From assembly GCF_008710285.1 (NCBI RefSeq), contig NZ_VYQF01000003.1:310001-374000 (forward strand): 64,000 nucleotides of DNA, written 5' to 3'. Position 1 is the first letter of the stretch. Each line of letters starts with the position of its first letter. Of the stretch, positions 1 through 64,000 are shown piece after piece. Position numbers and translations under genes: made by a program. The stretch is from Ginsengibacter hankyongi (lineage in GTDB: Bacteria; Bacteroidota; Bacteroidia; Chitinophagales; Chitinophagaceae). The notes below the pieces were generated by a model that was not told where the DNA came from, made no database searches, and saw only the letters and a program-made list of their open reading frames with translations.

Positions 1-1
1 A

Positions 2-1219
2 GACCTGGCATTAAACACTTTTTCTTATGATGCAAAATATTATTTCCCAGAACAGAATGGATGGAGTATTACGGGAGGCATCAACGGAATGTATCAAAAC
101 AATGATGTTACTAAAGGAACAGAATTTATTATTCCTTCCTACAAACAGTTTGACATTGGCGCTTTTATTTTTGCAAAAACATCAATTGACAAACTGGAGG
201 TTGCCGGTGGGTTAAGATATGATGTAAGGCGGTTTAATAACGGTGCCTTGTACACGAAAACAGATCCTGTTACAGGATTTGATAAAACCGTCTTTGGTAT
301 GGATACTGTTGGTGCAGCAAATCCATTTTATGCCTACAAGCACCCCTTTTCCGGGGCTAGCGGCAGTCTGGGTTTGTCATATCGCTTTTCAAATCATTTT
401 ACGGGGAAAGCTAATGTTGGCAGAGGTTACAGGGCACCAAATATTTCAGAAATATCCGCAAGCGGAATTCATCCCGGAACGAATAGTTTTCAAAAAGGTA
501 ATCTAAATTTTAAACCGGAATTTAACTGGCAGGAAGACATTGGCTTAAGTTTTAATTCGCAGCATGTTACAATTGATGCAAGTATTTTTGATAATAGTAT
601 TCAGAATTATATATACAATCAAAAAGTATCAAGTGGTATTATTCAAAATATTGTAGTCGATACATTCCAGTTCGAGGCTGCCAGGGCAAATCTTTACGGC
701 GGAGAATTATCTGTCGATATTCATCCACATCCGTTAGACTGGCTACATTTTGAAAATTCATTATCTATAGTTTATGGAAATAATAAGGGAGTTAGCGGAC
801 AGAATAAACTTTCTGACAGTGCTAAATATCTCCCTTTCATTCCCCCCTTACACACCTATTCTGAACTACGTGCCAACATTAAAAAGGTATCAAAATCAAT
901 TATAAATGCATTTGTAAAAATACAACTTGAATATTATGCGCCTCAAAACCGGGCGTATCTTGAGTTTAATACTGAAACGCCAACCCCCGGTTACCAACTA
1001 TTTAATGCAGGTTTCGGTGCAGATATAACTAACCATAAAGAACAAACGCTTTTCACGGTTACAGCTTTAGGCGATAATTTATTTGATGTTGCGTATCAAT
1101 CGCATTTAAACAGGTTAAAATATTTCGAACCTTATCCTAATGATCCGCGTCCGCATCATGGCATTTACAATATGGGAAGAAATTTTAGTCTGAAAGTAAA
1201 TGTACCACTGAACTTTTAA
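2..1219 (+). CDS. TonB-dependent outer-membrane receptor, C-terminal part
   Basis: The frame is open from base 2, so this is the 3' part of a gene that begins before the window; the first internal ATG (89) is not the real start. The roughly 405 visible residues are beta-barrel: alternating aromatic/polar strands, GKANVGRGYRAPNISE (the conserved barrel segment of TonB receptors), a late strand like FTVTALGDNLFDVAYQSHL, and an ending FSLKVNVPLNF with a C-terminal Phe, as outer-membrane barrels have. Family knowledge: such receptors import siderophores, vitamins or glycans with energy from TonB-ExbBD. The plug and signal peptide are outside the window, so substrate cannot be judged. Confidence 0.9.
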   Translation, partial: DLALNTFSYDAKYYFPEQNGWSITGGINGMYQNNDVTKGTEFIIPSYKQFDIGAFIFAKTSIDKLEVAGGLRYDVRRFNNGALYTKTDPVTGFDKTVFGMDTVGAANPFYAYKHPFSGASGSLGLSYRFSNHFTGKANVGRGYRAPNISEISASGIHPGTNSFQKGNLNFKPEFNWQEDIGLSFNSQHVTIDASIFDNSIQNYIYNQKVSSGIIQNIVVDTFQFEAARANLYGGELSVDIHPHPLDWLHFENSLSIVYGNNKGVSGQNKLSDSAKYLPFIPPLHTYSELRANIKKVSKSIINAFVKIQLEYYAPQNRAYLEFNTETPTPGYQLFNAGFGADITNHKEQTLFTVTALGDNLFDVAYQSHLNRLKYFEPYPNDPRPHHGIYNMGRNFSLKVNVPLNF

Positions 1220-1363
1220 GTAATTAAAGAAAGTGATTTCCTTAATTCGCACGTAATTTTTGCATGTAGAAAATTTGTTCAATGGTAATAATACGTATTA
1301 ACATACTTTGGAATATTATTTGCCTAATTACATAAAAAATATTCCGTATTAAATTAATCAATT

Positions 1364-2170
1364 ATGAAAGTAAATTCTCAAAAAGTTAGTCTATCGTTAA
1401 TAATGTGCCTGTTGTGTAGCATATTAATTTTTTCCTGTAGTAAAAGGGATGCAAATAATACTGGAAAGTCAAAAGTTCAGATTCGCTTAACTGATAGCCC
1501 TGATCCAGACGTAAGGGAAGTTTGGGTTGATGTTAAAGACGTCCTTATCAATATGGGTGACTCCAATTGGACCAGTGTAGCAGACGCACATACGGGGGAG
1601 TATAATTTATTGGATCTTACCAATGGCAAGGATACTATTCTTGCTGACGCAGAAATACCGGCTGGTAAGATTTCACAAATACGCTTATTATTGGGAGATA
1701 ATAATTACATCATAACCAATAGTGGTGATAAAATTAGTCTTACCACGCCCAGCGCCCAACAATCCGGTCTAAAGGTTCAGATCAATCAGGATGTAACAGG
1801 TGGCCAGTTGTATCGTTTAATTTTAGATTTCGACGCCGGAAAATCTATTGTTAAAGCAGGTAATAGTGGTAAATATATTTTAAAGCCCGTAATAAGAGTT
1901 ATCTCCTTCGTTCCGTCAGGAGGTAATTTAAAAGGCGTAGTTCTTCCTGATTCCGTAAGAACAGCAATTTATGCAATTAATGGTATGGATACAGTTGCAT
2001 CCACTTATACCGATACGCTAAATGGAAATTTCTTTTTTAATGATATTCCTTCTGGATCTTACTCACTATCATACCTACCCGAAGACACTTCCTTTAAGGC
2101 TACACAACAAAATGTTTCCGTGGTTTTAGGTCAAACAGCAGTAGCTGACACAGTTATTTTAAAAAAATAA
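1364..2170 (+). CDS. DUF4382 domain lipoprotein
   Basis: 268 residues. A lipoprotein signal (hydrophobic residues 9-24, lipobox LIFSC, Cys25) puts it in the envelope. Residues about 37-180 match the DUF4382 pattern: VQIRLTDSPDPDVREVWVDV at the start, then an Asp-rich beta domain ending in ILKPVIRVI. Residues about 190-268 look like a carboxypeptidase-regulatory-like beta sandwich (GNLKGVVLPDS, FFFNDIPSGSYSLSYLP). It stands alone 144 bp after the TonB receptor and ends in a good terminator, so it is probably its own transcript. The role of DUF4382 is unknown; ligand or glycan binding at the cell surface is only an inference. Confidence 0.85.
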   Translation: MKVNSQKVSLSLIMCLLCSILIFSCSKRDANNTGKSKVQIRLTDSPDPDVREVWVDVKDVLINMGDSNWTSVADAHTGEYNLLDLTNGKDTILADAEIPAGKISQIRLLLGDNNYIITNSGDKISLTTPSAQQSGLKVQINQDVTGGQLYRLILDFDAGKSIVKAGNSGKYILKPVIRVISFVPSGGNLKGVVLPDSVRTAIYAINGMDTVASTYTDTLNGNFFFNDIPSGSYSLSYLPEDTSFKATQQNVSVVLGQTAVADTVILKK

Positions 2171-2193
2171 AATTTATTTTTAATAAATATTTC

Positions 2194-2224
2194 GCCGCTC
2201 ATTGGTAATGAGCGGCTTTTTTAT
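2194..2224 (+). terminator. Rho-independent terminator after the DUF4382 gene
   Basis: Perfect 10-bp stem GCCGCTCATT / AATGAGCGGC (2194-2203 with 2207-2216), 3-nt loop, then a run of T from 2217. It lies 24 bp after the stop at 2170. Confidence 0.9.
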
Positions 2225-2333
2225 TATTCTGAATTAATACTGTAATTTAATATTAAAAGAGATGATCAAATCCTTGTATAATATTGAAATTATCCAATAA
2301 AAAATATTTTTAAAAAAGCAAACTTAGTCCAGT

Positions 2334-2966
2334 ATGCACATTACAAATTCATTAAAAGCACTTTTATTAGCAATTGTTGTTTTTGGATGGTTCGCTTTGA
2401 TCAGTCAGTTTTACCTCATCATCGAAAACAGGGTTACTGCATTGCCGGAAACTATTATAAGGTATTTTAGCTTTTTTACTATTCTTACCAATCTCATTGT
2501 GGCCGTTTGTTGTACAGCCCTTCTATGCAAATTCAATTTAAAGCTGAAAAGGTTTTTTTAAAAACAAAGTACGCTTACGGCTATCACTGTGTACATCACA
2601 ATTGTAGGTATCGTGTACAATATAATTTTGCGTTTTTTATGGAAACCCGAAGGCCTTCAGTGGGTTGTTGATGAATTACTTCATTCTATTGTCCCGGCAT
2701 TAGTTATTGCACTGTGGGTATTCTTTACGCCAAAAGGAAAAATCACCGGGAAAAGCGTTTTGGCGTGGATATTATATCCATTCATTTATTTGATACTTGT
2801 TTTAATACGTGGATATTATTCATCGTTTTATCCTTATCCCTTCATCGATATTTCCAAAATTGGATATAATAAAACACTCATAAATAGCGCAGGAATGCTT
2901 TTGGCATTCCTGGTTGTATCAATTTTATTTATAACATTAAACAGGTTTAAAAAACCCGCAGTTTAA
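2334..2966 (+). pseudogene. Pr6Pr family membrane protein, interrupted by an in-frame stop
   Basis: Two open segments in the same frame (2334-2561 and 2562-2966) together make a 210-codon protein of the usual length for Pr6Pr membrane proteins, with about six hydrophobic helices. They are separated only by one TAA at 2559-2561. Reading through gives ...KRFF-stop-KQSTLTAITVYITIVGIVYN..., and the STLTAITVYITIVGIVYN segment is a typical family stretch, so nothing is missing apart from the stop. The stop sits at the junction of T7 and A5 runs; a single T-to-A change (AAA) would restore the frame. Either a fresh nonsense mutation or a homopolymer-junction sequencing error. A GTG at 2589 could start a shorter product but would lose the first two helices. 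Function of the family is unknown. Confidence 0.75.
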
Positions 2967-2996
2967 AAAAGTACCTATAAATAGAAATTATTTTTT

Positions 2997-3467
2997 CTAA
3001 TAACTTTCTATTTCTACCATTTTTCTTTTCGATGAACTTTTAAACTTTTGAATAACAGAAGAAGGCTCCATGCATTCACAGGCCTCCGCTTTAGTGAAAA
3101 GTTGGGCACTCCATACATAATCCATTTCAACAATTTCTCCTGTTTCAAAACCCTGTTCAGTTAAATAATTCCACGAGCAATCGCGGTTTAAATCACTTGT
3201 AATTTTTGAAGTTGCTTTAGGATAGGCAATCCACAACTTTCCTGTGGCTTGCAATGCCGGACAAACTTCCGAAAGAATTTTATACAACTGATTTGAATTT
3301 AAAGCAAAAACAAGAGCAAAATCAATTTTCCGGGTTTTTAAAAGTGGAGTAACGTTTTTCGAAAATGAAAGTTTTGAAAACTGTTTTTCAATCGTAGAAG
3401 GAAGGCCTTGAATTAATAGATTTTTTTCATCCTCTAATTGTAATTTTTCAAACAATGTTTGAGACAT
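2997..3467 (-). CDS. Hypothetical protein, Bacteroidota type
   Basis: 156 residues, soluble, no signal peptide or membrane segment. The stretches KIDFALVFALNSNQLYKIL and GKLWIAYPKATSK look like a Rossmann-like alpha/beta fold, as in the family often labelled DUF3052 or described only as hypothetical. The C-terminus ends with a basic patch (KFKSSSKRKMVEIESY). It is a single gene between a plus-strand neighbour (convergent, 30 bp) and the M48 gene's terminator. I cannot name a reaction. Confidence 0.65.
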   Translation of the reverse strand: MSQTLFEKLQLEDEKNLLIQGLPSTIEKQFSKLSFSKNVTPLLKTRKIDFALVFALNSNQLYKILSEVCPALQATGKLWIAYPKATSKITSDLNRDCSWNYLTEQGFETGEIVEMDYVWSAQLFTKAEACECMEPSSVIQKFKSSSKRKMVEIESY

Positions 3468-3606
3468 AAGCGAAGAAAAATTTTAAGGTTAAAAATATGC
3501 CCTACATAACTGCATCTCTGTAAATCATTGGGTTGGAATTAATTCTTTAAAAGACCAAGATGCAGAAAAGACTGTGCAAAATTACGGAAAATATTCCTTT
3601 CAGCCA

Positions 3607-3635
3607 ATAAAAAGCCCTGCCGATAAAGGCAAGGC
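3607..3635 (-). terminator. Rho-independent terminator after the M48 protease gene
   Basis: On the minus strand: 8-bp stem GCCTTGCC / GGCAGGGC (one G-U pair), loop TTTATC, then TTTTTATT. It lies about 28 bp past the M48 stop codon. Confidence 0.8.
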
Positions 3636-3662
3636 ATATCAATCGATATAAATTTAAAAAAA

Positions 3663-4481
3663 CTACTTTGAATTTATAGGCTGGTAATACTTCAAAGCTT
3701 CAGGCATGTATGTTTTAATTTTTTCAATTCTTTTAGCATCTAAGGGGTGATCACTTAATATCTCCGGGGTTTTCGAACCGGAATTTAAACTGGCCATTCT
3801 TGTCCAGAAAGGCACAGCTTCTCTTGGATTGTAACCCGCCATTGCAGCAAATATTAGCCCGTAATGGTCTGCTTCATATTCCTGTTTCCTTGAATTAGGT
3901 AATAACACCGCAACTTGTGCACCCGGTGCATATATGCTTTTAAAGATATTATTGGCTTGTCCATTTCCGGATGTGAATATGTCTCCTGTTAAGCCTATGC
4001 CTTGGGCAACCAATGCCTGGCTCATTCTTTCCTGTCCATGGTGGGCCACAGCATGGGTAATTTCATGCCCTAACACAATAGCCAATGCCGCTTCATTCTG
4101 GGTAACAGGTAAGAGACCTGTGTATACGGCAACCTTTCCACCCGGCATGCACCATGCATTTACTTCTTTACTGTCTATAAGATTAAATTCCCAATTATAT
4201 CCCGCAAGTTCTTTCGACAATCCTTTATCACTATAATATTTTGTAATAGCAGCAGCAATACGTTTTCCAACTCTCTTTACCATTTCAGCATCTTTATTAG
4301 TTGTATTGCTCACTACTGTATTTTTCGAAAGAATTGAATTATATTGAGTTACAGCTTCCTTTTGAAGGCTTTCCTCAGACACTAGAGATAGCTGGCTACG
4401 TCCTGTTATTGCATTGGTTGTACAAGCAGTAATAAATATTGAACTTATTACTAAGAGGAGAAATATATTTTTCATTTTCAT
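3663..4481 (-). CDS. M48 family metalloprotease, lipoprotein
   Basis: Zinc-dependent endopeptidase of the YggG/LoiP-like M48 group, expected to degrade misfolded envelope proteins. From the longest start (4499) the zinc motif HEITH is at residues 145-149, and the distal Glu is in RKQEYEADHYG. The signal FLLLVISSIFITAC is a lipobox with its Cys at residue 26 of the long form, so the product is a lipid-anchored periplasmic protein. I prefer the ATG at 4481 (MKMKN) because it leaves a normal short basic n-region; 4499 (MTKLKT) is also possible. The active-site set is complete and the length of about 270 is normal. Monocistronic, with its own terminator. Confidence 0.9.
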   Translation of the reverse strand: MKMKNIFLLLVISSIFITACTTNAITGRSQLSLVSEESLQKEAVTQYNSILSKNTVVSNTTNKDAEMVKRVGKRIAAAITKYYSDKGLSKELAGYNWEFNLIDSKEVNAWCMPGGKVAVYTGLLPVTQNEAALAIVLGHEITHAVAHHGQERMSQALVAQGIGLTGDIFTSGNGQANNIFKSIYAPGAQVAVLLPNSRKQEYEADHYGLIFAAMAGYNPREAVPFWTRMASLNSGSKTPEILSDHPLDAKRIEKIKTYMPEALKYYQPINSK

Positions 4482-4604
4482 AGTTTTCAATTTTGTCATA
4501 ACTAATCAATTGGCGTACCAATTTATTAATAGATTAAAATACATCCGTTAGGGTTGTATAATATGATCCTAATTAACCTAAGTAGTAAGGGGAGAAATAA
4601 TGTA

Positions 4605-5258
4605 TCAGGAGTCTTTCCTGCGCATTTTTTTTCTATCGCGGTATTTTAAGATGGGAACTCTGTTCTCATTTCCTTTTAAAAGACGACTGATATTTTTTTG
4701 ATGCGTTAATACAACAAGAGCTGCAACCGCAACCGCAAATACTCTGTAAAAAACTTCCTTTTCATTATAAACCCATAAAACACAGATAGGCAACGCAACT
4801 CCTGCAAGAATAGAGCTTAATGACACATACCGGGTTAGAAATAGAACTAATAAGAATACACCAACACAACTTGCGGCCACAACCGGTTGAATTGCCAGAA
4901 GCATTCCAAATAAAGTAGCAACACCTTTACCGCCTCTGAACTGTGCCCAAATAGGATAAATGTGCCCTAACACAGCAGCAAGCCCTAATCCAATCATTAA
5001 GTTGGTACGATCTAACTCGTTGGTGAGATAATAAGGCAAAAGATTATAAAGCGCAACTGCCAGAATTCCTTTTAGCATATCACCAGCCATTACGATAGTT
5101 CCAAACTTTGCCCCAAGTACTCTGAAAGTATTTGTAGCACCCATATTACCGCTACCATATTCTCTTATATCCACGCCGAAAAAGGATTTGCTTATAATTA
5201 AGGCTGTAGGAATAGATCCGATAAGGTACGCAGTTATGATGAGGATTAGTTCTTTCAT
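4605..5258 (-). CDS. plsY: Glycerol-3-phosphate acyltransferase PlsY
   Basis: Transfers acyl groups from acyl-phosphate to glycerol-3-phosphate, the first committed step of phospholipid synthesis, in the inner membrane. 217 residues, normal length. Family motifs are present in order: YLIGSIPTALI with GSGNMGATNTFRVLG near the N-terminus (motif 1), GHIYPIWAQFRGGKGVATLFG in the middle (motif 2, glycine-rich phosphate site) and AVLVVLTHQKNISRLLKGNE-like sequence near the end (motif 3). About seven hydrophobic helices. A basic tail (RDRKKMRRK) follows. Downstream of prmA in the same direction with a 68-bp gap that holds a possible -7 box, so it may be transcribed on its own. Confidence 0.95.
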   Translation of the reverse strand: MKELILIITAYLIGSIPTALIISKSFFGVDIREYGSGNMGATNTFRVLGAKFGTIVMAGDMLKGILAVALYNLLPYYLTNELDRTNLMIGLGLAAVLGHIYPIWAQFRGGKGVATLFGMLLAIQPVVAASCVGVFLLVLFLTRYVSLSSILAGVALPICVLWVYNEKEVFYRVFAVAVAALVVLTHQKNISRLLKGNENRVPILKYRDRKKMRRKDS

Positions 5259-5276
5259 AATTTATTGTAAAGTAGA

Positions 5277-5284
5277 CAAATATA
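5277..5284 (-). promoter_or_regulatory. Possible Bacteroidota -7 box before plsY
   Basis: Minus strand TATATTTG fits TAnnTTTG, 18 bp ahead of the plsY start. No TTG at the usual distance upstream, so this is a half-match only. Confidence 0.4.
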
Positions 5285-5326
5285 ACTTAAAAAAAATCTC
5301 CTGGGCTTATAATTTTGCCAAAAAAA

Positions 5327-6142
5327 TTATTGTTTTTTAAACACCATTCCAATCCACCCTTCTTTTTCACCCATATGTGTTTTTGTAAATCCATTTTTAA
5401 CAAATGTTGAAATAATATTCTTTTCATCACCTTCTAAAAAACCGCTTAGTAATAAAACTGAGTTACGTTCCAGCAACATTGAAAAGTTATTTACGTTCTC
5501 TGTCAATACATTAAAATTTATATTGGCAAGAATAATATCAACGTTGGAAATGCCTGCAATAGTATTTCTTTCCTCGGTAATAATCCGATTGCAATTATTT
5601 GCTATAATATTTTCGGAAGTATTATTAATACTCCATTCATCGTTATCTATTGCTAAGATTGAGGCTGCGCCTAATTTTTCCGCAAGAATTGCCAGTATGC
5701 CGGTTCCTGTTCCAAAATCCAAAACCTTTTTGTTGTTGAAATTAATTTTTTGCATTAAATCAATCATTAAAAAAGTAGTAGCATGATGACCAGTTCCAAA
5801 ACTCATTTTTGGAGTAATGATTATTTCATGTTTTACATTCTGCAACGGTTTATGAAACGATGCTCTTATTCCTGCAAAATCATTGATGATTACAGGATGA
5901 AAATTACTCTCCCACTCCTTGTTCCAGTTTCTGTCTTCAATTATTGAATATTTATAAGCTATACCTGGAGGTAAGAGCGTGACCAATTTCGTCGCATCAA
6001 AATCCTCTTGTTTTATATAGGCAATTAAATCATTATCATTTTGCTCAAAGGCATAGAAATTATTTTCGGACAACTCTGCTATTAGTATGTCACTCCCTTC
6101 CAATGAAATCGGTTCAACTTCTATTTTAATAAATTTTTTCAT
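5327..6142 (-). CDS. prmA: Ribosomal protein L11 methyltransferase PrmA
   Basis: SAM-dependent methyltransferase that trimethylates ribosomal protein L11 in the cytosol. 271 residues. The N-terminal 90 or so residues form the small L11-binding domain; the catalytic domain carries FGTGHHATTFLM (PrmA hallmark), the SAM loop VLDFGTGTGILAILAEKLGA, the acidic strand end AIDNDEWS, and DIILANINFNVL, which holds the NINxN-type motif that distinguishes PrmA from other N-methyltransferases. The start ATG at 6142 directly abuts the U-tract of an intrinsic terminator for the upstream pnp gene; no room is left for a separate promoter, so expression may rely on read-through. Confidence 0.93.
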   Translation of the reverse strand: MKKFIKIEVEPISLEGSDILIAELSENNFYAFEQNDNDLIAYIKQEDFDATKLVTLLPPGIAYKYSIIEDRNWNKEWESNFHPVIINDFAGIRASFHKPLQNVKHEIIITPKMSFGTGHHATTFLMIDLMQKINFNNKKVLDFGTGTGILAILAEKLGAASILAIDNDEWSINNTSENIIANNCNRIITEERNTIAGISNVDIILANINFNVLTENVNNFSMLLERNSVLLLSGFLEGDEKNIISTFVKNGFTKTHMGEKEGWIGMVFKKQ

Positions 6143-6171
6143 AAAAAAAGCTTGCAGAATTCTACAAGCTT
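6143..6171 (-). terminator. Terminator between pnp and prmA
   Basis: On the minus strand a near-perfect 24-nt inverted repeat (6148-6171) begins AAGCTTG and ends CAAGCTT around a central AGAATTCT; the only imperfect pair is U-G. It is followed at once by T7, and the next base triplet is the prmA ATG. Confidence 0.8.
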
Positions 6172-6193
6172 ACTTATTAAATTGACAAAAAGA

Positions 6194-8341
6194 TTAATTG
6201 TTTCCTGACGGTTTTGTTGCGGGATTTGACTCAGGTTTAGGTATTAACGCTTTACGGCTTAGCTTAAATTTCCCAGTCTTTGGGTCTACACCAATAAGCT
6301 TAACTTTTACTTTGTCACCTTCGTGGAAAACATTATCCATACTATCAAGCCGCTTCCACATTATTTCTGAGATATGAAGTAACCCTTGTTTTCCCGGAAG
6401 GAATTCTACAAAGGCCCCAAACTCCTTAATGCCTTTTACAGTGCCTTCATAAACATCCCCAATTTCAGGGACCGAAACAATGCTTTTAACCCATGCGACA
6501 GCCTGGTCAAGGCTTTCCTTATTAGCTGAGAAAATGCTTACTTCACCAGTTTTACCAACTTCAGTTATATTTATCGTAGCACCGGTAGTTTTTTGAATCT
6601 CCTGGATGATTTTTCCACCGGGTCCTATAACGGCACCTATAAATTCTGAATCAATAATTAATTTTTCCATTCTGGGTGCATGTGGCTTAACATCACTCCT
6701 GTGTTCAGGAATACATTGATACATTGCATCAAGAATAAACAATCTGCCTCTTTTAGCCTGGTCAAGCGCCTTGCGCATAATATCCATGCTTAGGCCATCA
6801 ACTTTTATATCCATCTGTACCCCGCAAATTCCTTCTTTTGTTCCGGTAACTTTAAAATCCATATCACCTAAATGATCTTCATCACCTAATATATCTGTAA
6901 GTATTGCAAACTTTCCTTCTTTTGAAATCAATCCCATTGCAACGCCGCTTACATGTTTCTTAAAGGGAACACCTGCATCCATCAAAGCAAGCGAACCAGC
7001 GCAAACCGTAGCCATTGAAGATGAACCATTACTTTCAAGAATATCACTTACCACTCTAACGGTGTAGGGATAATCGCTACCTGGTAAAATTTGTTTTAGA
7101 GAACGTTGTGCAAGATTACCATGCCCCACTTCTCTTCTTCCTACACCTCTCATCATTTTTACTTCACCTGTTGAGAAGGGAGGAAAATTATAATGCAGAA
7201 TAAATTTTGAATAATCGCTGCTGGCGGCACTTTCAACCAACAATTCGTCAAGCGGAGTTCCAAGTGTTACTGTTGTTAACGATTGGGTTTCACCTCTCGT
7301 AAACAAAGCAGAGCCATGCGGTGAGGGAAGATAATCCACTTCCATAGTAAGCGGGCGAATATCTTCAAGGCCTCTTCCATCAAGCCGCTTATTTGTTGCC
7401 AAAATCATATCGCGAACAACATTGTATTGAAGTTCACCGAAATAAAATTTTATAAGTGACTTATCTTCATCAGGAATTTCCTCACCTAGAAATTCTGTGG
7501 TTTCTTTTAGAAGATTTTCAAAAGCTTCCTGTCTTTCATTTTTCGCAGATGCTTTTGATGCTATTGCGAGCATTTTATCTTTTGCAAACGTGGTTATTTT
7601 TGCATATAGTTCTTCATTACGATAAGGTTTTGTGTATTCGCGTTTCCCCTTTACACCAACTTTATCTCTTAATTCTTCCTGAGCCTTCACCTGTATTTTT
7701 ATGACATTATGCGCCAATTCAATTGCTTTCACTAAATCTTCTTCCTGGCACTCTTTTCCTTCTCCTTCTACCATCATTATATTGCGATCAGTAGCGGCAA
7801 TCATAAAGTCCATATCTGCCTCGGCTAATTGTGTGCGGCTCGGATTAACGACCATTTCTCCATTTACCTTAGCAATGCGTACTTCTGAAATAATTTCCTG
7901 GACAGGGATGTCTGAAACAGCCAAAGCTGCTGAAGCTGCGAGACAAGCCATAGCATCGGGCATAACTTCAGGATCACTTGAAATAAGCGACACAAGTACC
8001 TGAACATCACATAAATAATCTTCAGGGAATAGAGGACGCAAGGCGCGGTCAATAAGCCTTGAAGTTAATATTTCATAGTCATTTAGCCTCGCTTCTCTTT
8101 TGAAAAAGGAGCCCGGAATGCGGCCGGCCGATGCAAATTTTTCCTGGTAATCTACTGTCAATGGAAAGAAAGATTGACCTTCTTTTGGCTCTTTATTGGC
8201 AACAACTGTTGCAAGTATAACGCAGTCGCCTAAACGCACCGTAACTGCGCCATCTGCCTGGCGGGCAAGCTTACCGGTCTCAATAGTCACCATGCGGCCT
8301 TCTCCTATATCGAAAGTAACTGAAATGGGATTTGGAGTCAT
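6194..8341 (-). CDS. pnp: Polyribonucleotide nucleotidyltransferase (PNPase)
   Basis: Phosphorolytic 3'-to-5' exoribonuclease that degrades mRNA and can add tails; trimeric, cytosolic. 715 residues, the expected length. Two RNase PH domains (about 10-230 and 310-540; the second has FNFPPFSTGEVK-like NFPPFSTGE and GRREVGHGNLAQRSL), a helical linker between them, a KH domain near 560-615 (FIGAVIGPGGKIIQEIQKTT) and an S1 domain near 625-700 (GDVYEGTVKGIKEFGAFVEF). The tail ESNPATKPSGNN is short and disordered. It follows rpsO in the same order as in most bacteria, with a hairpin in the 85-bp gap. Confidence 0.97.
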   Translation of the reverse strand: MTPNPISVTFDIGEGRMVTIETGKLARQADGAVTVRLGDCVILATVVANKEPKEGQSFFPLTVDYQEKFASAGRIPGSFFKREARLNDYEILTSRLIDRALRPLFPEDYLCDVQVLVSLISSDPEVMPDAMACLAASAALAVSDIPVQEIISEVRIAKVNGEMVVNPSRTQLAEADMDFMIAATDRNIMMVEGEGKECQEEDLVKAIELAHNVIKIQVKAQEELRDKVGVKGKREYTKPYRNEELYAKITTFAKDKMLAIASKASAKNERQEAFENLLKETTEFLGEEIPDEDKSLIKFYFGELQYNVVRDMILATNKRLDGRGLEDIRPLTMEVDYLPSPHGSALFTRGETQSLTTVTLGTPLDELLVESAASSDYSKFILHYNFPPFSTGEVKMMRGVGRREVGHGNLAQRSLKQILPGSDYPYTVRVVSDILESNGSSSMATVCAGSLALMDAGVPFKKHVSGVAMGLISKEGKFAILTDILGDEDHLGDMDFKVTGTKEGICGVQMDIKVDGLSMDIMRKALDQAKRGRLFILDAMYQCIPEHRSDVKPHAPRMEKLIIDSEFIGAVIGPGGKIIQEIQKTTGATINITEVGKTGEVSIFSANKESLDQAVAWVKSIVSVPEIGDVYEGTVKGIKEFGAFVEFLPGKQGLLHISEIMWKRLDSMDNVFHEGDKVKVKLIGVDPKTGKFKLSRKALIPKPESNPATKPSGNN

Positions 8342-8374
8342 ATAATTTGTTCGTATTAGTTGTAAAAAAGTAAT

Positions 8375-8397
8375 CCCAACTGTGAAATCCAGTTGGG
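8375..8397 (-). terminator. rpsO-pnp intergenic hairpin
   Basis: Perfect 8-bp stem CCCAACTG / CAGTTGGG with a 7-nt loop. On the minus strand it is followed by ATTACTTTTTT, so it could be a partial terminator or, as in E. coli rpsO-pnp, an RNA-processing site. The T-run is 5 nt away from the stem, which argues for a leaky terminator. Confidence 0.55.
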
Positions 8398-8426
8398 AAA
8401 AGCTTTCAAAATCATTAAATGTTTAA

Positions 8427-8699
8427 TTATTTACGAAGTCCTAACTTTTCAATTAAAGCACGGTAACCTGTAAGATTATGCTTACTTAGGTAAGTTAAAA
8501 GACTTTTTCTTTTTCCAACCATTTGCATTAACCCACGCTGAGTACTAAAATCTTTCTTATTGGATTTAAGATGGTCAGAAATATGATTAATTTTTTCTGT
8601 AAGTAAAGCAACCTGGGCCTCAATAGACCCTGTATTTGCGGCACTTCCACCAAATTCAGTGAACTTTTCCGCCTTCATTTCCGATGTTAAATAAGACAT
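8427..8699 (-). CDS. rpsO: 30S ribosomal protein S15
   Basis: 90 residues, full length. Binds 16S rRNA and nucleates the platform of the small subunit. The S15 signature is plain: GSIEAQVALLTEKINHISDHLK, followed by DFSTQRGLMQMVGKRKSLLTYL and YRALIEKLGLRK at the end. Upstream lies the best sigma-A-type promoter of this region (8728-8756). The order rpsO then pnp suggests co-transcription, modulated by the hairpin between them. Confidence 0.98.
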   Translation of the reverse strand: MSYLTSEMKAEKFTEFGGSAANTGSIEAQVALLTEKINHISDHLKSNKKDFSTQRGLMQMVGKRKSLLTYLSKHNLTGYRALIEKLGLRK

Positions 8700-8727
8700 T
8701 TTATTAAAATAGATTTATAATTGGCTG

Positions 8728-8756
8728 CAAAGGTAATAATTAAATTTTAATTTCAA
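8728..8756 (-). promoter_or_regulatory. Promoter of rpsO
   Basis: Minus strand: TTG (8754-8756), 18-nt spacer, TACCTTTG (8728-8735), matching the Bacteroidota TTG / TAnnTTTG promoter. Predicted start of transcription near 8720, about 20 bp before the rpsO ATG. Confidence 0.75.
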
Positions 8757-8792
8757 GCAGTCCCATTGTTATAGAGTCTTAAAAAATAAATT

Positions 8793-9374
8793 TTATCGGA
8801 GACTTCTGATATTCAGCGCATACAATGCAATAAAAAGGAGTCCAAAAAAACCAGAAAAAAATGCAATACCAAATGACATCACATTTATTCCATATAGATA
8901 AAACGGCACCGATAAGGCAATTAAAGTCCCCAATATATATAAATAAAAACCACCTCTTTTAAGATGCCACATTAATATAGCCCCGGTTAAAGTTATTATA
9001 GCAGACAGGATTGCACCCAATGCGTTTTTCCGGATATTTTCTTCAGTCATAATTTTTGAAACAGATGACATCATTTTTTGTCTGAACAAAAATCCATTTG
9101 AGTGTCCCACTTTTTTTTTCGGGGAGCCTGCATTTTTTGTTTTAAGCGTATCAATATTTTCTGCATTAAGAGAGTCTATATTTTTTGTTGAATTATTTTC
9201 CGCTTTATTTTTTATGTCCGATATCATCCGGGAGGTCTTTGAAGCCGTTGTATAAGCCCAGATATTTGTAAGAATCAACCATGAACTTCCTATGAATGTT
9301 AGAATACAAAGAACAGTAAGAAGTGTTGGCCTCGTGCGCTGTTCTTCATCAAACGCATTTAAATTTGATTCCAT
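8793..9374 (-). CDS. Hypothetical integral membrane protein
   Basis: 193 residues from the ATG at 9374. An upstream in-frame ATG (9506) would overlap the preceding serine hydrolase by 56 bp and adds a non-membrane stretch without clear coding character, so the shorter form beginning MESNLNAFDEEQRTRPTLL is preferred. One membrane helix near residues 20-42 (TVLCILTFIGSSWLIL), a polar stretch with near-repeats NIDSLNAENIDTLKTKNAGS around 60-85, and three further helices after residue 110. This resembles small DUF4064/DUF2569-like membrane proteins but I do not recognise the family. Downstream of the beta-lactamase-like gene on the same strand. Confidence 0.65.
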   Translation of the reverse strand: MESNLNAFDEEQRTRPTLLTVLCILTFIGSSWLILTNIWAYTTASKTSRMISDIKNKAENNSTKNIDSLNAENIDTLKTKNAGSPKKKVGHSNGFLFRQKMMSSVSKIMTEENIRKNALGAILSAIITLTGAILMWHLKRGGFYLYILGTLIALSVPFYLYGINVMSFGIAFFSGFFGLLFIALYALNIRSLR

Positions 9375-9450
9375 AATCAGATCAGATTCAATAGACGAAA
9401 CAATAATACACCTTATAACGGAATTCTCATTATAAGGAAAAGCATTATAT

Positions 9451-10371
9451 TTAATACCAAAATTTTTCAACTCGATCTGCGGGTTTCCAGCCAGAATGCG
9501 GCTCAAAGTAGTTCCATATTAATGCCGAAACTTTACGGGCCAATTGCCATGCTTCATTACCGGGCTCCCATTTTATATCAACATTATTTTTTGTGGCAAT
9601 ATAAAAAACATAATCACCATGCGGTGCATTTACCAAAACCGCTTCGGAACGTGATGCATCCACCATCCCCTGCTTAGAAGCAACCTGAACATACGGCGGA
9701 ATCTTCGATAGCGCATAATCATCCCAATACACATGGGTTAAAATCCGGTACATTCGTTCGCTTGCTGCCGGTGTTACAGCTTTACCCTGGCGAATCATAA
9801 CCAATAAATCAGCCATTTCTCTCGGCGTTGTTTGGCCCCAGCCATATTCATCATAATTATTCTTACGGCCAGGCGTACGCGAATTCAATCGTGTCGATTG
9901 AAAGCCATGTTCCGTCAACCATTCATTAATAGTTAGTCCACCTCCTGCCAACTTTTCACACCAGATTGCTGCTGTATTATCGCTGTGAGTAATCATAAGC
10001 GTAATGACATTACTTAAATCCGTTTTAGAACTATCTTTAAAATATTGCATAAGGCCTGAACCTCCATGAGCCATCGAATCACGGTACAGCATCGGTTGGT
10101 GATATGTAAATTCGCCTTCTTCAATTTTATTAAAAATTCCAATAAGAATGGGCAATTTAACTATGCTTGCGGTTGGAAAAATAGTGTCTGCATTTATCGC
10201 CACCTCCTTACCGGTTTTTAAATTCCGCACATAAATACCGGCAGTTCCATGAAATGAATCGATCAATGCATGAAGTTTGTTTTCCAGTTTTTTATCTGTA
10301 TGATATTGCGAAAAAGTATTTTGATATGATATCAATATCATTAAAACTAACAGAGATAAACCCTTTTGCAT
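9451..10371 (-). CDS. Class A beta-lactamase-like serine hydrolase
   Basis: 306 residues with an N-terminal signal peptide (LSLLVLMILISYQNTFSQ), so periplasmic. Penicillin-recognising fold: nucleophile motif S69-x-x-K72 in PTASIVKLP, SDN at 130-132 (MITHSDNTAA), and KQG at 233-235 in place of the usual KTG. The region where a class A enzyme carries E166-x-x-L-N instead reads RTPGRKNNYDEYGWGQTTP, so the deacylating Glu is not obvious. Known family members include true beta-lactamases and uncharacterised serine hydrolases; with the changed KTG and missing ExxLN, hydrolysis of beta-lactams is doubtful. A transpeptidase-like or esterase role is an alternative. Confidence 0.85.
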   Translation of the reverse strand: MQKGLSLLVLMILISYQNTFSQYHTDKKLENKLHALIDSFHGTAGIYVRNLKTGKEVAINADTIFPTASIVKLPILIGIFNKIEEGEFTYHQPMLYRDSMAHGGSGLMQYFKDSSKTDLSNVITLMITHSDNTAAIWCEKLAGGGLTINEWLTEHGFQSTRLNSRTPGRKNNYDEYGWGQTTPREMADLLVMIRQGKAVTPAASERMYRILTHVYWDDYALSKIPPYVQVASKQGMVDASRSEAVLVNAPHGDYVFYIATKNNVDIKWEPGNEAWQLARKVSALIWNYFEPHSGWKPADRVEKFWY

Positions 10372-10409
10372 ATTCTATTGTTTTGTATAAGAATTTTAAT
10401 TAACCAGAG

Positions 10410-10417
10410 CAAATATA
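10410..10417 (-). promoter_or_regulatory. Possible -7 box before the serine hydrolase
   Basis: Minus strand TATATTTG matches TAnnTTTG, 38 bp ahead of the start codon. The -33 element is weak. Confidence 0.4.
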
Positions 10418-10474
10418 AAGTTTACTGACATTGAAAATTATGCGTATTTGCATGATAATTGAAATGGCACAAAT

Positions 10475-10482
10475 TACTTTTG
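10475..10482 (+). promoter_or_regulatory. Possible -7 box before the deacetylase/glycosyltransferase operon
   Basis: TACTTTTG matches TAnnTTTG about 67 bp before the ATG at 10550. TTG triplets upstream are at 13 or 24 nt, off the usual spacing. Confidence 0.35.
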
Positions 10483-10549
10483 CAAAAAGAAAAAATAAAC
10501 CGGCAAAACAATTATTAAAAACTAAAGGGTAATTTAATTATACTGCATT

Positions 10550-11866
10550 ATGTTACTTATATATTTACCGCAAATTTCTTCACGCACTCAATATATTTTT
10601 GACACAATTTTTATAAATGAATTTGGAATAAGATATAACACAACTGATAATATTGCCTTCTTTGAAAATTATACAGAAGAAAAAATTAACTATTCTGCCA
10701 ACCGAATTGCCGATGAATTTTTTATAAAGGCCGCCCCATTCTTAACTGAAAATTTCATAAGGGATTTTGAAGTTCCTGTTTCGGAAAAAGATCAGATAAA
10801 AATTCTGTTTTCTAATAGTGAAGAATGCAACGTGGGCTTTGATATTTTTTCTGCTGCATTTTATATGCTCAGTCGTTATGAAGAGTATTTGCAATTTACT
10901 CCCGATAAATACGGAAGATTTAAAGCCGAGGATAGCTTGGCTTACAAAAATAATTTTTTACAAATTCCCATTGTTGACAAATGGATAGGACTTTTTAAAA
11001 ATCTTTTACAAAAAAAATTCCCGTCTCTAAAATTTAAATCCTCAAAATTTGAAGCAATTGTAACTTACGATATTGATGTGGCATATAAATTCAAAGGCAG
11101 AAGTTTTAAAAGAAATGCCGGCAGTACGATCAAAGATCTATTAAAGTTGGATTTTAAAAATATTCAAACCAGGTTTCAAACACTACATAATAAATGTAAT
11201 GACCCCTGGGACACTTATAATTATTTACATAAAACCATAACCCTGAATAATTTGCAGTCAATTTTCTTTTTTTTACTTGGCGATAATTCAGTTTATGACA
11301 GAAATCTCAGGTACGACAATCCTGTCATGAAAAATTTAATTAATCAAATAAGATCCTTCAGTGAAATTGGTATTCATCCCTCCTATTATTCTTCAATAAT
11401 AGCTGGAAAAATAGCCGCTGAAAAAGAAAGACTTGAAAATATATCAGCCCAAACAATTACCAAAAGCAGGCAGCATTATTTAAAGTTTACTTTTCCTGAA
11501 ACATACAATTCACTTTTAAGCTGCGGAATCACTGAAGATTATTCGATGGGGTTCGCTCAACTGCCGGGTTTCAGAGCCGGAACCTGTAAGCCGTTCTATT
11601 TCTACGATTTAAAAAATGAAAAAATTACCGCATTGAAAATATATCCTATAACCTGTATGGAGGCCTCATTTATATACTATTCTAAAATATCTCCGGCAAA
11701 GGCCTTAGTTGAAATATTAAATCTTTTAAAAGAAGTAAAAAAAGTGGACGGAACTTTTATAAGCATATGGCACAACGATAACCTGGCAGATGATAAACTA
11801 AACAAGAAGTGGTATTCGGTACATAACAGTATGATTTCACAAATCAAAACTTATTTAAGAAAGTAA
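10550..11866 (+). CDS. Polysaccharide deacetylase family protein (DUF7033 plus NodB-like domain)
   Basis: 438 residues, no signal peptide. The N-terminal ~120 residues resemble DUF7033; the C-terminal part is NodB-like, with the metal-binding Asp pair in AIVTYDIDVAYKF, a His in IGIHPSYYSS, and the late substrate-side motif GFAQLPGFRAGTCKPFYFYD. Enzymes of this fold remove acetyl groups from N-acetyl sugars. In Bacteroidota the gene usually sits among exopolysaccharide or glycan genes; here it leads two glycosyltransferases (13-bp gap, then 32-bp overlap), so a role in making one surface glycan is inferred. Confidence 0.85.
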   Translation: MLLIYLPQISSRTQYIFDTIFINEFGIRYNTTDNIAFFENYTEEKINYSANRIADEFFIKAAPFLTENFIRDFEVPVSEKDQIKILFSNSEECNVGFDIFSAAFYMLSRYEEYLQFTPDKYGRFKAEDSLAYKNNFLQIPIVDKWIGLFKNLLQKKFPSLKFKSSKFEAIVTYDIDVAYKFKGRSFKRNAGSTIKDLLKLDFKNIQTRFQTLHNKCNDPWDTYNYLHKTITLNNLQSIFFFLLGDNSVYDRNLRYDNPVMKNLINQIRSFSEIGIHPSYYSSIIAGKIAAEKERLENISAQTITKSRQHYLKFTFPETYNSLLSCGITEDYSMGFAQLPGFRAGTCKPFYFYDLKNEKITALKIYPITCMEASFIYYSKISPAKALVEILNLLKEVKKVDGTFISIWHNDNLADDKLNKKWYSVHNSMISQIKTYLRK

Positions 11867-11878
11867 TTCAACAAATAA

Positions 11879-12976
11879 ATGCGAGTAATATTTAGCGTTA
11901 CCAACGACCTTAATTATGACCAACGGATGATACGAATATGTAACAGCCTTGTTAATTCAGGATTCAACGTAAAAATTATTGGCGTTGAATTTGGAAATTC
12001 TTCCGATCTCCAATTAAAAAAATATACTCAAAAAAGAATCCGGCTTTTCTTCAAAAAAGGATTTGGCTTTTATTTAGAATACAATGTAAAACTGTTCTTT
12101 TATCTTTTATTCCAAAAAACTGATGCTTTTTGTTGTATAGATCTTGACACAATGCTTCCTGTTTATTTTGCAGCTTTTATTTTAAAAAAAATAAAAGTGT
12201 ATGATGCACACGAATATTTTTCGCAGCAAAAAGAAATTATAACCCGCCCGGGTATTTATAAAATATGGCATTTTGTTGAACGAACATTCGTTCCAAAATT
12301 CTTGAATGGATATACGGTAAGCGAAGGAATCGCAAAAGAATTTCATAAAAATTATAAAGTTAATTACGAAGTAATAAGAAATGTACCTGTATTAAAACCA
12401 TTGGAGACTATTAATCAAAAAGAAAAAATCATTCTTTACCAGGGAAGCGTAAATGAGGGGCGTGGATTTGAGTTTTTAATTCCCGCAATGAAGAGTGTAA
12501 ATGCAAAACTATTCGTTTACGGTGATGGAAATTTCTCAGATGCCGCCCGTTCATTAGTGACTAAACATCATTTAGGAGATAAAATATTATTCGCAGGGAA
12601 ATTTTTACCGGATGAATTAAATACGATGACGCCTAATGCATACATTGGAATAAACCTTGTTGAACAAATCGGCTTGAATCAATTCTTATCATTGGCCAAT
12701 AAATTTTTTAATTACATTCATTATGCGGTTCCCCAGCTTACGATGAATTTCCCGGAATACAAAAAAATAAATGAAGAGTTTGAAGTAGCGCTTTTAATAA
12801 ATAGCCTGTCCCCGATAGCAATTGAAAATTCTTTAAATCTATTGCTTAATGATGATCAGTTGTATCGGCGCCTGCAACAAAACTGCATTAAAGCCCGCGA
12901 AGTGTACCATTGGCAAAGGGAAGAAAAAAAATTAATCAGCTTTTATGAGAACATCAATTCAACCATCAAACGATAA
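11879..12976 (+). CDS. Glycosyltransferase, GT4-like
   Basis: 365 residues with a GT-B fold: N-terminal VIFSVTNDLNYDQRMIRICNSL, the interdomain IILYQGSVNEGRGFEFLIPA and LFVYGDGNFSDAARSLV, then KILFAGKFLPDELN and NKFFNYIHYAVPQLTMNFPEY, where family 4 enzymes bind the nucleotide sugar. The usual E-x7-E is reduced (NQFLSLANKFFNYI...), so the acceptor or donor may be unusual. Cytosolic, second gene of the deacetylase operon; its end overlaps the next gene by 32 bp, implying translational coupling. Confidence 0.85.
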   Translation: MRVIFSVTNDLNYDQRMIRICNSLVNSGFNVKIIGVEFGNSSDLQLKKYTQKRIRLFFKKGFGFYLEYNVKLFFYLLFQKTDAFCCIDLDTMLPVYFAAFILKKIKVYDAHEYFSQQKEIITRPGIYKIWHFVERTFVPKFLNGYTVSEGIAKEFHKNYKVNYEVIRNVPVLKPLETINQKEKIILYQGSVNEGRGFEFLIPAMKSVNAKLFVYGDGNFSDAARSLVTKHHLGDKILFAGKFLPDELNTMTPNAYIGINLVEQIGLNQFLSLANKFFNYIHYAVPQLTMNFPEYKKINEEFEVALLINSLSPIAIENSLNLLLNDDQLYRRLQQNCIKAREVYHWQREEKKLISFYENINSTIKR

Positions 12977-14105
12977 AACAATTCTTCATTCAAACCTTCA
13001 TATAGTTTGCCTCGATGTGCCTTATCCTGCTGATTATGGCGGCGTGTTTGACCTGTTTTATAAAATAAAGGCACTTTACAGCCTGGGTATAAAAATTCAC
13101 CTGCATTGTTTTGAATATGGGCGTGGGGAGCAGGAAGAACTTAATAAATATTGCCAAACTGTAAATTATTATGAAAGGAAAAGTTTTCTCAAAGGTTTTT
13201 CGTTTCGTCTGCCCTTTATAGTTAGTTCACGGGCCAACCCATTATTATTAACCAATCTTTTAAAAGATGATTATCCTGTTCTACTGGAGGGAATTCATTG
13301 CACTTATTTTTTATATACCCGTGAACTAACAAACAGGAGAATACTTGTCAGGCTTCACAACGTTGAGTTTGAATATTATAAAGAACTTTCAAAGGCAACC
13401 AGCAATATCTTCAAGAAAAATTATTACCGCCTCGAAAGTTTTCTTTTAAAAAAGTATGAAAATAAAATTGCCAACAAATGTATGTTCATTGCAGTAAGCG
13501 AAAAAGACAAGGAAACCTATCAACAAAAGTTCGCGGCAAAAAATATTGAATATCTCCCCATATTCCTGGCCTTCACCGAGGTAACATCGGAGATAGGTAC
13601 TGGTAATTTTTGCCTGTATCATGGAAATCTATCAGTCCCCGAAAATGAAAAAGCGGCTTTATGGTTAATGAAAAATGTTTTTAATACTTTGGATATTCCT
13701 TTTGTTATTGCAGGCAAAAATCCATCGCGGTATTTACAAGCTTTTACACATAACAACGACAACTTTTGTATTGCCGCCAATCTATCAAAAAAAGAAATGG
13801 ATGACATGATACGAAAAGCTCATATACATGTTTTGCCTTCATTCAATAAAACAGGAATCAAAATAAAATTATTGAACGCTCTTTTTAAAGGAAGGTATGT
13901 GATTACAACCCAGTCGGCAATTGAAAAAAATAATGTTGAACCGCTTTGCATTATTGCAAATTCCGCATCAGACTATAAAAAAATAATTACAGAATTATTT
14001 CAAAAACCTTTTACACAAAATGAAATTGATAAAAGAAAAAAAATATTAGAAACTGCGTATAACAATCATGAAAATGCACTCCAGCTTACCCGATGGATAT
14101 GGTAG
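12945..14105 (+). CDS. Glycosyltransferase, GT-B fold
   Basis: 386 residues. N-terminal LHIVCLDVPYPADYGGVFDLFYKIKAL is the donor-side Rossmann start seen in glycosyltransferases of the GT4 clan; C-terminal FVIAGKNPSRYLQAF, HIHVLPSFNKTGIKIKLLNALFKGRYVITT matches the nucleotide-sugar loop. The ATG at 12945 lies inside the preceding gene; homologues usually begin close to LHIVCLD, so a few residues may be extra. Its last 20 bp overlap the end of convergent ftsE (14086-14105). Third gene of the small surface-glycan operon. Confidence 0.85.
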   Translation: MRTSIQPSNDKTILHSNLHIVCLDVPYPADYGGVFDLFYKIKALYSLGIKIHLHCFEYGRGEQEELNKYCQTVNYYERKSFLKGFSFRLPFIVSSRANPLLLTNLLKDDYPVLLEGIHCTYFLYTRELTNRRILVRLHNVEFEYYKELSKATSNIFKKNYYRLESFLLKKYENKIANKCMFIAVSEKDKETYQQKFAAKNIEYLPIFLAFTEVTSEIGTGNFCLYHGNLSVPENEKAALWLMKNVFNTLDIPFVIAGKNPSRYLQAFTHNNDNFCIAANLSKKEMDDMIRKAHIHVLPSFNKTGIKIKLLNALFKGRYVITTQSAIEKNNVEPLCIIANSASDYKKIITELFQKPFTQNEIDKRKKILETAYNNHENALQLTRWIW

Positions 14106-14775
14106 CATTGTCCCAAACTTTACCTCTTTCTGTTTTTATAGTTCTTGCAGGAAATTTATTAATTACCGGGTAATCGTGGGTGGCCATTATAATTGAAGTT
14201 CCATAATCCCGGCTAATGTTAAATAACAGTTGCATAATTTCATCGGAGGTCTCAGGATCAAGATTGCCGGTGGGCTCATCAGCAAGAATAAGTTTGGGCG
14301 AGTTTAACAAGGCACGTGCAATGTCAACCCTTTGTTGCTCGCCACCACTCAACTCAAAAGGCATTTTAAAACCTTTTGTTTTAAGCCCAACCTTATCAAG
14401 CACATCAGCAATTTTTTCATCCATTAATTTATTATCCTTCCATCCTGTTGCCCTCAAAACAAATTTTAGATTTTCATTTATATTCCTATCGGTAAGCAAC
14501 TGAAATTCCTGGAATACAACTCCCAGGTTACGGCGCAGGTAAGGAACTTTTTTCCAATCAAGCTCTGACAGATTATACCCTACCACAACCCCCTCGCCTT
14601 CTTTCAAAGTAAGATCGCCATACATAGTTTTCAAAAGACTCGATTTGCCGGTGCCGGTTTTTCCTACTAAGTAAACAAACTCACCACGGTTCACAGTTAT
14701 ATTTACATCTTGTAAAATAAGTGACTCGCCCTGATAAATATTTACATTTCGTAATTCAACAATTGCTTCGGCCAT
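14086..14775 (-). CDS. ftsE: Cell-division ATP-binding protein FtsE
   Basis: 229 residues, an ABC ATPase that pairs with FtsX to drive peptidoglycan hydrolase activation at the septum. Walker A GKTGTGKS (38-45), Q-loop GVVFQEFQLLTDRNINENL, signature LSGGEQQRVDIARAL, Walker B LILADEPTGNLD and the switch His in ATHDYPVI. The Q-loop wording and short length mark FtsE/LolD-type ABC proteins; FtsE is favoured because it stands alone, as it does in many Bacteroidota where ftsX is elsewhere. LolD is the alternative. Convergent and overlapping the glycosyltransferase by 20 bp. Confidence 0.85.
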   Translation of the reverse strand: MAEAIVELRNVNIYQGESLILQDVNITVNRGEFVYLVGKTGTGKSSLLKTMYGDLTLKEGEGVVVGYNLSELDWKKVPYLRRNLGVVFQEFQLLTDRNINENLKFVLRATGWKDNKLMDEKIADVLDKVGLKTKGFKMPFELSGGEQQRVDIARALLNSPKLILADEPTGNLDPETSDEIMQLLFNISRDYGTSIIMATHDYPVINKFPARTIKTERGKVWDNATISIG

Positions 14776-14883
14776 AATATTATCTTATTAAAAAGTAGTC
14801 TTCTCCAATGCGGCAAAGTTAATTGTATAATTATATTTTATTAAAAAGAAATAATACACAAGTGTTAAAAAAATAATAATTAA

Positions 14884-14927
14884 AACTAAAGAATTAGTTG
14901 TTAAACTAAATTTTTAGTTTATATTTG
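14884..14927 (+). promoter_or_regulatory. Promoter with two BlaI-type operators
   Basis: Promoter: TTG at 14898-14900, 19-nt spacer, TATATTTG at 14920-14927. Two inverted repeats share the pattern AACTAA(N4)TTAGTT: operator 1 at 14884-14899 (AACTAAAGAATTAGTT) and operator 2 at 14903-14920 (AAACTAAATTTTTAGTTT), 20 bp apart (two helical turns). Operator 2 fills the space between the -33 and -7 boxes. This is the layout expected for self-repression by the BlaI-like regulator that follows. Confidence 0.8.
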
Positions 14928-14951
14928 TTCCAGAAACAAAAATTTAATGTT

Positions 14952-15311
14952 ATGAAGACGTTGACTAAAGCCGAGGAACAGATAATGCAGGTGATCTGGA
15001 AAATGGAAAAAGCTTTTCTGAGAGAAATAATAAATGAACTACCGAACCCAAAGCCGCACCAAAACACAGTGTCCACAATACTTAAAATATTGGTAGAAAA
15101 GAATTTTGCCGGCGTAAATATCATTGGCCGAAACCACCAGTATTATCCTTTGGTAAATAAAGATGTGTACTCGAAAGGAAGCATGAAGTCGCTTGTAAAA
15201 AAATATTTTGACGGCTCCTTTTCCAATGCGGTTTCTTCAATGGTAAAAGAAAATAACCTGAGCATTGAAGAACTGGAATTGCTCTTGAAACAATTAAAAA
15301 AAGGTAAATAA
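14952..15311 (+). CDS. BlaI/MecI/CopY family transcriptional repressor
   Basis: 119 residues from ATG 14952; the in-frame TTG at 14925 lies inside the -7 box and is rejected. Winged-helix repressor: LTKAEEQIMQVIWKMEKAFLREI, LPNPKPHQNTVSTILKILVEKNF (recognition helix) and a C-terminal dimer helix pair. Members bind palindromic operators as dimers and are cleaved by a partner membrane M56 peptidase after an envelope signal. Here the partner is encoded 6 bp downstream and two matching operators lie upstream, so self-regulation of the two-gene operon is strongly suggested. The inducing signal is unknown. Confidence 0.93.
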   Translation: MKTLTKAEEQIMQVIWKMEKAFLREIINELPNPKPHQNTVSTILKILVEKNFAGVNIIGRNHQYYPLVNKDVYSKGSMKSLVKKYFDGSFSNAVSSMVKENNLSIEELELLLKQLKKGK

Positions 15312-15317
15312 AAACTT

Positions 15318-17627
15318 ATGATAACACTTGCCTGGTATTTATTAAAAGTAATTATATGTTCCGGTATATTGTGCGGTTATTATTATTTAGCGCTCCGCAA
15401 TAAAATTTTTCACCGGTGGAACCGCTTTTATTTATTGGCTGCCGTTGTACTGTCTTTGATAGTACCGGTAATGAAAATAAATATTTTTCAATCATCAAAT
15501 GAAGATAAAGGCGCTGTTGTAAAAATGTTGCAAACTATAAATAGCAGCGACGAAATAATTATAGAATACAGCAGGCACAGTGGCCTCCAGCTTAATTCAG
15601 AAAGTATCATATCAGCCCTTTATTTTTTAATTACAATCGCATTTCTATCTATCTTCTTTCTTGCGTTGTATAAAATATACCGGCTAAAGAAAATGTACCC
15701 CGCAACCAAGTTGAAAGGAATCAGTTTTATTTCTACCGACGCAAAAGGAACTCCATTTTCATTCTTCAATTCTATTTTCTGGAACAACGCTATTGACCTT
15801 CATTCGACGCAAGGGCAGCAGATTTTCAATCATGAAATCGCCCATGTAAAAGAGAAACATTCTTATGATAAAATATTTATGAACATAGTACTAATATTTT
15901 TTTGGATGAATCCTTTCTTCTGGCTTATGAGGAAAGAATTAAGTATGATACACGAATTTATAGCAGACAAAGAAGCGGTGGAAGACAGTGATATCAATGC
16001 TTTTGCTGAAATGATTTTACAAACAGTTTACCCGGGTCAACAATTTTCAATAACCAACAATTTTTTTCATTCACCTTTAAAAAGAAGACTAATTATGTTT
16101 ACAAAAAATAAAAATCCAAAAGTAAGTTACATAAGCAGGCTCCTGGTTTTACCTTTAGCCGCCATTATATTTTTCGCGTTTACATTAAAAGTAACGCCGT
16201 TAAAAAGTGCGGATGGTTATAGCGGTAAAACTATTACAGTTGTTATAGATGCAGGCCATGGCGGAGATGATAATGGCGCTGTTTCTGCAAGCGGGCTTAA
16301 AGAAAAAGATATTGATCTTGCTATTGCAAAAAAAATAGCTGAGTTAAATTCAAATGATCATATTAAAATTTTACTCTCAAGAAACGGTGATGTATCTATG
16401 AACGTAAAAGACAGGGTTGAATTTGCAAGAGCCAATCATTCGGATTTATTTATATCGGTTCATACAAATGCTGCGGATAAAGATAATACCAGCGAAAATG
16501 GCTTCTCAGTAATAATTGACAAAAATAACAGCCAGAAGAATAAGTTACTTGCATCAGCTATTATAAATGAGCTGCAAAAAATATACACAACGGAAAGTAC
16601 CATCAGCATCAGAACTAACGGCGTTTGGGTACTCGACAATAATATCTGCCCCGCGGCGCTAATCGAATGCGGCTACATTACCTCACCTGCCGATGAAGCA
16701 TTCATTACAGTAAATAGCAACCAGGAAAAAATTGCAAGAAATATTTTAGATGGCATTGAAAAATATGCAGAGCAAAATGCAGGACAACCAACAATTACTC
16801 AAGTAGAAAGTGACAGTATTCCTACAATGTATTATAAAAACAAAAAAGTAACTGGAATAGAAGTACGTCCTAAGCTAAACAATATCTTGGTAAGCTATAA
16901 CGATGGCACAAAAGAAATTATTACAAAAGAAGAATCAGATAAACGCGGATTTATTTTGCCTCCGCCACCACCAAGGCCAGGGCTAAAAACTCTTGGTACA
17001 CCGGGTGCTCCCAAACAAAATTCTCTTCCAGCGACGACGGCATCTAACAAAGATAGTTCTAACAAACCTGATCCAATCTATTTTGTTGATGGAAAAGAAA
17101 TTCCAAAAGATAAATTGAATACAGTTTCTCCCGACGCTACGAAATCTATAACTGTACTAAAAGGTGAAAGTGCAGTGAGTAAATATGGCGATAAGGGAAA
17201 AAATGGTGCAATAGAAATAACACTAAAACCAAAGGATAATTCTTTTGAAAAAAAGAATGATCCTGAAACCAACATTAACCAAAACTCAGATACTATTCCC
17301 AATAAAGTCTTCACCAAAGTTGAGCATGAAGCAGAATTTCCAGGTGGGCAGGAGGCCTGGGTTAAATATATCGTTGGTGAAGTAAAAGCTTCAATAGATT
17401 CCTTTACAACAAAAGATTATGGAACGTGTGTAGTGAAATTTATAGTAAATACCGATGGAAGTGTAACTAACGTAGAAGCAACAACGATGAAAGATACTCA
17501 TTTAGCACAGATTGCAATGAATGCAATTCGCACGGGCCCAAAATGGATTCCTGCAACTCAAAATGATCATACTGTTGCAGCTTACCGGTTACAACCGGTA
17601 ACACTAACAAACCCTGAAAAAAAATAA
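15318..17627 (+). CDS. BlaR1-type M56 peptidase fused to an amidase domain and a TonB C-terminal domain
   Basis: 769 residues, long for an M56 sensor. Residues 1-295: membrane helices near 5-25, 36-54, 98-120, 185-205 and 272-292, with the gluzincin motif HEIAH at 172-176 and the third zinc ligand likely Glu213 (MIHEFIADKEA). Residues 305-485: a complete Amidase_3 (N-acetylmuramoyl-L-alanine amidase) domain with zinc ligands His314 (DAGHGG), Glu329, His382 (SVHTNA) and catalytic Glu450 (ALIECGYI). Residues 545-560: proline-rich linker. Residues about 586-637: a plug-like segment (PIYFVDGKEI ... GKNGAIEITLK). Residues 673-765: TonB C-terminal-like domain (FPGGQEAWVKYI ... AYRLQPVTL). The amidase and TonB parts should be periplasmic. 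Inferred role: senses and perhaps binds cell-wall fragments, then cleaves the BlaI repressor. Confidence 0.88.
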   Translation: MITLAWYLLKVIICSGILCGYYYLALRNKIFHRWNRFYLLAAVVLSLIVPVMKINIFQSSNEDKGAVVKMLQTINSSDEIIIEYSRHSGLQLNSESIISALYFLITIAFLSIFFLALYKIYRLKKMYPATKLKGISFISTDAKGTPFSFFNSIFWNNAIDLHSTQGQQIFNHEIAHVKEKHSYDKIFMNIVLIFFWMNPFFWLMRKELSMIHEFIADKEAVEDSDINAFAEMILQTVYPGQQFSITNNFFHSPLKRRLIMFTKNKNPKVSYISRLLVLPLAAIIFFAFTLKVTPLKSADGYSGKTITVVIDAGHGGDDNGAVSASGLKEKDIDLAIAKKIAELNSNDHIKILLSRNGDVSMNVKDRVEFARANHSDLFISVHTNAADKDNTSENGFSVIIDKNNSQKNKLLASAIINELQKIYTTESTISIRTNGVWVLDNNICPAALIECGYITSPADEAFITVNSNQEKIARNILDGIEKYAEQNAGQPTITQVESDSIPTMYYKNKKVTGIEVRPKLNNILVSYNDGTKEIITKEESDKRGFILPPPPPRPGLKTLGTPGAPKQNSLPATTASNKDSSNKPDPIYFVDGKEIPKDKLNTVSPDATKSITVLKGESAVSKYGDKGKNGAIEITLKPKDNSFEKKNDPETNINQNSDTIPNKVFTKVEHEAEFPGGQEAWVKYIVGEVKASIDSFTTKDYGTCVVKFIVNTDGSVTNVEATTMKDTHLAQIAMNAIRTGPKWIPATQNDHTVAAYRLQPVTLTNPEKK

Positions 17628-17638
17628 TTAATTATAAC

Positions 17639-17669
17639 CCTTTTGGAAAGTTCTAGACTTTCCAAAAGG
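17639..17669. terminator. Bidirectional terminator between the M56 fusion gene and purM
   Basis: Perfect 13-bp stem CCTTTTGGAAAGT / ACTTTCCAAAAGG with loop TCTAG between convergent genes. The plus side runs into TTAATAGTTTT, the minus side into GGTTATAATTAATTATTTTTTT. Confidence 0.85.
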
Positions 17670-17678
17670 TTAATAGTT

Positions 17679-18815
17679 TTAAAAAGTCAGCTCACCACTT
17701 TTATTTTTAATTACCAAAGTTTTTTTATCACTTGCTTCTACCCTTCCGATAATTTGTGCGTCGATATTAAATGAAGCTGCCCCAGCAATTATTGTTTCAG
17801 CAAAATTTTCATCGGTATAAATCTCCATCCTGCAACCCATATTAAATACCTGGTACATCTCGCGATCATCGGCTCCGCTTGCTTCCTGTATCGCTTTGAA
17901 AATTGGAGGCGGCTCAAATAAATTATCTTTTATCACGCGTACATTTTCAGGAATGTATTTTAAACACTTCGTTTGTCCGCCACCGCTACAATGTATTAAT
18001 CCATGGATTTTATCAAAATTATTTTGCAGCAATTTTTTAATTAAAGGCGCATAGGTTCTTGTTGGCGAGAGAATTTGCTTTATGTCTGCAATTTTATTTT
18101 TGCCAATATAAACAACGTCATCACTTAAAGAATTATCATAGCTCTCTTTATAATTATGTGCATAATATTTATTCAGCATGTCATGCCTTGCAGAAGTTAA
18201 GCCGTTGCTTCCTATTCCGCTGTTATAAGTATTTTCATAAGTTGATTGTCCAAACGATGCTAATCCTACAATTACATTTCCTGGTTTAATATTTTCATTC
18301 GAAATAATTTTTGACTTCGGCCATCTAGTCGTCATTGTTCCGTTAACCGCAATTGTTCTTACCACATCACCAACGTCTGCTGTTTCGCCGCCCAGGTAAT
18401 GGATGTTGATACCAAAACTTTTCATCAAATCAAAAAAGTTCTGTGTTCCGTTTATAACCTGTTCCAGCACCTCTGCCGTAATTAAATTTTTATTCCTGTC
18501 AATGGTTGAATTAAAAATAATATTATCATAAATTCCCACGCACAAAAGATCGTCAAGATTCATTACCACGGCATCCTGTGCAATGCCTTTCCATACAGAA
18601 ACATCACCCGTTTCTTTCCAATACAAATAAGCAAGAATACTTTTCGTGCCTGCTCCATCGGCATGCATCACATTTATAAAGTCATCATCACCTCCCAGGT
18701 AATCAGGATAAATTTTACAAAATGCTTTCGGAAAAATTCCCTGGTCGAGATTTTTTACTGCAGCATGAACTTCTTCTTTTTGGGCAGAAACACCGCGTTT
18801 GGAATAAAGAGACAT
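17679..18815 (-). CDS. purM: Phosphoribosylformylglycinamidine cyclo-ligase (AIR synthase)
   Basis: 378 residues. ATP-dependent closure of FGAM to aminoimidazole ribotide in purine synthesis. Signature pieces: MSLYSKRGVSAQKEEV at the start, the ATP/substrate loop VMHADGAGTKS, DAVVMNLDDLLCVG, HYLGGETADVGDVVRTIAVNGT, and VYIGKNKIADIKQIL. The divergent Bacteroidota form of PurM is a little longer than the 345-residue E. coli enzyme, and this fits. Cytosolic, apparently a single-gene unit. Confidence 0.92.
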   Translation of the reverse strand: MSLYSKRGVSAQKEEVHAAVKNLDQGIFPKAFCKIYPDYLGGDDDFINVMHADGAGTKSILAYLYWKETGDVSVWKGIAQDAVVMNLDDLLCVGIYDNIIFNSTIDRNKNLITAEVLEQVINGTQNFFDLMKSFGINIHYLGGETADVGDVVRTIAVNGTMTTRWPKSKIISNENIKPGNVIVGLASFGQSTYENTYNSGIGSNGLTSARHDMLNKYYAHNYKESYDNSLSDDVVYIGKNKIADIKQILSPTRTYAPLIKKLLQNNFDKIHGLIHCSGGGQTKCLKYIPENVRVIKDNLFEPPPIFKAIQEASGADDREMYQVFNMGCRMEIYTDENFAETIIAGAASFNIDAQIIGRVEASDKKTLVIKNKSGELTF

Positions 18816-18939
18816 TGCTTAATTTAAAGGCTTTATTTAGTTAACGAGTTAATCCGATTGCTATCGGGACGGTAAAATTAAGATTGAAGATTGATATTAC
18901 ATTTTCAAATTCAATTATCATTTATCTTGCGTTCATCTT

Positions 18940-19923
18940 ATGCGGGTACATCGTGATATAAATAACTTACCACTTTTTAAAAATGCCGTTATTACCATTG
19001 GCACATTCGATGGAGTTCATACGGGGCATTTACAGATAATTAACCAGCTTAAAAAAGAAGCCGGGCTGGTTGACGGAGAAACGGTGATTATTACATTTCA
19101 TCCACATCCACGAATGATTATTACTAAACCGGACGGAAGCAAAACGGCGATCAAATTGCTCAATACTCTTTCTGAGAAAATTGAGCTTTTGCAAAAACAA
19201 AATATTGATCATCTTGTAATCGTTCCTTTCACCGTGGAATTTTCTGAACAAACTGCAGAAGAGTACATAAAAAACTTTTTGGTAGAAAAATTTCATCCGC
19301 ATTCTATCATCATTGGTTACGATCACCGGTTTGGAAATAAAAGGCAGGGAGATTATAAATTGCTGGAAGCTTACCAGTCAATATTCAATTTTAAAGTAAA
19401 AGAAATTCCCGAGCATGTGTTGCATCATATAATTATCAGTTCAACTAAAATAAGGCATGCCCTGGAAGAAAAAGATATTAATACTGCAAATGAATACTTA
19501 GGCTATACGTATTTTTTTGAAGGGAAAGTTGTTGAAGGAAATAAGCTGGGAAGAACATTAGGTTATCCAACAGCAAACATTGAAGTTACGAATCAAAATA
19601 AACTCATTCCTGCAAACGGCGTGTATGCGGTAGAGTTAGAAATAGATACTATTTTACAGGATAATAGCATCGTACAACGTACATCCAACATGCCACATCT
19701 TAAAGGCATGATGAACATTGGTACACGGCCCACAGTGGGAGGTACCAAAACGGTTATCGAAGTAAACATTTTTGATTTTGATCAAACGATATATGATCAA
19801 AATATACGAGTTTATGTGAAATATTTTTTAAGAGATGAAGTAAAATTCGACGGACTCGAAGCGCTGAAAGAACAACTGGCAATTGATAAGATAAATACAT
19901 TACAAGTTTTAAATAAAAATTAA
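18940..19923 (+). CDS. ribF: Bifunctional riboflavin kinase / FAD synthetase
   Basis: 327 residues. Phosphorylates riboflavin to FMN and adenylates FMN to FAD. N-terminal nucleotidyltransferase domain: ITIGTFDGVHTGHLQII (GxFDGxHxGH), IIGYDHRFGNKRQGD, and SSTKIRHALEEKDI. C-terminal flavokinase domain: GRTLGYPTANIEV with the PTAN loop, and LKGMMNIGTRPTVGGTKTVIEVNIFDF. Complete. Divergent from purM with a 124-bp gap. Confidence 0.96.
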   Translation: MRVHRDINNLPLFKNAVITIGTFDGVHTGHLQIINQLKKEAGLVDGETVIITFHPHPRMIITKPDGSKTAIKLLNTLSEKIELLQKQNIDHLVIVPFTVEFSEQTAEEYIKNFLVEKFHPHSIIIGYDHRFGNKRQGDYKLLEAYQSIFNFKVKEIPEHVLHHIIISSTKIRHALEEKDINTANEYLGYTYFFEGKVVEGNKLGRTLGYPTANIEVTNQNKLIPANGVYAVELEIDTILQDNSIVQRTSNMPHLKGMMNIGTRPTVGGTKTVIEVNIFDFDQTIYDQNIRVYVKYFLRDEVKFDGLEALKEQLAIDKINTLQVLNKN

Positions 19924-19930
19924 TATTGAT

Positions 19931-19974
19931 TACACGAATTAAATAAAGAATACAGCCTTCCTGTAATTCGTGTA
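19931..19974. repeat. Inverted repeat after ribF carrying the AATTCGTG word
   Basis: Perfect 11-bp arms TACACGAATTA / TAATTCGTGTA (19931-19941 and 19964-19974) with a 22-nt loop, between convergent ribF and holA. The AATTCGTG word recurs three times at 35645-35674. Could be a weak bidirectional terminator or part of a dispersed intergenic repeat. Confidence 0.55.
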
Positions 19975-20007
19975 GTTAATGTTTCATAATTAGTTAATCA
20001 AAACGCA

Positions 20008-21021
20008 TTAATTATAAGTCCCTCCTTTAATTATTTTGTAAACCATTTCTTTCATTAATGAACTACCGGAAGCACCATAATTTTTTATTCCAACACTTTT
20101 TAAGTTATAATTATGCAGTAGCATAATTACCTGTTCGGCTTCCACGTAAGAATAATTCATCAACATATCCATAGCCTGTTGAACCAAAAAAGGGTTGTTG
20201 TAAAATATAGGCCTGAGCGCTTTTTCACTCTTGTCATTCATCTGGTAAATGACTAATATTTTTGTAAAGTAATTATAGAGAGAGGGCAATACCAGTTGAA
20301 TGGGCGCCGCTTTGGGATTGGCTTCAAAATACTGGATAATCCGGATGGCCTTTGCGAGGTCTTTTTTGCTAAACGCATGTTGCAGCTCAAAAATATTATA
20401 CTCTTTACTTACTCCGATATATTTTTCAATATCATCTTCTGTAATGTTTTTTTCAGATCCAAGGTTAATGGATAGTTTTTCAATCTCATTGGCAATTCTG
20501 CTTAAATCGTTGCCAATATGGTCCACCAGCAATGTTAAAGCCCTGGGTGTAATCTGGTATCCTTTCGATTGTACGTATCCGTTAGTCCATGACGGCAACT
20601 GGTTTTCATATATTTTTTTTGACAGAAACACTTCCCCGTTTTTTTTTATCAGTTTGGAAATCCTGCTTCTGCCATCAATGGTTTTACCTTTATAAGAAAC
20701 GACCAGCACAGTGGAGTTTAAAGGCTTTTCAATATAACTTTCAAGTTTGTCAATGTCTTTCATCTGCTGTGCTTCCTTCAAAAGAACAACCTGCCTTTCA
20801 GCAAACATAGGGTACCGCCTGCAGGAGTTTAAAACATCCGCCCAGTTGGCATCTTTGCCATAAAAGATACTGAGATTAAATTCTGCCTCTCCTTCGGGGA
20901 GGATTTGCTTTTCGGCATAATCCATCAATTCATCGATATAGAATTCTTCTTCACCTTCAAGCCAGTATAATGGTTTAAAAATATTTTTTTTCCACTCAGA
21001 GAGTATACTTAGTCCACTCAT
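20008..21021 (-). CDS. holA: DNA polymerase III subunit delta
   Basis: 337 residues. Clamp-loader delta subunit that opens the beta sliding clamp. Recognisable by LYWLEGEEEFYIDELMDYAE at the start, RRYPMFAERQVVLLKEAQQM, LVVSYKGKTIDGRSRISKLI and GNDLSRIANEIEKLSINLG; the AAA+-like domain lacks Walker motifs, as in all HolA. C-terminal collar helices are present (ILVIYQM..., QAMDMLMNYSYVEAEQVI). Single gene, convergent with ribF. Confidence 0.92.
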   Translation of the reverse strand: MSGLSILSEWKKNIFKPLYWLEGEEEFYIDELMDYAEKQILPEGEAEFNLSIFYGKDANWADVLNSCRRYPMFAERQVVLLKEAQQMKDIDKLESYIEKPLNSTVLVVSYKGKTIDGRSRISKLIKKNGEVFLSKKIYENQLPSWTNGYVQSKGYQITPRALTLLVDHIGNDLSRIANEIEKLSINLGSEKNITEDDIEKYIGVSKEYNIFELQHAFSKKDLAKAIRIIQYFEANPKAAPIQLVLPSLYNYFTKILVIYQMNDKSEKALRPIFYNNPFLVQQAMDMLMNYSYVEAEQVIMLLHNYNLKSVGIKNYGASGSSLMKEMVYKIIKGGTYN

Positions 21022-21144
21022 TTTCCAAAGATAAAATTTTACAATTATTCACCTATTAATTAATAAACAAATTGAAAAACATAAAATTGGTTTGGCATGG
21101 TTTTGGAAAAAATATAATGTTTATCTTTAAAAAAAATCTTAAAT

Positions 21145-22134
21145 ATGAGTTACGAGAATTTCCCCGAAAGTGATAAGCCCGGCGAAAAAACAGTTGTTGT
21201 AAAAAATAACAACCGGAATGTTTTAACAGGTATATTGATAGTTGCGTTGCTCGCAACCTGGGGCTATATAATTTACGACAAAAATAAAACCAAGCAGGAA
21301 AAGCAGGATCTTACAACGCAGATTGTTAACAGCGATTCTTCCAAAAATGAGCTCCAGCGTGAATTAAACGATGCAGCCCTGAGGCTTGATGTTCTGAAAA
21401 CTTCAAACGTAAAAGCTGATAGTCTTTTAAAAACAAAAGATAAAGATATTGAAGAGCTTAGGAGTAAAGTGCAAAAAATAATCAACGACAAGAATGCAAC
21501 TGCTGCTCAACTTGCCGAAGCAAGGAGATTGGTAGCTGAGTTGAAAGGCAATATTGAAACCTATACAGCACAAATAGAGGAATTAAAAACTCAGAATACT
21601 CAACTAACTCAGGAAAAGCAACAGGTTACACAGGAAAGGGATATTGCCAATAAGAATTACGACTCGGCAAGCCAGGTTATTAAGCAGAAAGAAAATGTAA
21701 TTGATATCGGATCTACTTTACATGCCTCCAACTTTAATATTGTGGGATTAAAGGAAAAAAGCGGCGGTAAAGAAAAAGTAACTACCACTGCTAAAAGAGT
21801 TGATAAATTAAGAATATCTTTTGACATCGATGAAAACAGGATAACTCAAAGCGGCATGAAAGACATTTATGTTTGTATTACTTCTCCCGATGGAAACCCC
21901 GTGGTGGTTGATGCACTGGGCTCCGGAAAATTTGTTACCAGGGATGGAACAGAAAAACCATTTACAAAAAAGGTACAGATCAATTATGTGCAAGGGCAAA
22001 AACAACCGGTAACTGTTGAATGGACCCAGAACAGCAATTTCCAAACTGGTAATTACAAGATTGAAATTTATAATAACGGCTTTAAAATTGGCGAAGGAGT
22101 TCGCGCATTTAAGAAAGGCGGTTTGTTCGGATAA
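21145..22134 (+). CDS. Membrane-anchored coiled-coil protein of unknown function
   Basis: 329 residues. One membrane helix at about 24-44 (NVLTGILIVALLATWGYIIY) after a short polar N-terminus, then a long heptad-rich coiled coil from about 45 to 175 (QRELNDAALRLDVLK ..., QIEELKTQNTQLTQEKQQVT), and a C-terminal beta-rich domain of about 130 residues (VDKLRISFDIDENRITQSG, VCITSPDGNPVVVDALGSG, QPVTVEWTQNSNFQTGNYKIEIYNNG). The C-terminal domain probably faces the periplasm. Seen widely in Chitinophagaceae as hypothetical; I do not recognise a function. Ends in a strong terminator. Confidence 0.8.
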   Translation: MSYENFPESDKPGEKTVVVKNNNRNVLTGILIVALLATWGYIIYDKNKTKQEKQDLTTQIVNSDSSKNELQRELNDAALRLDVLKTSNVKADSLLKTKDKDIEELRSKVQKIINDKNATAAQLAEARRLVAELKGNIETYTAQIEELKTQNTQLTQEKQQVTQERDIANKNYDSASQVIKQKENVIDIGSTLHASNFNIVGLKEKSGGKEKVTTTAKRVDKLRISFDIDENRITQSGMKDIYVCITSPDGNPVVVDALGSGKFVTRDGTEKPFTKKVQINYVQGQKQPVTVEWTQNSNFQTGNYKIEIYNNGFKIGEGVRAFKKGGLFG

Positions 22135-22160
22135 TCATTTAACGCAAAGTCTGTTTAATA

Positions 22161-22194
22161 AAAAAGCTTTCCGGTATTGACGGAAAGCTTTTTT
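22161..22194 (+). terminator. Rho-independent terminator after the coiled-coil gene
   Basis: 13-bp stem AAAAAGCTTTCCG / CGGAAAGCTTTTT with a 7-nt loop and a T-run, 26 bp after the stop. Confidence 0.9.
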
Positions 22195-22290
22195 AATTTA
22201 GTAATGCTGTAAAAAGCAGTTCTTACATTTATGGCATCAACTGTTAGTTCCGTTTTCTCTTTATGAAAGTATTATTCGGTTAAAACAAAT

Positions 22291-22857
22291 TTATTTTGAA
22301 GCGACTGGCGGTTTACCGCCTTCAGGTACAAATATTAAAGCAGCTGAATTCATACAATAACGTTTACCCGTAGGTGCAGGGCCATCATCAAAGACATGCC
22401 CAAGATGTGAACCTGATTTTGAATCTACTACTTCCCATCTTACTTCTCCAAAACTTTCGTCTTTTACAAGTTTAACCGCATCTGGGTTTATTGGTGCATA
22501 AAAACTAGGCCAGCCGGTGCCTGAATTAAATTTTGTATCAGAACTAAAAACGGGCTGAAGAGATGCAGCCGAATAATAAGTTCCCTTTTGATAAAAATGA
22601 TCAAGTTTACCGGTGCCGGCAATTTCAGTGCCTTTTTCCCTTAAAATATGATATTGTTCAGGCGTTAATTTCTTCTTCCATTCACTCTCTGATAGTTTCA
22701 TTGGGAAACTTGCATTTGCAGAAACTTTTTGAGGATCAGGAAATTTATTAGCTGGCTTTGTTTCATTTTTTTGAGGAGCATCTTTCGTTTGGGATTGCGT
22801 ACAGTTTGCCAGCAATAAAGAAAACAGTATTGATGACAGGTATATAATTTTTCTCAT
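22291..22857 (-). CDS. msrB: Peptide-methionine (R)-S-oxide reductase MsrB, lipoprotein
   Basis: 188 residues. Repairs oxidised methionine. A lipobox (LLANC, Cys19) anchors it in the envelope. The MsrB fold runs from about residue 53: [44 protein letters not shown] and the catalytic Cys in RYCMNSAAL. The two CxxC pairs that hold structural zinc in many MsrB proteins are absent ([11 protein letters not shown] in place of the first; [12 protein letters not shown] in place of the second), so this is a zinc-free form. The resolving Cys is not evident. Confidence 0.93.
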
Positions 22858-22882
22858 GATAATTTTTTATGCATATACGAGA

Positions 22883-22890
22883 CAAAATTA
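22883..22890 (-). promoter_or_regulatory. Possible -7 box before msrB
   Basis: Minus strand TAATTTTG matches TAnnTTTG, 25 bp ahead of the start. No clear TTG upstream. Confidence 0.35.
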
Positions 22891-22954
22891 TAAAAAGGAT
22901 TTTTATGAAATGTTAAGAAGTGAGTTGTCTTGAGAAGAAAGCTGTTATAGTCCT

Positions 22955-24196
22955 TTAAAGCCCTCCATTTTTTTGTTTTATTAATTTGAAAACCTTCGGT
23001 ACATTTCCACCCTCCACTTTAAGAAAATACATTCCAGACGGAAGACTGGTTACGTTTATTGATGTGGTTTGAGCGTTGATTGTCTGCGTGAGAAATAGTT
23101 TACCCGTTACGTCATAAAGTTTAACAGTTTTGCCGTTAATTTCAGCTTCGGTTTTAGCTTTAATGGTTATTTGATTGCTGAATGGATTAGGGTAAATTGA
23201 TACGTTGATGCTATTTGCATTCGTAGTCGAATCTTTAGGAAGTGGACCGCCCTGCGCAAGTGAACTGTCACAAACAGATGAATTCAAAAAAGAATTTCTT
23301 GGATTTCCTAAAGCAAACAAGCCCCTCATTTCATTTTTCTGGCCTTGAGTAAACATATTCATACAGGCATCATCTGTAAAATCCATGAAGTCCATAAACA
23401 TATCACCGTAGGAATTAATAGAACATGAAGATAAATGCGGAAATGTAGCACAGTTACTATTACTGGTTTCCTGCGGTGGTGTATCTGCAATACCATCATC
23501 TCCGCATTCAGCATCACCCCACAAATGTTTTAAACCAAGCCAGTGACCAATTTCGTGCGTTGCAGTGCGCCCTTTATTAAAAGGCGCAATAACGGTACCT
23601 AATGTTCCAAATGCAGTATATTGAATTACCACACCGTCCTTTTCGGCGGGGCCGCCGGGCATAACAGCATAACCTAAAGTGCGCCCGAAAAGATTACATA
23701 CCCAAATGTTTAGATACTTTTTTGAATCCCATGCATCGTCGCCCCCAGTTGAAGAAAATTTCATTTCATCATCAGATTGGAATAAATCTGAATTGGTATA
23801 TTTATGGATGATCCCCGAAGTATATCGTCCGTTGGGGTCTACTTTTGCCAGGCAAAAAACAATTCTTGCATCTGCGGCTACACTTTTAAAAGGTGCGGGA
23901 GTATTTACAGCATCAGCATTGAGGCGCCTGTAATCATTGTTTAAAACAGTCAATTGCGATAAAACCTGCTGGTCGCGTATATTTTGAGCGCTTGAATGAT
24001 ATAACACATGAATAACAACCGGAACTACAATTACTTCATTTGGAAGCGTATCGCGACTTAAAGGATCGCTGGTTGTTGCTGTAGATGGAAGAAAGGAGTT
24101 TAAATTATTTTGCTTTGCATATTGAGGTGTCCCGCATCGTTGTGCCGTTGCAAAGAGTGTAAAGCTTAAGCAAATAAAAGTAAAAATAAATTTCAT
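22955..24196 (-). CDS. Secreted M43 (pappalysin-like) zinc metalloprotease with T9SS sorting domain
   Basis: 413 residues. Signal peptide (FTFICLSFTLFATAQR). The catalytic domain has the metzincin motif HEIGHWLGLKH at 214-224 and a later Met-turn region (MDFMDFTDDACMNMFT), with several Cys for disulfides. Residues about 333-413 form a type A type IX secretion sorting domain (VSIYPNPFSNQITIKA ... KLYDVTGKLF ... LPSGMYFLKVEGG), so the enzyme is exported through T9SS and released or fixed at the cell surface. Substrate unknown; degradation of external protein is the likely use. Stand-alone gene. Confidence 0.93.
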   Translation of the reverse strand: MKFIFTFICLSFTLFATAQRCGTPQYAKQNNLNSFLPSTATTSDPLSRDTLPNEVIVVPVVIHVLYHSSAQNIRDQQVLSQLTVLNNDYRRLNADAVNTPAPFKSVAADARIVFCLAKVDPNGRYTSGIIHKYTNSDLFQSDDEMKFSSTGGDDAWDSKKYLNIWVCNLFGRTLGYAVMPGGPAEKDGVVIQYTAFGTLGTVIAPFNKGRTATHEIGHWLGLKHLWGDAECGDDGIADTPPQETSNSNCATFPHLSSCSINSYGDMFMDFMDFTDDACMNMFTQGQKNEMRGLFALGNPRNSFLNSSVCDSSLAQGGPLPKDSTTNANSINVSIYPNPFSNQITIKAKTEAEINGKTVKLYDVTGKLFLTQTINAQTTSINVTSLPSGMYFLKVEGGNVPKVFKLIKQKNGGL

Positions 24197-24490
24197 TATC
24201 CCTGTTGTGTTTCAGAATTATCCTAAAATGTCGTAAGCGGGATTACATAGGAATTCTGAATCAGGAATTACATAGAATTGAATAATACAAGGGATAAATG
24301 GAAAAATTGTATAACCTTAGTTGAATCCAGTAAAAACTTTTGAAAGAAAGTTAGCGGCTGTAACAGAGGTTTAAAACACAAATAAAGAACAAATTTCCCA
24401 TATCTCAAAACATTCAGTAAAAACATTTTATAAGGGAATTAACATGTAGAACACTGGCGTTTACTATTTTTACAGCTTATTAAATACATA

Positions 24491-25330
24491 ATGATTAGAA
24501 AGCTACTCCCGTTTGCACTTATTGTGCTGTTATTTTCCTGTAATAATAATTCGACTCCCGATATAGATACCAGCCTGCCTGTGAGCCGGCCGAATAATAT
24601 TCCTCCACCCGAGCCAATTACATTTACCGTAGATAGCGTTTATCCTCACGACCCAAAAGCTTTTACGCAGGGGCTTCAGTTTTATAAAGGAAAATTATAT
24701 GAAGGCACGGGTGAGCCAAAGATATCGTCGTTACGCATAGTTGATATTAAAACCGGCACTCCTGAAAAGAAATATGTTATCCCCGACCCAACTATTTTTG
24801 GTGAAGGAATTACCATTTTTAAAAATAAAATTTATCAGCTTACCTGGCAGAACCATAAAATATTTGTGTATAATTTGGATGATATTATGCATCCTATTGC
24901 AACTTATAACTGGAGTTTAGAAGGATGGGGGCTTACCAACGACGGTAACAATCTTATTATAAGCGATGGGTCGTCAAAATTATATTATGTTCGGCCAGAT
25001 GAAGCTTCAAAACAAATGAGGACCATAAAAATACTTACGGTTGCAGACAATACCGGCGAACTTGATAGCCTTAATGAGCTTGAATACATCGACGGTTATG
25101 TTTTTGCCAACAGATGGTATAACAATCATATTATAAAGATTGACACATCGAATGGTCATGCGGTCGGCATAATGGATCTTACGGGCCTATTACATCAATA
25201 TGATCCAAATGACCAGGTTGGCGACGAAGCAGTGTTAAATGGAATTGCGTACGACAGCACCACAAAAAAATTATACATTACCGGGAAAGACTGGCCAAAG
25301 TTATTTGAGGTGAAATTGAATAATCCTTAG
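24491..25330 (+). CDS. Glutaminyl-peptide cyclotransferase (plant/bacterial type), lipoprotein
   Basis: 279 residues. Forms N-terminal pyroglutamate on peptides. Lipobox in IVLLFSC (Cys17), so envelope-anchored. The five-bladed propeller family is recognised by VDSVYPHDPKAFTQGLQFYKGKLYEGTG, GEGITIFKNKIYQLTWQNHKIFVYN, GWGLTNDGNNLIISDGSSKLYYV, LNELEYIDGYVFANRWYNNHIIKID and NGIAYDSTTKKLYITGKDWPKLFEV; all are in the expected order. Single gene with 294 bp of upstream sequence in which I see no clear promoter. Confidence 0.92.
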   Translation: MIRKLLPFALIVLLFSCNNNSTPDIDTSLPVSRPNNIPPPEPITFTVDSVYPHDPKAFTQGLQFYKGKLYEGTGEPKISSLRIVDIKTGTPEKKYVIPDPTIFGEGITIFKNKIYQLTWQNHKIFVYNLDDIMHPIATYNWSLEGWGLTNDGNNLIISDGSSKLYYVRPDEASKQMRTIKILTVADNTGELDSLNELEYIDGYVFANRWYNNHIIKIDTSNGHAVGIMDLTGLLHQYDPNDQVGDEAVLNGIAYDSTTKKLYITGKDWPKLFEVKLNNP

Positions 25331-25356
25331 CTTGAGCGTGTTCTGATTATTGGAAA

Positions 25357-26244
25357 TTACGATGAGGCGATATAAATTACCGAACTGCATTTTTCTTTGT
25401 TAAAGATTGCTTTAAAATTTGAAATTGCTCCAATAACAAAAGCATTCAAAATATTCGATTTACCCGTCATATATTTTTCACTTAGCATGCTTACATAAAA
25501 ACTATCGAACCACATCGGCTTTGTTTCAACCATATGCATTTCATGAATTGATAATAATTTATGCATCGAAGCGGGTGAAAAATGATACAGGTGTCTTGGC
25601 ACATCATAAGCAGCCCAACATTGTTTATAAACTTTCGCATCGTAACTGGTGTAATTAGGAACGGCAATGAAAAGTTTGCCGCCCGGTTTCAATAATTCCT
25701 TTAATCTTTTTATATAATTATGAAGGTCATGCACGTGCTCCAACACATGCCATAGGGTGATGGCATCAAAACTTTTAGCAGGTAATGAAAATAACTTCTC
25801 CGGGCTTTCTAAATTCAATTGATATAATTCTTTAGCTTTCTGCCTCGCGGTTTCATCCGGCTCAAAACCAGTAATCTCCCACCCTGCTTGTTGCATGGTA
25901 TGCAAAAAGGCTCCTGTTCCACAACCCACATCCAGTATACTTCCCTTGGATGTACCGGTAAATTTTTTAATAGTGTTTCGCTTTTGAATAAGCGTACGGT
26001 TTCGTACAAGATGGTAGAGCTTATTAATAATCCCTTCCTTAGTGTCGCTATGCGAAATATAATTTTCAGATTGGTAATAAGGCCCGATTCCATTAATGTC
26101 CGGGACGTTTTGAGTAAACCTGGCGGTGCAATCACTGCACTCCCAGATTTCGAATCCTTCGTGGGAAACTGTAAAATCTTCAGCAGAAAGCACCGAAGCA
26201 ATATTTTTTTGCCCGCAACAAGGGCATGCATCATACAAAATCAT
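25357..26244 (-). CDS. Class I SAM-dependent methyltransferase with N-terminal zinc ribbon
   Basis: About 295 residues. The N-terminus has two Cys pairs (ACPCCGQ, then WECSDCTARF), a zinc ribbon, which is why I take ATG 26244 (MILYDACPCCG); ATG 26283 would add 13 residues. The methyltransferase core follows: ILDVGCGTGAFLHTMQQAGW, ITGFEPDETARQKA, FDAITLWHVLEHVHDLHNYI, KPGGKLFIAVPNYTSYDAK. Such two-part enzymes often modify small molecules, lipids or sugars near glycan or lipid clusters. The acceptor cannot be read from the sequence. Divergent from the DUF58 operon. Confidence 0.88.
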   Translation of the reverse strand: MILYDACPCCGQKNIASVLSAEDFTVSHEGFEIWECSDCTARFTQNVPDINGIGPYYQSENYISHSDTKEGIINKLYHLVRNRTLIQKRNTIKKFTGTSKGSILDVGCGTGAFLHTMQQAGWEITGFEPDETARQKAKELYQLNLESPEKLFSLPAKSFDAITLWHVLEHVHDLHNYIKRLKELLKPGGKLFIAVPNYTSYDAKVYKQCWAAYDVPRHLYHFSPASMHKLLSIHEMHMVETKPMWFDSFYVSMLSEKYMTGKSNILNAFVIGAISNFKAIFNKEKCSSVIYIASS

Positions 26245-26358
26245 TTTGTTCCTCTTCGTACAAAGAAAATATAAAATCTTCAATCCTGCATTTTATATAT
26301 AATGCTGGAAAAAGATTTTGTTTTTCTTTATGTTTATTTTGAATGAATTTTACCGGAA

Positions 26359-27729
26359 ATGAATATCGCAGCAATCAGAGAAAAAATAAGGCGTATTGGT
26401 TTTTTTGTTCCTTTCAGGATACATTTTTTGCTTTTGCTAATTGCACTGCTGCTTGCCTATCGTTGGCTGTTAAAAAATAATGCTGTTCCTGAAACCTCAC
26501 GCACCGCAATCATAAATGTTTTTATTACGGTTACTTTCTGGTTTGCCTTAGGAATTCTCGTTCTGTCTTTTTTCAGCGCTTTTATTTCCTGGATATTTTT
26601 TTTATTCAGCAAAAAAAATAAGAAGAGTATTCTAAATATAAAGACGAGCACGCAAAGCGTAAGCGACAAGCAACTGGTAGAAATAAGTATTTCCAAAATA
26701 TTCAAACCATTGTTCGGATATATTCGTTTACGCCTCTGTTATGATAAAAATAATATTTCACCAAAATTTGCACCGATAAGGATGGAGCTCAAAAAACATC
26801 TTTTTTCAATGCAAACAAAAGGCGTATATAACTGGCCTTTAAAAAATATTAAAGAGTACGATATAAGCAGCGGCATTATTTATTTTGAAGATTTTTTCCA
26901 GTTCTTTTCTTTTACTTCACAGCTTTCAGTTAACAGTAATTTTTATACACAACCGCTCAAAGCTGCTACACCAAAGGTTATTGTTCAGCCTAAAAAAACA
27001 GAAGATACCAATATGAGAATTGAGGAAATGAGAAAAGTAGAAGGTGAATATTTAAACTATAAAAATTTTGAAACCAATGATGATGTAAGAAGAATCGTTT
27101 GGAAGATTTATGCAAAGAATAAAGAATTAGTTGTAAGGATACCGGAGACTAATGATCCTTATGCATCGCACATTTATTTTTATGCTTCATTTTACAATGC
27201 TGTGAGTAACGATGTATATGAAGAATTTAACATTGTGTTTCTTGATGATTTTAAAACATTTGTATGGAATGTATATGAACAATTATATCGCCAAAGCGAA
27301 TTGATACAATATATTCCCGACCAGCAAACAAAAACATTTTATGCTGATGATGTTATACAAAAAACAAAATACATTATCAGCACATCGTCGTGGCAAAAAC
27401 AAAATAACCTGGATACTTATTTTAATAAACAATATGCTTCTGTATTATGTATTTCATCATTAACAGATGCAAAACAACTGGAAGATGTTCTTGAAAAAAC
27501 GGGTAAAACCCTTACTGTTGTTTTCATTGAGCTAAGTAAGAGTTTTTCAAGAATGAAAGTAACTGACTGGCTTCAATGGATTTTTATAAACCCTGAAAAG
27601 AATAGTTCAGAGAAAATGCAACTTGCTTTTACCCTTTCGCCTTTGCGAAAAAAAATATTGGATAATGAAAAAAACATAAAAGAATTGTTGAAGATAAGTG
27701 AATGTGAAAGTTTGATACTGGAAGCCTGA
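26359..27729 (+). CDS. DUF58 domain-containing membrane protein
   Basis: 456 residues. Two N-terminal membrane helices (about 15-37 and 50-78), a beta-rich middle, then the DUF58 signature near 225-255 (MRKVEGEYLNYKNFETNDDVRRIVWKIYAKNKELVVRIPE), followed by a vWA-like C-terminal part. DUF58 proteins are almost always next to a MoxR ATPase and a transglutaminase membrane protein, as here, and the trio is thought to act in folding or assembling envelope proteins. First gene of a four-gene operon; 69 bp to the next. Confidence 0.9.
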   Translation: MNIAAIREKIRRIGFFVPFRIHFLLLLIALLLAYRWLLKNNAVPETSRTAIINVFITVTFWFALGILVLSFFSAFISWIFFLFSKKNKKSILNIKTSTQSVSDKQLVEISISKIFKPLFGYIRLRLCYDKNNISPKFAPIRMELKKHLFSMQTKGVYNWPLKNIKEYDISSGIIYFEDFFQFFSFTSQLSVNSNFYTQPLKAATPKVIVQPKKTEDTNMRIEEMRKVEGEYLNYKNFETNDDVRRIVWKIYAKNKELVVRIPETNDPYASHIYFYASFYNAVSNDVYEEFNIVFLDDFKTFVWNVYEQLYRQSELIQYIPDQQTKTFYADDVIQKTKYIISTSSWQKQNNLDTYFNKQYASVLCISSLTDAKQLEDVLEKTGKTLTVVFIELSKSFSRMKVTDWLQWIFINPEKNSSEKMQLAFTLSPLRKKILDNEKNIKELLKISECESLILEA

Positions 27730-27798
27730 TGCTGGTTGCCGGATTCACGCTAAACGAATTAATCATAAACAAACTCCTTCTTCCCCGGAGAACGTAGG

Positions 27799-30420
27799 AT
27801 GAGGCAAATGAAAATCGAAAAAAAATATAGCGCTAAAAAAATATTTGCAAGAATTACATTATTGATAATTCCTGCGATCGCCATTGGTGCATACCTGCTT
27901 TGGCATTTAAATGAATATTATGGAGTATTGGAAAGTCAATGGGCGACTGAAAGTCTTTTCTTAGCTACGGGGCTTATTGCAGGTTGTTTGTTTTATAGTT
28001 TTCGTTTCCGGTTTATTACTACTACTCTTCCTTTACTGCTGTTACTTTTTATTATAGGCAAAATAGTAAGTAATATTTACACAGGTGAATTCACGGCATT
28101 TTATGCCATAACCAAATTTTATATTTTTTCATTCCTGTTTTTTACCGGATGGCTTGCAGGATGGGGCTTTGCAAGGTTGCGGTGGTTTCCTGTTATTCTT
28201 TCATCATTAATAATGTTGTTGCAGATTATTGTAATAAGCAATACCTCAGATATAACTGCAAAAAAATTAGTGCTGGCTTTTGCTCCGGTGTTAGTATTTT
28301 CATTTTACATCGTGTACACGGCAGAGTTAGTAAGAAACATGAATGAGGATGAGCCCAATTTTTCATGGTTCATTGTAAAAAAACTGTTGGGGTTTGTAGT
28401 TGCTGCAGGAATTATTTTGTTATTAATTTTTTCATTTTATAAAAAAGATTTCCTGGCTATTGAACAACAATATGGTGGTGGCAAAAGTGAGACGCAGACA
28501 CCCAATAAAGAAAGCCTTACAAAGGAAAATAAAGACGGAACTGTAAGCAATAAAAAACAAATGGGATTAAGCGGAGGAAGAAGTTCTACCAAAAGATTGG
28601 TGTTTATCGCAAAACTGGATAATTATTTTCCTAAAACTGATTTGCCCAACCCCCTGTACTTTACTTACGATTATTATACAAAATTTGATACGCTTACGCA
28701 AACACTGGAAGTAGATAGCCTGATGCCTTCGAACGATTTATTTCAGCCTGATCCGTCAAAAATTCCGTTGTACTTTACCCAAACGGATTCATCTGTTTTA
28801 CTTAAAAGCAAAGGATACCTGGATAAAAAAGTTGTAAGTACTGAGGTATATAAAGCGCTGCTATCACCAAAAGAATTTTTAGCCCCTGCAACCGCTTTTT
28901 TCTGCCAGCCCATTGCAGTGGAGAAAGAATATAAACAACAATTTAAAAGTGCTTACAGGGCCAAAATGATGGTGAGCGATCTTAACAGCGCTTACTTTGT
29001 GTACAATCCCGCTGGCAATAAAGTGCTGGAAAATTTTCAAACTCAAAGATTTAATTTGTTGCGCCAAATTTCCAATTGGAATAATGAAGATTCTGCGTTT
29101 ATGAGTTATTACACTTTCATACCAAAAGGTGATGATTTTGATTCAATAAGAGCTCTGGCAAAAGAAATAACGAAGAATGCAACTACACCTATTGATAAAA
29201 TTATTGCAGTAAGAAATTATTTTTTAAGCACCGATGAAACCGGGCAGCCTTTATTTAAATACACAGACAATCCCGGCGTACCAGGACTACCAAGTGCCAG
29301 CAAACTCAATTATTTTCTATTTCAAAACCGTAAAGGATATTGTGCATATTATGCAGGCGCAACACTTTTTTTATTGAGAGCATTAGGGATTCCAACCCGT
29401 GTTTCTACCGGCTTTTTAACGATGGACAGAAGCACCAAGAACAAAGGCTGGTATTGGTTTTACGAAGACCAGGCACACGCATGGACGCAGGTTTATTTTC
29501 CTGGTTACGGCTGGCTCGATTTCGATACAACTATTCCCAGTACAGAACAACAACAAGCCCCTGCTCCTGATGGAACGCCTCCAATAACTGTACAAACAGC
29601 TTTGTTTGTAACACATGGAAAAGTAATCGACGTTGACACACTTAAGAAGCGAGTAGATATGTCCGTTAGTCAAATGATTTATCATGATAAAACATTTGAT
29701 TTAAAAAAACCGGTAACGCTGAACATGGATGTTTCGCTTGCAACTATAACCCGGGACAGCGGTGAAGTTCCCCTTAGTGAATTAAAGGTAGGAAACGAAA
29801 TAACAGCCCTCTCCTTTTCTGACCAGTTTAAAAATATTTCATTGAAAGACAGTAATAGTTATCAAGAAATCGTTGAAAAAATTCCTACACCCGCTCCCAT
29901 TGATGAGATAAAAATTATTGATTCTACCAAAGAACAGCAACAGATCGCAAAAGAAATCAAAAAACAGCCAGCAAGTCTTACAAAAATTATATGGATTGCT
30001 ATTTCAATTCTTGCATTATTTATTCTTTTGATCTTTAGCCTGCCCTGGCTCATCTTTCAATGGTTTAACTATAAAGCAAGACATACAAAAGCAATTCGGC
30101 AAAAAGCTTACTGGTCATACAATGCAGCGGCTTATTATTGTAACCAGCTTGGCTATTCAAGAGATGAAATGTCGCCAACCCAATTTGCAAAAGAAAAAAT
30201 TGACGCACATTTTAAAACAAATTTTTATTCGTTTATGCTGGTATATCTGAAAAGCAAATATTCTAAAGAACCATTGACTCATTCTGATGAGAATGTAGTG
30301 CAAAATTTCTATCCCACTTTTTATAAAACAGTAAAAAATAAAATTCCTTTTAGAGAACGTTTCTCTAAATTTTTGAATTATTACAGAACCATAAACTTTT
30401 TCTCAAAACCAAAAATATAA
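27799..30420 (+). CDS. Transglutaminase-like membrane protein (TgpA-type)
   Basis: 873 residues. About six membrane helices in the first 215 residues, a large periplasmic region, and a further helix near 730-755 (IWIAISILALFILLIFSLPW). The transglutaminase core has its Cys at 515 (RKGYCAYYAG), His560 (DQAHAWTQVYFPG) and Asp576 (GWLDFDTT), the complete catalytic triad. Start MRQMK: either Met is possible. Its stop at 30418-30420 is followed at once by the MoxR ATG at 30421, so translation is coupled. Likely crosslinks or cleaves peptide or protein substrates in the periplasm, with MoxR as chaperone. Confidence 0.92.
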   Translation: MRQMKIEKKYSAKKIFARITLLIIPAIAIGAYLLWHLNEYYGVLESQWATESLFLATGLIAGCLFYSFRFRFITTTLPLLLLLFIIGKIVSNIYTGEFTAFYAITKFYIFSFLFFTGWLAGWGFARLRWFPVILSSLIMLLQIIVISNTSDITAKKLVLAFAPVLVFSFYIVYTAELVRNMNEDEPNFSWFIVKKLLGFVVAAGIILLLIFSFYKKDFLAIEQQYGGGKSETQTPNKESLTKENKDGTVSNKKQMGLSGGRSSTKRLVFIAKLDNYFPKTDLPNPLYFTYDYYTKFDTLTQTLEVDSLMPSNDLFQPDPSKIPLYFTQTDSSVLLKSKGYLDKKVVSTEVYKALLSPKEFLAPATAFFCQPIAVEKEYKQQFKSAYRAKMMVSDLNSAYFVYNPAGNKVLENFQTQRFNLLRQISNWNNEDSAFMSYYTFIPKGDDFDSIRALAKEITKNATTPIDKIIAVRNYFLSTDETGQPLFKYTDNPGVPGLPSASKLNYFLFQNRKGYCAYYAGATLFLLRALGIPTRVSTGFLTMDRSTKNKGWYWFYEDQAHAWTQVYFPGYGWLDFDTTIPSTEQQQAPAPDGTPPITVQTALFVTHGKVIDVDTLKKRVDMSVSQMIYHDKTFDLKKPVTLNMDVSLATITRDSGEVPLSELKVGNEITALSFSDQFKNISLKDSNSYQEIVEKIPTPAPIDEIKIIDSTKEQQQIAKEIKKQPASLTKIIWIAISILALFILLIFSLPWLIFQWFNYKARHTKAIRQKAYWSYNAAAYYCNQLGYSRDEMSPTQFAKEKIDAHFKTNFYSFMLVYLKSKYSKEPLTHSDENVVQNFYPTFYKTVKNKIPFRERFSKFLNYYRTINFFSKPKI

Positions 30421-31401
30421 ATGATGGAGACAGTGAATACCGAAACTGCTTTGCAGAATATACAGCGCCTTACCGATAATATTGAAACCGTTATAAAAGG
30501 CAAGCGCAACCAGATTAAATTTGTGCTTACTGCATTGCTCGCCAAAGGGCATATTTTGCTGGAAGATAATCCCGGCACCGGGAAAACAGTTATGGCTAAA
30601 ACGCTTGCACACAGCATTTCAGAAGAAACGGCAGGCGATAGTGTAAGCTTTAAACGCATCCAGTTTACACCGGACTTATTGCCAATGGATCTTTTGGGCA
30701 CTCATATTTTTGATGATATAAAAAAAGAATTCATTTTTAAAAAAGGGCCACTCTTTTGCAACATTTTATTGGCAGATGAAATTAACAGGGCTTCACCCAA
30801 AGTGCAATCAGCTTTGCTGGAATGTATGGCAGAAAACCAAATTACAATGGGAGAAATTACCTATAAGCTAAGCGAACTGTTTTTTACAATTGCCACACAA
30901 AACCCCGTTGAAATGGAAGGGACTTATCCCCTGCCTGCGGCACAGCTTGACAGGTTTTTTATAAAAATTGTTTTCGGATATGTTGATGAGGAAACGGAGC
31001 TCGATATTTATAAGGATTATCTCGGAATTAACAATAACCTCAATAACTTGAAGCAGGTGCTGGGCATTCATGAAATTCTATTCCTGCAGCAGCAATGTGA
31101 AAATGTATTCGTGCACGAAGAAATAATAAAAGCAGTACGGAACATTGTATGGGCTACCCGAAAAACTCCGGATATAGTTTTAGCTGCGTCTACCCGTAGT
31201 GGTATTATTTTTCTGAAATGCCTCAAGGCCTATGCGTTGGTGAATGGCCGCACTTACGTAACAGAAGATGATGTAAAAGATCTTGCCCAGCCTGTATTAC
31301 ACCATAGGCTTATTTACCGGAATAAAGAAGCTAAAGTAAGTGCACTTAATAATATTGCTCTTGCAGAAATGGACCGGCTTTCAAAATTAAAAATTAATTA
31401 A
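30421..31401 (+). CDS. MoxR family AAA ATPase
   Basis: 326 residues. Walker A NPGTGKT (50-56), Walker B LLADEINRASPKVQSALLECMAE, sensor TIATQNPVEMEGTYPLPAAQLDRFF, and the C-terminal AAA-lid (TRSGIIFLKCLKAYALVNGR). MoxR ATPases are cytosolic chaperones that help mature secreted or membrane complexes with DUF58/vWA partners. Directly adjacent to the transglutaminase gene (0 bp) and 8 bp before the TPR gene, so all share one transcript. Confidence 0.95.
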   Translation: MMETVNTETALQNIQRLTDNIETVIKGKRNQIKFVLTALLAKGHILLEDNPGTGKTVMAKTLAHSISEETAGDSVSFKRIQFTPDLLPMDLLGTHIFDDIKKEFIFKKGPLFCNILLADEINRASPKVQSALLECMAENQITMGEITYKLSELFFTIATQNPVEMEGTYPLPAAQLDRFFIKIVFGYVDEETELDIYKDYLGINNNLNNLKQVLGIHEILFLQQQCENVFVHEEIIKAVRNIVWATRKTPDIVLAASTRSGIIFLKCLKAYALVNGRTYVTEDDVKDLAQPVLHHRLIYRNKEAKVSALNNIALAEMDRLSKLKIN

Positions 31402-31409
31402 GTTAAAGA

Positions 31410-33326
31410 TTGATGCTCCGGTTCGCAAATTATATTTTCCTCGTTGTACTGACGTTGTTTTGCAAACATTCTTTTTCGCAAAATAAAGCACGTTATGAAA
31501 TAGACGCCAAGCGCATTGGCGTAAATTTTTATGATAAAGATGCTTTGCCCCGAAGCCGTGAGTTTATAAGGCTCGACAGCACTTACTATGTTGGCTGGTA
31601 TTACGAAGGAATGTTTAAATACGACAGGGCTGCAGACTACCTTGGTTATAAAAACTGTATAGCACCTTTAAAAAAAGCGTTTTTATTATTTGAAAGAAAT
31701 TATAAAAACGATCTTAAAACTGTTCTAACTCCCGGCCGTTATAGTTTTGCACAATCTGATATTGTACAGCTCTGCAATGCCTTGTACGACAGCTATTCTA
31801 ATGTGGAAGAGCCTGATAGCGCCATGTGGATTTTAGACAGGGTTCAAAGCTGGAATACGGGAAATGATTTTATGGAATATAATATTAAAGCAGCGTGGAC
31901 CATTCACCGCAATCGCTTTTATATCCATAAATATTCATTCTTAAAAAATTCTGTTGAAGCCAATGAGCAACTTGCTTTAAATCATTTGTACGCAGCACTT
32001 GCCGGTGGAGATGCCAATTCTATTTTTTATCTCGCCATCATTCATAATTATTTATTGAATATAGATTCAGCGGGCTTATACTACGATATACTCAAACAAA
32101 CCGGGGGCTTTTCATACAACAACTATGCGCACTTTCAAAACACGTTAGGCAATTTTGCGGAGGCAATTACCAATTTTGAAAATGATAAATACGCATTTGA
32201 TAAAAGGTTAATTGAATCTTATTATTTTCTTCCTGCACTCTTTATTAATAGCGGGAAAAGCAAAGAGGCCATTGATGAAACAAACAGTATCATCAATACA
32301 AATGGCTCTACGCCCGGCTTTGGGTGGTACAATATTGCATTGGCAAGAAGCTATTTATACAATGGGCAACTCGATAGTTGTGAGAAGGCAATTAACAAAG
32401 CGGCACAATTTAAAGAGGTTCATATCGGTACAACGCTGGGACAATCGCAATACGACTTTGCCGTGAACGTGATAAAATTGTTGCTTGCAAAAAATAAAAT
32501 TCAGCGGATTAAATTTATAAATAAAGGATGGTGGTACTCCTTAAGTGACCTTTCAGAAATAGCCGCCTTAAGCAGTGAGCAGTTTCTTTTAAAATTTGCA
32601 TTGGTGAATGAATTAGCGGGTAATCCTGAACGTGAGCAGGTAATTTATAACATATTTGCAAGTGAAAATGTGATCGGCTTTGACGAAATTTTAAACATGA
32701 TGAAAAATATAAGCCCACAATATTTTGCAGAAATATACAAACAAAAAGAGGCCAGTGAGAAACGAAAAAATATCGTACGATACATGCAGCTTTTTTATGG
32801 CGAATTTTCTTACGAAGCGGGCAATTATAAGGAGAGCCAACAAACTTTTGAAAATATCTTAAACACTGCTTTATTAGATACCGCACATGAAAAGCTATTT
32901 GTAGCAAGACTGTATGAAAGCCTTGCCAGGAGCTATCTGCACGATGGTGATAAAGACAAGGCAGAAAATATGAAATACAATTTTTTTAAAGAATATCCAC
33001 AGTTAATTCCTTTTAGCGGGTTTACAGTTAAGATGAATCTATCGGCGTCTGGTTTGAATGCCTCAATGGAAAAAAATATTATAAAAGAATTGAAGGGATG
33101 CGATATTGATTTTGCAGATGAAACTAACGGTAACATACCAAGGGCATTTCTAAATTTTATTGCATTAAAAAATAAATATGAAGTTGATTACAGCGTTACC
33201 GATGCTAACGGTAAAATAATTGTTCCGCAACAGAAAATGTATTTTAAAAAAGAAGATGGTGTTGGGAACGAGCTGGCTTTGAGATTATGTGGAGTTGGTG
33301 GACCTGCGGAGTTTGAGGGAGACTAG
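31410..33326 (+). CDS. TPR-like protein of the DUF58-transglutaminase-MoxR operon
   Basis: 638 residues with a signal peptide (NYIFLVVLTLFCKHSFSQ), so periplasmic. Mostly helical repeats from about residue 55 to 520 in TPR/Sel1 style (SYSNVEEPDSAMWILDRVQ, LGNFAEAITNFENDKYAFD, SGKSKEAIDETNSIIN, AGNYKESQQTFENIL, GDKDKAENMKYNFF), ending in a small beta domain (LCGVGGPAEFEGD). Its placement as the last operon gene suggests an adaptor for the MoxR/DUF58 machinery; function otherwise unknown. Confidence 0.8.
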   Translation: MMLRFANYIFLVVLTLFCKHSFSQNKARYEIDAKRIGVNFYDKDALPRSREFIRLDSTYYVGWYYEGMFKYDRAADYLGYKNCIAPLKKAFLLFERNYKNDLKTVLTPGRYSFAQSDIVQLCNALYDSYSNVEEPDSAMWILDRVQSWNTGNDFMEYNIKAAWTIHRNRFYIHKYSFLKNSVEANEQLALNHLYAALAGGDANSIFYLAIIHNYLLNIDSAGLYYDILKQTGGFSYNNYAHFQNTLGNFAEAITNFENDKYAFDKRLIESYYFLPALFINSGKSKEAIDETNSIINTNGSTPGFGWYNIALARSYLYNGQLDSCEKAINKAAQFKEVHIGTTLGQSQYDFAVNVIKLLLAKNKIQRIKFINKGWWYSLSDLSEIAALSSEQFLLKFALVNELAGNPEREQVIYNIFASENVIGFDEILNMMKNISPQYFAEIYKQKEASEKRKNIVRYMQLFYGEFSYEAGNYKESQQTFENILNTALLDTAHEKLFVARLYESLARSYLHDGDKDKAENMKYNFFKEYPQLIPFSGFTVKMNLSASGLNASMEKNIIKELKGCDIDFADETNGNIPRAFLNFIALKNKYEVDYSVTDANGKIIVPQQKMYFKKEDGVGNELALRLCGVGGPAEFEGD

Positions 33327-33544
33327 AATTCTGATCGTATAAATCCTTTTTATTCTTCGAACGATACAATAAATAAATTGAGGACAATAAGAGATAATAA
33401 TTCTTAAAGCAAGATATTATCGGACGCGGAACGTTCGCCAACAACATTAATTTCGACAAACTTTTCCCCTAAACTGTCCGCTATTAATATAAATCTGTAC
33501 GGATTCGTACAATCCTCTTACAGTAAGGGTTTCGTAACTCATTG

Positions 33545-33620
33545 ATTTTTAATTTTTTACAGTTTGGCATCACAATAGAAAGTAAGTAGCCAAACAAATA
33601 AACTTTAAAAAATTAAAAAT
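33545..33620 (+). promoter_or_regulatory. Large nested inverted repeat in the leader of the small secreted peptide gene
   Basis: Outer arms of 15 bp are perfect: ATTTTTAATTTTTTA at 33545-33559 and its complement at 33606-33620. Inner arms of 7 bp are also perfect: GTTTGGC at 33562-33568 and GCCAAAC at 33589-33595, loop 20 nt. The structure ends 7 bp before the ATG at 33628. A smaller palindrome TGTACG-GATT-CGTACA lies at 33496-33511. The rest of the 300-bp gap after 33326 shows nothing else I can name. Confidence 0.6.
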
Positions 33621-33627
33621 TAAAACA

Positions 33628-33846
33628 ATGAAAAAGACATTCAATTTAAGCACCCTTAAAAATTTATGGTTTGCAATGCAACTATTAATTGTATCGGTTT
33701 CTTTGCCGGTAATGTGTGCCATTCAACTCTCACATGCTACAAATGATGTAAATCAAAAACAACGGGAAGAAGTAATCAGAAATTCAGTTAACCAGAGCCC
33801 GGTTACTGCTTCTGATAACAATGGCAAGACTGTTAAATTAGGTTAA
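33628..33846 (+). CDS. Small secreted peptide, unknown
   Basis: 72 residues. Begins MKKTFNLSTLKNLWFAMQLL, then a hydrophobic segment (LIVSVSLPVMCAIQ, about 20-36) that reads as a signal peptide or a single anchor, then a polar tail VNQKQREEVIRNSVNQSPVT with no Cys beyond the one at about 31. Preceded by a strongly structured leader and followed by a terminator, so it is a deliberate monocistronic unit. I do not recognise it. Possibilities include a secreted peptide or a membrane-active regulator; nothing decides between them. Confidence 0.55.
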   Translation: MKKTFNLSTLKNLWFAMQLLIVSVSLPVMCAIQLSHATNDVNQKQREEVIRNSVNQSPVTASDNNGKTVKLG

Positions 33847-33950
33847 TTGGTTTCATCCCACTGACCTAGCGATTTTACATTATAATTAAAATTGAAGAAA
33901 TGAAAGATTTATTAAAAGTAAATTTGGCATTAGTTACACCAGGTTTAAAC

Positions 33951-33976
33951 AAGGCCGGCGCCATTCCGGCCTTTTT
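33951..33976 (+). terminator. Rho-independent terminator after the small peptide gene
   Basis: 8-bp stem AAGGCCGG / CCGGCCTT with 7-nt loop and T5, about 105 bp past the stop at 33846. Confidence 0.8.
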
Positions 33977-34000
33977 AAAATAAATGAATCTTTTTGACTG

Positions 34001-34393
34001 ATGAGTATTCGCTTTAGGTTCAACACCTATTATTTTATAATAGCAATAATTATTTTATTTGCTGAAATCATAATTGCTTTATTCGTTCATGATGAAATCA
34101 TCCGTCCGTACTTTGGAGATTTATTAGTGGTTATTTTAATTTACAGTTTTATAAAATCCTTTATAAATACTCCCACACTACCAACGGCTATTGCTGTATT
34201 GCTTTTTTCATATATTATAGAACTCTCTCAATATTTCCATATTATAAATAAACTTGGATTGCAACGGTCACAACTTGCACGTGTAATTATGGGCACATCG
34301 TTCGGATGGGCCGATCTTGTTATGTACACCGCAGGAATCGCAGTTGTACTTCTTCTTGAGATAACCGTTAGTAATGCTATGAAAATAAAATAA
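34001..34393 (+). CDS. DUF2809 membrane protein
   Basis: 130 residues, four hydrophobic helices. Typical DUF2809 wording: YFGDLLVVILIYSFIKSF, then FSYIIELSQYFHIINKLGLQ and GTSFGWADLVMYTAGIA. Inner-membrane protein of unknown role. A 45-bp gap separates it from DinB, so the two could share a transcript. Confidence 0.85.
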   Translation: MSIRFRFNTYYFIIAIIILFAEIIIALFVHDEIIRPYFGDLLVVILIYSFIKSFINTPTLPTAIAVLLFSYIIELSQYFHIINKLGLQRSQLARVIMGTSFGWADLVMYTAGIAVVLLLEITVSNAMKIK

Positions 34394-34438
34394 ATTTAAT
34401 CTCACTTTCGCATGTAACTTTATACACAAAAAAATTCA

Positions 34439-34924
34439 ATGGAAAATAAAACTGAGTTAGTAATTAAAATGGTGCTGGATGCCTGGAATATAGAATTGAA
34501 AAGAACTAATACATTATTGAATGAATTAACAGACGATCAACTTTCAAAGGAAGTGTCACCCGGCAGAAACACCGGTGTTTATCTTTTGGGGCACCTCGTG
34601 GCCGTACACGATGCTTTATTTCCATTATTAGGTTTGGGTAAAAAAATGCATCCGCACCTGGAAGATATCTTTATTACAAATCCTGATAAATCGGGCCTTC
34701 CAAAAACTTCCATCAATGATTTAAGAAATCTCTGGAATGAAGTAAATTCAAAATTATCCGAACATTTCAACCAGTTCACATCCGAAGAATGGTTTCAAAA
34801 ACATACTTCCGTAAACGAAGAAGATTTTAAAAAAGAACCTCACAGAAACAGGTTGAATGTACTGATAAGCAGAACGAATCACCTCTCTTACCATCGCGGG
34901 CAATTGGCTTTTTTGAAAAAATAA
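34439..34924 (+). CDS. DinB family protein
   Basis: 161 residues, four-helix bundle of the DinB/DUF664 type. The metal-binding His residues are visible in LLGHLVAVHDALFPLLG and in SRTNHLSYHRGQLAFLK near the C-terminus, the usual His triad positions. Members include thiol S-transferases such as bacillithiol enzymes. In Bacteroidota, which make bacillithiol in part, a thiol-transferase role is possible but not shown. Convergent with the HU-like gene, 1 bp between stops. Confidence 0.85.
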   Translation: MENKTELVIKMVLDAWNIELKRTNTLLNELTDDQLSKEVSPGRNTGVYLLGHLVAVHDALFPLLGLGKKMHPHLEDIFITNPDKSGLPKTSINDLRNLWNEVNSKLSEHFNQFTSEEWFQKHTSVNEEDFKKEPHRNRLNVLISRTNHLSYHRGQLAFLKK

Positions 34925-34925
34925 T

Positions 34926-35573
34926 TTATTGAGGAACAGAATAAGTAGCGGGTGGCTCCTGAACCGGAAATGCAGTTTTGTTGGCTATTCCATTCACAGA
35001 AAATGAATGATTATAAAAATAAATTATTAAGACAAGTAAAGCAATCGACAGTAAAACAATGGCCCATATTTTCCAGGAAGATTTTTTTTCTATAACTATA
35101 TCATCCTTGTAAAATTCATTCATTACAACAGACGTCGTTTCCTTATCGCCCACTAACACTGCATGTTCTGTATTTTTATGAATTACTCTTTCTGCAGTAA
35201 CAGGCTCATAAAAATTAAAATCATTCTCCTGGTCAAATAAAATATTTCCAGAGGCCTCTTTTTGAAGACTGCCAACTGAAGCGAAATCAATTCTCTCCCC
35301 TAGGTCCAGCTTTATTTTCGCATGAAGACTCCAGTTATTAATTTTTTCTTCAGCTTCCTGCAATGAGATATGTTGAAGTTGAGCAAGGTATTCTTTTAAT
35401 CCTTCGGAAAGATAATTTTCATCTTCACTAAAAACAATTTCATCGATTGAAGGGAAAATTTTTTTATTAGCAACATCTAAATAAGCGGGCACTGATTTAA
35501 TTATGAAATTTCCCAGGAGCGGAAGATGGCATTCCTTCTTTTGTATTAAATATGAAGCGATAAGATCCTGCAT
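34926..35573 (-). CDS. CCDC81-like HU domain membrane protein
   Basis: 215 residues. The N-terminal ~110 residues are of the HU/CCDC81-like type found in Bacteroidota (MQDLIASYLIQKKECHLPLLGNF and INNWSLHAKIKLDLGERIDF with the short domain-2 motif FASVGSLQKEASGNILF). A single membrane helix at about 168-188 (WKIWAIVLLSIALLVLIIYF) follows. Similar proteins sometimes carry a SPOR domain at the C-terminus; here the tail after the helix is only about 27 residues, so the SPOR part is missing. Likely a cytosolic domain anchored to the inner membrane. Function unknown. Confidence 0.75.
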   Translation of the reverse strand: MQDLIASYLIQKKECHLPLLGNFIIKSVPAYLDVANKKIFPSIDEIVFSEDENYLSEGLKEYLAQLQHISLQEAEEKINNWSLHAKIKLDLGERIDFASVGSLQKEASGNILFDQENDFNFYEPVTAERVIHKNTEHAVLVGDKETTSVVMNEFYKDDIVIEKKSSWKIWAIVLLSIALLVLIIYFYNHSFSVNGIANKTAFPVQEPPATYSVPQ

Positions 35574-35644
35574 AATTCACACAAATATCTATAATTTATA
35601 ATGATGACAAACTATTTTATAAGATGCAATTGACGGCACAAATT

Positions 35645-35674
35645 AATTCGTGCAATTCGTGAATCAAATTCGTG
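35645..35674 (+). repeat. Three direct copies of AATTCGTG
   Basis: AATTCGTG occurs at 35645-35652, 35654-35661 and 35667-35674 between the HU-like gene and the outer-membrane barrel gene. The same word forms the inverted repeat at 19931-19974, so it is probably a dispersed intergenic repeat of this genome. Confidence 0.55.
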
Positions 35675-35684
35675 TTATAAAAAA

Positions 35685-37334
35685 CTAGAAATGAATAAGT
35701 ATTCCGCCGATTACCTGTAATCCATAAACAGGATAATTACTCCAGCGCTCGTATTTGCTATTAAGAAGATTATCAAAATCAAGCCAAGCACTAAATTGTT
35801 TATTGATCTTAAACTCAGCTCCTGCACTTATATCTGTACCACCTTTTAAATTTTTCTGCGAGCCGTTGCTCAATAAAGCTTTGGCACCTGAAAATGCAGC
35901 CAGATCTCCTTTTATAAGAACTTGCTTGAAAGCATTCCACCGCAGAGAGCCTGTAACTTTTAAAGGAAATAATCCCCATGCTTTCGCATTATCAAGCAGG
36001 CCAGTATAGGTATTTAAATCGAGCCCGCCGGTAAGGGTAAATTTATCCTGGTTAATAAAATTCATATCGCCATGAATCTGCAGGTTATCAATCCTCCTTT
36101 CATCTTTTATATAAAAACTTTTTCCATCAAGGCTATCATTTATAAACAATGGCATGTTATTATAAGTTATAAAAGCAGCCCGCGCATTAAAGCTGAAATG
36201 ATTGCCCACCGTTGCTTTTACCCCACCATAATATTGCGTTTGTTTTGTGTTATTAAAGTCTGCAGGATCCTGCATGTATGGGTTTTCGGCGCTTAGGGTA
36301 CGGAAACTGTTGGCAATATAATTTCCTATCCAGCCTGCTTGAACTACCAGCACGTTTTTCTGTAACTGCGCTTCTGCGTATATGTTAGGTAAAATATTTA
36401 CATCGTTATTATTCCACGCCGGCGTAATACCGCCATGAAAAGTAAACCTGTCGCCATAATACACAAACTCAGGTGTTAGTTCCACTAAATTATTAGTAAC
36501 CTGTTGCGTTGAATTTTTAATTTGATATTTATCAAAGTTGCCTTTGGCTGTTACTTTCAATGAAACTGCATCGCTGAATTTTTTCTCAACAGGCAGGTTA
36601 AGCAGTAACGTAGTTTCTGTTGCCTTACCCCCTCTTGAAAATGCATGCAGTTCCATGTGCGGATCATAAATAAAATTCAAGTCGTTAACGGCAATATTTC
36701 TAAATCCAATACCTGCCGAAAGATCATGATAACTTCTCCTGATATCAGCTTTAGCAAAACTATCCAGGGCGTGATTATAGCCATATTGATAATACTCATG
36801 TTGCGCAAAAGCAGCATGGGCGTATATTTCGCTCTTTGGCGTAAAAATGCTTCCATCTCCTCTCACATTCATTTCACTGAAATCCTGGTTTTTAATATTT
36901 CCTCTTGATGAAATATAATTTCCATAAACATTCAATAGGTTTTTCTTGCCATCGCCAAAACTAAATGCGCCGGAAACATAAGGTGTTGCGAAACTTCCAA
37001 AGCCAACTTTCAATTGATTCCTGTCGCCCAGTTGCAAAGTGGTATCTGCGTCAAGAGCCAATGGCTTTAATGACACGGGCTGGTAAGCAAAGAATAAATT
37101 CTGCGGTGGAATATTGTATGCAAGCCTCGGCCTGGCTGTATCGGCAGTAATAGGCGATGCATATAAATTTATCTTAACAGAATTTCGTAATGCCGGTTTA
37201 TAAGAAGAAGTAATTTCAATAGTTTGCCTTCTTGAAGTATCGTTTTGGGCATTAGCAATGCTAACGCTACAACAAAAAAAGATTGCAATAACAAAAAACT
37301 TCGAATGATATTTTTGAAAAAGTTTCATAAACAT
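35685..37334 (-). CDS. Outer-membrane beta-barrel protein, TonB-receptor-like
   Basis: 549 residues. Signal peptide ending ...CCSVSIANAQ, then a short periplasmic stretch (QTIEITSSYKPALRNSVKINLYASP) typical of the Bacteroidota barrel that follows a big TPR protein, and then amphipathic strands to a C-terminal YGLQVIGGILIHF with terminal Phe. No TonB plug with the usual motif is visible, so it may be a plug-less barrel. Start: MFMK, Met1 (37334) or Met3 (37328). It lies 26 bp after the TPR gene on the same strand; the two probably form one envelope complex. Confidence 0.8.
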   Translation of the reverse strand: MFMKLFQKYHSKFFVIAIFFCCSVSIANAQNDTSRRQTIEITSSYKPALRNSVKINLYASPITADTARPRLAYNIPPQNLFFAYQPVSLKPLALDADTTLQLGDRNQLKVGFGSFATPYVSGAFSFGDGKKNLLNVYGNYISSRGNIKNQDFSEMNVRGDGSIFTPKSEIYAHAAFAQHEYYQYGYNHALDSFAKADIRRSYHDLSAGIGFRNIAVNDLNFIYDPHMELHAFSRGGKATETTLLLNLPVEKKFSDAVSLKVTAKGNFDKYQIKNSTQQVTNNLVELTPEFVYYGDRFTFHGGITPAWNNNDVNILPNIYAEAQLQKNVLVVQAGWIGNYIANSFRTLSAENPYMQDPADFNNTKQTQYYGGVKATVGNHFSFNARAAFITYNNMPLFINDSLDGKSFYIKDERRIDNLQIHGDMNFINQDKFTLTGGLDLNTYTGLLDNAKAWGLFPLKVTGSLRWNAFKQVLIKGDLAAFSGAKALLSNGSQKNLKGGTDISAGAEFKINKQFSAWLDFDNLLNSKYERWSNYPVYGLQVIGGILIHF

Positions 37335-37360
37335 AAATGCATTTGTTTAAAAAGTTTGCG

Positions 37361-40300
37361 TTATTTTTTTGTTGAAGGCGAAGCTTCCACTTTTGAATTT
37401 TGTTGTTCCTGGCTGATGGCAATATTTAGTTTATCCTGTGCTTCCTTTTTCAATTCAGGAATAGTAGCATTATCAGCCACACTCTGGTAAGTCGCTTTCG
37501 CGTTGAAATAATCTTTTTCCTGCAGGTAAACATCGCCTAACAAAATGTATGCTTTTGCAACCCAATAATCGTAAGAGCCCGTTACTTTAATTACTTCAAG
37601 CCCCGCTTTTTCTGCTGCAGAAAGCTGGTTGAGTGTCAGGTAACAATTGGCAATTTCGTAGCGAGCCTCGGCGCCCCACGCTGACTTATTAACTGCCGCA
37701 ACTTCTTTAAATGCTGCAATTGCCTGCTCGCATTGATTATTAGCCTGTAAAGATTTTCCAAGTACCAGGTTAGCAACGGCCTTGTCATCAGTACTTAGTC
37801 CTTTTTTTGTAAGTAATTCTTTTGCGGCATCATTAGCCTGGGTATAATCTTTTGTTTGATAATAACTCCTTACCAAACCACGCAAAGCTTCCAATTGGTT
37901 CTCTGGTGTGGTTGCCAACTCTTTAAGTTTAGCAAAATAAATTTTTGAATTTGCGTAATCCTGCAATTCAAAATAATAAATATGCGCTGCGGCATAAGCT
38001 GATTTTTCTGCATACTTGCTGCTGCCCTGGTTCACAACTGCCTGGTAACCTTGTAAAGCATTTTGCCAGTCTTTATTTTTATAATAACATTCGCTCTTAT
38101 AAAAATTAGCCAGCAAAGCATAAGCACCTTGCGGATATTTCGAAAGATAATTTGAGAACGCCGTTATTGCACCTGCGCAATCACCGTTAGTATACTTCAA
38201 TTCGGCTGATGCATAAGTTAACGAATCTGCTTCTGAAATGCTGATAACCTTTCCGGCCTTTTGAACAAAATCTACGTAGTCATTCGGGCGGCCAACTTCT
38301 ACATAAATATTTTTCATATTATCCAACGCCTCGTCTGCCTGTGGTGATTGGGGATATAACGTAACCAGCTTCTGGTAATATTTTAATGCTTCTTCGTTGT
38401 TATTTAAATTATAATTGGCAAGCCCGAGCTTCAGGTAGACATTAGGAAACTGGCCGCTCGCATCTTTAACATCAAGAATCTTGTTCAGGTAAGGAATGGC
38501 ATCTTTAAATTTTTCCTGCACCATGTATGCGTTGGCAATTTGCATATAAGATTCGGCAACAAGATCGCTTTTAGGATATTGCTGAACCAACGCATTAAAG
38601 GTTTTGATTTTTTCGCCCGGGTTATTAATACCACTTATTAACGCAATTTGGTAGAGGGAATAATCACTTTGTGGAAGGCCATTATTAATTACATTTTGAT
38701 ACATGGTTTTTGCAATGCTGTAGTTCTTTTGCATAAAATAACAATCTGCAGATCTCGCATACGCATCTTGTTTTAAGGCCGATGATTGAGAACTGATTGC
38801 AGGAGCAACTTGTTTAAAATCAGCAAGTGCCAACGCATAATTTTCTTTTGCCAGGTAAGCATAACCAAGCGTATACTTTGCGGCATCAGGATTTGCTTCG
38901 CCTTGTATGCCGCCGGATGATAAATAAGCATTCATGTATTTAATTACATCATCATAACGGCTTAGCCTGTACGCAACCTCGCCTCTCCAGAAATTGGCAA
39001 AAGGAAGAACTTCGCCGGCATTTGGATCATTGATAATTTTTGTCAGCAGGTCATCGGCTTCATTTATTTTGCCGTCATTAATATATTCCGTTGCCCTGCC
39101 AAACAAAAGTTTCGGGTATACTCTTAGCATAGTGGCCGTTGGCTTTCCAAACGATGCATACAAGGCAAGTGCATCATTATAATTATTGGTATTGGCAAGA
39201 AGGTTAATTAAAATTTCTTTGGCTTCATTTGCATATGCTGAAGTGGGATATAAATCCAGGAATTTATTCATCTCACTTAATGCAATATCCTGGTAACCTA
39301 ATTCGTAAGAAAGCTTTGCATAATTGAAGCGGGAAATTTCCTGCTGTTTCCGGTTACTGTTGTTGTTAGCGCTGTATTGAAATGCGCTTCTTGCATTTTC
39401 CTTTTGATTGGTTCTTAAATATAAATCTCCTAACAGGTACATGGAGTTTTGCCCCATAGAATCCTTCTCATTGCTTAGCTGCTTAAATCCTTCAATCGCC
39501 TTTTCCACCTGGTTTCCATCATAATAGCAATAACTAAGCTCATACATTATCTCCTTGGAAACTTTATCGCTGTTATCTACATATTCTTTTAATAAAGGAA
39601 GCGCTTTGGCAAATTGCTTTTTTTCAAAATACAATTGCCCTATTAAAAGATTGAGATCGTTTCTATAATAAATATCATTGCGTGAAAGTGCATCCTGCCC
39701 GTAGCGCAAAGCTTCATCTTTATTCCCTTCAAAATAGTAGATCTGTGCAATGTAATAAGGAACGAGCCCTTTGTACTTATCCCTGTTTTCCACTTTTTTA
39801 AATGAACTTAATGCTTCAGCATAATCGCGATCGCGATAACTTATGTAACCGTAATAATAATTAGCATCATAATAATATTTATTATCGGGCAACTGGTGGA
39901 TCTCATTAAACAAAGGTTTCGCTTTATCAAATTGTTTCAGGCTAAAATAAGAATAAGCCAATTCAAATTTCGCATCCGCAATTTCTTCATTGCTTAAATT
40001 ATCATACCCGGCTCTTTCATAAAAAACAACTGCGCGGGCAAAATCATTTTTTGTAAAATAATATTTCGCAAGATGATAACTCATCATCTGTTGTCTTGGC
40101 TCGTTGTTGGCAGCATCAATAAAACGGTGTGCCTGATCTTCCGCCACTTCCTGGTTAAGCTTAAGCCCGCAAACAATATAATAATATTCAAGATCCTGGT
40201 TTAAATAGGCATGACTGCTTTCGGTATTCTCAGGATACTTGTCCCGTAAGCCTTTCAATAAAGGATATGCCAGGCTGTACTCATCCTTAATAAAAAAATC

Positions 40301-40408
40301 TTTCGCTTCTTTATAATCTTTTTCAGGATCAGTTATATTATAATTTGCCTGGGAAAAACAGGAAAGAGTAAAAAGCAATAAGACAACAGGAAAAAGGAGA
40401 CGATTCAT
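37361..40408 (-). CDS. Large periplasmic TPR protein
   Basis: 1015 residues with a signal peptide (LFPVVLLLFTLSCFSQ). Almost wholly tetratricopeptide repeats from about residue 30 to 1000 (e.g. FDKAKPLFNEIHQLPDNKYY, YAEALSSFKKVENRDKY, ALALADFKQVAPA, FKDAIPYLNKILDVKD, NNEEALKYYQKLVTLYPQSP, AISQEQQNSKVEASPSTKK as the disordered tail). In Bacteroidota this protein is paired with a downstream outer-membrane barrel, as here (26 bp). TPR scaffolds of this kind are thought to gather partners at the outer membrane; the substrate is unknown. Regulated perhaps through the 18-bp palindrome upstream. Confidence 0.9.
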   Translation of the reverse strand: MNRLLFPVVLLLFTLSCFSQANYNITDPEKDYKEAKDFFIKDEYSLAYPLLKGLRDKYPENTESSHAYLNQDLEYYYIVCGLKLNQEVAEDQAHRFIDAANNEPRQQMMSYHLAKYYFTKNDFARAVVFYERAGYDNLSNEEIADAKFELAYSYFSLKQFDKAKPLFNEIHQLPDNKYYYDANYYYGYISYRDRDYAEALSSFKKVENRDKYKGLVPYYIAQIYYFEGNKDEALRYGQDALSRNDIYYRNDLNLLIGQLYFEKKQFAKALPLLKEYVDNSDKVSKEIMYELSYCYYDGNQVEKAIEGFKQLSNEKDSMGQNSMYLLGDLYLRTNQKENARSAFQYSANNNSNRKQQEISRFNYAKLSYELGYQDIALSEMNKFLDLYPTSAYANEAKEILINLLANTNNYNDALALYASFGKPTATMLRVYPKLLFGRATEYINDGKINEADDLLTKIINDPNAGEVLPFANFWRGEVAYRLSRYDDVIKYMNAYLSSGGIQGEANPDAAKYTLGYAYLAKENYALALADFKQVAPAISSQSSALKQDAYARSADCYFMQKNYSIAKTMYQNVINNGLPQSDYSLYQIALISGINNPGEKIKTFNALVQQYPKSDLVAESYMQIANAYMVQEKFKDAIPYLNKILDVKDASGQFPNVYLKLGLANYNLNNNEEALKYYQKLVTLYPQSPQADEALDNMKNIYVEVGRPNDYVDFVQKAGKVISISEADSLTYASAELKYTNGDCAGAITAFSNYLSKYPQGAYALLANFYKSECYYKNKDWQNALQGYQAVVNQGSSKYAEKSAYAAAHIYYFELQDYANSKIYFAKLKELATTPENQLEALRGLVRSYYQTKDYTQANDAAKELLTKKGLSTDDKAVANLVLGKSLQANNQCEQAIAAFKEVAAVNKSAWGAEARYEIANCYLTLNQLSAAEKAGLEVIKVTGSYDYWVAKAYILLGDVYLQEKDYFNAKATYQSVADNATIPELKKEAQDKLNIAISQEQQNSKVEASPSTKK

Positions 40409-40436
40409 GAATTATATTATTTTAATTTTTTTATAA

Positions 40437-40454
40437 TGTTATGCGCATAACATA
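40437..40454. promoter_or_regulatory. Perfect 18-bp palindrome between the TPR and DoxX genes
   Basis: ATGTTATGCGCATAACAT is its own reverse complement, 28 bp ahead of the TPR start. On the minus strand a -7 box-like TACTTTTG lies further upstream (about 40485), placing the palindrome inside the TPR leader. Best guess is a dimeric repressor site. Confidence 0.55.
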
Positions 40455-40587
40455 AAAAAAAGAAAACCTAAATTTTGGCGCAAAAGTACAAACACCATTC
40501 CAGTTATTTCTTCAACGATAAATATATTGATGAAAATAAAACACTTTAAATTGCATCAATCTTTGTTAACACAATTGTAAAAAAAAT

Positions 40588-40995
40588 ATGAAAAGAATTC
40601 TTTCGACGAAATACTCTGCAGGTGCTTTCAATTTTTCGATGCTGATATTGCGTTTAGGCCTGGGCGTTTTAATGCTTAGTCATGGTTATGGCAAACTCGT
40701 TCATTTCCACGGAATGAAAGGGAGTTTTATAAATTTCCTCGGCCTCGGTTCTACCCTCTCACTCTCGCTGGATATTTTTGCAGAATTTTTTTGTTCTATA
40801 TTCTTAATACTTGGTTTGTTTACAAGGCTTGCAGTAATTCCCATTATGATTGCGATGTCTGTTGCTTTAATTAAAGTGCATCATGGAGATATATTTGGTG
40901 CAGGCGAAAGAGCCGCGATCTATCTCGCTTGTTCAATAGCCATACTTTTTTGCGGGCCTGGAAAAATTAGTGTAGATGGAATGATCGGTAAGTAA
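40588..40995 (+). CDS. DoxX family membrane protein
   Basis: 135 residues, four hydrophobic helices. Typical: LILRLGLGVLMLSHGYGKLVHF, then LSLSLDIFAEFFCSIFLILGLFTRLAVIP and VALIKVHHGDIFGAGERAAIYLACSIAILFCGPGKISVD. Family includes DoxX/YphA-like proteins often linked to oxidative stress; exact role unknown. A 66-bp gap precedes the thioesterase gene in the same direction. Confidence 0.88.
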   Translation: MKRILSTKYSAGAFNFSMLILRLGLGVLMLSHGYGKLVHFHGMKGSFINFLGLGSTLSLSLDIFAEFFCSIFLILGLFTRLAVIPIMIAMSVALIKVHHGDIFGAGERAAIYLACSIAILFCGPGKISVDGMIGK

Positions 40996-41060
40996 GGCCA
41001 TCGCCAACTATTCATTCTTCATTCTCAATTTTTAATTCTTAATTCTTAATTTAAAAACCA

Positions 41061-41468
41061 TTGTTTACACACAAAACACCCATAAGAATTCATTACGCAC
41101 TTACCGATCAAATGGGTTTCGTGTATCATGGGCACTATGCGCAGTTTTATGAGATCGGAAGAACAGAAGCATTGCGAAGCCTTGGCATTACTTATAAAAG
41201 TGTTGAGGAGTTAGGCGTTATAATGCCGGTTGTTGAAATTCATACAAAATTTTTACGCCCTGCAAAATACGATGACCTTATAACGGTTGTAACAAAAGTT
41301 ACGGAAATGCCTTTGCATCATAAAATAGTTTTTCACGGAGAAATTTATAACGAAAACAATGAATTGCTGAATACCGGAACAGTAACATTGTACTTTATGA
41401 ATGCCAAAACAATGAAGCGTTGCGATATGCCGGATATGATAAAAGAAAAAATAAAAGAATTCTTTTAA
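41061..41468 (+). CDS. Acyl-CoA thioesterase, 4HBT (YbgC/FadM-like) family
   Basis: 135 residues, full length for a single hotdog domain. The start is a TTG (41061), beginning MFTHKTPIRIHYALTDQMGF; the next internal Met would lose the first strand. Catalytic region DQMGFVYHGHYAQFYEIGRTEALR (Asp near 17) then HTKFLRPAKYDDLITVVTK and NTGTVTLYFMN. Hydrolyses short or medium acyl-CoA in the cytosol. Confidence 0.92.
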   Translation: MFTHKTPIRIHYALTDQMGFVYHGHYAQFYEIGRTEALRSLGITYKSVEELGVIMPVVEIHTKFLRPAKYDDLITVVTKVTEMPLHHKIVFHGEIYNENNELLNTGTVTLYFMNAKTMKRCDMPDMIKEKIKEFF

Positions 41469-41521
41469 AATAAATTCTTATTATAGCCCAAAGTCAAAAT
41501 TGCACCATACTGCCAGCTATA

Positions 41522-42508
41522 TTATTGCGCCAAAGACGTTACCGCCCATAGTGCAGCAACAGAAATAATTGCCCATAAAATAATTCCCTGCACCAATGGC
41601 TTAAAACCTACGGATTGTAATACTTTGCGTGACAATCCACACCCGATAAGAAACAGCGTTAATGTTAAACCCGCGGTAGCAAAACCAGTTAAATAGTGAC
41701 TGAATTTATGTACAAAAGGAACATAGGTGTTAACTACTATCGCTGCAACAAACAACCCAATGAAATAGGGAATTTTTATTTTACCTCCTTTATTTTTAAA
41801 AATTAGAGTTGATAAAAAAGCTACCGGGATAATCCATAACGCCCGCGCCAGTTTTACGGTAGTGGCTACTTCCAAAGCATGTGCTCCATACCGGCCCGCG
41901 GCACCCACCACCGAACTGGTATCGTGTATGGCAATGGCGCACCATAAGCCAAATTGAGTTTCTGATAAATTAAGTGCATGTCCAATAGCAGGGAATAAAA
42001 AAAGCGCAATTGAATTTAGAATAAATATCGTACCCAGTGCTACTGATATTTGTTTTTCTTCGGCTTTAATTACAGGAGATATTGCAGCGATAGCGCTGCC
42101 ACCGCAAATGGCAGTGCCTGCACAGATAAGGTAAGATGTTTTCTTTTCAATCTTTAAAAACTTACCTAATAAAAAACCGGTTACCAATGTACCGGTAATA
42201 GATACAATGGTAAATAAAATTCCTTCTCTTCCGGCCTTCAATGCACTGGTTACATTCATTCCAAAACCTAAACCAACCACTGAAACCTGTAATAAAATAT
42301 GAGTGGCTTTATTATTAAGGTGGAGGTAAGGATGCCCGATAAATTGAGCAACCACCAACCCCATTACCAAAGCAATGGGTGGAGTAATCAGCGGTGTTAA
42401 ACAAAAGACTACTGCCAGTAAAAATATTACTTCTCTTGTGGTGATGCTCCGGTCTAATAACGGTTTTACTTTTTTTGGCGTGGCCGTTAATACTGTTGTT
42501 TCTTCCAT
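41522..42508 (-). CDS. YeiH family putative sulfate exporter (UPF0324)
   Basis: 328 residues, about ten membrane helices. Signature: VVAQFIGHPYL, GLGFGMNVTSALKAGREGI, LICAGTAICGGSAIAAISPVI, GLWCAIAIHDTSSVVGAAGRYG. These match the conserved inner-membrane family of unknown or sulfate-export function. On the same strand 77 bp after a LysR-type gene, which is probably its regulator. The N-terminus (EETTVLTATPKKVKPLL) is long and polar and may include a late alternative start. Confidence 0.9.
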   Translation of the reverse strand: MEETTVLTATPKKVKPLLDRSITTREVIFLLAVVFCLTPLITPPIALVMGLVVAQFIGHPYLHLNNKATHILLQVSVVGLGFGMNVTSALKAGREGILFTIVSITGTLVTGFLLGKFLKIEKKTSYLICAGTAICGGSAIAAISPVIKAEEKQISVALGTIFILNSIALFLFPAIGHALNLSETQFGLWCAIAIHDTSSVVGAAGRYGAHALEVATTVKLARALWIIPVAFLSTLIFKNKGGKIKIPYFIGLFVAAIVVNTYVPFVHKFSHYLTGFATAGLTLTLFLIGCGLSRKVLQSVGFKPLVQGIILWAIISVAALWAVTSLAQ

Positions 42509-42584
42509 CTGCTAACTTTGCTTTTGATAATACAAAGTTCATCACAGTGAAAGGGGAAAAGAAATCGCTATTGGTAATACCTCA

Positions 42585-43478
42585 TTACCTGAAGTTATAG
42601 TGGCTGGCAAATTTCATGAACAGGTCGGGAAGTGCCTCCGATTGGCCATGTTGCTGAATGAAATAAAAATGCCGTTCGATGTTGAGGCCTTTTACATCTA
42701 TTATACAACATTCTTTGTGCTGCAATTCTTTTAATATGGAATGAATGGAAAGAAAAGCCATTGCATCAGAATTTAATAAATACAGTTTCATACTTTCTGT
42801 ACTTCCTAACTGCATTTCATTTTGCAATTGCGATATTTTTATCCCTAATGGTTTTAAAGCATGTGCAATAACTTCCAAAGTTCCGGAACCAGGCTCCCGC
42901 AGCAACAGCGGAATCTTTAAAAGCTCTTCCGGCTTAATCATATCCTTCTTAGCGAGCGGGTGATTGATATTGGCCACGAGCACCAACTCGTCTTTTACAA
43001 ATTCGGTGTATTTAAATAAATTATTTTTTGATTGTCCTTCAATAATCCCGAGGTCAATGTTTTTATTTTGTAAAGCCTCTTCAATTTTTTCTGTATTGTT
43101 GGTAGTTAAAGTAATTTTTATGTCCTTAAACTTTTTATGAAAAGCGGCCAGTACAGGTGGCAATACATATTGAGCTACGGTGGTACTTGCTCCAATTCTT
43201 AGCTTACCTTTTTGCTGTCGGGTAAAAGTATTCAGTTCAAACTCCAGGTTGCGGTACACAGTAAAAAGCTGATCGGTATGGTGCAGGAGTGTTTCTCCTG
43301 CCGGCGTCAATTTTATTTTAGTTCCATTGCGCTCAAACAATTTCAGTTTAAAATAATTTTCTATTTCCTGTATGTGTTTGGTTACCGCCGGTTGCGTAAT
43401 AAATAATTCCTCCGCAGCTTTCGTAAAGTTGAGGCGTCTGGCAACCGTATTAAAAACCTGTAATCGAAAGTCAAACAT
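42585..43478 (-). CDS. LysR family transcriptional regulator
   Basis: 297 residues. N-terminal HTH at about 3-60 (RLQVFNTVARRLNFTKAAEELFITQPAVTKHIQEIENYFK), then the effector-binding domain (LRIGASTTVAQYVLPPVLAAFHKKF, EALQNKNIDLGIIEGQS). Most like CysB/CbbR/CysL-type LysR proteins that control sulfur or carbon genes, which fits the neighbouring YeiH gene. Upstream of YeiH in the same direction, so the two are probably one operon; the 243-bp gap to the response-regulator gene would hold the promoter. Confidence 0.9.
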   Translation of the reverse strand: MFDFRLQVFNTVARRLNFTKAAEELFITQPAVTKHIQEIENYFKLKLFERNGTKIKLTPAGETLLHHTDQLFTVYRNLEFELNTFTRQQKGKLRIGASTTVAQYVLPPVLAAFHKKFKDIKITLTTNNTEKIEEALQNKNIDLGIIEGQSKNNLFKYTEFVKDELVLVANINHPLAKKDMIKPEELLKIPLLLREPGSGTLEVIAHALKPLGIKISQLQNEMQLGSTESMKLYLLNSDAMAFLSIHSILKELQHKECCIIDVKGLNIERHFYFIQQHGQSEALPDLFMKFASHYNFR

Positions 43479-43722
43479 GTAAGGCGTTGAAAATATTTAA
43501 AAATGATTAAATGTACGTAAAGTAAGGTTGAACTTAAATAACAGAATTCATTATAAAACTATACGACACATCACATGCTGAAGAAAGAATGAATAAGGAA
43601 ATGCATTCCCGCCAAAGAAAGCCTTGTCAAATTTTAAGGTATTTACAGGTTAATTGTAACCATTAGAAAGTTCTTCAAAATAACCTCAGATTCATTTTGT
43701 AATTTTTCCCAAAATTTATAGT

Positions 43723-44391
43723 TTGAAAATTCTCATTATTGAAGATGAAAAAGAATTAAGCGAAAGCATCGCTGCTTACCTTAAGGGCCAGAATTATATT
43801 TGCGAAATAGCTGCCGATTTTAATAAAGCCATTGAAAAAACAGAATTGTATGATTATGACTGCATCCTGCTTGACATAACGCTACCAGGTGGCAGCGGCC
43901 TGGAAATATTAAAGGAATTAAAGGCCAATAATAAACTGGATGGCGTGTTAATCATTTCAGCAAAAAATTCTCTGGATGATAAAGTAACCGGCCTTACACT
44001 GGGCGCTGATGATTACCTGGCAAAGCCGTTTCATCTTTCTGAATTGAGTGCAAGAGTGGCCGCCATTATACGCAGGAAAAACTTTGACGGAAGTGATATA
44101 CTGAATTTTCAAAACATAAGCATTGATACACGGGCCAAGACAGTATTGGTAAATGACAAGCCATTGGAACTTACTAAGAAAGAATATGAACTGTTGTTAT
44201 ATTTTATCAGCAATAAAAAGAAAGTAATTTCTAAAAATGCAATTGCCGAACACCTGTGGGGCGATGATATGCAGGGCAATAATGATTTTATTTATACCCA
44301 TATTAAAAATTTAAGAAAAAAATTAATGGAGGCCGGTGATGCGGATTATATTAAATCTGTTTATGGAATGGGATATAAATTTTCAGTGTAA
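43723..44391 (+). CDS. OmpR-family response regulator
   Basis: 222 residues, starting with TTG at 43723. Receiver domain: acidic pocket EDEK, phosphoacceptor Asp51 (CILLDITLPGG), Lys101 (YLAKPFHL). C-terminal winged helix (LELTKKEYELLLYFISNKKKVIS ... HIKNLRKKL ... SVYGMGYKFSV). Its stop codon is directly followed by the histidine kinase ATG, so the two are translated as a pair. Target genes unknown; the PAP2 gene downstream is one candidate. Confidence 0.95.
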   Translation: MKILIIEDEKELSESIAAYLKGQNYICEIAADFNKAIEKTELYDYDCILLDITLPGGSGLEILKELKANNKLDGVLIISAKNSLDDKVTGLTLGADDYLAKPFHLSELSARVAAIIRRKNFDGSDILNFQNISIDTRAKTVLVNDKPLELTKKEYELLLYFISNKKKVISKNAIAEHLWGDDMQGNNDFIYTHIKNLRKKLMEAGDADYIKSVYGMGYKFSV

Positions 44392-45648
44392 ATGAAATTG
44401 CTTGCTAAATATAACCGGGTTAACGTGGTGGCCACCATCATCGTATTATTACTCAGCGCGGTCATTTATTATTTTTTTATAGAAAAAACTCTGGTCTACC
44501 AGTTAGATAAGAACCTGGTAGTTGAAGAAAAAGAAATAAAAGATTATATAATCGAGAATAATGCTTTGCCGGAGCCCTCTTATTCTAAAGATGAGCAGGA
44601 AGTTTATACAAGTGTAACCGACAAAAATGTGAAGCGTTCATTCAGTAGTGTTGAATTGTATAATAAAGATCATGATGAAAATATTGATTACCGCCAATTG
44701 GAATTTCCGGTAACAGTCAACGGAAAATTTTATAAAGCCGATGTAAGAAAATCGCAGGAAGAAACGGAAGATGTTGTGCAACTGATTCTAAAAATTACGC
44801 TCACCATTGTTTTACTATTGCTTGCTATCCTTTTTATTATTAACAGGTTTGTGCTAAGCAAACTCTGGAAACCTTTTAACTCAACATTAGAGCAGATAAA
44901 GCAATTCAATGTATCCGGGAAAGATAACATCCATTTTGAACCATCAAATATTAATGAGTTTACGGAGCTCAATGCTGCGGTAAATGTTATGACAAAAAAA
45001 GCTATTGGCGATTATAATGAAATTAAAAGCTTTACAGAAAATGCCTCACATGAAATTCAAACACCTTTGGCAATTATAAGATCGAAGCTCGAACTGCTGA
45101 GCCAGTCAGAAAACCTGAAAGAAGAACAAATGAATGCCATACAATCGATATCAGAAACTACCAGCCGGCTTTCTAAATTAAATCAATCGCTCATTTTACT
45201 CACCAAAATAGATAACCGTCAATTTAAAGAAACAGAAGATGTAAACCTGAGCGTTTTGCTGCACCGACATTTAAATAACTATGAAGAATTATTGAATGCA
45301 AAAGGGATTGTTACCACAAAAAACATTGCTGAGCCCGTTTTTGTAACAATGAATGAAACGCTGGCGGAAACCTTAATTGTAAACCTGCTTACTAACGCGA
45401 TAAAGCACAATGTTGAAAAGGGTTCTATAACCATTACTTTAAACGAACATGCTTTATCCATTTCCAACACTGGTAAAGCGCTAAACGAAAATCCCGCCAT
45501 TTATTTCGAGCGGTTTAAAAAAGAATCTGCTTCTAATGACTCTATGGGTCTTGGCTTGTCGATAGTAAAAAAAATTTGTGACACCTACCATTTTACGATT
45601 AGCTATACCCATCAGAATATGATGCACACGGTTACTGTAAATTTTTAA
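44392..45648 (+). CDS. Sensor histidine kinase
   Basis: 418 residues. Membrane helices about 12-30 and 130-152 flank a ~100-residue periplasmic sensor region. His220 lies in the H-box SFTENASHEIQTPLAIIRSK; the ATPase has N-box NLLTNAIKHN and G2 motif SMGLGLSIVKKIC. The HAMP-like linker (KLWKPFNSTLEQIKQF) is short. Phosphorylates the response regulator encoded immediately upstream. The signal cannot be read; a cue from the cell surface is likely given the sensor domain. Confidence 0.94.
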   Translation: MKLLAKYNRVNVVATIIVLLLSAVIYYFFIEKTLVYQLDKNLVVEEKEIKDYIIENNALPEPSYSKDEQEVYTSVTDKNVKRSFSSVELYNKDHDENIDYRQLEFPVTVNGKFYKADVRKSQEETEDVVQLILKITLTIVLLLLAILFIINRFVLSKLWKPFNSTLEQIKQFNVSGKDNIHFEPSNINEFTELNAAVNVMTKKAIGDYNEIKSFTENASHEIQTPLAIIRSKLELLSQSENLKEEQMNAIQSISETTSRLSKLNQSLILLTKIDNRQFKETEDVNLSVLLHRHLNNYEELLNAKGIVTTKNIAEPVFVTMNETLAETLIVNLLTNAIKHNVEKGSITITLNEHALSISNTGKALNENPAIYFERFKKESASNDSMGLGLSIVKKICDTYHFTISYTHQNMMHTVTVNF

Positions 45649-45798
45649 CAAATAAAGTTGGCTGGTTCATCGAATTTATGCATCTTAGGAATTGGCTGAT
45701 GTTTTTCCTATAAATTTTTGAGTTAAAATAAAACAGGTACACATATTGCAATATCGATGAAACATACTTTTTTAATACCTATAAAACACTTTTAAATA

Positions 45799-46770
45799 AT
45801 GAAATTGATGACGAGATGGTCTTTGTTCTTGCTTTTAACAATACCTGTGGCAGGATTTTCCCAAAAAACAGATACCCTGATAAACAAGCTGGATAGCTTA
45901 AGCAGGAAGACAGACAGTGCCGGTGGCCAGATCAATAATATTTCACCCAAAGCGTATAATGACGAAACACGCATAACTTTTAATAGTTATTTTACTCTAT
46001 TAGGCAGCGATTTAAAGCAATCTTTTACCAAGCCTTTCCACATGAAGAAGCGCGACTGGGGAAATTTGGGGAAATTTGCATTGGTGGCTGGGGCACTTTC
46101 TTTTGCCGATGAGCCTATTCAACAGGGAGCAGTGAAACTTCGAACCAATCATTCCGGAATTGCCACCACCAGTAAATACATTACCAACTTTGGCGGCATT
46201 TACGAGGCGTACACGTTAGCGGCAATAGGAGCTTACGGTTTTATATTTAAAAAAGTAAAAATGCAAACAACCACTTTACTTGCCACCCAGGCCTATATAG
46301 CCGCCGCCGCCGTAGAGAGTGTTACTAAATTCTTATCCGGGCGAACGCGTCCTTCTTACTATCCACCCGGCACGGAAGCGGAGCCTAGATTCCTGGGACC
46401 CTTTTCAAAAACCGCGACCAGTGCGAGTGGCAAAAAAGTATACAGCTCTTTTCCATCGGGACATACCACCGTGGCATTTGCTGCTGCAACCGTGTTTGCC
46501 TTAGAGTATAAAGACAAACCACTCATCCCGATTGTGGCCTATAGTGCAGCAACCATGATTGGCCTGAGCCGGATTACAGAAAATAAACACTGGAGCACGG
46601 ATGTGCTGGTAGGGGCAGCTTTAGGTTTTTTAACCGGTAAAGAAGTAGTTAATAACTACCACCGCTACTCGAAGTTAAAAGCGCCGGGTCAAAAAAAGAA
46701 TACAGTATCGTTTAACCTCAATTACGCTGCCGGCCATTTTGAGCCGGGATTGGTTTATAAGTTTAGATAG
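45799..46770 (+). CDS. PAP2 family phosphatase with signal peptide
   Basis: 323 residues. Signal peptide (SLFLLLTIPVAGFSQ), then a polar stretch and the acid phosphatase core: KFLSGRTRPSYY (motif 1), SFPSGHTTVAFA (motif 2) and SRITENKHWSTDVLVG (motif 3) with catalytic His residues. Dephosphorylates phospholipids or undecaprenyl pyrophosphate at the membrane. Bacteroidota members with this longer C-terminus are outer-membrane-linked and often co-occur with two-component systems. 150 bp downstream of the kinase. Confidence 0.92.
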   Translation: MKLMTRWSLFLLLTIPVAGFSQKTDTLINKLDSLSRKTDSAGGQINNISPKAYNDETRITFNSYFTLLGSDLKQSFTKPFHMKKRDWGNLGKFALVAGALSFADEPIQQGAVKLRTNHSGIATTSKYITNFGGIYEAYTLAAIGAYGFIFKKVKMQTTTLLATQAYIAAAAVESVTKFLSGRTRPSYYPPGTEAEPRFLGPFSKTATSASGKKVYSSFPSGHTTVAFAAATVFALEYKDKPLIPIVAYSAATMIGLSRITENKHWSTDVLVGAALGFLTGKEVVNNYHRYSKLKAPGQKKNTVSFNLNYAAGHFEPGLVYKFR

Positions 46771-46892
46771 TAAAATCCGGGTTAGCATTTTTGAGCAATA
46801 TTCACGAATTGCCTGTATATAAATAGGATTAAGTGGTTTGTTCGTAAATCATGCAGCAACAGATTTATTAAATTGTAGTAAGTTCCTTAGTG

Positions 46893-46980
46893 ACTTTTGG
46901 TGGGTAGGAAATTCCAGGAGAGCACGAAGCGTTCCTTCGGAACGCCTGGTGTGGTTTTATTGCATCTTCTATCCAAAAGT
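46893..46980. repeat. Compact nested inverted repeat, possible MITE or structured RNA
   Basis: Outer arms ACTTTTGG / CCAAAAGT at 46893-46900 and 46973-46980; inner arms CCAGG / CCTGG and a perfect stem GCGTTCC-TTC-GGAACGC at 46929-46945. It lies in the 366-bp gap between the PAP2 gene and hsdM; the rest of the gap shows nothing I recognise. Short, closed ends and no ORF of its own fit a small non-autonomous repeat. Confidence 0.5.
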
Positions 46981-47136
46981 TGCGCCCGGATGCCTGGCCG
47001 GCGTTTCACGAGTCGATCTCATTTATTGAAAAATTATTGGTCTTAAAATCGGATTACTCTGCATGTAAAGCATTGATTGCGCAATATCGGTATTAGCAAA
47101 GTGAAGACGTTTCTCATTTGAATTAATAATTATATT

Positions 47137-48660
47137 TTAATTATCTTTTACATTCAACGCCGCAATTATCGCTTTAAAACTTTCCAACCCCGCCTCTAAA
47201 TTCTCTACAATATCCAAAGCCAATACATCAGGATCGGGAAGATTATCTAAATCAGCCAATGATTTGTCTTTCAGCCAGGTGATGTCTAAAGATGTTTTAT
47301 CTCTTGCAATGATTTCATCATAAGTAAATTTTCTCCAGCGGCCTTCGGGTCCTGAGCCTGTCGAAGGATCTTCACTGAATGTTTCTTTTCGTTTATGCCT
47401 GTTCGTTGGGTTATAACATTCTATAAAATCTTTTAAGTCATCCAGCTTTAGTGGATTCTTTTTTAAAGTATGGTGAATGTTGGTTCGGTAATCATATATC
47501 CAGACTTCTTTTGTCCATGGGTCTTTGCTGGATGGCTTGCCATCCCAGAATAAAACATTTGCTTTTACTCCATTGGCGTAAAATATTCCCGTGGGTAAAC
47601 GCAGTATTGTATGTAGGTCGGTCGTTTCGAGTAATTTCTTCCTAACGGTTTCTCCTGCCCCACCTTCAAACAAAACATTATCTGGCAATACAACTGCAGC
47701 CAGGCCAGTTGTTTTAAGCATTGACTTTATATGCTGTACAAAGTTGAGTTGCTTGTTGCTGGTAGTCACCCAAAAATCCTGGCGGTTATAAGTGAGTTCT
47801 TCTTTCTCCTGTTCGCCTTCTTCGTTAGTAAAAGTCATGCTGCTTTTTTTACCAAAGGGGGGATTGGCCAGTACATAATCATATCTTGTTTCAGATGCTG
47901 CAATTAATGAATCGTTGGGAGATATCATTACATGATCACTGTCTATATCACCAATATTATGCAGGAACAAATTCATTAAGGCAAGCCTTCTCGTACCTGC
48001 TACAATTTCATTTCCGAAAAACGTATCGTACTTCAAAAATTTCTTTTGTTCCTGGTCGAGGGTATAATTATTTTCATCGGTAATAAAATCATAAGATGCT
48101 AAAAAGAAACCTCCGGTGCCACATGCAGGGTCAGCTATCGTTTTCATGGGCTCGGGGCGCAAACATTCCACCATGCATTTTATCAACGCTCTCGGGGTAA
48201 AGTATTGGCCGGCGCCGCTCTTGGTATCTTCTGCATTTTTCTCCAGCAGGCCTTCATAAATATCGCCTTTGTCTTTTACGCCCATCAGCACCCATTGCTC
48301 CGCATTAATGAGCGCAATGAGTTTATATAATTTTGCCGGGTCTGTTATTTTATTCTGGCTCTTGGTAAATATTTGTCCGAGTATGCCTTTTTCTTTTGCG
48401 AGTTCCCGAAGCAGGTTATTATAATGCACTTCCAGTGCATCACCACTTTTATTGGTAAGTGTTTCCCATGAATAAGCTGCGGGAATGGGCATCGTACGGT
48501 TATATGGGGGCTTATTATATTCATCTGCCATTTTTAAAAAAAGCAAATAAGTAAGCTGCTCTAAATAATCACCATAGCCTACCCCATCATCACGAAGGGT
48601 GTTGCAGAAGGCCCATACTTTAGAGACAATGCTAGAAGTGCTTGTTGTATTGTTGCTCAT
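47137..48660 (-). CDS. hsdM: Type I restriction-modification DNA methyltransferase subunit HsdM
   Basis: 507 residues, full length. Adenine N6-methyltransferase that pairs with HsdS. N-terminal helical domain (SKVWAFCNTLRDDGVGYGDYLEQLTYLLFLKMADE), SAM motif DPACGTGG (177-184) and the catalytic NPPF (266-269, ANPPFGKKS). Near residue 432 the sequence EDPSTGSGPEGRWRK carries an in-frame repeat-derived peptide (see the repeat at 47351). This is the only intact hsdM; hsdS and hsdR lie 6 to 10 kb upstream, with three other modules in between. Confidence 0.95.
   Translation of the reverse strand: MSNNTTSTSSIVSKVWAFCNTLRDDGVGYGDYLEQLTYLLFLKMADEYNKPPYNRTMPIPAAYSWETLTNKSGDALEVHYNNLLRELAKEKGILGQIFTKSQNKITDPAKLYKLIALINAEQWVLMGVKDKGDIYEGLLEKNAEDTKSGAGQYFTPRALIKCMVECLRPEPMKTIADPACGTGGFFLASYDFITDENNYTLDQEQKKFLKYDTFFGNEIVAGTRRLALMNLFLHNIGDIDSDHVMISPNDSLIAASETRYDYVLANPPFGKKSSMTFTNEEGEQEKEELTYNRQDFWVTTSNKQLNFVQHIKSMLKTTGLAAVVLPDNVLFEGGAGETVRKKLLETTDLHTILRLPTGIFYANGVKANVLFWDGKPSSKDPWTKEVWIYDYRTNIHHTLKKNPLKLDDLKDFIECYNPTNRHKRKETFSEDPSTGSGPEGRWRKFTYDEIIARDKTSLDITWLKDKSLADLDNLPDPDVLALDIVENLEAGLESFKAIIAALNVKDN
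47351..47367. repeat. REP-like repeat inside hsdM
   Basis: CCTGAGCCTGTCGAAGG is the core of a widely dispersed repeat that encodes the peptide DPSTGSGPEG in this frame. The same family occurs as a tandem pair in hsdR (57774-57821). The downstream part CTTCGGGTCCTGAGCC makes it partly palindromic. Confidence 0.65.
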
Positions 48661-48682
48661 TGCGTTAATTGTTTTGAACTAT

Positions 48683-48898
48683 GATTTTATTGATTTTTTG
48701 ATTAACTATGATTTTTTATATTCAACTATTATAGGAATCTTTTTGATAGACTTTGATTTTGAATTTTTATAAAATCATAGTATTCATTCTATCATTTTTA
48801 ATCATAGTTCAGACGATTTTATTGATTTTTTGATGAACTATGATTCTTTTTTTAGATAATCATAGTATTCATTCAATCATTTTAATCATAGTCCAGAT
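48683..48898. repeat. Direct-repeat array flanking the GxxExxY cassette, left side
   Basis: A ~41-bp unit of form AATCATAGTATTCATT...AATCATAGTTCAGAC occurs at 48773-48814 and 48858-48898, and a 20-bp unit GATTTTATTGATTTTTTGAT at 48683-48702 and 48815-48834, both followed by AACTATGATT. A third 41-bp copy lies on the other side of the GxxExxY gene at 49283-49325. The array is extremely AT-rich and fills the 225-bp hsdM leader. Confidence 0.75.
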
Positions 48899-49281
48899 TT
48901 TTTAGGTTTCATCATTCTTTTAAATTCGAGGCTTCTGGCGCCAAAATTTATTAGTAATCCTATATCCATCTTATACGCTTCGAGGTAATTGATCGCCTGT
49001 GCCAATTGCACATCATCTAATTGAATGATTGCTTTCAACTCAACCATGATCTTTCCTTCAACAAAAAAATCTACCCTGCGTGTTCCAATATTTTCCCCTT
49101 TATAAAATATTTCCATTTCATGTTCCCTGCTATACGAAATTTTTTGCTGATTCATTTCTACAGCCAATGCCCGCTGGTAAATTACTTCCTGGAAACCGTT
49201 ACCAAGAATGCAGTGTACTTCCATACAACAACCAATAATTCTTCCCGTTAGCTCACTTTCAGGATATTTTTCATTAATCAT
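48886..49281 (-). CDS. GxxExxY family protein
   Basis: 131 residues. Name-giving motif in LGNGFQEVIYQRAL (G-F-Q-E-V-I-Y), and a PD-(D/E)xK-like region RRVDFFVEGKIMVELKAI with Asp and Glu-x-Lys, plus AQAINYLEAYKMDIGLLINFG. A nuclease-like fold is inferred; the role is unproven. The last few codons overlap the repeat copy at 48884-48898. Direct repeats stand on both sides and pieces of hsdM lie beyond them, so the gene and its repeats behave like one mobile cassette. Confidence 0.9.
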   Translation of the reverse strand: MINEKYPESELTGRIIGCCMEVHCILGNGFQEVIYQRALAVEMNQQKISYSREHEMEIFYKGENIGTRRVDFFVEGKIMVELKAIIQLDDVQLAQAINYLEAYKMDIGLLINFGARSLEFKRMMKPKKSGL

Positions 49282-49282
49282 A

Positions 49283-49325
49283 AATCCTAGTATTCATTTA
49301 ATCAAATAAAAATCATAGTTCAGAC
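49283..49325. repeat. Third copy of the ~41-bp cassette repeat, right side
   Basis: AATCCTAGTATTCATTTAAT... to AATCATAGTTCAGAC, close to the copies at 48773 and 48858, and directly next to the hsdM scrap at 49329-49404. It starts 2 bp before the GxxExxY ATG. Confidence 0.75.
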
Positions 49326-49328
49326 AAC

Positions 49329-49404
49329 TGCCATAGCCTACACCACCATCGCGAAGGGTGTTGCAAAAGGCCCATACTTTGGAGACGATTTGATTATTTG
49401 ACAT
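49329..49404 (-). pseudogene. N-terminal scrap of a second hsdM gene
   Basis: Minus-strand ATG at 49404, then MSNNQIVSKVWAFCNTLRDG and GVGYG, which matches residues 1-30 of the intact HsdM except that TTSTSS is reduced to Q; the reading then runs into the repeat and stops. The nucleotide match to the start of intact hsdM (about 48575-48660) is close but imperfect, so this is an older or different allele, not a fresh duplication. It begins 2 bp after the reverse transcriptase stop, the spacing of a former operon gene. Confidence 0.85.
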
Positions 49405-49406
49405 TA

Positions 49407-50975
49407 TTATGATTTCCTAATTAATTTATTTAAAATGTTCCAATGCCTTTTGGTTTGTTGCTTAATTTTATTATTAATCATAATATTGGAAGCTTTATAA
49501 GCGTAAGACAAAAAATTTCCCCAGTTATATGAATCAGATTTGATAAATTTTTTCTCCTCTTCATTCCAGGTATATTTCCTCGTTCTTTTTGCTCCCTTAT
49601 AAGAAAACCTTTTGAATATTCTTCTTTTAAAAATCACTCCACTGTTAACACAAAATCTTCTGTTTGCGTAATGTTTTGCTCTTCGAATAGTACGTTTCAT
49701 TTTTCTATAATATCCAGATAAACTGGCAGATTTTAGAAATACGTGAGAACCATTAAATTCAAAGCCCAAATAAATTAAGTTCTTATTCCAATTAATTACT
49801 CCTTCAAATTCTTGACCGCAAAGAAGTTTGTCATTTTCACGTTTAAAGTGAAAAATTTGTGTCTTATTCTTTTGAATTTCTAAGTCATAGTTTGCAATTT
49901 CTCTATAAATTATTTCTTTTAAATCATCTTTTACTTTCAGTGGGCAAACTATTACTATATCATCGGAATATCGCCTATAAATTCCTTTGTGTAATGAAGT
50001 GAATTTATTTATTATTTTATCAAAGTGTAGAAGATATATGTTGGCTAAAACTGAACTAATTGGTGATCCCTGAGGAATACCAAAATTTCGACGAACAACA
50101 GTTCCATTTTTAAGTCTTTTTGTTTTTGATGGTTGCAATAGTTTACCCTTTAAGTTTAGAAATTCATCTTTACTGCAAAAGGCGATAGCATTTTGGTTTC
50201 TCAAATAACTTATTCTATCAACCTTTTTTTGTTTAATTTCTAAAGGTTGACCAAGCCTATTAATTTTTCTTGTATAAATTTTATCCTTGAATTCCTCAAA
50301 GATGTCCACAATATCAACGTAACTAAATCGCGTTATGTTTTTAAATACATTAAAATGATCTGGCGGTAGCTTTTCATTTTCGCCCTCCTTCCTGATAACT
50401 TCGGCCCAGGTTTTTCTAAGCTTTGTGTGGTTAAGATTGTCAAAAAAGCAGGATATATCAAAGGCAATTACCGCAAAATCATTTTCCTTATAATTTACTA
50501 TGTGTTTAAAAACATCGTTCGCGAATTCAATATTACACTTATTAGCATAATCTGGTTTTTTTGAATCTATTGGAATTGTGCGGTACGCATTTACAACTTC
50601 ATTTAGATTGTATTCGGGATCTTTTATTTTATTCTCATAGCAATCTGAAAGGAATTTTGTGTAATAGCTGAAGATTAATGAATCAAGATGGCTGGCATAA
50701 AACAATTCTCTTTTTTTTACATCAGCCTTCCTCAAAGGCTTGTTTTGGTTTCTATAATGATCATGAACTTTCCCGTCGTTACTTGAATAAACTTTTCGAA
50801 ACTTCTTGACTTTTGAGGTTTTATGGATAAAGGGTAAAAAAGAATGTTTTGCAACCTTCTCAGGGTCTGTAACATATTTTTCAATCCATTTGTAACGGTC
50901 ACTATAATTTAAAGGTAATCCGATATGTGGGTACCTCTTTAGTCTAAACCAATCCTTTTGTTCCTTTTCTTTCAT
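49407..50975 (-). CDS. Reverse transcriptase, resembling antiviral Drt2 (DRT2 family)
   Basis: 522 residues. Palm-domain motifs are complete: AFDISCFFDN at 171-180 (Asp173, Asp179), GIPQGSPIS at 299-307, and YSDD at 336-339 followed by NKTQIFHFKREN. The N-terminal part WFRLKRYPHIGLPL, SFLPFIHKTSKVKKFRK, FYASHLDSLIFSYY and NKCNIEFANDVF resembles Drt2-type antiviral reverse transcriptases (pattern recognition, not a search). No retron VTG motif, no intron maturase domain. A 400-bp structured leader precedes it, as DRT2 needs. Group II intron RT is rejected; another UG-group RT is the main alternative. Confidence 0.8.
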   Translation of the reverse strand: MKEKEQKDWFRLKRYPHIGLPLNYSDRYKWIEKYVTDPEKVAKHSFLPFIHKTSKVKKFRKVYSSNDGKVHDHYRNQNKPLRKADVKKRELFYASHLDSLIFSYYTKFLSDCYENKIKDPEYNLNEVVNAYRTIPIDSKKPDYANKCNIEFANDVFKHIVNYKENDFAVIAFDISCFFDNLNHTKLRKTWAEVIRKEGENEKLPPDHFNVFKNITRFSYVDIVDIFEEFKDKIYTRKINRLGQPLEIKQKKVDRISYLRNQNAIAFCSKDEFLNLKGKLLQPSKTKRLKNGTVVRRNFGIPQGSPISSVLANIYLLHFDKIINKFTSLHKGIYRRYSDDIVIVCPLKVKDDLKEIIYREIANYDLEIQKNKTQIFHFKRENDKLLCGQEFEGVINWNKNLIYLGFEFNGSHVFLKSASLSGYYRKMKRTIRRAKHYANRRFCVNSGVIFKRRIFKRFSYKGAKRTRKYTWNEEEKKFIKSDSYNWGNFLSYAYKASNIMINNKIKQQTKRHWNILNKLIRKS

Positions 50976-50989
50976 TCAAAAAAAAGTGA

Positions 50990-51377
50990 GTAGTGAAGAC
51001 CCAATGCGAAGCTATTTGCTTTTAGAATTGGTTGCCCAATTCCTGAAATATGCATGCTTTTACGACACAGAAATGTCGCTCCGACTCAAGCTGGGTAGCG
51101 AAATATTAATTGTACATTTATTAATAAATTCAATAATGAACCTATATAAATATTCAATCGTAAAGGTATTCCCGTCAGTTATTACACTTCTGGGGCATCT
51201 TATAGCCGTAGTTGGAATTGAAATTAATTCAATCCTCCCTTGGATTTCTGAAATACCTTTTCCTCAACAGTTTTTCTTTCGAGCATGTTGAGCTTAACAA
51301 GACTTTCGTCTATACCATAAAACGCATACTTCGGCTCTTCAACTACTCACACTATTTTATATTAACTTAAAATGTTG
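50990..51377 (-). ncRNA. Candidate template ncRNA of the DRT2-like reverse transcriptase
   Basis: Non-coding leader on the RT strand. Possible promoter: TTG at 51412-51414, 21-nt spacer, TATTTTG at 51384-51390. Hairpins on the minus strand: GAATTGG-GCAA-CCAATTC at 51025-51042 (7-bp stem with a GNRA tetraloop), CGACA-loop-TGTCG at 51063-51078, and CTCAAC-loop-GTTGAG at 51263-51292. A frame of exactly 40 codons without a stop (51227-51346) runs between TGA (51347-51349) and TAA (51224-51226). In DRT2 an upstream ncRNA serves as a rolling-circle template. Boundaries here are estimates. Confidence 0.4.
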
Positions 51378-51429
51378 CAATTTCAAAATACAATGTATAA
51401 TTTTTTTACTTCAACTCACACACAGGCCA

Positions 51430-51603
51430 CTCAAACGTCTTCTCTAAAATACTTTACTTAATTCCACGGCCTGTTGCCGAGTATGGGTTATTACAATCTA
51501 ATTCCAGTTCATCACTACTTTTATTGGTAAGTGCCGGCCACAAATACGCTGCAGGTATAGGCATTACACAGTTATACGGCAGCTTGCTATATGTTTGTTG
51601 CAT
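51430..51603 (-). pseudogene. Decayed hsdM/hsdS scrap
   Basis: On the minus strand ATG 51603 gives YSKLPYNCVMPIPAAYLWPALTNKSSDELE, matching residues about 48-78 of HsdM (NKPPYNRTMPIPAAYSWETL ... SGDALEVHY). Within ~30 bp the DNA switches to the 3' end of an hsdS gene: HTRQQAVELSKVF... corresponds to the SLQQAETLRQSILKKAF end of the intact HsdS. So it is a fused remnant of two genes, in an order not expected of either. It begins 16 bp after the HNH gene. Confidence 0.75.
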
Positions 51604-51619
51604 TACTATTCCTCATAAT

Positions 51620-52597
51620 TTAGATTAATCCTAGTTCTTTAGAAATATCGGTTGTTAACTTAGATAATACTCGCTTATGGTAGTCTTCTTCATCTATATA
51701 ATTACTCACAATTAACTTCTTTACTTCTTCTTTATTTTTAAACAGGCTTCCAGAAAAACGAGCATAAAGTTCATTTATATATTCTTCATTATATACAATA
51801 GATTTCTGTATCAGTTCATCCACATAGTCTTTATGCATATTATAAAGTTTGGTCAATTGAAATGTGGTAATGTTTTCAAATGCTGCTTTAACCTTTTCTC
51901 CATTCCAGGTTGATAAATTCCCTTTCCTAAATCGTATTCGGTATGCTTCGGACTTTCCATTAATAAATCCAATGTTTTTAGGCTTAATTGAAAAAACAAT
52001 ATTTTGTCCAAATCCTTCAAGGTATGGGTGGATGTTTTTTTTAAGACTAAATTCTTTGAACCCCTTAAAATTAGAATTACAAACATGACAACTTGGTACA
52101 AGATTATAAAAACTTAAAGCCAAATAGGGATATGCAGATTTTGAAAAGAAATGATCATATTCGAATCTAGTTCCTTTTATAGAATCATTCCCTAAAAGGA
52201 AAGTGTAGGTCCGATTGCAATACGGGCAAACTGTAATGCCTATTTTTTTTGCTAATTCATACGCTCTCCATTTATCATAATCTTCATAATAGAAAGCATT
52301 TAATATCTCCGCTTTCAATGCATCATTTAATATGTGTCCATGAGTGGAATCAAATAATTGTGCAAATGCACTTAATTCCTTCGGAGGTGCAGTTATAATA
52401 GAAAAGCCTGACGAATCTTTAAGAAGGCTATCTAACAGGTCTTGAAACATTGCCACAATGCCTGGATTCCCTGCGTGTTGACTAATACGCTTTCTTAACC
52501 TAATTTCAATGTTCCATTCTTTGCCAACTTTTTTTGTTAGGTTATTATAATGAAACTTCAAAATTTCTTGTTCATTGTTTAATTGAATTTTAACCAT
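51620..52597 (-). CDS. HNH endonuclease, PtuB/Septu-like
   Basis: 325 residues. HNH treble-clef with paired Cys CPYC (124-127) and CHVC (170-173), the catalytic pair at FEYDHFFSK (Asp148-His149), and Asn165/Asn174 in NLVPSCHVCN. Same arrangement as the HNH proteins that partner AAA ATPases in Septu and in some retron systems. Start codon is 1 bp after the stop of the ATPase gene. Expected to cut nucleic acid when the ATPase senses infection; activity here is inferred. Confidence 0.85.
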   Translation of the reverse strand: MVKIQLNNEQEILKFHYNNLTKKVGKEWNIEIRLRKRISQHAGNPGIVAMFQDLLDSLLKDSSGFSIITAPPKELSAFAQLFDSTHGHILNDALKAEILNAFYYEDYDKWRAYELAKKIGITVCPYCNRTYTFLLGNDSIKGTRFEYDHFFSKSAYPYLALSFYNLVPSCHVCNSNFKGFKEFSLKKNIHPYLEGFGQNIVFSIKPKNIGFINGKSEAYRIRFRKGNLSTWNGEKVKAAFENITTFQLTKLYNMHKDYVDELIQKSIVYNEEYINELYARFSGSLFKNKEEVKKLIVSNYIDEEDYHKRVLSKLTTDISKELGLI

Positions 52598-52598
52598 G

Positions 52599-54539
52599 CT
52601 AAAGTTTTAAATGCTTTTCTATTTTATCCAATCTTTCATGAAGGTTCAAATTAAAACGATCATTATACATTTGAAAAAGCTTATGTCTTAAAATTGGCTC
52701 CCCTATTTGCTGAATAATTTTTCTAATCATCTCTCTTTTTTCCATGGGTATTTCGTATCCTGAGGACAGTTCTTTGATGACATCATCTATCTTCTCAGAC
52801 GCAAAATCCCCTATTAATCCATTTTTAATAAAGAAAGAGTCTGATAACAACGTATAAATATTTGAGGCAAATGTTTCTTTCTGATCGTTCAAACTATCTT
52901 TTACAATGGTTTTTGTTATTATAGTTTGTTTTTCTTCAGAATATGAAGAAGTTTTTTCTAAAAAAATTGTACAGTCATTTGGAAGATCAGAAGCGGGGAT
53001 TGGAGAATTTGTTGTAAGAATAATTTGAATACTTCTCTTAACTCCATTTACCATCTTTGAGTAGACTCGTGGCAAATAATCTAATAAAAGATAAATAAAC
53101 TTTTTTTGCCATGCTGGATGGAGATAGATATCTCCTTCATCTATCAAAACAATTAAATTCCTATTCAATTCGGTTATTACTTCCCCATTCGATAAAGAAT
53201 AAAATCTTGAATATATATTAAACAAAGCTTTTTCTCCACTACTTAAGCTTCGCCATTTAAAATTAATGAAAGGCTTCAACCGATATGAATTTCGATAGTT
53301 GTTGTAGAATGTTTTAAAATCTTCTTTTGATGTTCCCGTCACCTTTACTGCCAAGATATTCAAATCACCAACAAGTAAATCATCTTTTGCGACTAACTCA
53401 GGAAGAAGTTTTATAAAATTCTTTATCCCTTCAATCCATTGGAAATGATTTTTATCGAAAGAAAAACTTAAACCATTAGATTGGTCTTTTATATCATCTA
53501 ATATTCTTAAAGCAACTTCAGTTAGAGATTGTCTTTCTTTTGATGATTTATATTTAACACTAAATTTAATTTTTTCCGCAATTGCCCGATAGTGTGTAGC
53601 TAATTCCAGCAAGAAATTTAAGAGGCAACTTGCAATGAAATAGTTAGCTACTCTGGTTTTGCTATTTTTTGTTTTAATGTATTTTTTAAATACCTCAAGC
53701 AACTCCAAAAAATCATTCAAAATACCGTACTCTTCCAATATTTGTTTTTCCAATGCGGAAAAGCCAAGGTCATAATCAACCTCTTTTTTGGAAGTTAAAA
53801 AAATATATTCTGGCAACTCAAAGGGTATAAACTTTGCATGGATATATCTATTAACAAAGGATATTTGTCTTTCAATCTCTTCAAAAAGATGTATATCAAT
53901 TTCCCGTTGATTTGTTTCATTATTGATGAGTCTGTTCTCTACATTTTTTAAATAATCATTCCTTATCAAAAAATTTGTCGATACCTCATAACCGCCCTTA
54001 AGTTCACTCTCTAATTCACCATCAAAAATGTTAGAAAAACTTATAAAATCCGTACTTGCAAATTCATTAATTGTAGGGATGCTAGATTTTACTTCAATAA
54101 CCTTACCCTCATAAGTCTTCGTTTCTGTTTTATTAACTAGCTTTTCAATCTTAATTTTGAAATCATTGAGATTATGCTTTTTTATATCAAGCTGGTCAAA
54201 ATGATAGACAATAACGTTTTCATTATTTTTTAGGGCAATTATTAATGGGTTCCTTATTCCTCCTGCACCATCAACAAAATTGTTTTTGATAAGCTTAAGT
54301 AAAGACGACTTGCCAGTTCCATTTTCTCCGATTATTGAAGTCACATTTAAAATTTTAGCAACATCTTCGACATCATTTTGAAGTCTAAAAAAATTTTCGA
54401 TGTAATAAGGATTTTCACGAACAATCAATTCTTTAGATTCAGTTTTGTATGAAAACCGGTATTTCCCACCAAAATTAATATCCTGATTACTAACTCTTAT
54501 TTCAGGAGCAGATAAAAAAAAGAGGTATAATATTTCCAT
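52599..54539 (-). CDS. AAA ATPase, defence partner of the HNH protein (PtuA-like)
   Basis: 646 residues. Walker A GENGTGKS at 71-78 (SIIGENGTGKSSLL), an ABC-type signature SSGEKALFNIYSRF, and Walker B near 462-468 (LIVLIDEGDIYLHPAWQKKF) followed by the His-loop ILTTNSPIPASDLP; this is the SMC/AAA_15-like group with a long middle helix domain. Directly upstream of the HNH gene (1-bp gap) and 2 bp after hsdS. PtuA and PtuB are the nearest named match; other AAA-HNH defence pairs are possible. Confidence 0.85.
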   Translation of the reverse strand: MEILYLFFLSAPEIRVSNQDINFGGKYRFSYKTESKELIVRENPYYIENFFRLQNDVEDVAKILNVTSIIGENGTGKSSLLKLIKNNFVDGAGGIRNPLIIALKNNENVIVYHFDQLDIKKHNLNDFKIKIEKLVNKTETKTYEGKVIEVKSSIPTINEFASTDFISFSNIFDGELESELKGGYEVSTNFLIRNDYLKNVENRLINNETNQREIDIHLFEEIERQISFVNRYIHAKFIPFELPEYIFLTSKKEVDYDLGFSALEKQILEEYGILNDFLELLEVFKKYIKTKNSKTRVANYFIASCLLNFLLELATHYRAIAEKIKFSVKYKSSKERQSLTEVALRILDDIKDQSNGLSFSFDKNHFQWIEGIKNFIKLLPELVAKDDLLVGDLNILAVKVTGTSKEDFKTFYNNYRNSYRLKPFINFKWRSLSSGEKALFNIYSRFYSLSNGEVITELNRNLIVLIDEGDIYLHPAWQKKFIYLLLDYLPRVYSKMVNGVKRSIQIILTTNSPIPASDLPNDCTIFLEKTSSYSEEKQTIITKTIVKDSLNDQKETFASNIYTLLSDSFFIKNGLIGDFASEKIDDVIKELSSGYEIPMEKREMIRKIIQQIGEPILRHKLFQMYNDRFNLNLHERLDKIEKHLKL

Positions 54540-54541
54540 AT

Positions 54542-55825
54542 CTAAATAATTTTAAACCTATCTCCCGTAAACGCCTTCTTTAAAATACTTTGTCTTAATG
54601 TCTCTGCCTGTTGCAGGCTTTGGGTTATGCTTTCTTCCATTTTATCGGCTACGCTGAGACGGTTTTCGATTTCTTGAACGATTTTGTTTTGTTCTTCAAT
54701 GGAACAATAGGGAATTAAGCAAGATTTTAATTGAGTCGTATTAATTCTTGGTCTTGTAGCCCCGTGAACTTCTTCTACGAGTTGATTGTAAACATTTTTA
54801 GTTGATAGAAAATAAGCCAAGTATCTATTATCAATCGTCTTTGGCGAAACCCTTATACAAAAGCAATCTGCTTTGTTGATAGCCTTGATTATAAACTTTG
54901 GTAAAATAGTTACTCGAATTTCTCCGATAATAAATGAAGAAAAAATAATATCCCCGGAACTAACTGTATGCTTTTGAATTGATAAATATTTTTCATCAGA
55001 GACAAATGTTTTGTATTCATCTTTAAAGGTCAATACTCCAATATTTTCAAGGCGTATTATTCTAATACCATCTTCTACATAATCAACACTTTTAAGATTA
55101 GATCCGAACGGACCATCAAATACTTTATCTGCCAATTCTCCCAGTCTAATCAATTTCCAACCTTTCGGCAATTCACCTTCTTTTACATTTTCATTTGTTA
55201 GCTTTCCCTCAAATGCCCATTTTAATACAGATTGCCGGTAACTTTTTAATTGCTGCTGTACGGCTTTTAATTGTTCTATGCCCTTGTCTAATTCACTAAA
55301 TAGTTCTTCTATTTTGGAAACAATGGCTTGTTGGGTAGGTTTGGGAGGAAGAGGAATTGTTACTTTGTCGATAAAACCTGAACTAATTCCACCTTGTGCA
55401 GCACCTCTAAAATCTTCTAGTATTTCTTTGTTTCCTTTTGATGACCATATTTTATAAAAGGCAAATCGAGGCAAAACATCATCTGAAACTCTTACAATAA
55501 ATACATGTTCATTTATAACTGCAAAATCAAAAGGAAAATTATTATTTACAAAAGAAGCTTTGCCTGTGGTAGCTCCATCTTTTACAACAATTATATCATC
55601 TTTTTGAATAACTCCCTTTTTCATTTGCTCAGCAAAATCTTTAGGCACAAACTTTATTTTCGAAAATTTGAATCCACCATTAAAGTCAAGATGTTCTGCA
55701 CCGATACTCGGAATTCCAGAGATAATTCCTTGCACACCGCCTTTCGGTCTTTTACCACTTTCAAGTTCTTTGCATACTTCTCTCAACTTCACGCACTTCC
55801 AGTCTTTTGGTAATTCTTTACTCAT
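54542..55825 (-). CDS. hsdS: Type I restriction-modification specificity subunit HsdS
   Basis: 427 residues with two target recognition domains. TRD1 about 1-160 (LPKDWKCVKLREVCKELESGKRPKGG), helical spacer at about 165-210 (QQAIVSKIEELFSELDKGIEQLKAV), TRD2 about 220-400 (LPKGWKLIRLGELADKVFDGPFG) and the second helix region NKIVQEIENRLSVADKMEESI ending QSLQQAETLRQSILKKAFTG. Both TRDs are intact. Its start ATG overlaps the end of the three-Cys-motif gene by 4 bp; the AAA gene follows after 2 bp. Confidence 0.95.
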   Translation of the reverse strand: MSKELPKDWKCVKLREVCKELESGKRPKGGVQGIISGIPSIGAEHLDFNGGFKFSKIKFVPKDFAEQMKKGVIQKDDIIVVKDGATTGKASFVNNNFPFDFAVINEHVFIVRVSDDVLPRFAFYKIWSSKGNKEILEDFRGAAQGGISSGFIDKVTIPLPPKPTQQAIVSKIEELFSELDKGIEQLKAVQQQLKSYRQSVLKWAFEGKLTNENVKEGELPKGWKLIRLGELADKVFDGPFGSNLKSVDYVEDGIRIIRLENIGVLTFKDEYKTFVSDEKYLSIQKHTVSSGDIIFSSFIIGEIRVTILPKFIIKAINKADCFCIRVSPKTIDNRYLAYFLSTKNVYNQLVEEVHGATRPRINTTQLKSCLIPYCSIEEQNKIVQEIENRLSVADKMEESITQSLQQAETLRQSILKKAFTGDRFKII

Positions 55826-56544
55826 AATTCTTCCACATTAAGTTCCGGCATTTCATCATAAGTTTGGCCGTTTAGCATCCTTCCTGTTTTCTTTTTATTA
55901 GTTCCTCCCCATTGTTTAAAGAAAAAAGCGACATTGGCGGCGGTGCATTGATCCATAATATCCAACACCCAATCTGCATCCATTGGCCTTGCCTTTCTCC
56001 CGCTTTCTCCGCCAACTATTACCCAATCAATATTTTGCAGATTCATATTATGCAGATGCCCTATCAAAGGCTCACAGGAAAGAAATTTAGTTCTTGCATT
56101 TGTTTGCCGTAGCAGATCAATACGGCTCATCACTCTTGAATCTTCTACAGATACACCCATCCATATATTATGAGTCCAGTTCAACTCATTATGTATTTCA
56201 AGCAACCTGTCTGCCCTCTTTGTTAATACCTGGAAAGTGTGTTGCCCGTTTTCATTCATTACTTTAAATACTTTTTGTATAAATTCCAGCGGTATATCTT
56301 TATGAAATAAATCACTCATTGAATTAACAAAAACCACCTTTTGCTTTTTCCATGTATAAGGAATGTTGAGTGCATCCTCATGCGTTCTTACCTTGAATCC
56401 ATCTTTATATTTTTCAACACCCATTGCTTTTAAGCGCCGGGACATAACTTCTGCATAACAAAATTTACAACCGGCAGAGATTTTAGTACAACCGGTCGTT
56501 GGATTCCACGTCATTTCTGTCCATTCAATAGATGATTGTGCCAT
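55822..56544 (-). CDS. Phage Gp37/Gp68-like three-Cys-motif protein (DUF5131)
   Basis: 240 residues. The three-Cys motif CTKISAGCKFCYA (Cys19, Cys26, Cys29) looks like a radical-SAM-like iron-sulfur site, followed by FQVLTKRADRLLEIHNEL, GVSVEDSRVMSRIDLLRQT and KFLSCEPLIGHL. Members accompany a partner protein TcmP, here encoded 2 bp upstream. The pair is found in phages and restriction islands, but its biochemical role is not established. Embedded between tcmP and hsdS in one translational chain. Confidence 0.93.
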   Translation of the reverse strand: MAQSSIEWTEMTWNPTTGCTKISAGCKFCYAEVMSRRLKAMGVEKYKDGFKVRTHEDALNIPYTWKKQKVVFVNSMSDLFHKDIPLEFIQKVFKVMNENGQHTFQVLTKRADRLLEIHNELNWTHNIWMGVSVEDSRVMSRIDLLRQTNARTKFLSCEPLIGHLHNMNLQNIDWVIVGGESGRKARPMDADWVLDIMDQCTAANVAFFFKQWGGTNKKKTGRMLNGQTYDEMPELNVEEL

Positions 56545-56546
56545 GG

Positions 56547-57446
56547 TTATATTTTTTTAATTATTTGATTAGCGATCTTTATTCCGGTTTGAACATTCGA
56601 CGCAAAAACAAAATGAAAGAGTGGAACACCATTTCGGTTATCCAATCTTAGTGGTTCTTCTGTAACATATTTCCAAACACCTTTCATCCTTTCAACATAA
56701 ATTTTTGCAATCATTTCTATAGGCTTTGAAATCTTACTTATTGACTCCTCTTCTCCAAACAGTGTTGTTTTTAATTCCTGTTTATAAAACACTCCCTTTA
56801 TTTCTTCTTCTGATAAACCAAAAAAAGATTGAAGTTTTTCTGTGTATTTCAATTCACCTGCTTTATCCAATAACCTATTAACTATAATACCTGTCGGAAC
56901 CAAAATCCAAACATCCGAACGAGTATCTTTTAAAGCTTTAATTGAACTCCAATCTATCTGCATCCCAAATGGATCGAGAAATACTAAAGCGGCATATTTA
57001 TCAGATTTTAAAGCAGCAGCTAATTCGATGATCCACTTGTTGGCATCGCCTGATCTAAAAGCAATATTTCTTTTTGAAAGATCAACTTTTTTGCCAAGCT
57101 TATTCTTCAGCTTTTCTAAAGATTCTTCTTTTTTATCAATGAAATAATAATAATCAAACGCTAAATCATTTTCTAAAGTTAATACTCTTTCTGCCGCACC
57201 TTTGTAAACCCTCTCTTCCTCCTCTGTTATTTTTAATTGCTCGTATAAATCTGTAATTTGTTTTGCCTTTTCTTTTGATCCGCTACCGGCAAAACCGTCA
57301 AAATATATTGTTTTCCATTGAGGAAATCTTCTCATGATTGTGAGGTAAGCTTTCACATACTTTGCAAAAGCATCTAGTTTCTTTTCTGTCCATGGACCTC
57401 CCCAATCACCTGTCGGTTCACTCAATAAATTTGTGTTCCATGTCAT
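56547..57446 (-). CDS. tcmP: Three-Cys-motif partner protein TcmP
   Basis: 299 residues. Opens GDWGGPWTEKKLDAFAKYVKAYL, then KTIYFDGFAGSG, a SAM-like acidic region, and the strand ALVFLDPFGMQIDWSSIKAL, all typical of TcmP; the fold suggests a Rossmann methyltransferase-like domain. Always linked to a Gp37/68 three-Cys-motif gene, as here. Its ATG overlaps the end of hsdR by 4 bp, so it is translated with it. Role unknown. Confidence 0.92.
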   Translation of the reverse strand: MTWNTNLLSEPTGDWGGPWTEKKLDAFAKYVKAYLTIMRRFPQWKTIYFDGFAGSGSKEKAKQITDLYEQLKITEEEERVYKGAAERVLTLENDLAFDYYYFIDKKEESLEKLKNKLGKKVDLSKRNIAFRSGDANKWIIELAAALKSDKYAALVFLDPFGMQIDWSSIKALKDTRSDVWILVPTGIIVNRLLDKAGELKYTEKLQSFFGLSEEEIKGVFYKQELKTTLFGEEESISKISKPIEMIAKIYVERMKGVWKYVTEEPLRLDNRNGVPLFHFVFASNVQTGIKIANQIIKKI

Positions 57447-60247
57447 GCTGCAAGTACTTCATTTAATTCATTAATAATTTCATCTGTCTTCTCACCAAAC
57501 AACTGCCACATTTTCCCCAATCCTCCATTCTTATTAAAAGGGTCCAGTTCAAAATCTTCTTTCTCTACATGAAAACTGTTGGCAACATAATCTTTTATCA
57601 TTCGCAGCCATTGCATTTGTTCTTCGGTAAATTTTAAGGTTCCGGCCTGTTTTTTAAATACCCAATCCTGGAAATTTTTATCAACTGTTTTATCATACCC
57701 AACTAATGTGTTATCTATGCCACTTACTTTGCGTATCAAACTTACCAGTGCAATCAATTCATTTTTTGGCGAGCCCTTCGACAGGCTCAGGGTGACACCC
57801 TTCGACAGGCTCTGGGTGACAGTTTGATAAGCATTCCATACATACATAGGAGCCAATAAAGGTTGTTCAGTTTTTATTTTTTCATACAGGTCTTTAATCA
57901 TTTTGTAAGTAAGTTCCCTTCGTTGGTACGGTTGTCCATAAAAAATCTGCAGGGCTGTTATTTCATCTTTATGAGCTTCAATCCATGCAGTAAAATTGCT
58001 GATGGTTAATGATGCAGCAGCATGCTGATCTTTCACCCAGCCAATATTGGTTATTTCATCAACATTAATATGATCCATTACCTGGTCATATTTCTTTCTT
58101 ACATCTATAATATAATTCCGCAACTCAGGATTATTAAAAACCGCAACCGCATCTTCTATTAATTTGGCATGTTCATTATTAATGGCTGCACCAATTTCGG
58201 CTGGAGATGCTCCCAACTTTTCACTTTCAATTTTCACTTTTAAAATATCGAGTGTATCCGGGTCATAGGCATTCAATAATTGTTTTACTACATGATTAAT
58301 AGATTGTCCATTGGAGTGTTCCTCAAAAGTTGTTTTTTCTTTTTCATTAACCTGTTTATCGAGCCGCAATAAGCGATTGGCTAAGGAACTGAGAATATCT
58401 TCCTGTGTATTGCCCATGGCAACATTTTGTAAGAGATCTTTCAAACTCATGCCCGGCTTCTTCTCTAAAGGGCGGCTGTCTGTTTTCTGCGAACTCTCTA
58501 CACCAATCGCATCAATAATTACAAAGTGATCTTTGGTAAACTTTGCCGAGGGGGTGCCTTTGGCTTTTAAATCTTCCAGTGAACAGGTACGGGTGCCGCG
58601 GCCTTTCATCTGCTCGTAATAGCTGCGGCTTTTTACATCCCGCATAAAAACCAATACTTCCAGCGGGCGGATATCGGTACCGGTAGCTATCATATCAACG
58701 GTTACGGCTATACGCGGATAATAATCATTACGAAACTGGCTGAGTACTGTCTTGGGATCTTCGTCACTTTTGTACGTTATCTTTTTACAAAATTTATTTT
58801 CTTCTGCAAATTCTTCCCTAACAATTTCAATAATATCTTCTGCATGAGAATCAGTCTTGGCGAAGATGAGTGTCTTAGGTATCTCAAATTTTCCATCTTT
58901 ATCAATCCTGTCAGGGAACATGGATGGGATGTTTTCTTTTATACCACGAACTATTGTACGAATGGTACTCAGGTTTACAATATCCCTGTCTAATTGCTTA
59001 CCACTATATTCAATGTCTTCGTCTACGCTCTCCCAAAATTTTATCCTGGTTTGTCTTTGGCGTTTATCAACTTTCTCGCCCATTTGAATCTTGCCACCGT
59101 CCTTAGTGATCTTTGTATCAATCGTAAATACATTGTAAGGAACCAGCACGCCGTCAATCACCGCTTTTTCATAACCATAATCACTAACAATATTTTTATT
59201 GAAGTAGCCGAAAGTCCTGTTGTCTGGCGTGGCCGTTAGTCCTATCTGGAATACATCAAAATAATCCAGCACCTGTTTCCATAAATTATAAATGCTGCGG
59301 TGGCACTCATCAATTACAATAAAATCAAAAAACTCTATCGGTACTTTTTCATTATAGATTACCGGCGCAGGCTCCCGTTCCTTATATTCATTGGGATTCA
59401 TTTCTTCTGCGCTTTCATCCATTTCCTTATCCTGTAAAATAGAATACATGCGTTGTATGGTGGAGATGTACACCTGGTTATCATCCGGAATGTAACTGCT
59501 TTTCAATCTGGTTACTCCATACAGTTCTGTAAACTTCCTGTTATCATCATTAGGAACATAAGCCATGAATTCCTGTTCCGCCTGTTCGCCTAAATTCTTT
59601 GTGTCCACCAAAAACAAAATACGTTTTGCTTTGGCATATTTTAATAAGCGATAAATAAATGTAATAGCCGTATAAGTTTTACCGGAACCTGTAGCCATTT
59701 GTATCAATGCTTTTGGCCGGTAATCTTTAAAAGACTTTTCTAAATTATGAATAGCACCTACCTGGCAATCTCTTAATCCTGTTTCGGGCAATACAGGAAT
59801 ATTATGAAATCTTTTCCTTAATGAAGCATCCTGTTTACTCCATTCTAAAAAGGTGTCGGGACGATGAAAAGAAAATACTCCTCTTGCTCTTGGCTTCGGA
59901 TCCCGGAAATTGGTAAACCTTGTTACTTCACCTGTACTTTCGTAAACAAACGGAAGCTTTTCATTATTTAATAATTTAAGTTTAGCGGAAGCATATCCTT
60001 CGGACTGCGTTTCATGTTCACTAAAATGAACTGCCTCTTCTATTCTCTTTGCTTCAATAATACCCACAGGCTTTTTATCAACAAACAACACATAATCGGC
60101 TGGCCCTACATCCGTTTGATATTCTGTAACGGCAATTCCTAAGCCTGCATTCAAATTGATTTTGTCTTTTGGCTGCACAATCCACCCCGATGCAAAAAGC
60201 ATTCTATCAATTTTATCACGGGCAATCTGTTCAGGGTTTTGGTTCAA
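57443..60247 (-). CDS. hsdR: Type I restriction endonuclease subunit HsdR
   Basis: 934 residues, from a TTG at 60247 (no upstream ATG in frame; a stop precedes it). N-terminal nuclease core with Asp51 and the Glu65-x-Lys67 pair (DYVLFVDKKPVGIIEAKR), helicase Walker A ATGSGKT (185-191), DECH box (FIVIDECHRSIYNLW), SFIRR-like later motifs (VTVDMIATGTDIRPLEVLVF ... YEQMKGRGTRTC), and a C-terminal helical domain. At about residues 809-824 two tandem eight-residue repeats (VTQSLSKG, VTLSLSKG) from a REP-like DNA repeat are inserted. EcoEI_R-like. First gene of a tight six-gene chain. Confidence 0.95.
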   Translation of the reverse strand: MNQNPEQIARDKIDRMLFASGWIVQPKDKINLNAGLGIAVTEYQTDVGPADYVLFVDKKPVGIIEAKRIEEAVHFSEHETQSEGYASAKLKLLNNEKLPFVYESTGEVTRFTNFRDPKPRARGVFSFHRPDTFLEWSKQDASLRKRFHNIPVLPETGLRDCQVGAIHNLEKSFKDYRPKALIQMATGSGKTYTAITFIYRLLKYAKAKRILFLVDTKNLGEQAEQEFMAYVPNDDNRKFTELYGVTRLKSSYIPDDNQVYISTIQRMYSILQDKEMDESAEEMNPNEYKEREPAPVIYNEKVPIEFFDFIVIDECHRSIYNLWKQVLDYFDVFQIGLTATPDNRTFGYFNKNIVSDYGYEKAVIDGVLVPYNVFTIDTKITKDGGKIQMGEKVDKRQRQTRIKFWESVDEDIEYSGKQLDRDIVNLSTIRTIVRGIKENIPSMFPDRIDKDGKFEIPKTLIFAKTDSHAEDIIEIVREEFAEENKFCKKITYKSDEDPKTVLSQFRNDYYPRIAVTVDMIATGTDIRPLEVLVFMRDVKSRSYYEQMKGRGTRTCSLEDLKAKGTPSAKFTKDHFVIIDAIGVESSQKTDSRPLEKKPGMSLKDLLQNVAMGNTQEDILSSLANRLLRLDKQVNEKEKTTFEEHSNGQSINHVVKQLLNAYDPDTLDILKVKIESEKLGASPAEIGAAINNEHAKLIEDAVAVFNNPELRNYIIDVRKKYDQVMDHINVDEITNIGWVKDQHAAASLTISNFTAWIEAHKDEITALQIFYGQPYQRRELTYKMIKDLYEKIKTEQPLLAPMYVWNAYQTVTQSLSKGVTLSLSKGSPKNELIALVSLIRKVSGIDNTLVGYDKTVDKNFQDWVFKKQAGTLKFTEEQMQWLRMIKDYVANSFHVEKEDFELDPFNKNGGLGKMWQLFGEKTDEIINELNEVLAA
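57774..57821. repeat. Tandem 24-bp REP-like repeats inside hsdR
   Basis: Two 24-bp copies, 57774-57797 and 57798-57821, differing at one base. Each starts CCCTTCGACAGGCTC and codes in frame for eight residues ending in SLSKG; the frame is kept because 24 is a multiple of three. A related copy is in hsdM (47351). Confidence 0.85.
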
Positions 60248-60620
60248 GTCAGGTTAAAAGGTTTGTTATTTAATTAAGATAAGCATTGCATTTAGGTTCC
60301 AAAAAAGAAGAATTCTCAATAAGCAATAGTATGTACCAAATATAAGGAAGAAAGAATTATTTAATCACGTAAATGCACAATCCTCAACACATTATAATTT
60401 TTGTTGATACAAGATTTGTATTAATTACTATACATCAATACATCTCGTTTAGCCTTATACGTTATATTGCTATTTTAAAAATCTTCAGTTTAAAATGAGG
60501 GTGGTTTTTAAACTTTCCTGTTAGTTTATTTAATTAGAGATTCAAATATATTAAATATCAGTTAATGAAAAACAGTATAGCCAAAAATAAACCGCATACA
60601 GTTATATATTGCTTCCTCCC
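60248..60620. other. Upstream region of hsdR, no gene seen
   Basis: About 370 bp of AT-rich DNA. I see no clear TTG/TAnnTTTG pair; TTG...TATCTTAA on the minus strand near 60270-60300 is a weak candidate promoter for hsdR. No RNA structure or ORF stands out. Confidence 0.5.
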
Positions 60621-60634
60621 CTATGGTAAGGCTT

Positions 60635-60817
60635 TCAGTGCCGGGTAATTTGTTGGTCAACAAAATTCAACAGTTCATCTCCTGTAATGCCTTCATCACC
60701 GGCGGCCAAATTTCTCCAATTGAAGCCTTTGTTGGATATATACCAGCAGTTCAGGTATGGCAGATGCGCTATCAATGTTCTATGCGTAGTCCGCTCCAGC
60801 TTTGCCACGATCTTCAC
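60635..60817 (-). CDS. Doubtful small ORF
   Basis: 60 codons from GTG 60817. Wording such as VAKLERTTHRTLIAHL and GITGDELLNFVDQQI is coding-like but matches no family I recognise. It may belong with the two following minus-strand small ORFs as one decayed gene or a small-gene set. Confidence 0.25.
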   Translation of the reverse strand: MKIVAKLERTTHRTLIAHLPYLNCWYISNKGFNWRNLAAGDEGITGDELLNFVDQQITRH

Positions 60818-60866
60818 GCATATCCTTACGAGTTGTTTTTATTTTGCCACAAGCATTGGTCATTGA

Positions 60867-61037
60867 TTATCCTTTGTAATTTATTGCGTTTGGAAGCATT
60901 TGTAAAAACTTGTCTGCGTTTGCATAATCCAATTTCTCATAGATCATACCCAGGCGATTTAGATTTTTGTAGTACTCGTTCACATGATGGTAGTAGTGTT
61001 TTTCTGATTGAATATACCGGGCGGTTTCACCCAGCAT
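60867..61037 (-). CDS. Doubtful small ORF
   Basis: 56 codons from ATG 61037, MLGETARYIQSEKHYYHHV, then NEYYKNLNRLGMIYEKLDYA. The amino-acid mix is protein-like (amphipathic helix, aromatic-rich) and unlike an anti-sense artefact. Unknown family. Confidence 0.3.
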   Translation of the reverse strand: MLGETARYIQSEKHYYHHVNEYYKNLNRLGMIYEKLDYANADKFLQMLPNAINYKG

Positions 61038-61078
61038 TTGAGTAAGGTTTTTGAAACCTTATAGGTTTAATGAGCTAC

Positions 61079-61219
61079 CTATCCTTCTTCTCTATACCTC
61101 CGCCCCACCTTCCCTATGCCTGTGCCCTGTGGAATTCGCTTGCCTTTCGCTATCCGTTCGATGATTGTTCGATTATAGTTCGTTTCTAATGATCGAATAA
61201 CATTCGCAATAAATTCCAT
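61079..61219 (-). CDS. Doubtful small ORF
   Basis: 46 codons from ATG 61219 (MEFIANVIRSLETNYNRTII ... IPQGTGIGKVGRRYREEG). Basic, Gly-rich end. Same strand and spacing as the two small ORFs downstream. No known family recognised. Confidence 0.25.
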   Translation of the reverse strand: MEFIANVIRSLETNYNRTIIERIAKGKRIPQGTGIGKVGRRYREEG

Positions 61220-61294
61220 GTGTTCCCGTTTTTAACCAAACGCAGGTAGCCTTGAGGTAGCTGCCTGGCATCTATAACACTTAAATTTATTACA

Positions 61295-61942
61295 ATGGCA
61301 ACCATCCCTTCGGGAATACTCGGGCATTTTATAGGAAAGGCAGGCAATGTCAGCGGCTATATGCGCAACGGAAAAAACTTTCTGCGCAGCAGGCCCCGCA
61401 AAAGCAGGAAGCCGGCAAGCCCTGCGAGGCTGGCCCAACAGCAAAAGATAAAGGTGTGCGGTGAATTTACAAGAGCGTTCACAGGCACGGGATTTTTTAA
61501 TATTACATTCCCGGCGTATGGCCATACGGGCTCGGGCTACAACAGGGCTACCAGTGCTTTGCTGAACCTGGCCATAACGGGAGCCTACCCGGATACTGCG
61601 CTCAGCTACGCGCAGGTGCTGGTATCAAAAGGGCAATTGCCTCCGGCACAGGATGCAACCGCAACGAATGATGCGGAAGGAAACATCTATTTCAACTGGA
61701 CTGACAATTCCGGCGATGGTACGGCAAAGAAAAATGACCGGGCTATTATGGTTGCCTATTCCCCTGAAACCAAACAGGCCGTGTTCGCCTTCAGCGATGC
61801 CGAAAGAAAAGATGAAATGGCAATACTGGGAACCGGTTCAATAAAAGGAGCCGTGCAAACCTGGCTCGGGTTTCTAAGCGCCGATGAAACCCATGCGGCT
61901 AACAGCGTTTATACCGGGGAGCTGGTTTTAAGTAAAATTTAG
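61295..61942 (+). CDS. DUF6266 family protein
   Basis: 215 residues, no signal peptide. Signature MATIPSGILGHFIGKAGNVSGYMRNG then FLRSRPRKSRKPASPARLAQQQK, and a C-terminal beta-rich part (VQTWLGFLSADETHAANSVY). DUF6266 is a Bacteroidota family of unknown role, often several copies per genome. This gene is clearly GC-richer than its neighbours and differs in codon use, suggesting transfer or unusual selection. Confidence 0.9.
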   Translation: MATIPSGILGHFIGKAGNVSGYMRNGKNFLRSRPRKSRKPASPARLAQQQKIKVCGEFTRAFTGTGFFNITFPAYGHTGSGYNRATSALLNLAITGAYPDTALSYAQVLVSKGQLPPAQDATATNDAEGNIYFNWTDNSGDGTAKKNDRAIMVAYSPETKQAVFAFSDAERKDEMAILGTGSIKGAVQTWLGFLSADETHAANSVYTGELVLSKI

Positions 61943-62060
61943 CCTGGTAGAAATCCAAAAGAACTTAAATCCATACCTTAATATATTTGCGTTATCCTTC
62001 AAATTTTCCTCAAATTCACTTTTTAATTTCGTCCTCACGATAAAATATAAAAAAGCAACT

Positions 62061-62498
62061 ATGAAGAAGATTATTAGCGCCGTGGCAATTTTGTTGGCGA
62101 GTACCGCGTTTGTTTTTTCACAACAACACGAAGGGCATAAACATATCGTTGTTCCCCGAATGGTGAAAACATCTTTATACAAAAAATATCCTGCAGCAAA
62201 GAGAGTAACCTGGGAAAAAGAAAATGGCAACTATGAAGCTAACTGGGGCGGTAAAAGCGGCGAAGCCAATTCTGTACAATTTAAGCCGGACGGAACTTTC
62301 ATTGAAATAGTAAAAGAAATTCCCGTAAATCAATTACCTGAACTTGTAATTGTATATATAAACAAACATTACAAAGAACCAAAAATTACGGAAGCCGGAA
62401 AAGTAACCGATGCGCAGGGAAATTTATTTTATGAAGCCGAGGTTAAAGGAAGGGATGTTATATTTGACAAAGACGGCAAATTCGTAAAAGCGGAATGA
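62061..62498 (+). CDS. PepSY-like domain protein, periplasmic
   Basis: 145 residues with a signal peptide (ISAVAILLASTAFVFSQ). After a His-rich start (QQHEGHKHI) the PepSY-like fold follows: VTWEKENGNYEANWGGKSGEANSVQF, PDGTFIEIVKEIP, DAQGNLFYEAEVKGRDVIFDKDGKF. Bacteroidota members are small beta-lactamase-inhibitor-like proteins of unknown target. Ends in a terminator before the efflux operon. Confidence 0.85.
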   Translation: MKKIISAVAILLASTAFVFSQQHEGHKHIVVPRMVKTSLYKKYPAAKRVTWEKENGNYEANWGGKSGEANSVQFKPDGTFIEIVKEIPVNQLPELVIVYINKHYKEPKITEAGKVTDAQGNLFYEAEVKGRDVIFDKDGKFVKAE

Positions 62499-62525
62499 AT
62501 GTTTTTGATAGCCATCAAATAGTAA

Positions 62526-62552
62526 CTGCCTCAACAATTGAGGCAGCTTTTT
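62526..62552 (+). terminator. Rho-independent terminator after the PepSY-like gene
   Basis: 9-bp perfect stem CTGCCTCAA / TTGAGGCAG, loop CAA, then a T-run. The next gene starts 22 bp later. Confidence 0.9.
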
Positions 62553-62573
62553 ATTATCATATTGTTGTTTTAA

Positions 62574-63827
62574 ATGTCTAAAAAATTATCTTTCTTTTTT
62601 TTCTTATTTATTATACCTGTATTCTTATTCAGCCAGGCGAAAGACCTCTCCTATTATATAAACAATTCTCTTTCTAACAGTCCGCAGTTATACGAATACA
62701 ATAACCTTATTGCGTCTAACCGCATAGACAGTGAGCTAATAGTTGCGGGCAATAGGTTCCAGGTTACGGGAAACAGCAATTCGTACTATGCCCCCATTAT
62801 CAACGGCTATGGATATGACGTAGCGATTACTAACGGGCAGCAGCTGGAGGCCTTAGTAGCGGTGAACAAGCAAATTTATAATAAACGAAATTTAAGCTTG
62901 CAGTTTGAAAACCTTCGGCTGCAAAGAGATTCGTTGCATGTATCATCTGCTATAACTACACAGGATATACGAAGATCGGTCATCTCCCAATACATAACCG
63001 CTTATGGGGATCAGCTTCAGCTCGATTTTAATGATGAAGTAATTGCTTTGCTCGCTAAAGAAGATTCCGTTTTAGAGAAACTTACACAAAAGAACGTATA
63101 TAAGCAGGCGGATTATTTATCTTTCCTGGTAACGCTTCAGCAGCAACAGCTAACCCGCAGCCAGCTTGCCGTACAATATAAAAATGATTATGCTCTTTTA
63201 AATTACCTGGCCGGGATTGTGGACACCGCCACCATGAGGCTGGCAGAACCTGCAATAACAGCTGTTACAAACCTCGTTTATGATAGCTCTGCCTTTTTAC
63301 TTAAATACCAAATTGACAGTCTTCGTCTTTTAAATCAAAGATCCCTGGTTAATATAGCCTATCGCCCTAAAGTAAGTCTGTTTGCAGATGCCGGTTACCA
63401 GTCAACATTAACGATTGCTCCTTATAAAAACTTCGGAACCAACATTGGCATCAACCTCAGCATCCCTATTTATGACGGGCATCAGAAACAATTGCAATAC
63501 ACGAAAATAAATATTGCAGAACGAACCCGGCAAAGGCAGAAGGAATTCTTCACCAACCAGCTACAACAGCAGGTGCAGCAATTGCAGCAGCAGCTAACAT
63601 CACTTGAAAGCCTTAACGGTCCTATAAATAAGCAAATTAATTACCTGGAAACATTAATCAGCGTGAATGGAAAATTACTGGAAACAGGAGATATAAAAAT
63701 TACAGATTATGTGCTGGCGTTAAATAATTATATTACTTCAAGAAATCTTGTAGTGCAGAATAGGATAGCAAAATTCCAGATCATTAATCAATTGAATTAC
63801 TGGAATACTAACACTAATACTAAATGA
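62574..63827 (+). CDS. TolC-family outer-membrane efflux protein
   Basis: 417 residues with a signal peptide (LSFFFFLFIIPVFLFSQ). Two related helical/barrel halves as in TolC: YYINNSLSNSPQLYEYNNLI at the start, KPNVSLFADAGYQ-like barrel strand KVSLFADAGYQS, then IGINLSIPIYDGHQKQLQYTKI and a long coiled coil with QQQVQQLQQQLTSLES. Outer-membrane exit duct of an RND-type pump; the membrane-fusion partner follows immediately. Confidence 0.93.
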   Translation: MSKKLSFFFFLFIIPVFLFSQAKDLSYYINNSLSNSPQLYEYNNLIASNRIDSELIVAGNRFQVTGNSNSYYAPIINGYGYDVAITNGQQLEALVAVNKQIYNKRNLSLQFENLRLQRDSLHVSSAITTQDIRRSVISQYITAYGDQLQLDFNDEVIALLAKEDSVLEKLTQKNVYKQADYLSFLVTLQQQQLTRSQLAVQYKNDYALLNYLAGIVDTATMRLAEPAITAVTNLVYDSSAFLLKYQIDSLRLLNQRSLVNIAYRPKVSLFADAGYQSTLTIAPYKNFGTNIGINLSIPIYDGHQKQLQYTKINIAERTRQRQKEFFTNQLQQQVQQLQQQLTSLESLNGPINKQINYLETLISVNGKLLETGDIKITDYVLALNNYITSRNLVVQNRIAKFQIINQLNYWNTNTNTK

Positions 63828-63854
63828 AAGACGAAGAATTATAAAATGTAACTC

Positions 63855-64000
63855 ATGAAAAAAATTTCTGAAACAGGTATTTTACTTTTCTTTTATTTAG
63901 CAATACTCACAATTGGCTGTGGGCAAAAGAACACATCCGATAATGATGAAGCAACGGTACAGCCACGAACACCCGTAACCGTTACTTCAATGAGCTATGA
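63855..64000 (+). CDS. RND efflux membrane-fusion protein, N-terminal part
   Basis: First 48 codons only; runs off the window. Lipobox in AILTIGC (Cys22) after a signal segment, followed by TPVTVTSMSY, the strand that starts the barrel-sandwich domain of HlyD/AcrA-like proteins. 27 bp after the TolC gene, as in a typical efflux operon (tolC, mfp, RND pump). Confidence 0.8.
   Translation, partial: MKKISETGILLFFYLAILTIGCGQKNTSDNDEATVQPRTPVTVTSMSY

Follow-up and report, generated by a model that had tools for sequence, protein, structure and literature searches.

A divergent DRT2 locus of Ginsengibacter hankyongi with a predicted antisense repeat gene adapted to Bacteroidota

The reverse transcriptase, its leader and their surroundings

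The window (the whole stretch of DNA analysed, 64,000 nt) carries on its minus strand a reverse transcriptase (RT) gene preceded by a structured leader (Table 1). An earlier note on this DNA had called the gene a DRT2-like RT with a YSDD motif, and both parts of that description were confirmed. The PADLOC Drt2 model scored 457 bits on the protein (2.3e-137), with RT_UG17 as runner-up family at 78 bits. Against the NCBIfam Drt2 equivalog NF041746 the protein reached 355 bits, which is below the curated cut-off of 390 and identifies it as a divergent DRT2. KpDRT2 entries topped a sequence search of solved structures, and when the AlphaFold model of the RT (mean pLDDT 89.3, 39 aligned sequences) was compared with structures by Foldseek, KpDRT2 (9c0i) was the best match at E 1.4e-38, the next entry being DRT9 at E 2.0e-11. 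That is, the RT is closest to Drt2 in both sequence and fold. Pfam detected RVT_1 alone, as for a single RT gene without effector domain; the invariant aspartates are present, the frame is open and the genome holds one copy (search at E 0.001). Viral contigs scanned with the window RT alone gave no match. Judged by sequence, the locus is a well-supported divergent DRT2.

Table 1. Positions of the features of the DRT2 unit within the window
Feature	Position	Strand	Basis
DRT2-like reverse transcriptase, 522 aa, YSDD	49407..50975	-	ORF list, PADLOC, Foldseek
Putative ncRNA, about 365 nt	50986..51350	-	ends set by terminal stem, not RNA mapping
Terminal stem, 5' arm GUGAGUAGUUGAAG	51337..51350	-	duplex energies
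Terminal stem, 3' arm CUUCACUACUCAC	50986..50998	-	duplex energies
Handle stem, conserved, 5' strand GAAGUAUGCGU ('KYA' codons of the earlier note)	51322..51332	-	RNAalifold, 13 leaders
Handle stem, 3' strand	51045..51055	-	RNAalifold, 13 leaders
Sense frame of the earlier note, 40 codons; real, not template	51227..51346	-	ORF check, homologue alignment, stretch counts
Predicted template, 150 nt	51106..51255	-	leader comparison, end-word scan, DNA-only scan
Jump motif 1, UAUUUC (template 5' end, copied)	51250..51255	-	end-word scan
Jump motif 2, UAUUUC (landing site immediately outside template)	51100..51105	-	end-word scan
Predicted Neo repeat unit, 50 codons LIVHLLINSIMNLYKYSIVKVFPSVITLLGHLIAVVGIEINSILPWISEI, without stop across junction	51106..51255	+	DNA-only scan
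In-frame ATG after junction	51136..51138	+	sequence
-33 TTG; upstream of -7 only in concatemer	51240..51242	+	sequence
-7 element TACATTTA, 5/6 to TAnnTTTG, 20 nt past TTG across junction	51113..51120	+	sequence

The leader had been described as structured and non-coding, and three analyses bear this out. Its 377-nt fold has a free energy of -114 kcal/mol (z = -6.3), a stability equalled by none of 100 shuffles. RNAalifold found 24 pairs in 13 leaders, 11 of them with two-sided changes, and such compensatory changes were seen in the handle stem (51332-51322 with 51055-51045). Across 15 leaders, the ncRNA ends paired at -26.3 kcal/mol with their own partners versus -18.3 kcal/mol with swapped ones (0 of 20,000 permutations). 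Rfam at gathering scores gave no match anywhere within the 64,000 nt. These patterns point to a conserved, structured ncRNA with paired ends upstream of the RT, and we predict that it is transcribed.

Degraded copies of a type I restriction-modification system flank the DRT2 unit at 51433-51600 and 49330-49404 (minus strand). The upstream remnant is an hsdM fragment (77% to hsdM 48414-48520), a flanking remnant matches hsdS at its 3' end (80% to 54569-54628), and a remnant of the hsdM N-terminus lies directly downstream. The unit thus sits in a scarred restriction island. Between hsdS and DRT2 lies an ATPase and HNH pair (51620-54539, minus strand), a PtuA/PtuB-like candidate system listed by PADLOC as PDC-M62A/B, while a DUF5131 protein and its three-Cys-motif partner TcmP (PDC-M41) are encoded upstream of hsdS (55822-57446, minus strand). 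After a gene for a GxxExxY (PD-D/EXK-like) protein (48886-49281, minus strand) come imperfect, AT-rich repeats that contain AATCATAGTT (48680-48850, minus strand).

The predicted template, its jump motifs and a candidate promoter at the joint

Related loci were fetched from public genomes, and the window leader was aligned with those of 17 near relatives along the ncRNA. Antisense to the aligned template region, one frame was open in 15 of the 18 leaders, and in these the distance between conserved anchors was 136, 139, 145, 148, 127 or 118 nt, in every case 1 modulo 3; in L017, L018 and L020 it was 134 nt and a different frame was open. A scan of 16 leaders for words shared by the two template ends, in some of which other candidates scored equally, found at homologous places on the coding strand GAAATA (window, L014, L016, L019), GTAAAATA (L021, L022) and AATT(A) (L005, L025, L026), each with the frame open through the joint. 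The window unit shows the DRT2 pattern of a repeated end motif, a length divisible by three and an antisense frame open across the joint, which is predicted to read ...TTTCTGAAATA/TTAATTGTACAT... when 150-nt units stand head to tail (the slash marks the joint). A sense frame of this unit is also open. CAA and AAAT pairs were rejected as the clade A jump motif because the resulting lengths, worked out by hand from conserved anchors, are not divisible by three; TATTTC/TATTTC gives 150. The KpDRT2 motifs ACA-1 and ACA-2 are not found: ACA is absent at the template 5' edge, and both ends read TATTTC. In 13 clade A leaders, exceptions included, the two jump motifs matched over 5.31 nt within a genome versus 4.39 nt between genomes (2 of 10,000 permutations). 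The predicted jump motif differs by clade and tends to agree within a genome.

In a second approach, template ends were picked by DNA features alone, namely microhomology of at least 4 nt and TTG-N19/20-TAnnTTTG spanning the joint, which avoids choice by coding result. The -7 box had to match at 6/6 (strict) or 5/6 (looser). The 109 loci were reduced to 93 leaders by dropping L002-L004, which are not RT loci, L098, L104 and L107, in which a regular expression found no RT frame, and ten duplicate or partial loci (L005-L008, L015, L097, L099, L100, L103, L105); for far-upstream controls 92 remained, one slice being too short. Since the leaders are related, the counts that follow are not independent events. 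At the strict level 16 of the 93 leaders passed on the antisense strand; all 17 candidates had lengths divisible by three (17/0/0 modulo 3), and the best candidate was open in 16 of 16. The window is outside these 16, its -7 box being 5/6. Strict controls (passing/divisible/open) gave 1/0/0 for the sense strand, 3/1/0 and 7/2/0 for RT gene reverse slices and 2/0/0 and 2/0/0 for forward slices, all of 93, and 2/1/1 (reverse) and 2/1/0 (forward) of 92 far upstream. At the looser level the antisense strand gave 51/42/35 and the sense strand 32/9/4 of 93, with candidate lengths of 0/1/2 modulo 3 numbering 47/7/5 and 11/19/16, respectively. Looser RT gene controls were 40/22/3 and 48/17/1 in reverse and 27/12/12 and 32/20/20 forward, the latter often open because these slices are coding; far-upstream controls were 23/8/5 (reverse) and 31/16/10 (forward) of 92. 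An earlier, less tight scan had given strict results of 19/17/16 antisense versus 4/0/0 sense. With ATG also required, 46 of 93 antisense strands, 10 of 93 sense strands and 41 of 930 dinucleotide shuffles passed.

Once the criteria had been settled, a later set of loci was collected, with RT-start finding slightly changed; 16 of its 46 new loci were dropped for a 60-mer in common with known leaders, leaving 30. It gave 5/5/5 antisense and 1/0/0 sense at the strict level, and 10/8/7 and 8/3/1 at the looser level, where controls were 11/4/0 and 11/3/0 (RT gene reverse) and 8/5/3 (far-upstream reverse). Some looser-level controls are not low, as in the far-upstream forward slices (31 of 92 pass) and the far-upstream reverse slices of the later set (8 of 30).

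By clade, the top candidate was open, in frame and at the homologous place in 10 of 16 (A), 9 of 11 (B), 8 of 9 (C) and 10 of 11 (D) leaders, 37 of 47 loci together. All 37 have the 20-nt spacing, which the score favours. Resolved units span 108 to 183 nt (n=50), and the jump words vary between clades (GGTAT, GAAT, GAAAT, TTAGAA, AGATT, CAAAT). Homologous motifs in L017 and L018 yield a unit of 148 nt, which breaks the frame, with a TAG at the L018 joint, and the motifs of L020 have only three bases in common. All three keep the promoter region and lose the frame at or soon after the joint; possibly the joint adds bases, or a one-repeat Neo protein is made. The 15 clade E leaders scanned (L009, L074, L077-L082, L084, L085, L087, L089-L092) had no consistent solution under the Bacteroidota promoter rule: one top candidate was open (L081), at a place and motif not common to the clade. 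Clade E RTs are DRT2-like, about 34-37% identical to the window RT, and their leaders carry antisense ORFs. For most of clade H and the non-Bacteroidota loci L033, L037, L039 and L068 the scan returned no template solution, and L034 was ambiguous. A search of viral contigs for the exact clade D joint found none.

Promoters of Bacteroidota have a -33 box, TTTG or TTG, with its own spacing. In Flavobacterium psychrophilum, TAnnTTTG is the -7 consensus for the primary sigma factor (PMC9723704). The window joint reads CTTGGATTTCTGAAATA/TTAATTGTACATTTA, that is, TTG, 20 nt and TACATTTA. In the chromosome the two halves stand in reversed order, with the -7 element at 51113 and TTG at 51240. Perfect cases occur in clade D relatives, for example TTTGGAAATTGGTAT/AGAAATTGTTATCTTTG. 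The joint would thus assemble a candidate promoter of Bacteroidota type (TTG-N20-TAnnTTTG-like) together with a start codon, and not a sigma70 promoter. Five candidates were listed for each leader when joints were scanned for sigma70 promoters; the best of these summed to 10 out of 12 for the window, 9 each for L014 and L050, and 11 for L053, the last outside the homologous place; TTGACA-N17-TATAAT as in KpDRT2 was not found at the window joint (best 10/12 among the candidates listed). The scan gave no sigma70 joint solution for L013 and L093 (14 leaders in the scan) and no consistent one for the non-Bacteroidota relatives L033, L037, L039, L034 and L068. As a positive control, it recovered an open 117-nt unit with TTGACA-N17-TATAAT and TGT in the DRT2s of viral contigs L094, L095 (promoter 12/12 in both) and L096 (11/12).

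The predicted repeat protein and a two-copy array

Protein-level signs were sought in 50 resolved units, hand-picked from the clade scan as the top candidate or, for L028, L029, L038 and L040, the second choice; L044 (an open top candidate, but three bases in common), L034 (two open frames), L073 and L081 (both open elsewhere) were left out. An open frame was a condition for entering the 50, so openness does not count as a finding here; ATG and hydrophobicity played no part in the picking. An in-frame ATG lies within codons 5-18 in 50 of 50 units versus 45% of codon-shuffled ones. GRAVY is positive in every unit, with a mean of 0.97 versus 0.15 (sd 0.39) in shuffled open units (1,000 of 19,488 shuffles). 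The amino-acid identity of Neo is under weak constraint: pN/pS is 0.71, and differences at codon positions 1/2/3 number 397/380/494 (45 pairs). Codon-level conservation was set aside as strong proof, its signal being weak. Some sense frame is open through the concatemer in 19 of 50 units (38%), the window's own unit included, versus 34% after codon shuffling, about as expected from the antisense codons.

Capnocytophaga leadbetteri DSM 22902 (L023:2077-2344) carries two exact copies of a 132-nt unit in its leader, joined as ...GCATTAAT/ATTTCATAG... exactly at the predicted jump point. The joint uses ATTT, the word at both template ends, where the clade A alignment would put it; in the chromosome it forms TTTG-N20-TATATTTG, a perfect promoter match, and the antisense Neo frame continues through it. 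Twenty Capnocytophaga genomes were searched with the neighbouring DNA; three matched, two over the full length, C. leadbetteri and a congener (L112) with the unit present once. In the single-copy leader, direct repeats of at least 4 nt form 227 pairs, and two of these pairs have a spacing of 132 nt, so random duplication would rarely strike the joint word. The array could have arisen by slippage, by capture of a concatemer or from cDNA reads that entered the assembly, and the last two require the RT reaction. That the RT of this clade can write its product into the chromosome, and that the array is a captured concatemer and not an ordinary tandem duplication, we consider conceivable, though rather doubtful. 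If true, the system would be rewriting its own template, and traces of past gene synthesis would survive as natural fossils in Bacteroidota genomes; were the array instead an assembly artefact built from reads of concatemeric cDNA, it would show directly that such cDNA is made in the native host.

Interpretation and known systems

With a probability of roughly 0.86, we read the locus as a phage-defence system of divergent DRT2 type that is adapted to Bacteroidota and whose antisense 150-nt concatemer would code for Neo. The RT would copy the 150-nt segment into cDNA complementary to the ncRNA; the cDNA end GAAATA would re-pair with the second TATTTC, and copying would restart to give a concatemer. 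Once double-stranded, the concatemer would offer at each joint a promoter for the host primary sigma factor, and the resulting hydrophobic, stop-less repeat protein would arrest the cell.

The earlier note had placed the template repeat in the sense frame 51346-51227 and had given the repeat of the studied example as about 120 nt. The frame exists exactly as it said, 40 open codons between TGA (51349-51347) and TAA (51226-51224), containing YAFYGIDESLVKLNMLERKT, and the KpDRT2 repeat is indeed 120 nt (PMC12039810). As the template it fails on strand, place and size. Neo of KpDRT2 is encoded antisense to the ncRNA (PMC12039810), so this frame cannot be neo by the KpDRT2 mechanism; it lies mostly outside the predicted template (51255-51106), shares 29 of its 120 nt and meets a stop inside it. 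Exactly 40 codons is an ordinary length, since the six frames of the window hold 27 such stop-to-stop stretches and 558 of at least 40 codons. The frame is not conserved either: the homologous stretch is stop-free in five of the 13 clade A leaders (window, L014, L017, L025, L026), but translations show a stop in the other eight, including the 55%-identical Flavobacterium homologue L024 (on the same contig as L005), and the interval from the conserved stem to the frame end is 105, 97, 97, 111, 103, 105, 109, 93, 93, 90, 90, 90 and 81 nt, with no constant remainder modulo 3. We reject this placement and give it next to no chance. The earlier note was right about the machine and wrong about the strand and the segment; an endless product by a template jump, which it also foresaw, very probably holds for the template proposed here. 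The alpha-helical nature it expected of this product finds a partial counterpart in the AlphaFold model of a single antisense window repeat, all one helix at low confidence (pLDDT 69, pTM 0.32).

The plus-strand ORF 50986-51291 might instead encode a conventional small antisense protein, 101 aa long with a GTG start. Length and frame are conserved between the jump motifs, not at the ends of this ORF, homologues' antisense ORFs vary in length and position, and the promoter halves stand in the wrong chromosomal order, which leaves this account very improbable. A decayed, inactive system, suggested by the flanking hsdM and hsdS remnants and compatible with our reading for its ancestors, also seems improbable given the open RT frame with its invariant aspartates, the intact RNA stems and both jump motifs. 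There is a small chance that base composition and RNA structure produce the open antisense frame as a side effect, with the cDNA non-coding as in DRT9 or DRT10. The weak codon constraint and the misfit of some relatives fit such an origin; divisibility by three with an open frame in all 16 strict cases and in all 5 of the later set, ATG in 50 of 50 units and hydrophobicity far above that of shuffled open units do not.

Should our reading hold, a gene that comes into being only through reverse transcription would adapt to the transcription code of its host. It suggests a rule for finding neo genes concealed in other phyla (ends that match, a host promoter at the joint, a length divisible by three) from which exact, cheap predictions follow for each genome. 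The DRT2 preprint reports difficulty in annotating Neo proteins of divergent clades and proposes that other mechanisms may operate there (PMC11100668), and the authors of the later paper speculate that cDNAs could differ widely among diverse DRT2s and that the promoters rebuilt could be of other, phage-specific kinds (PMC12039810). The divergent set examined here resolves once the promoter of the host phylum is sought and the jump motif is allowed to vary. Among the PMC matches listed from the open-access literature we found no paper on DRT2 neo genes in Bacteroidota, and 'bacteroid' is absent from the main texts of PMC11100668, PMC12596737 and PMC12632851.

KpDRT2 of Klebsiella pneumoniae (PDB 9c0i) copies a 120-nt template repeatedly, jumping between two ACA motifs; its units have lengths that are multiples of three, a 17-bp spacing of TTGACA and TATAAT arises only at the joint, and the cDNA becomes double-stranded after phage infection (PMC12039810). 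As far as the available text of its descriptions goes (PMC12039810, PMC11100668), the locus resembles it in RT fold, single gene and upstream ncRNA, in the short repeated motif flanking the template, in a unit divisible by three with an antisense frame free of stops, and in the predicted rebuilding of a promoter at the joint, with a start codon directly after it and a predicted hydrophobic repeat protein. It differs in an RT about 100 residues longer, in a repeat of 150 instead of 120 nt, in TATTTC (in relatives, read on the coding strand, GGTAT, GAAT, AATT and further words) instead of ACA, and in a predicted TTG-N20-TAnnTTTG-like promoter instead of TTGACA-N17-TATAAT. In addition, a long 5'-3' stem clamps the ncRNA ends here, of which the accessible KpDRT2 text makes no mention. 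DRT9, which we take to be UG28, is likewise a Class 2 DRT with an RT and an ncRNA template and forms the second-best fold group, far behind DRT2 in the Foldseek comparison. According to the portion of the source available, its cDNA is a homopolymer made by protein priming (PMC12483538). Repeat synthesis on an RNA template is also common to DRT10 (UG17) and to telomerase, which brings the DNA end back into alignment on a short, repeated motif of the template (PMC12039810). DRT10 differs in its protein-primed tandem-repeat cDNA, as described in the accessible part of PMC12632851, and its UG17 model reaches 78 bits on the window RT where Drt2 reaches 457.
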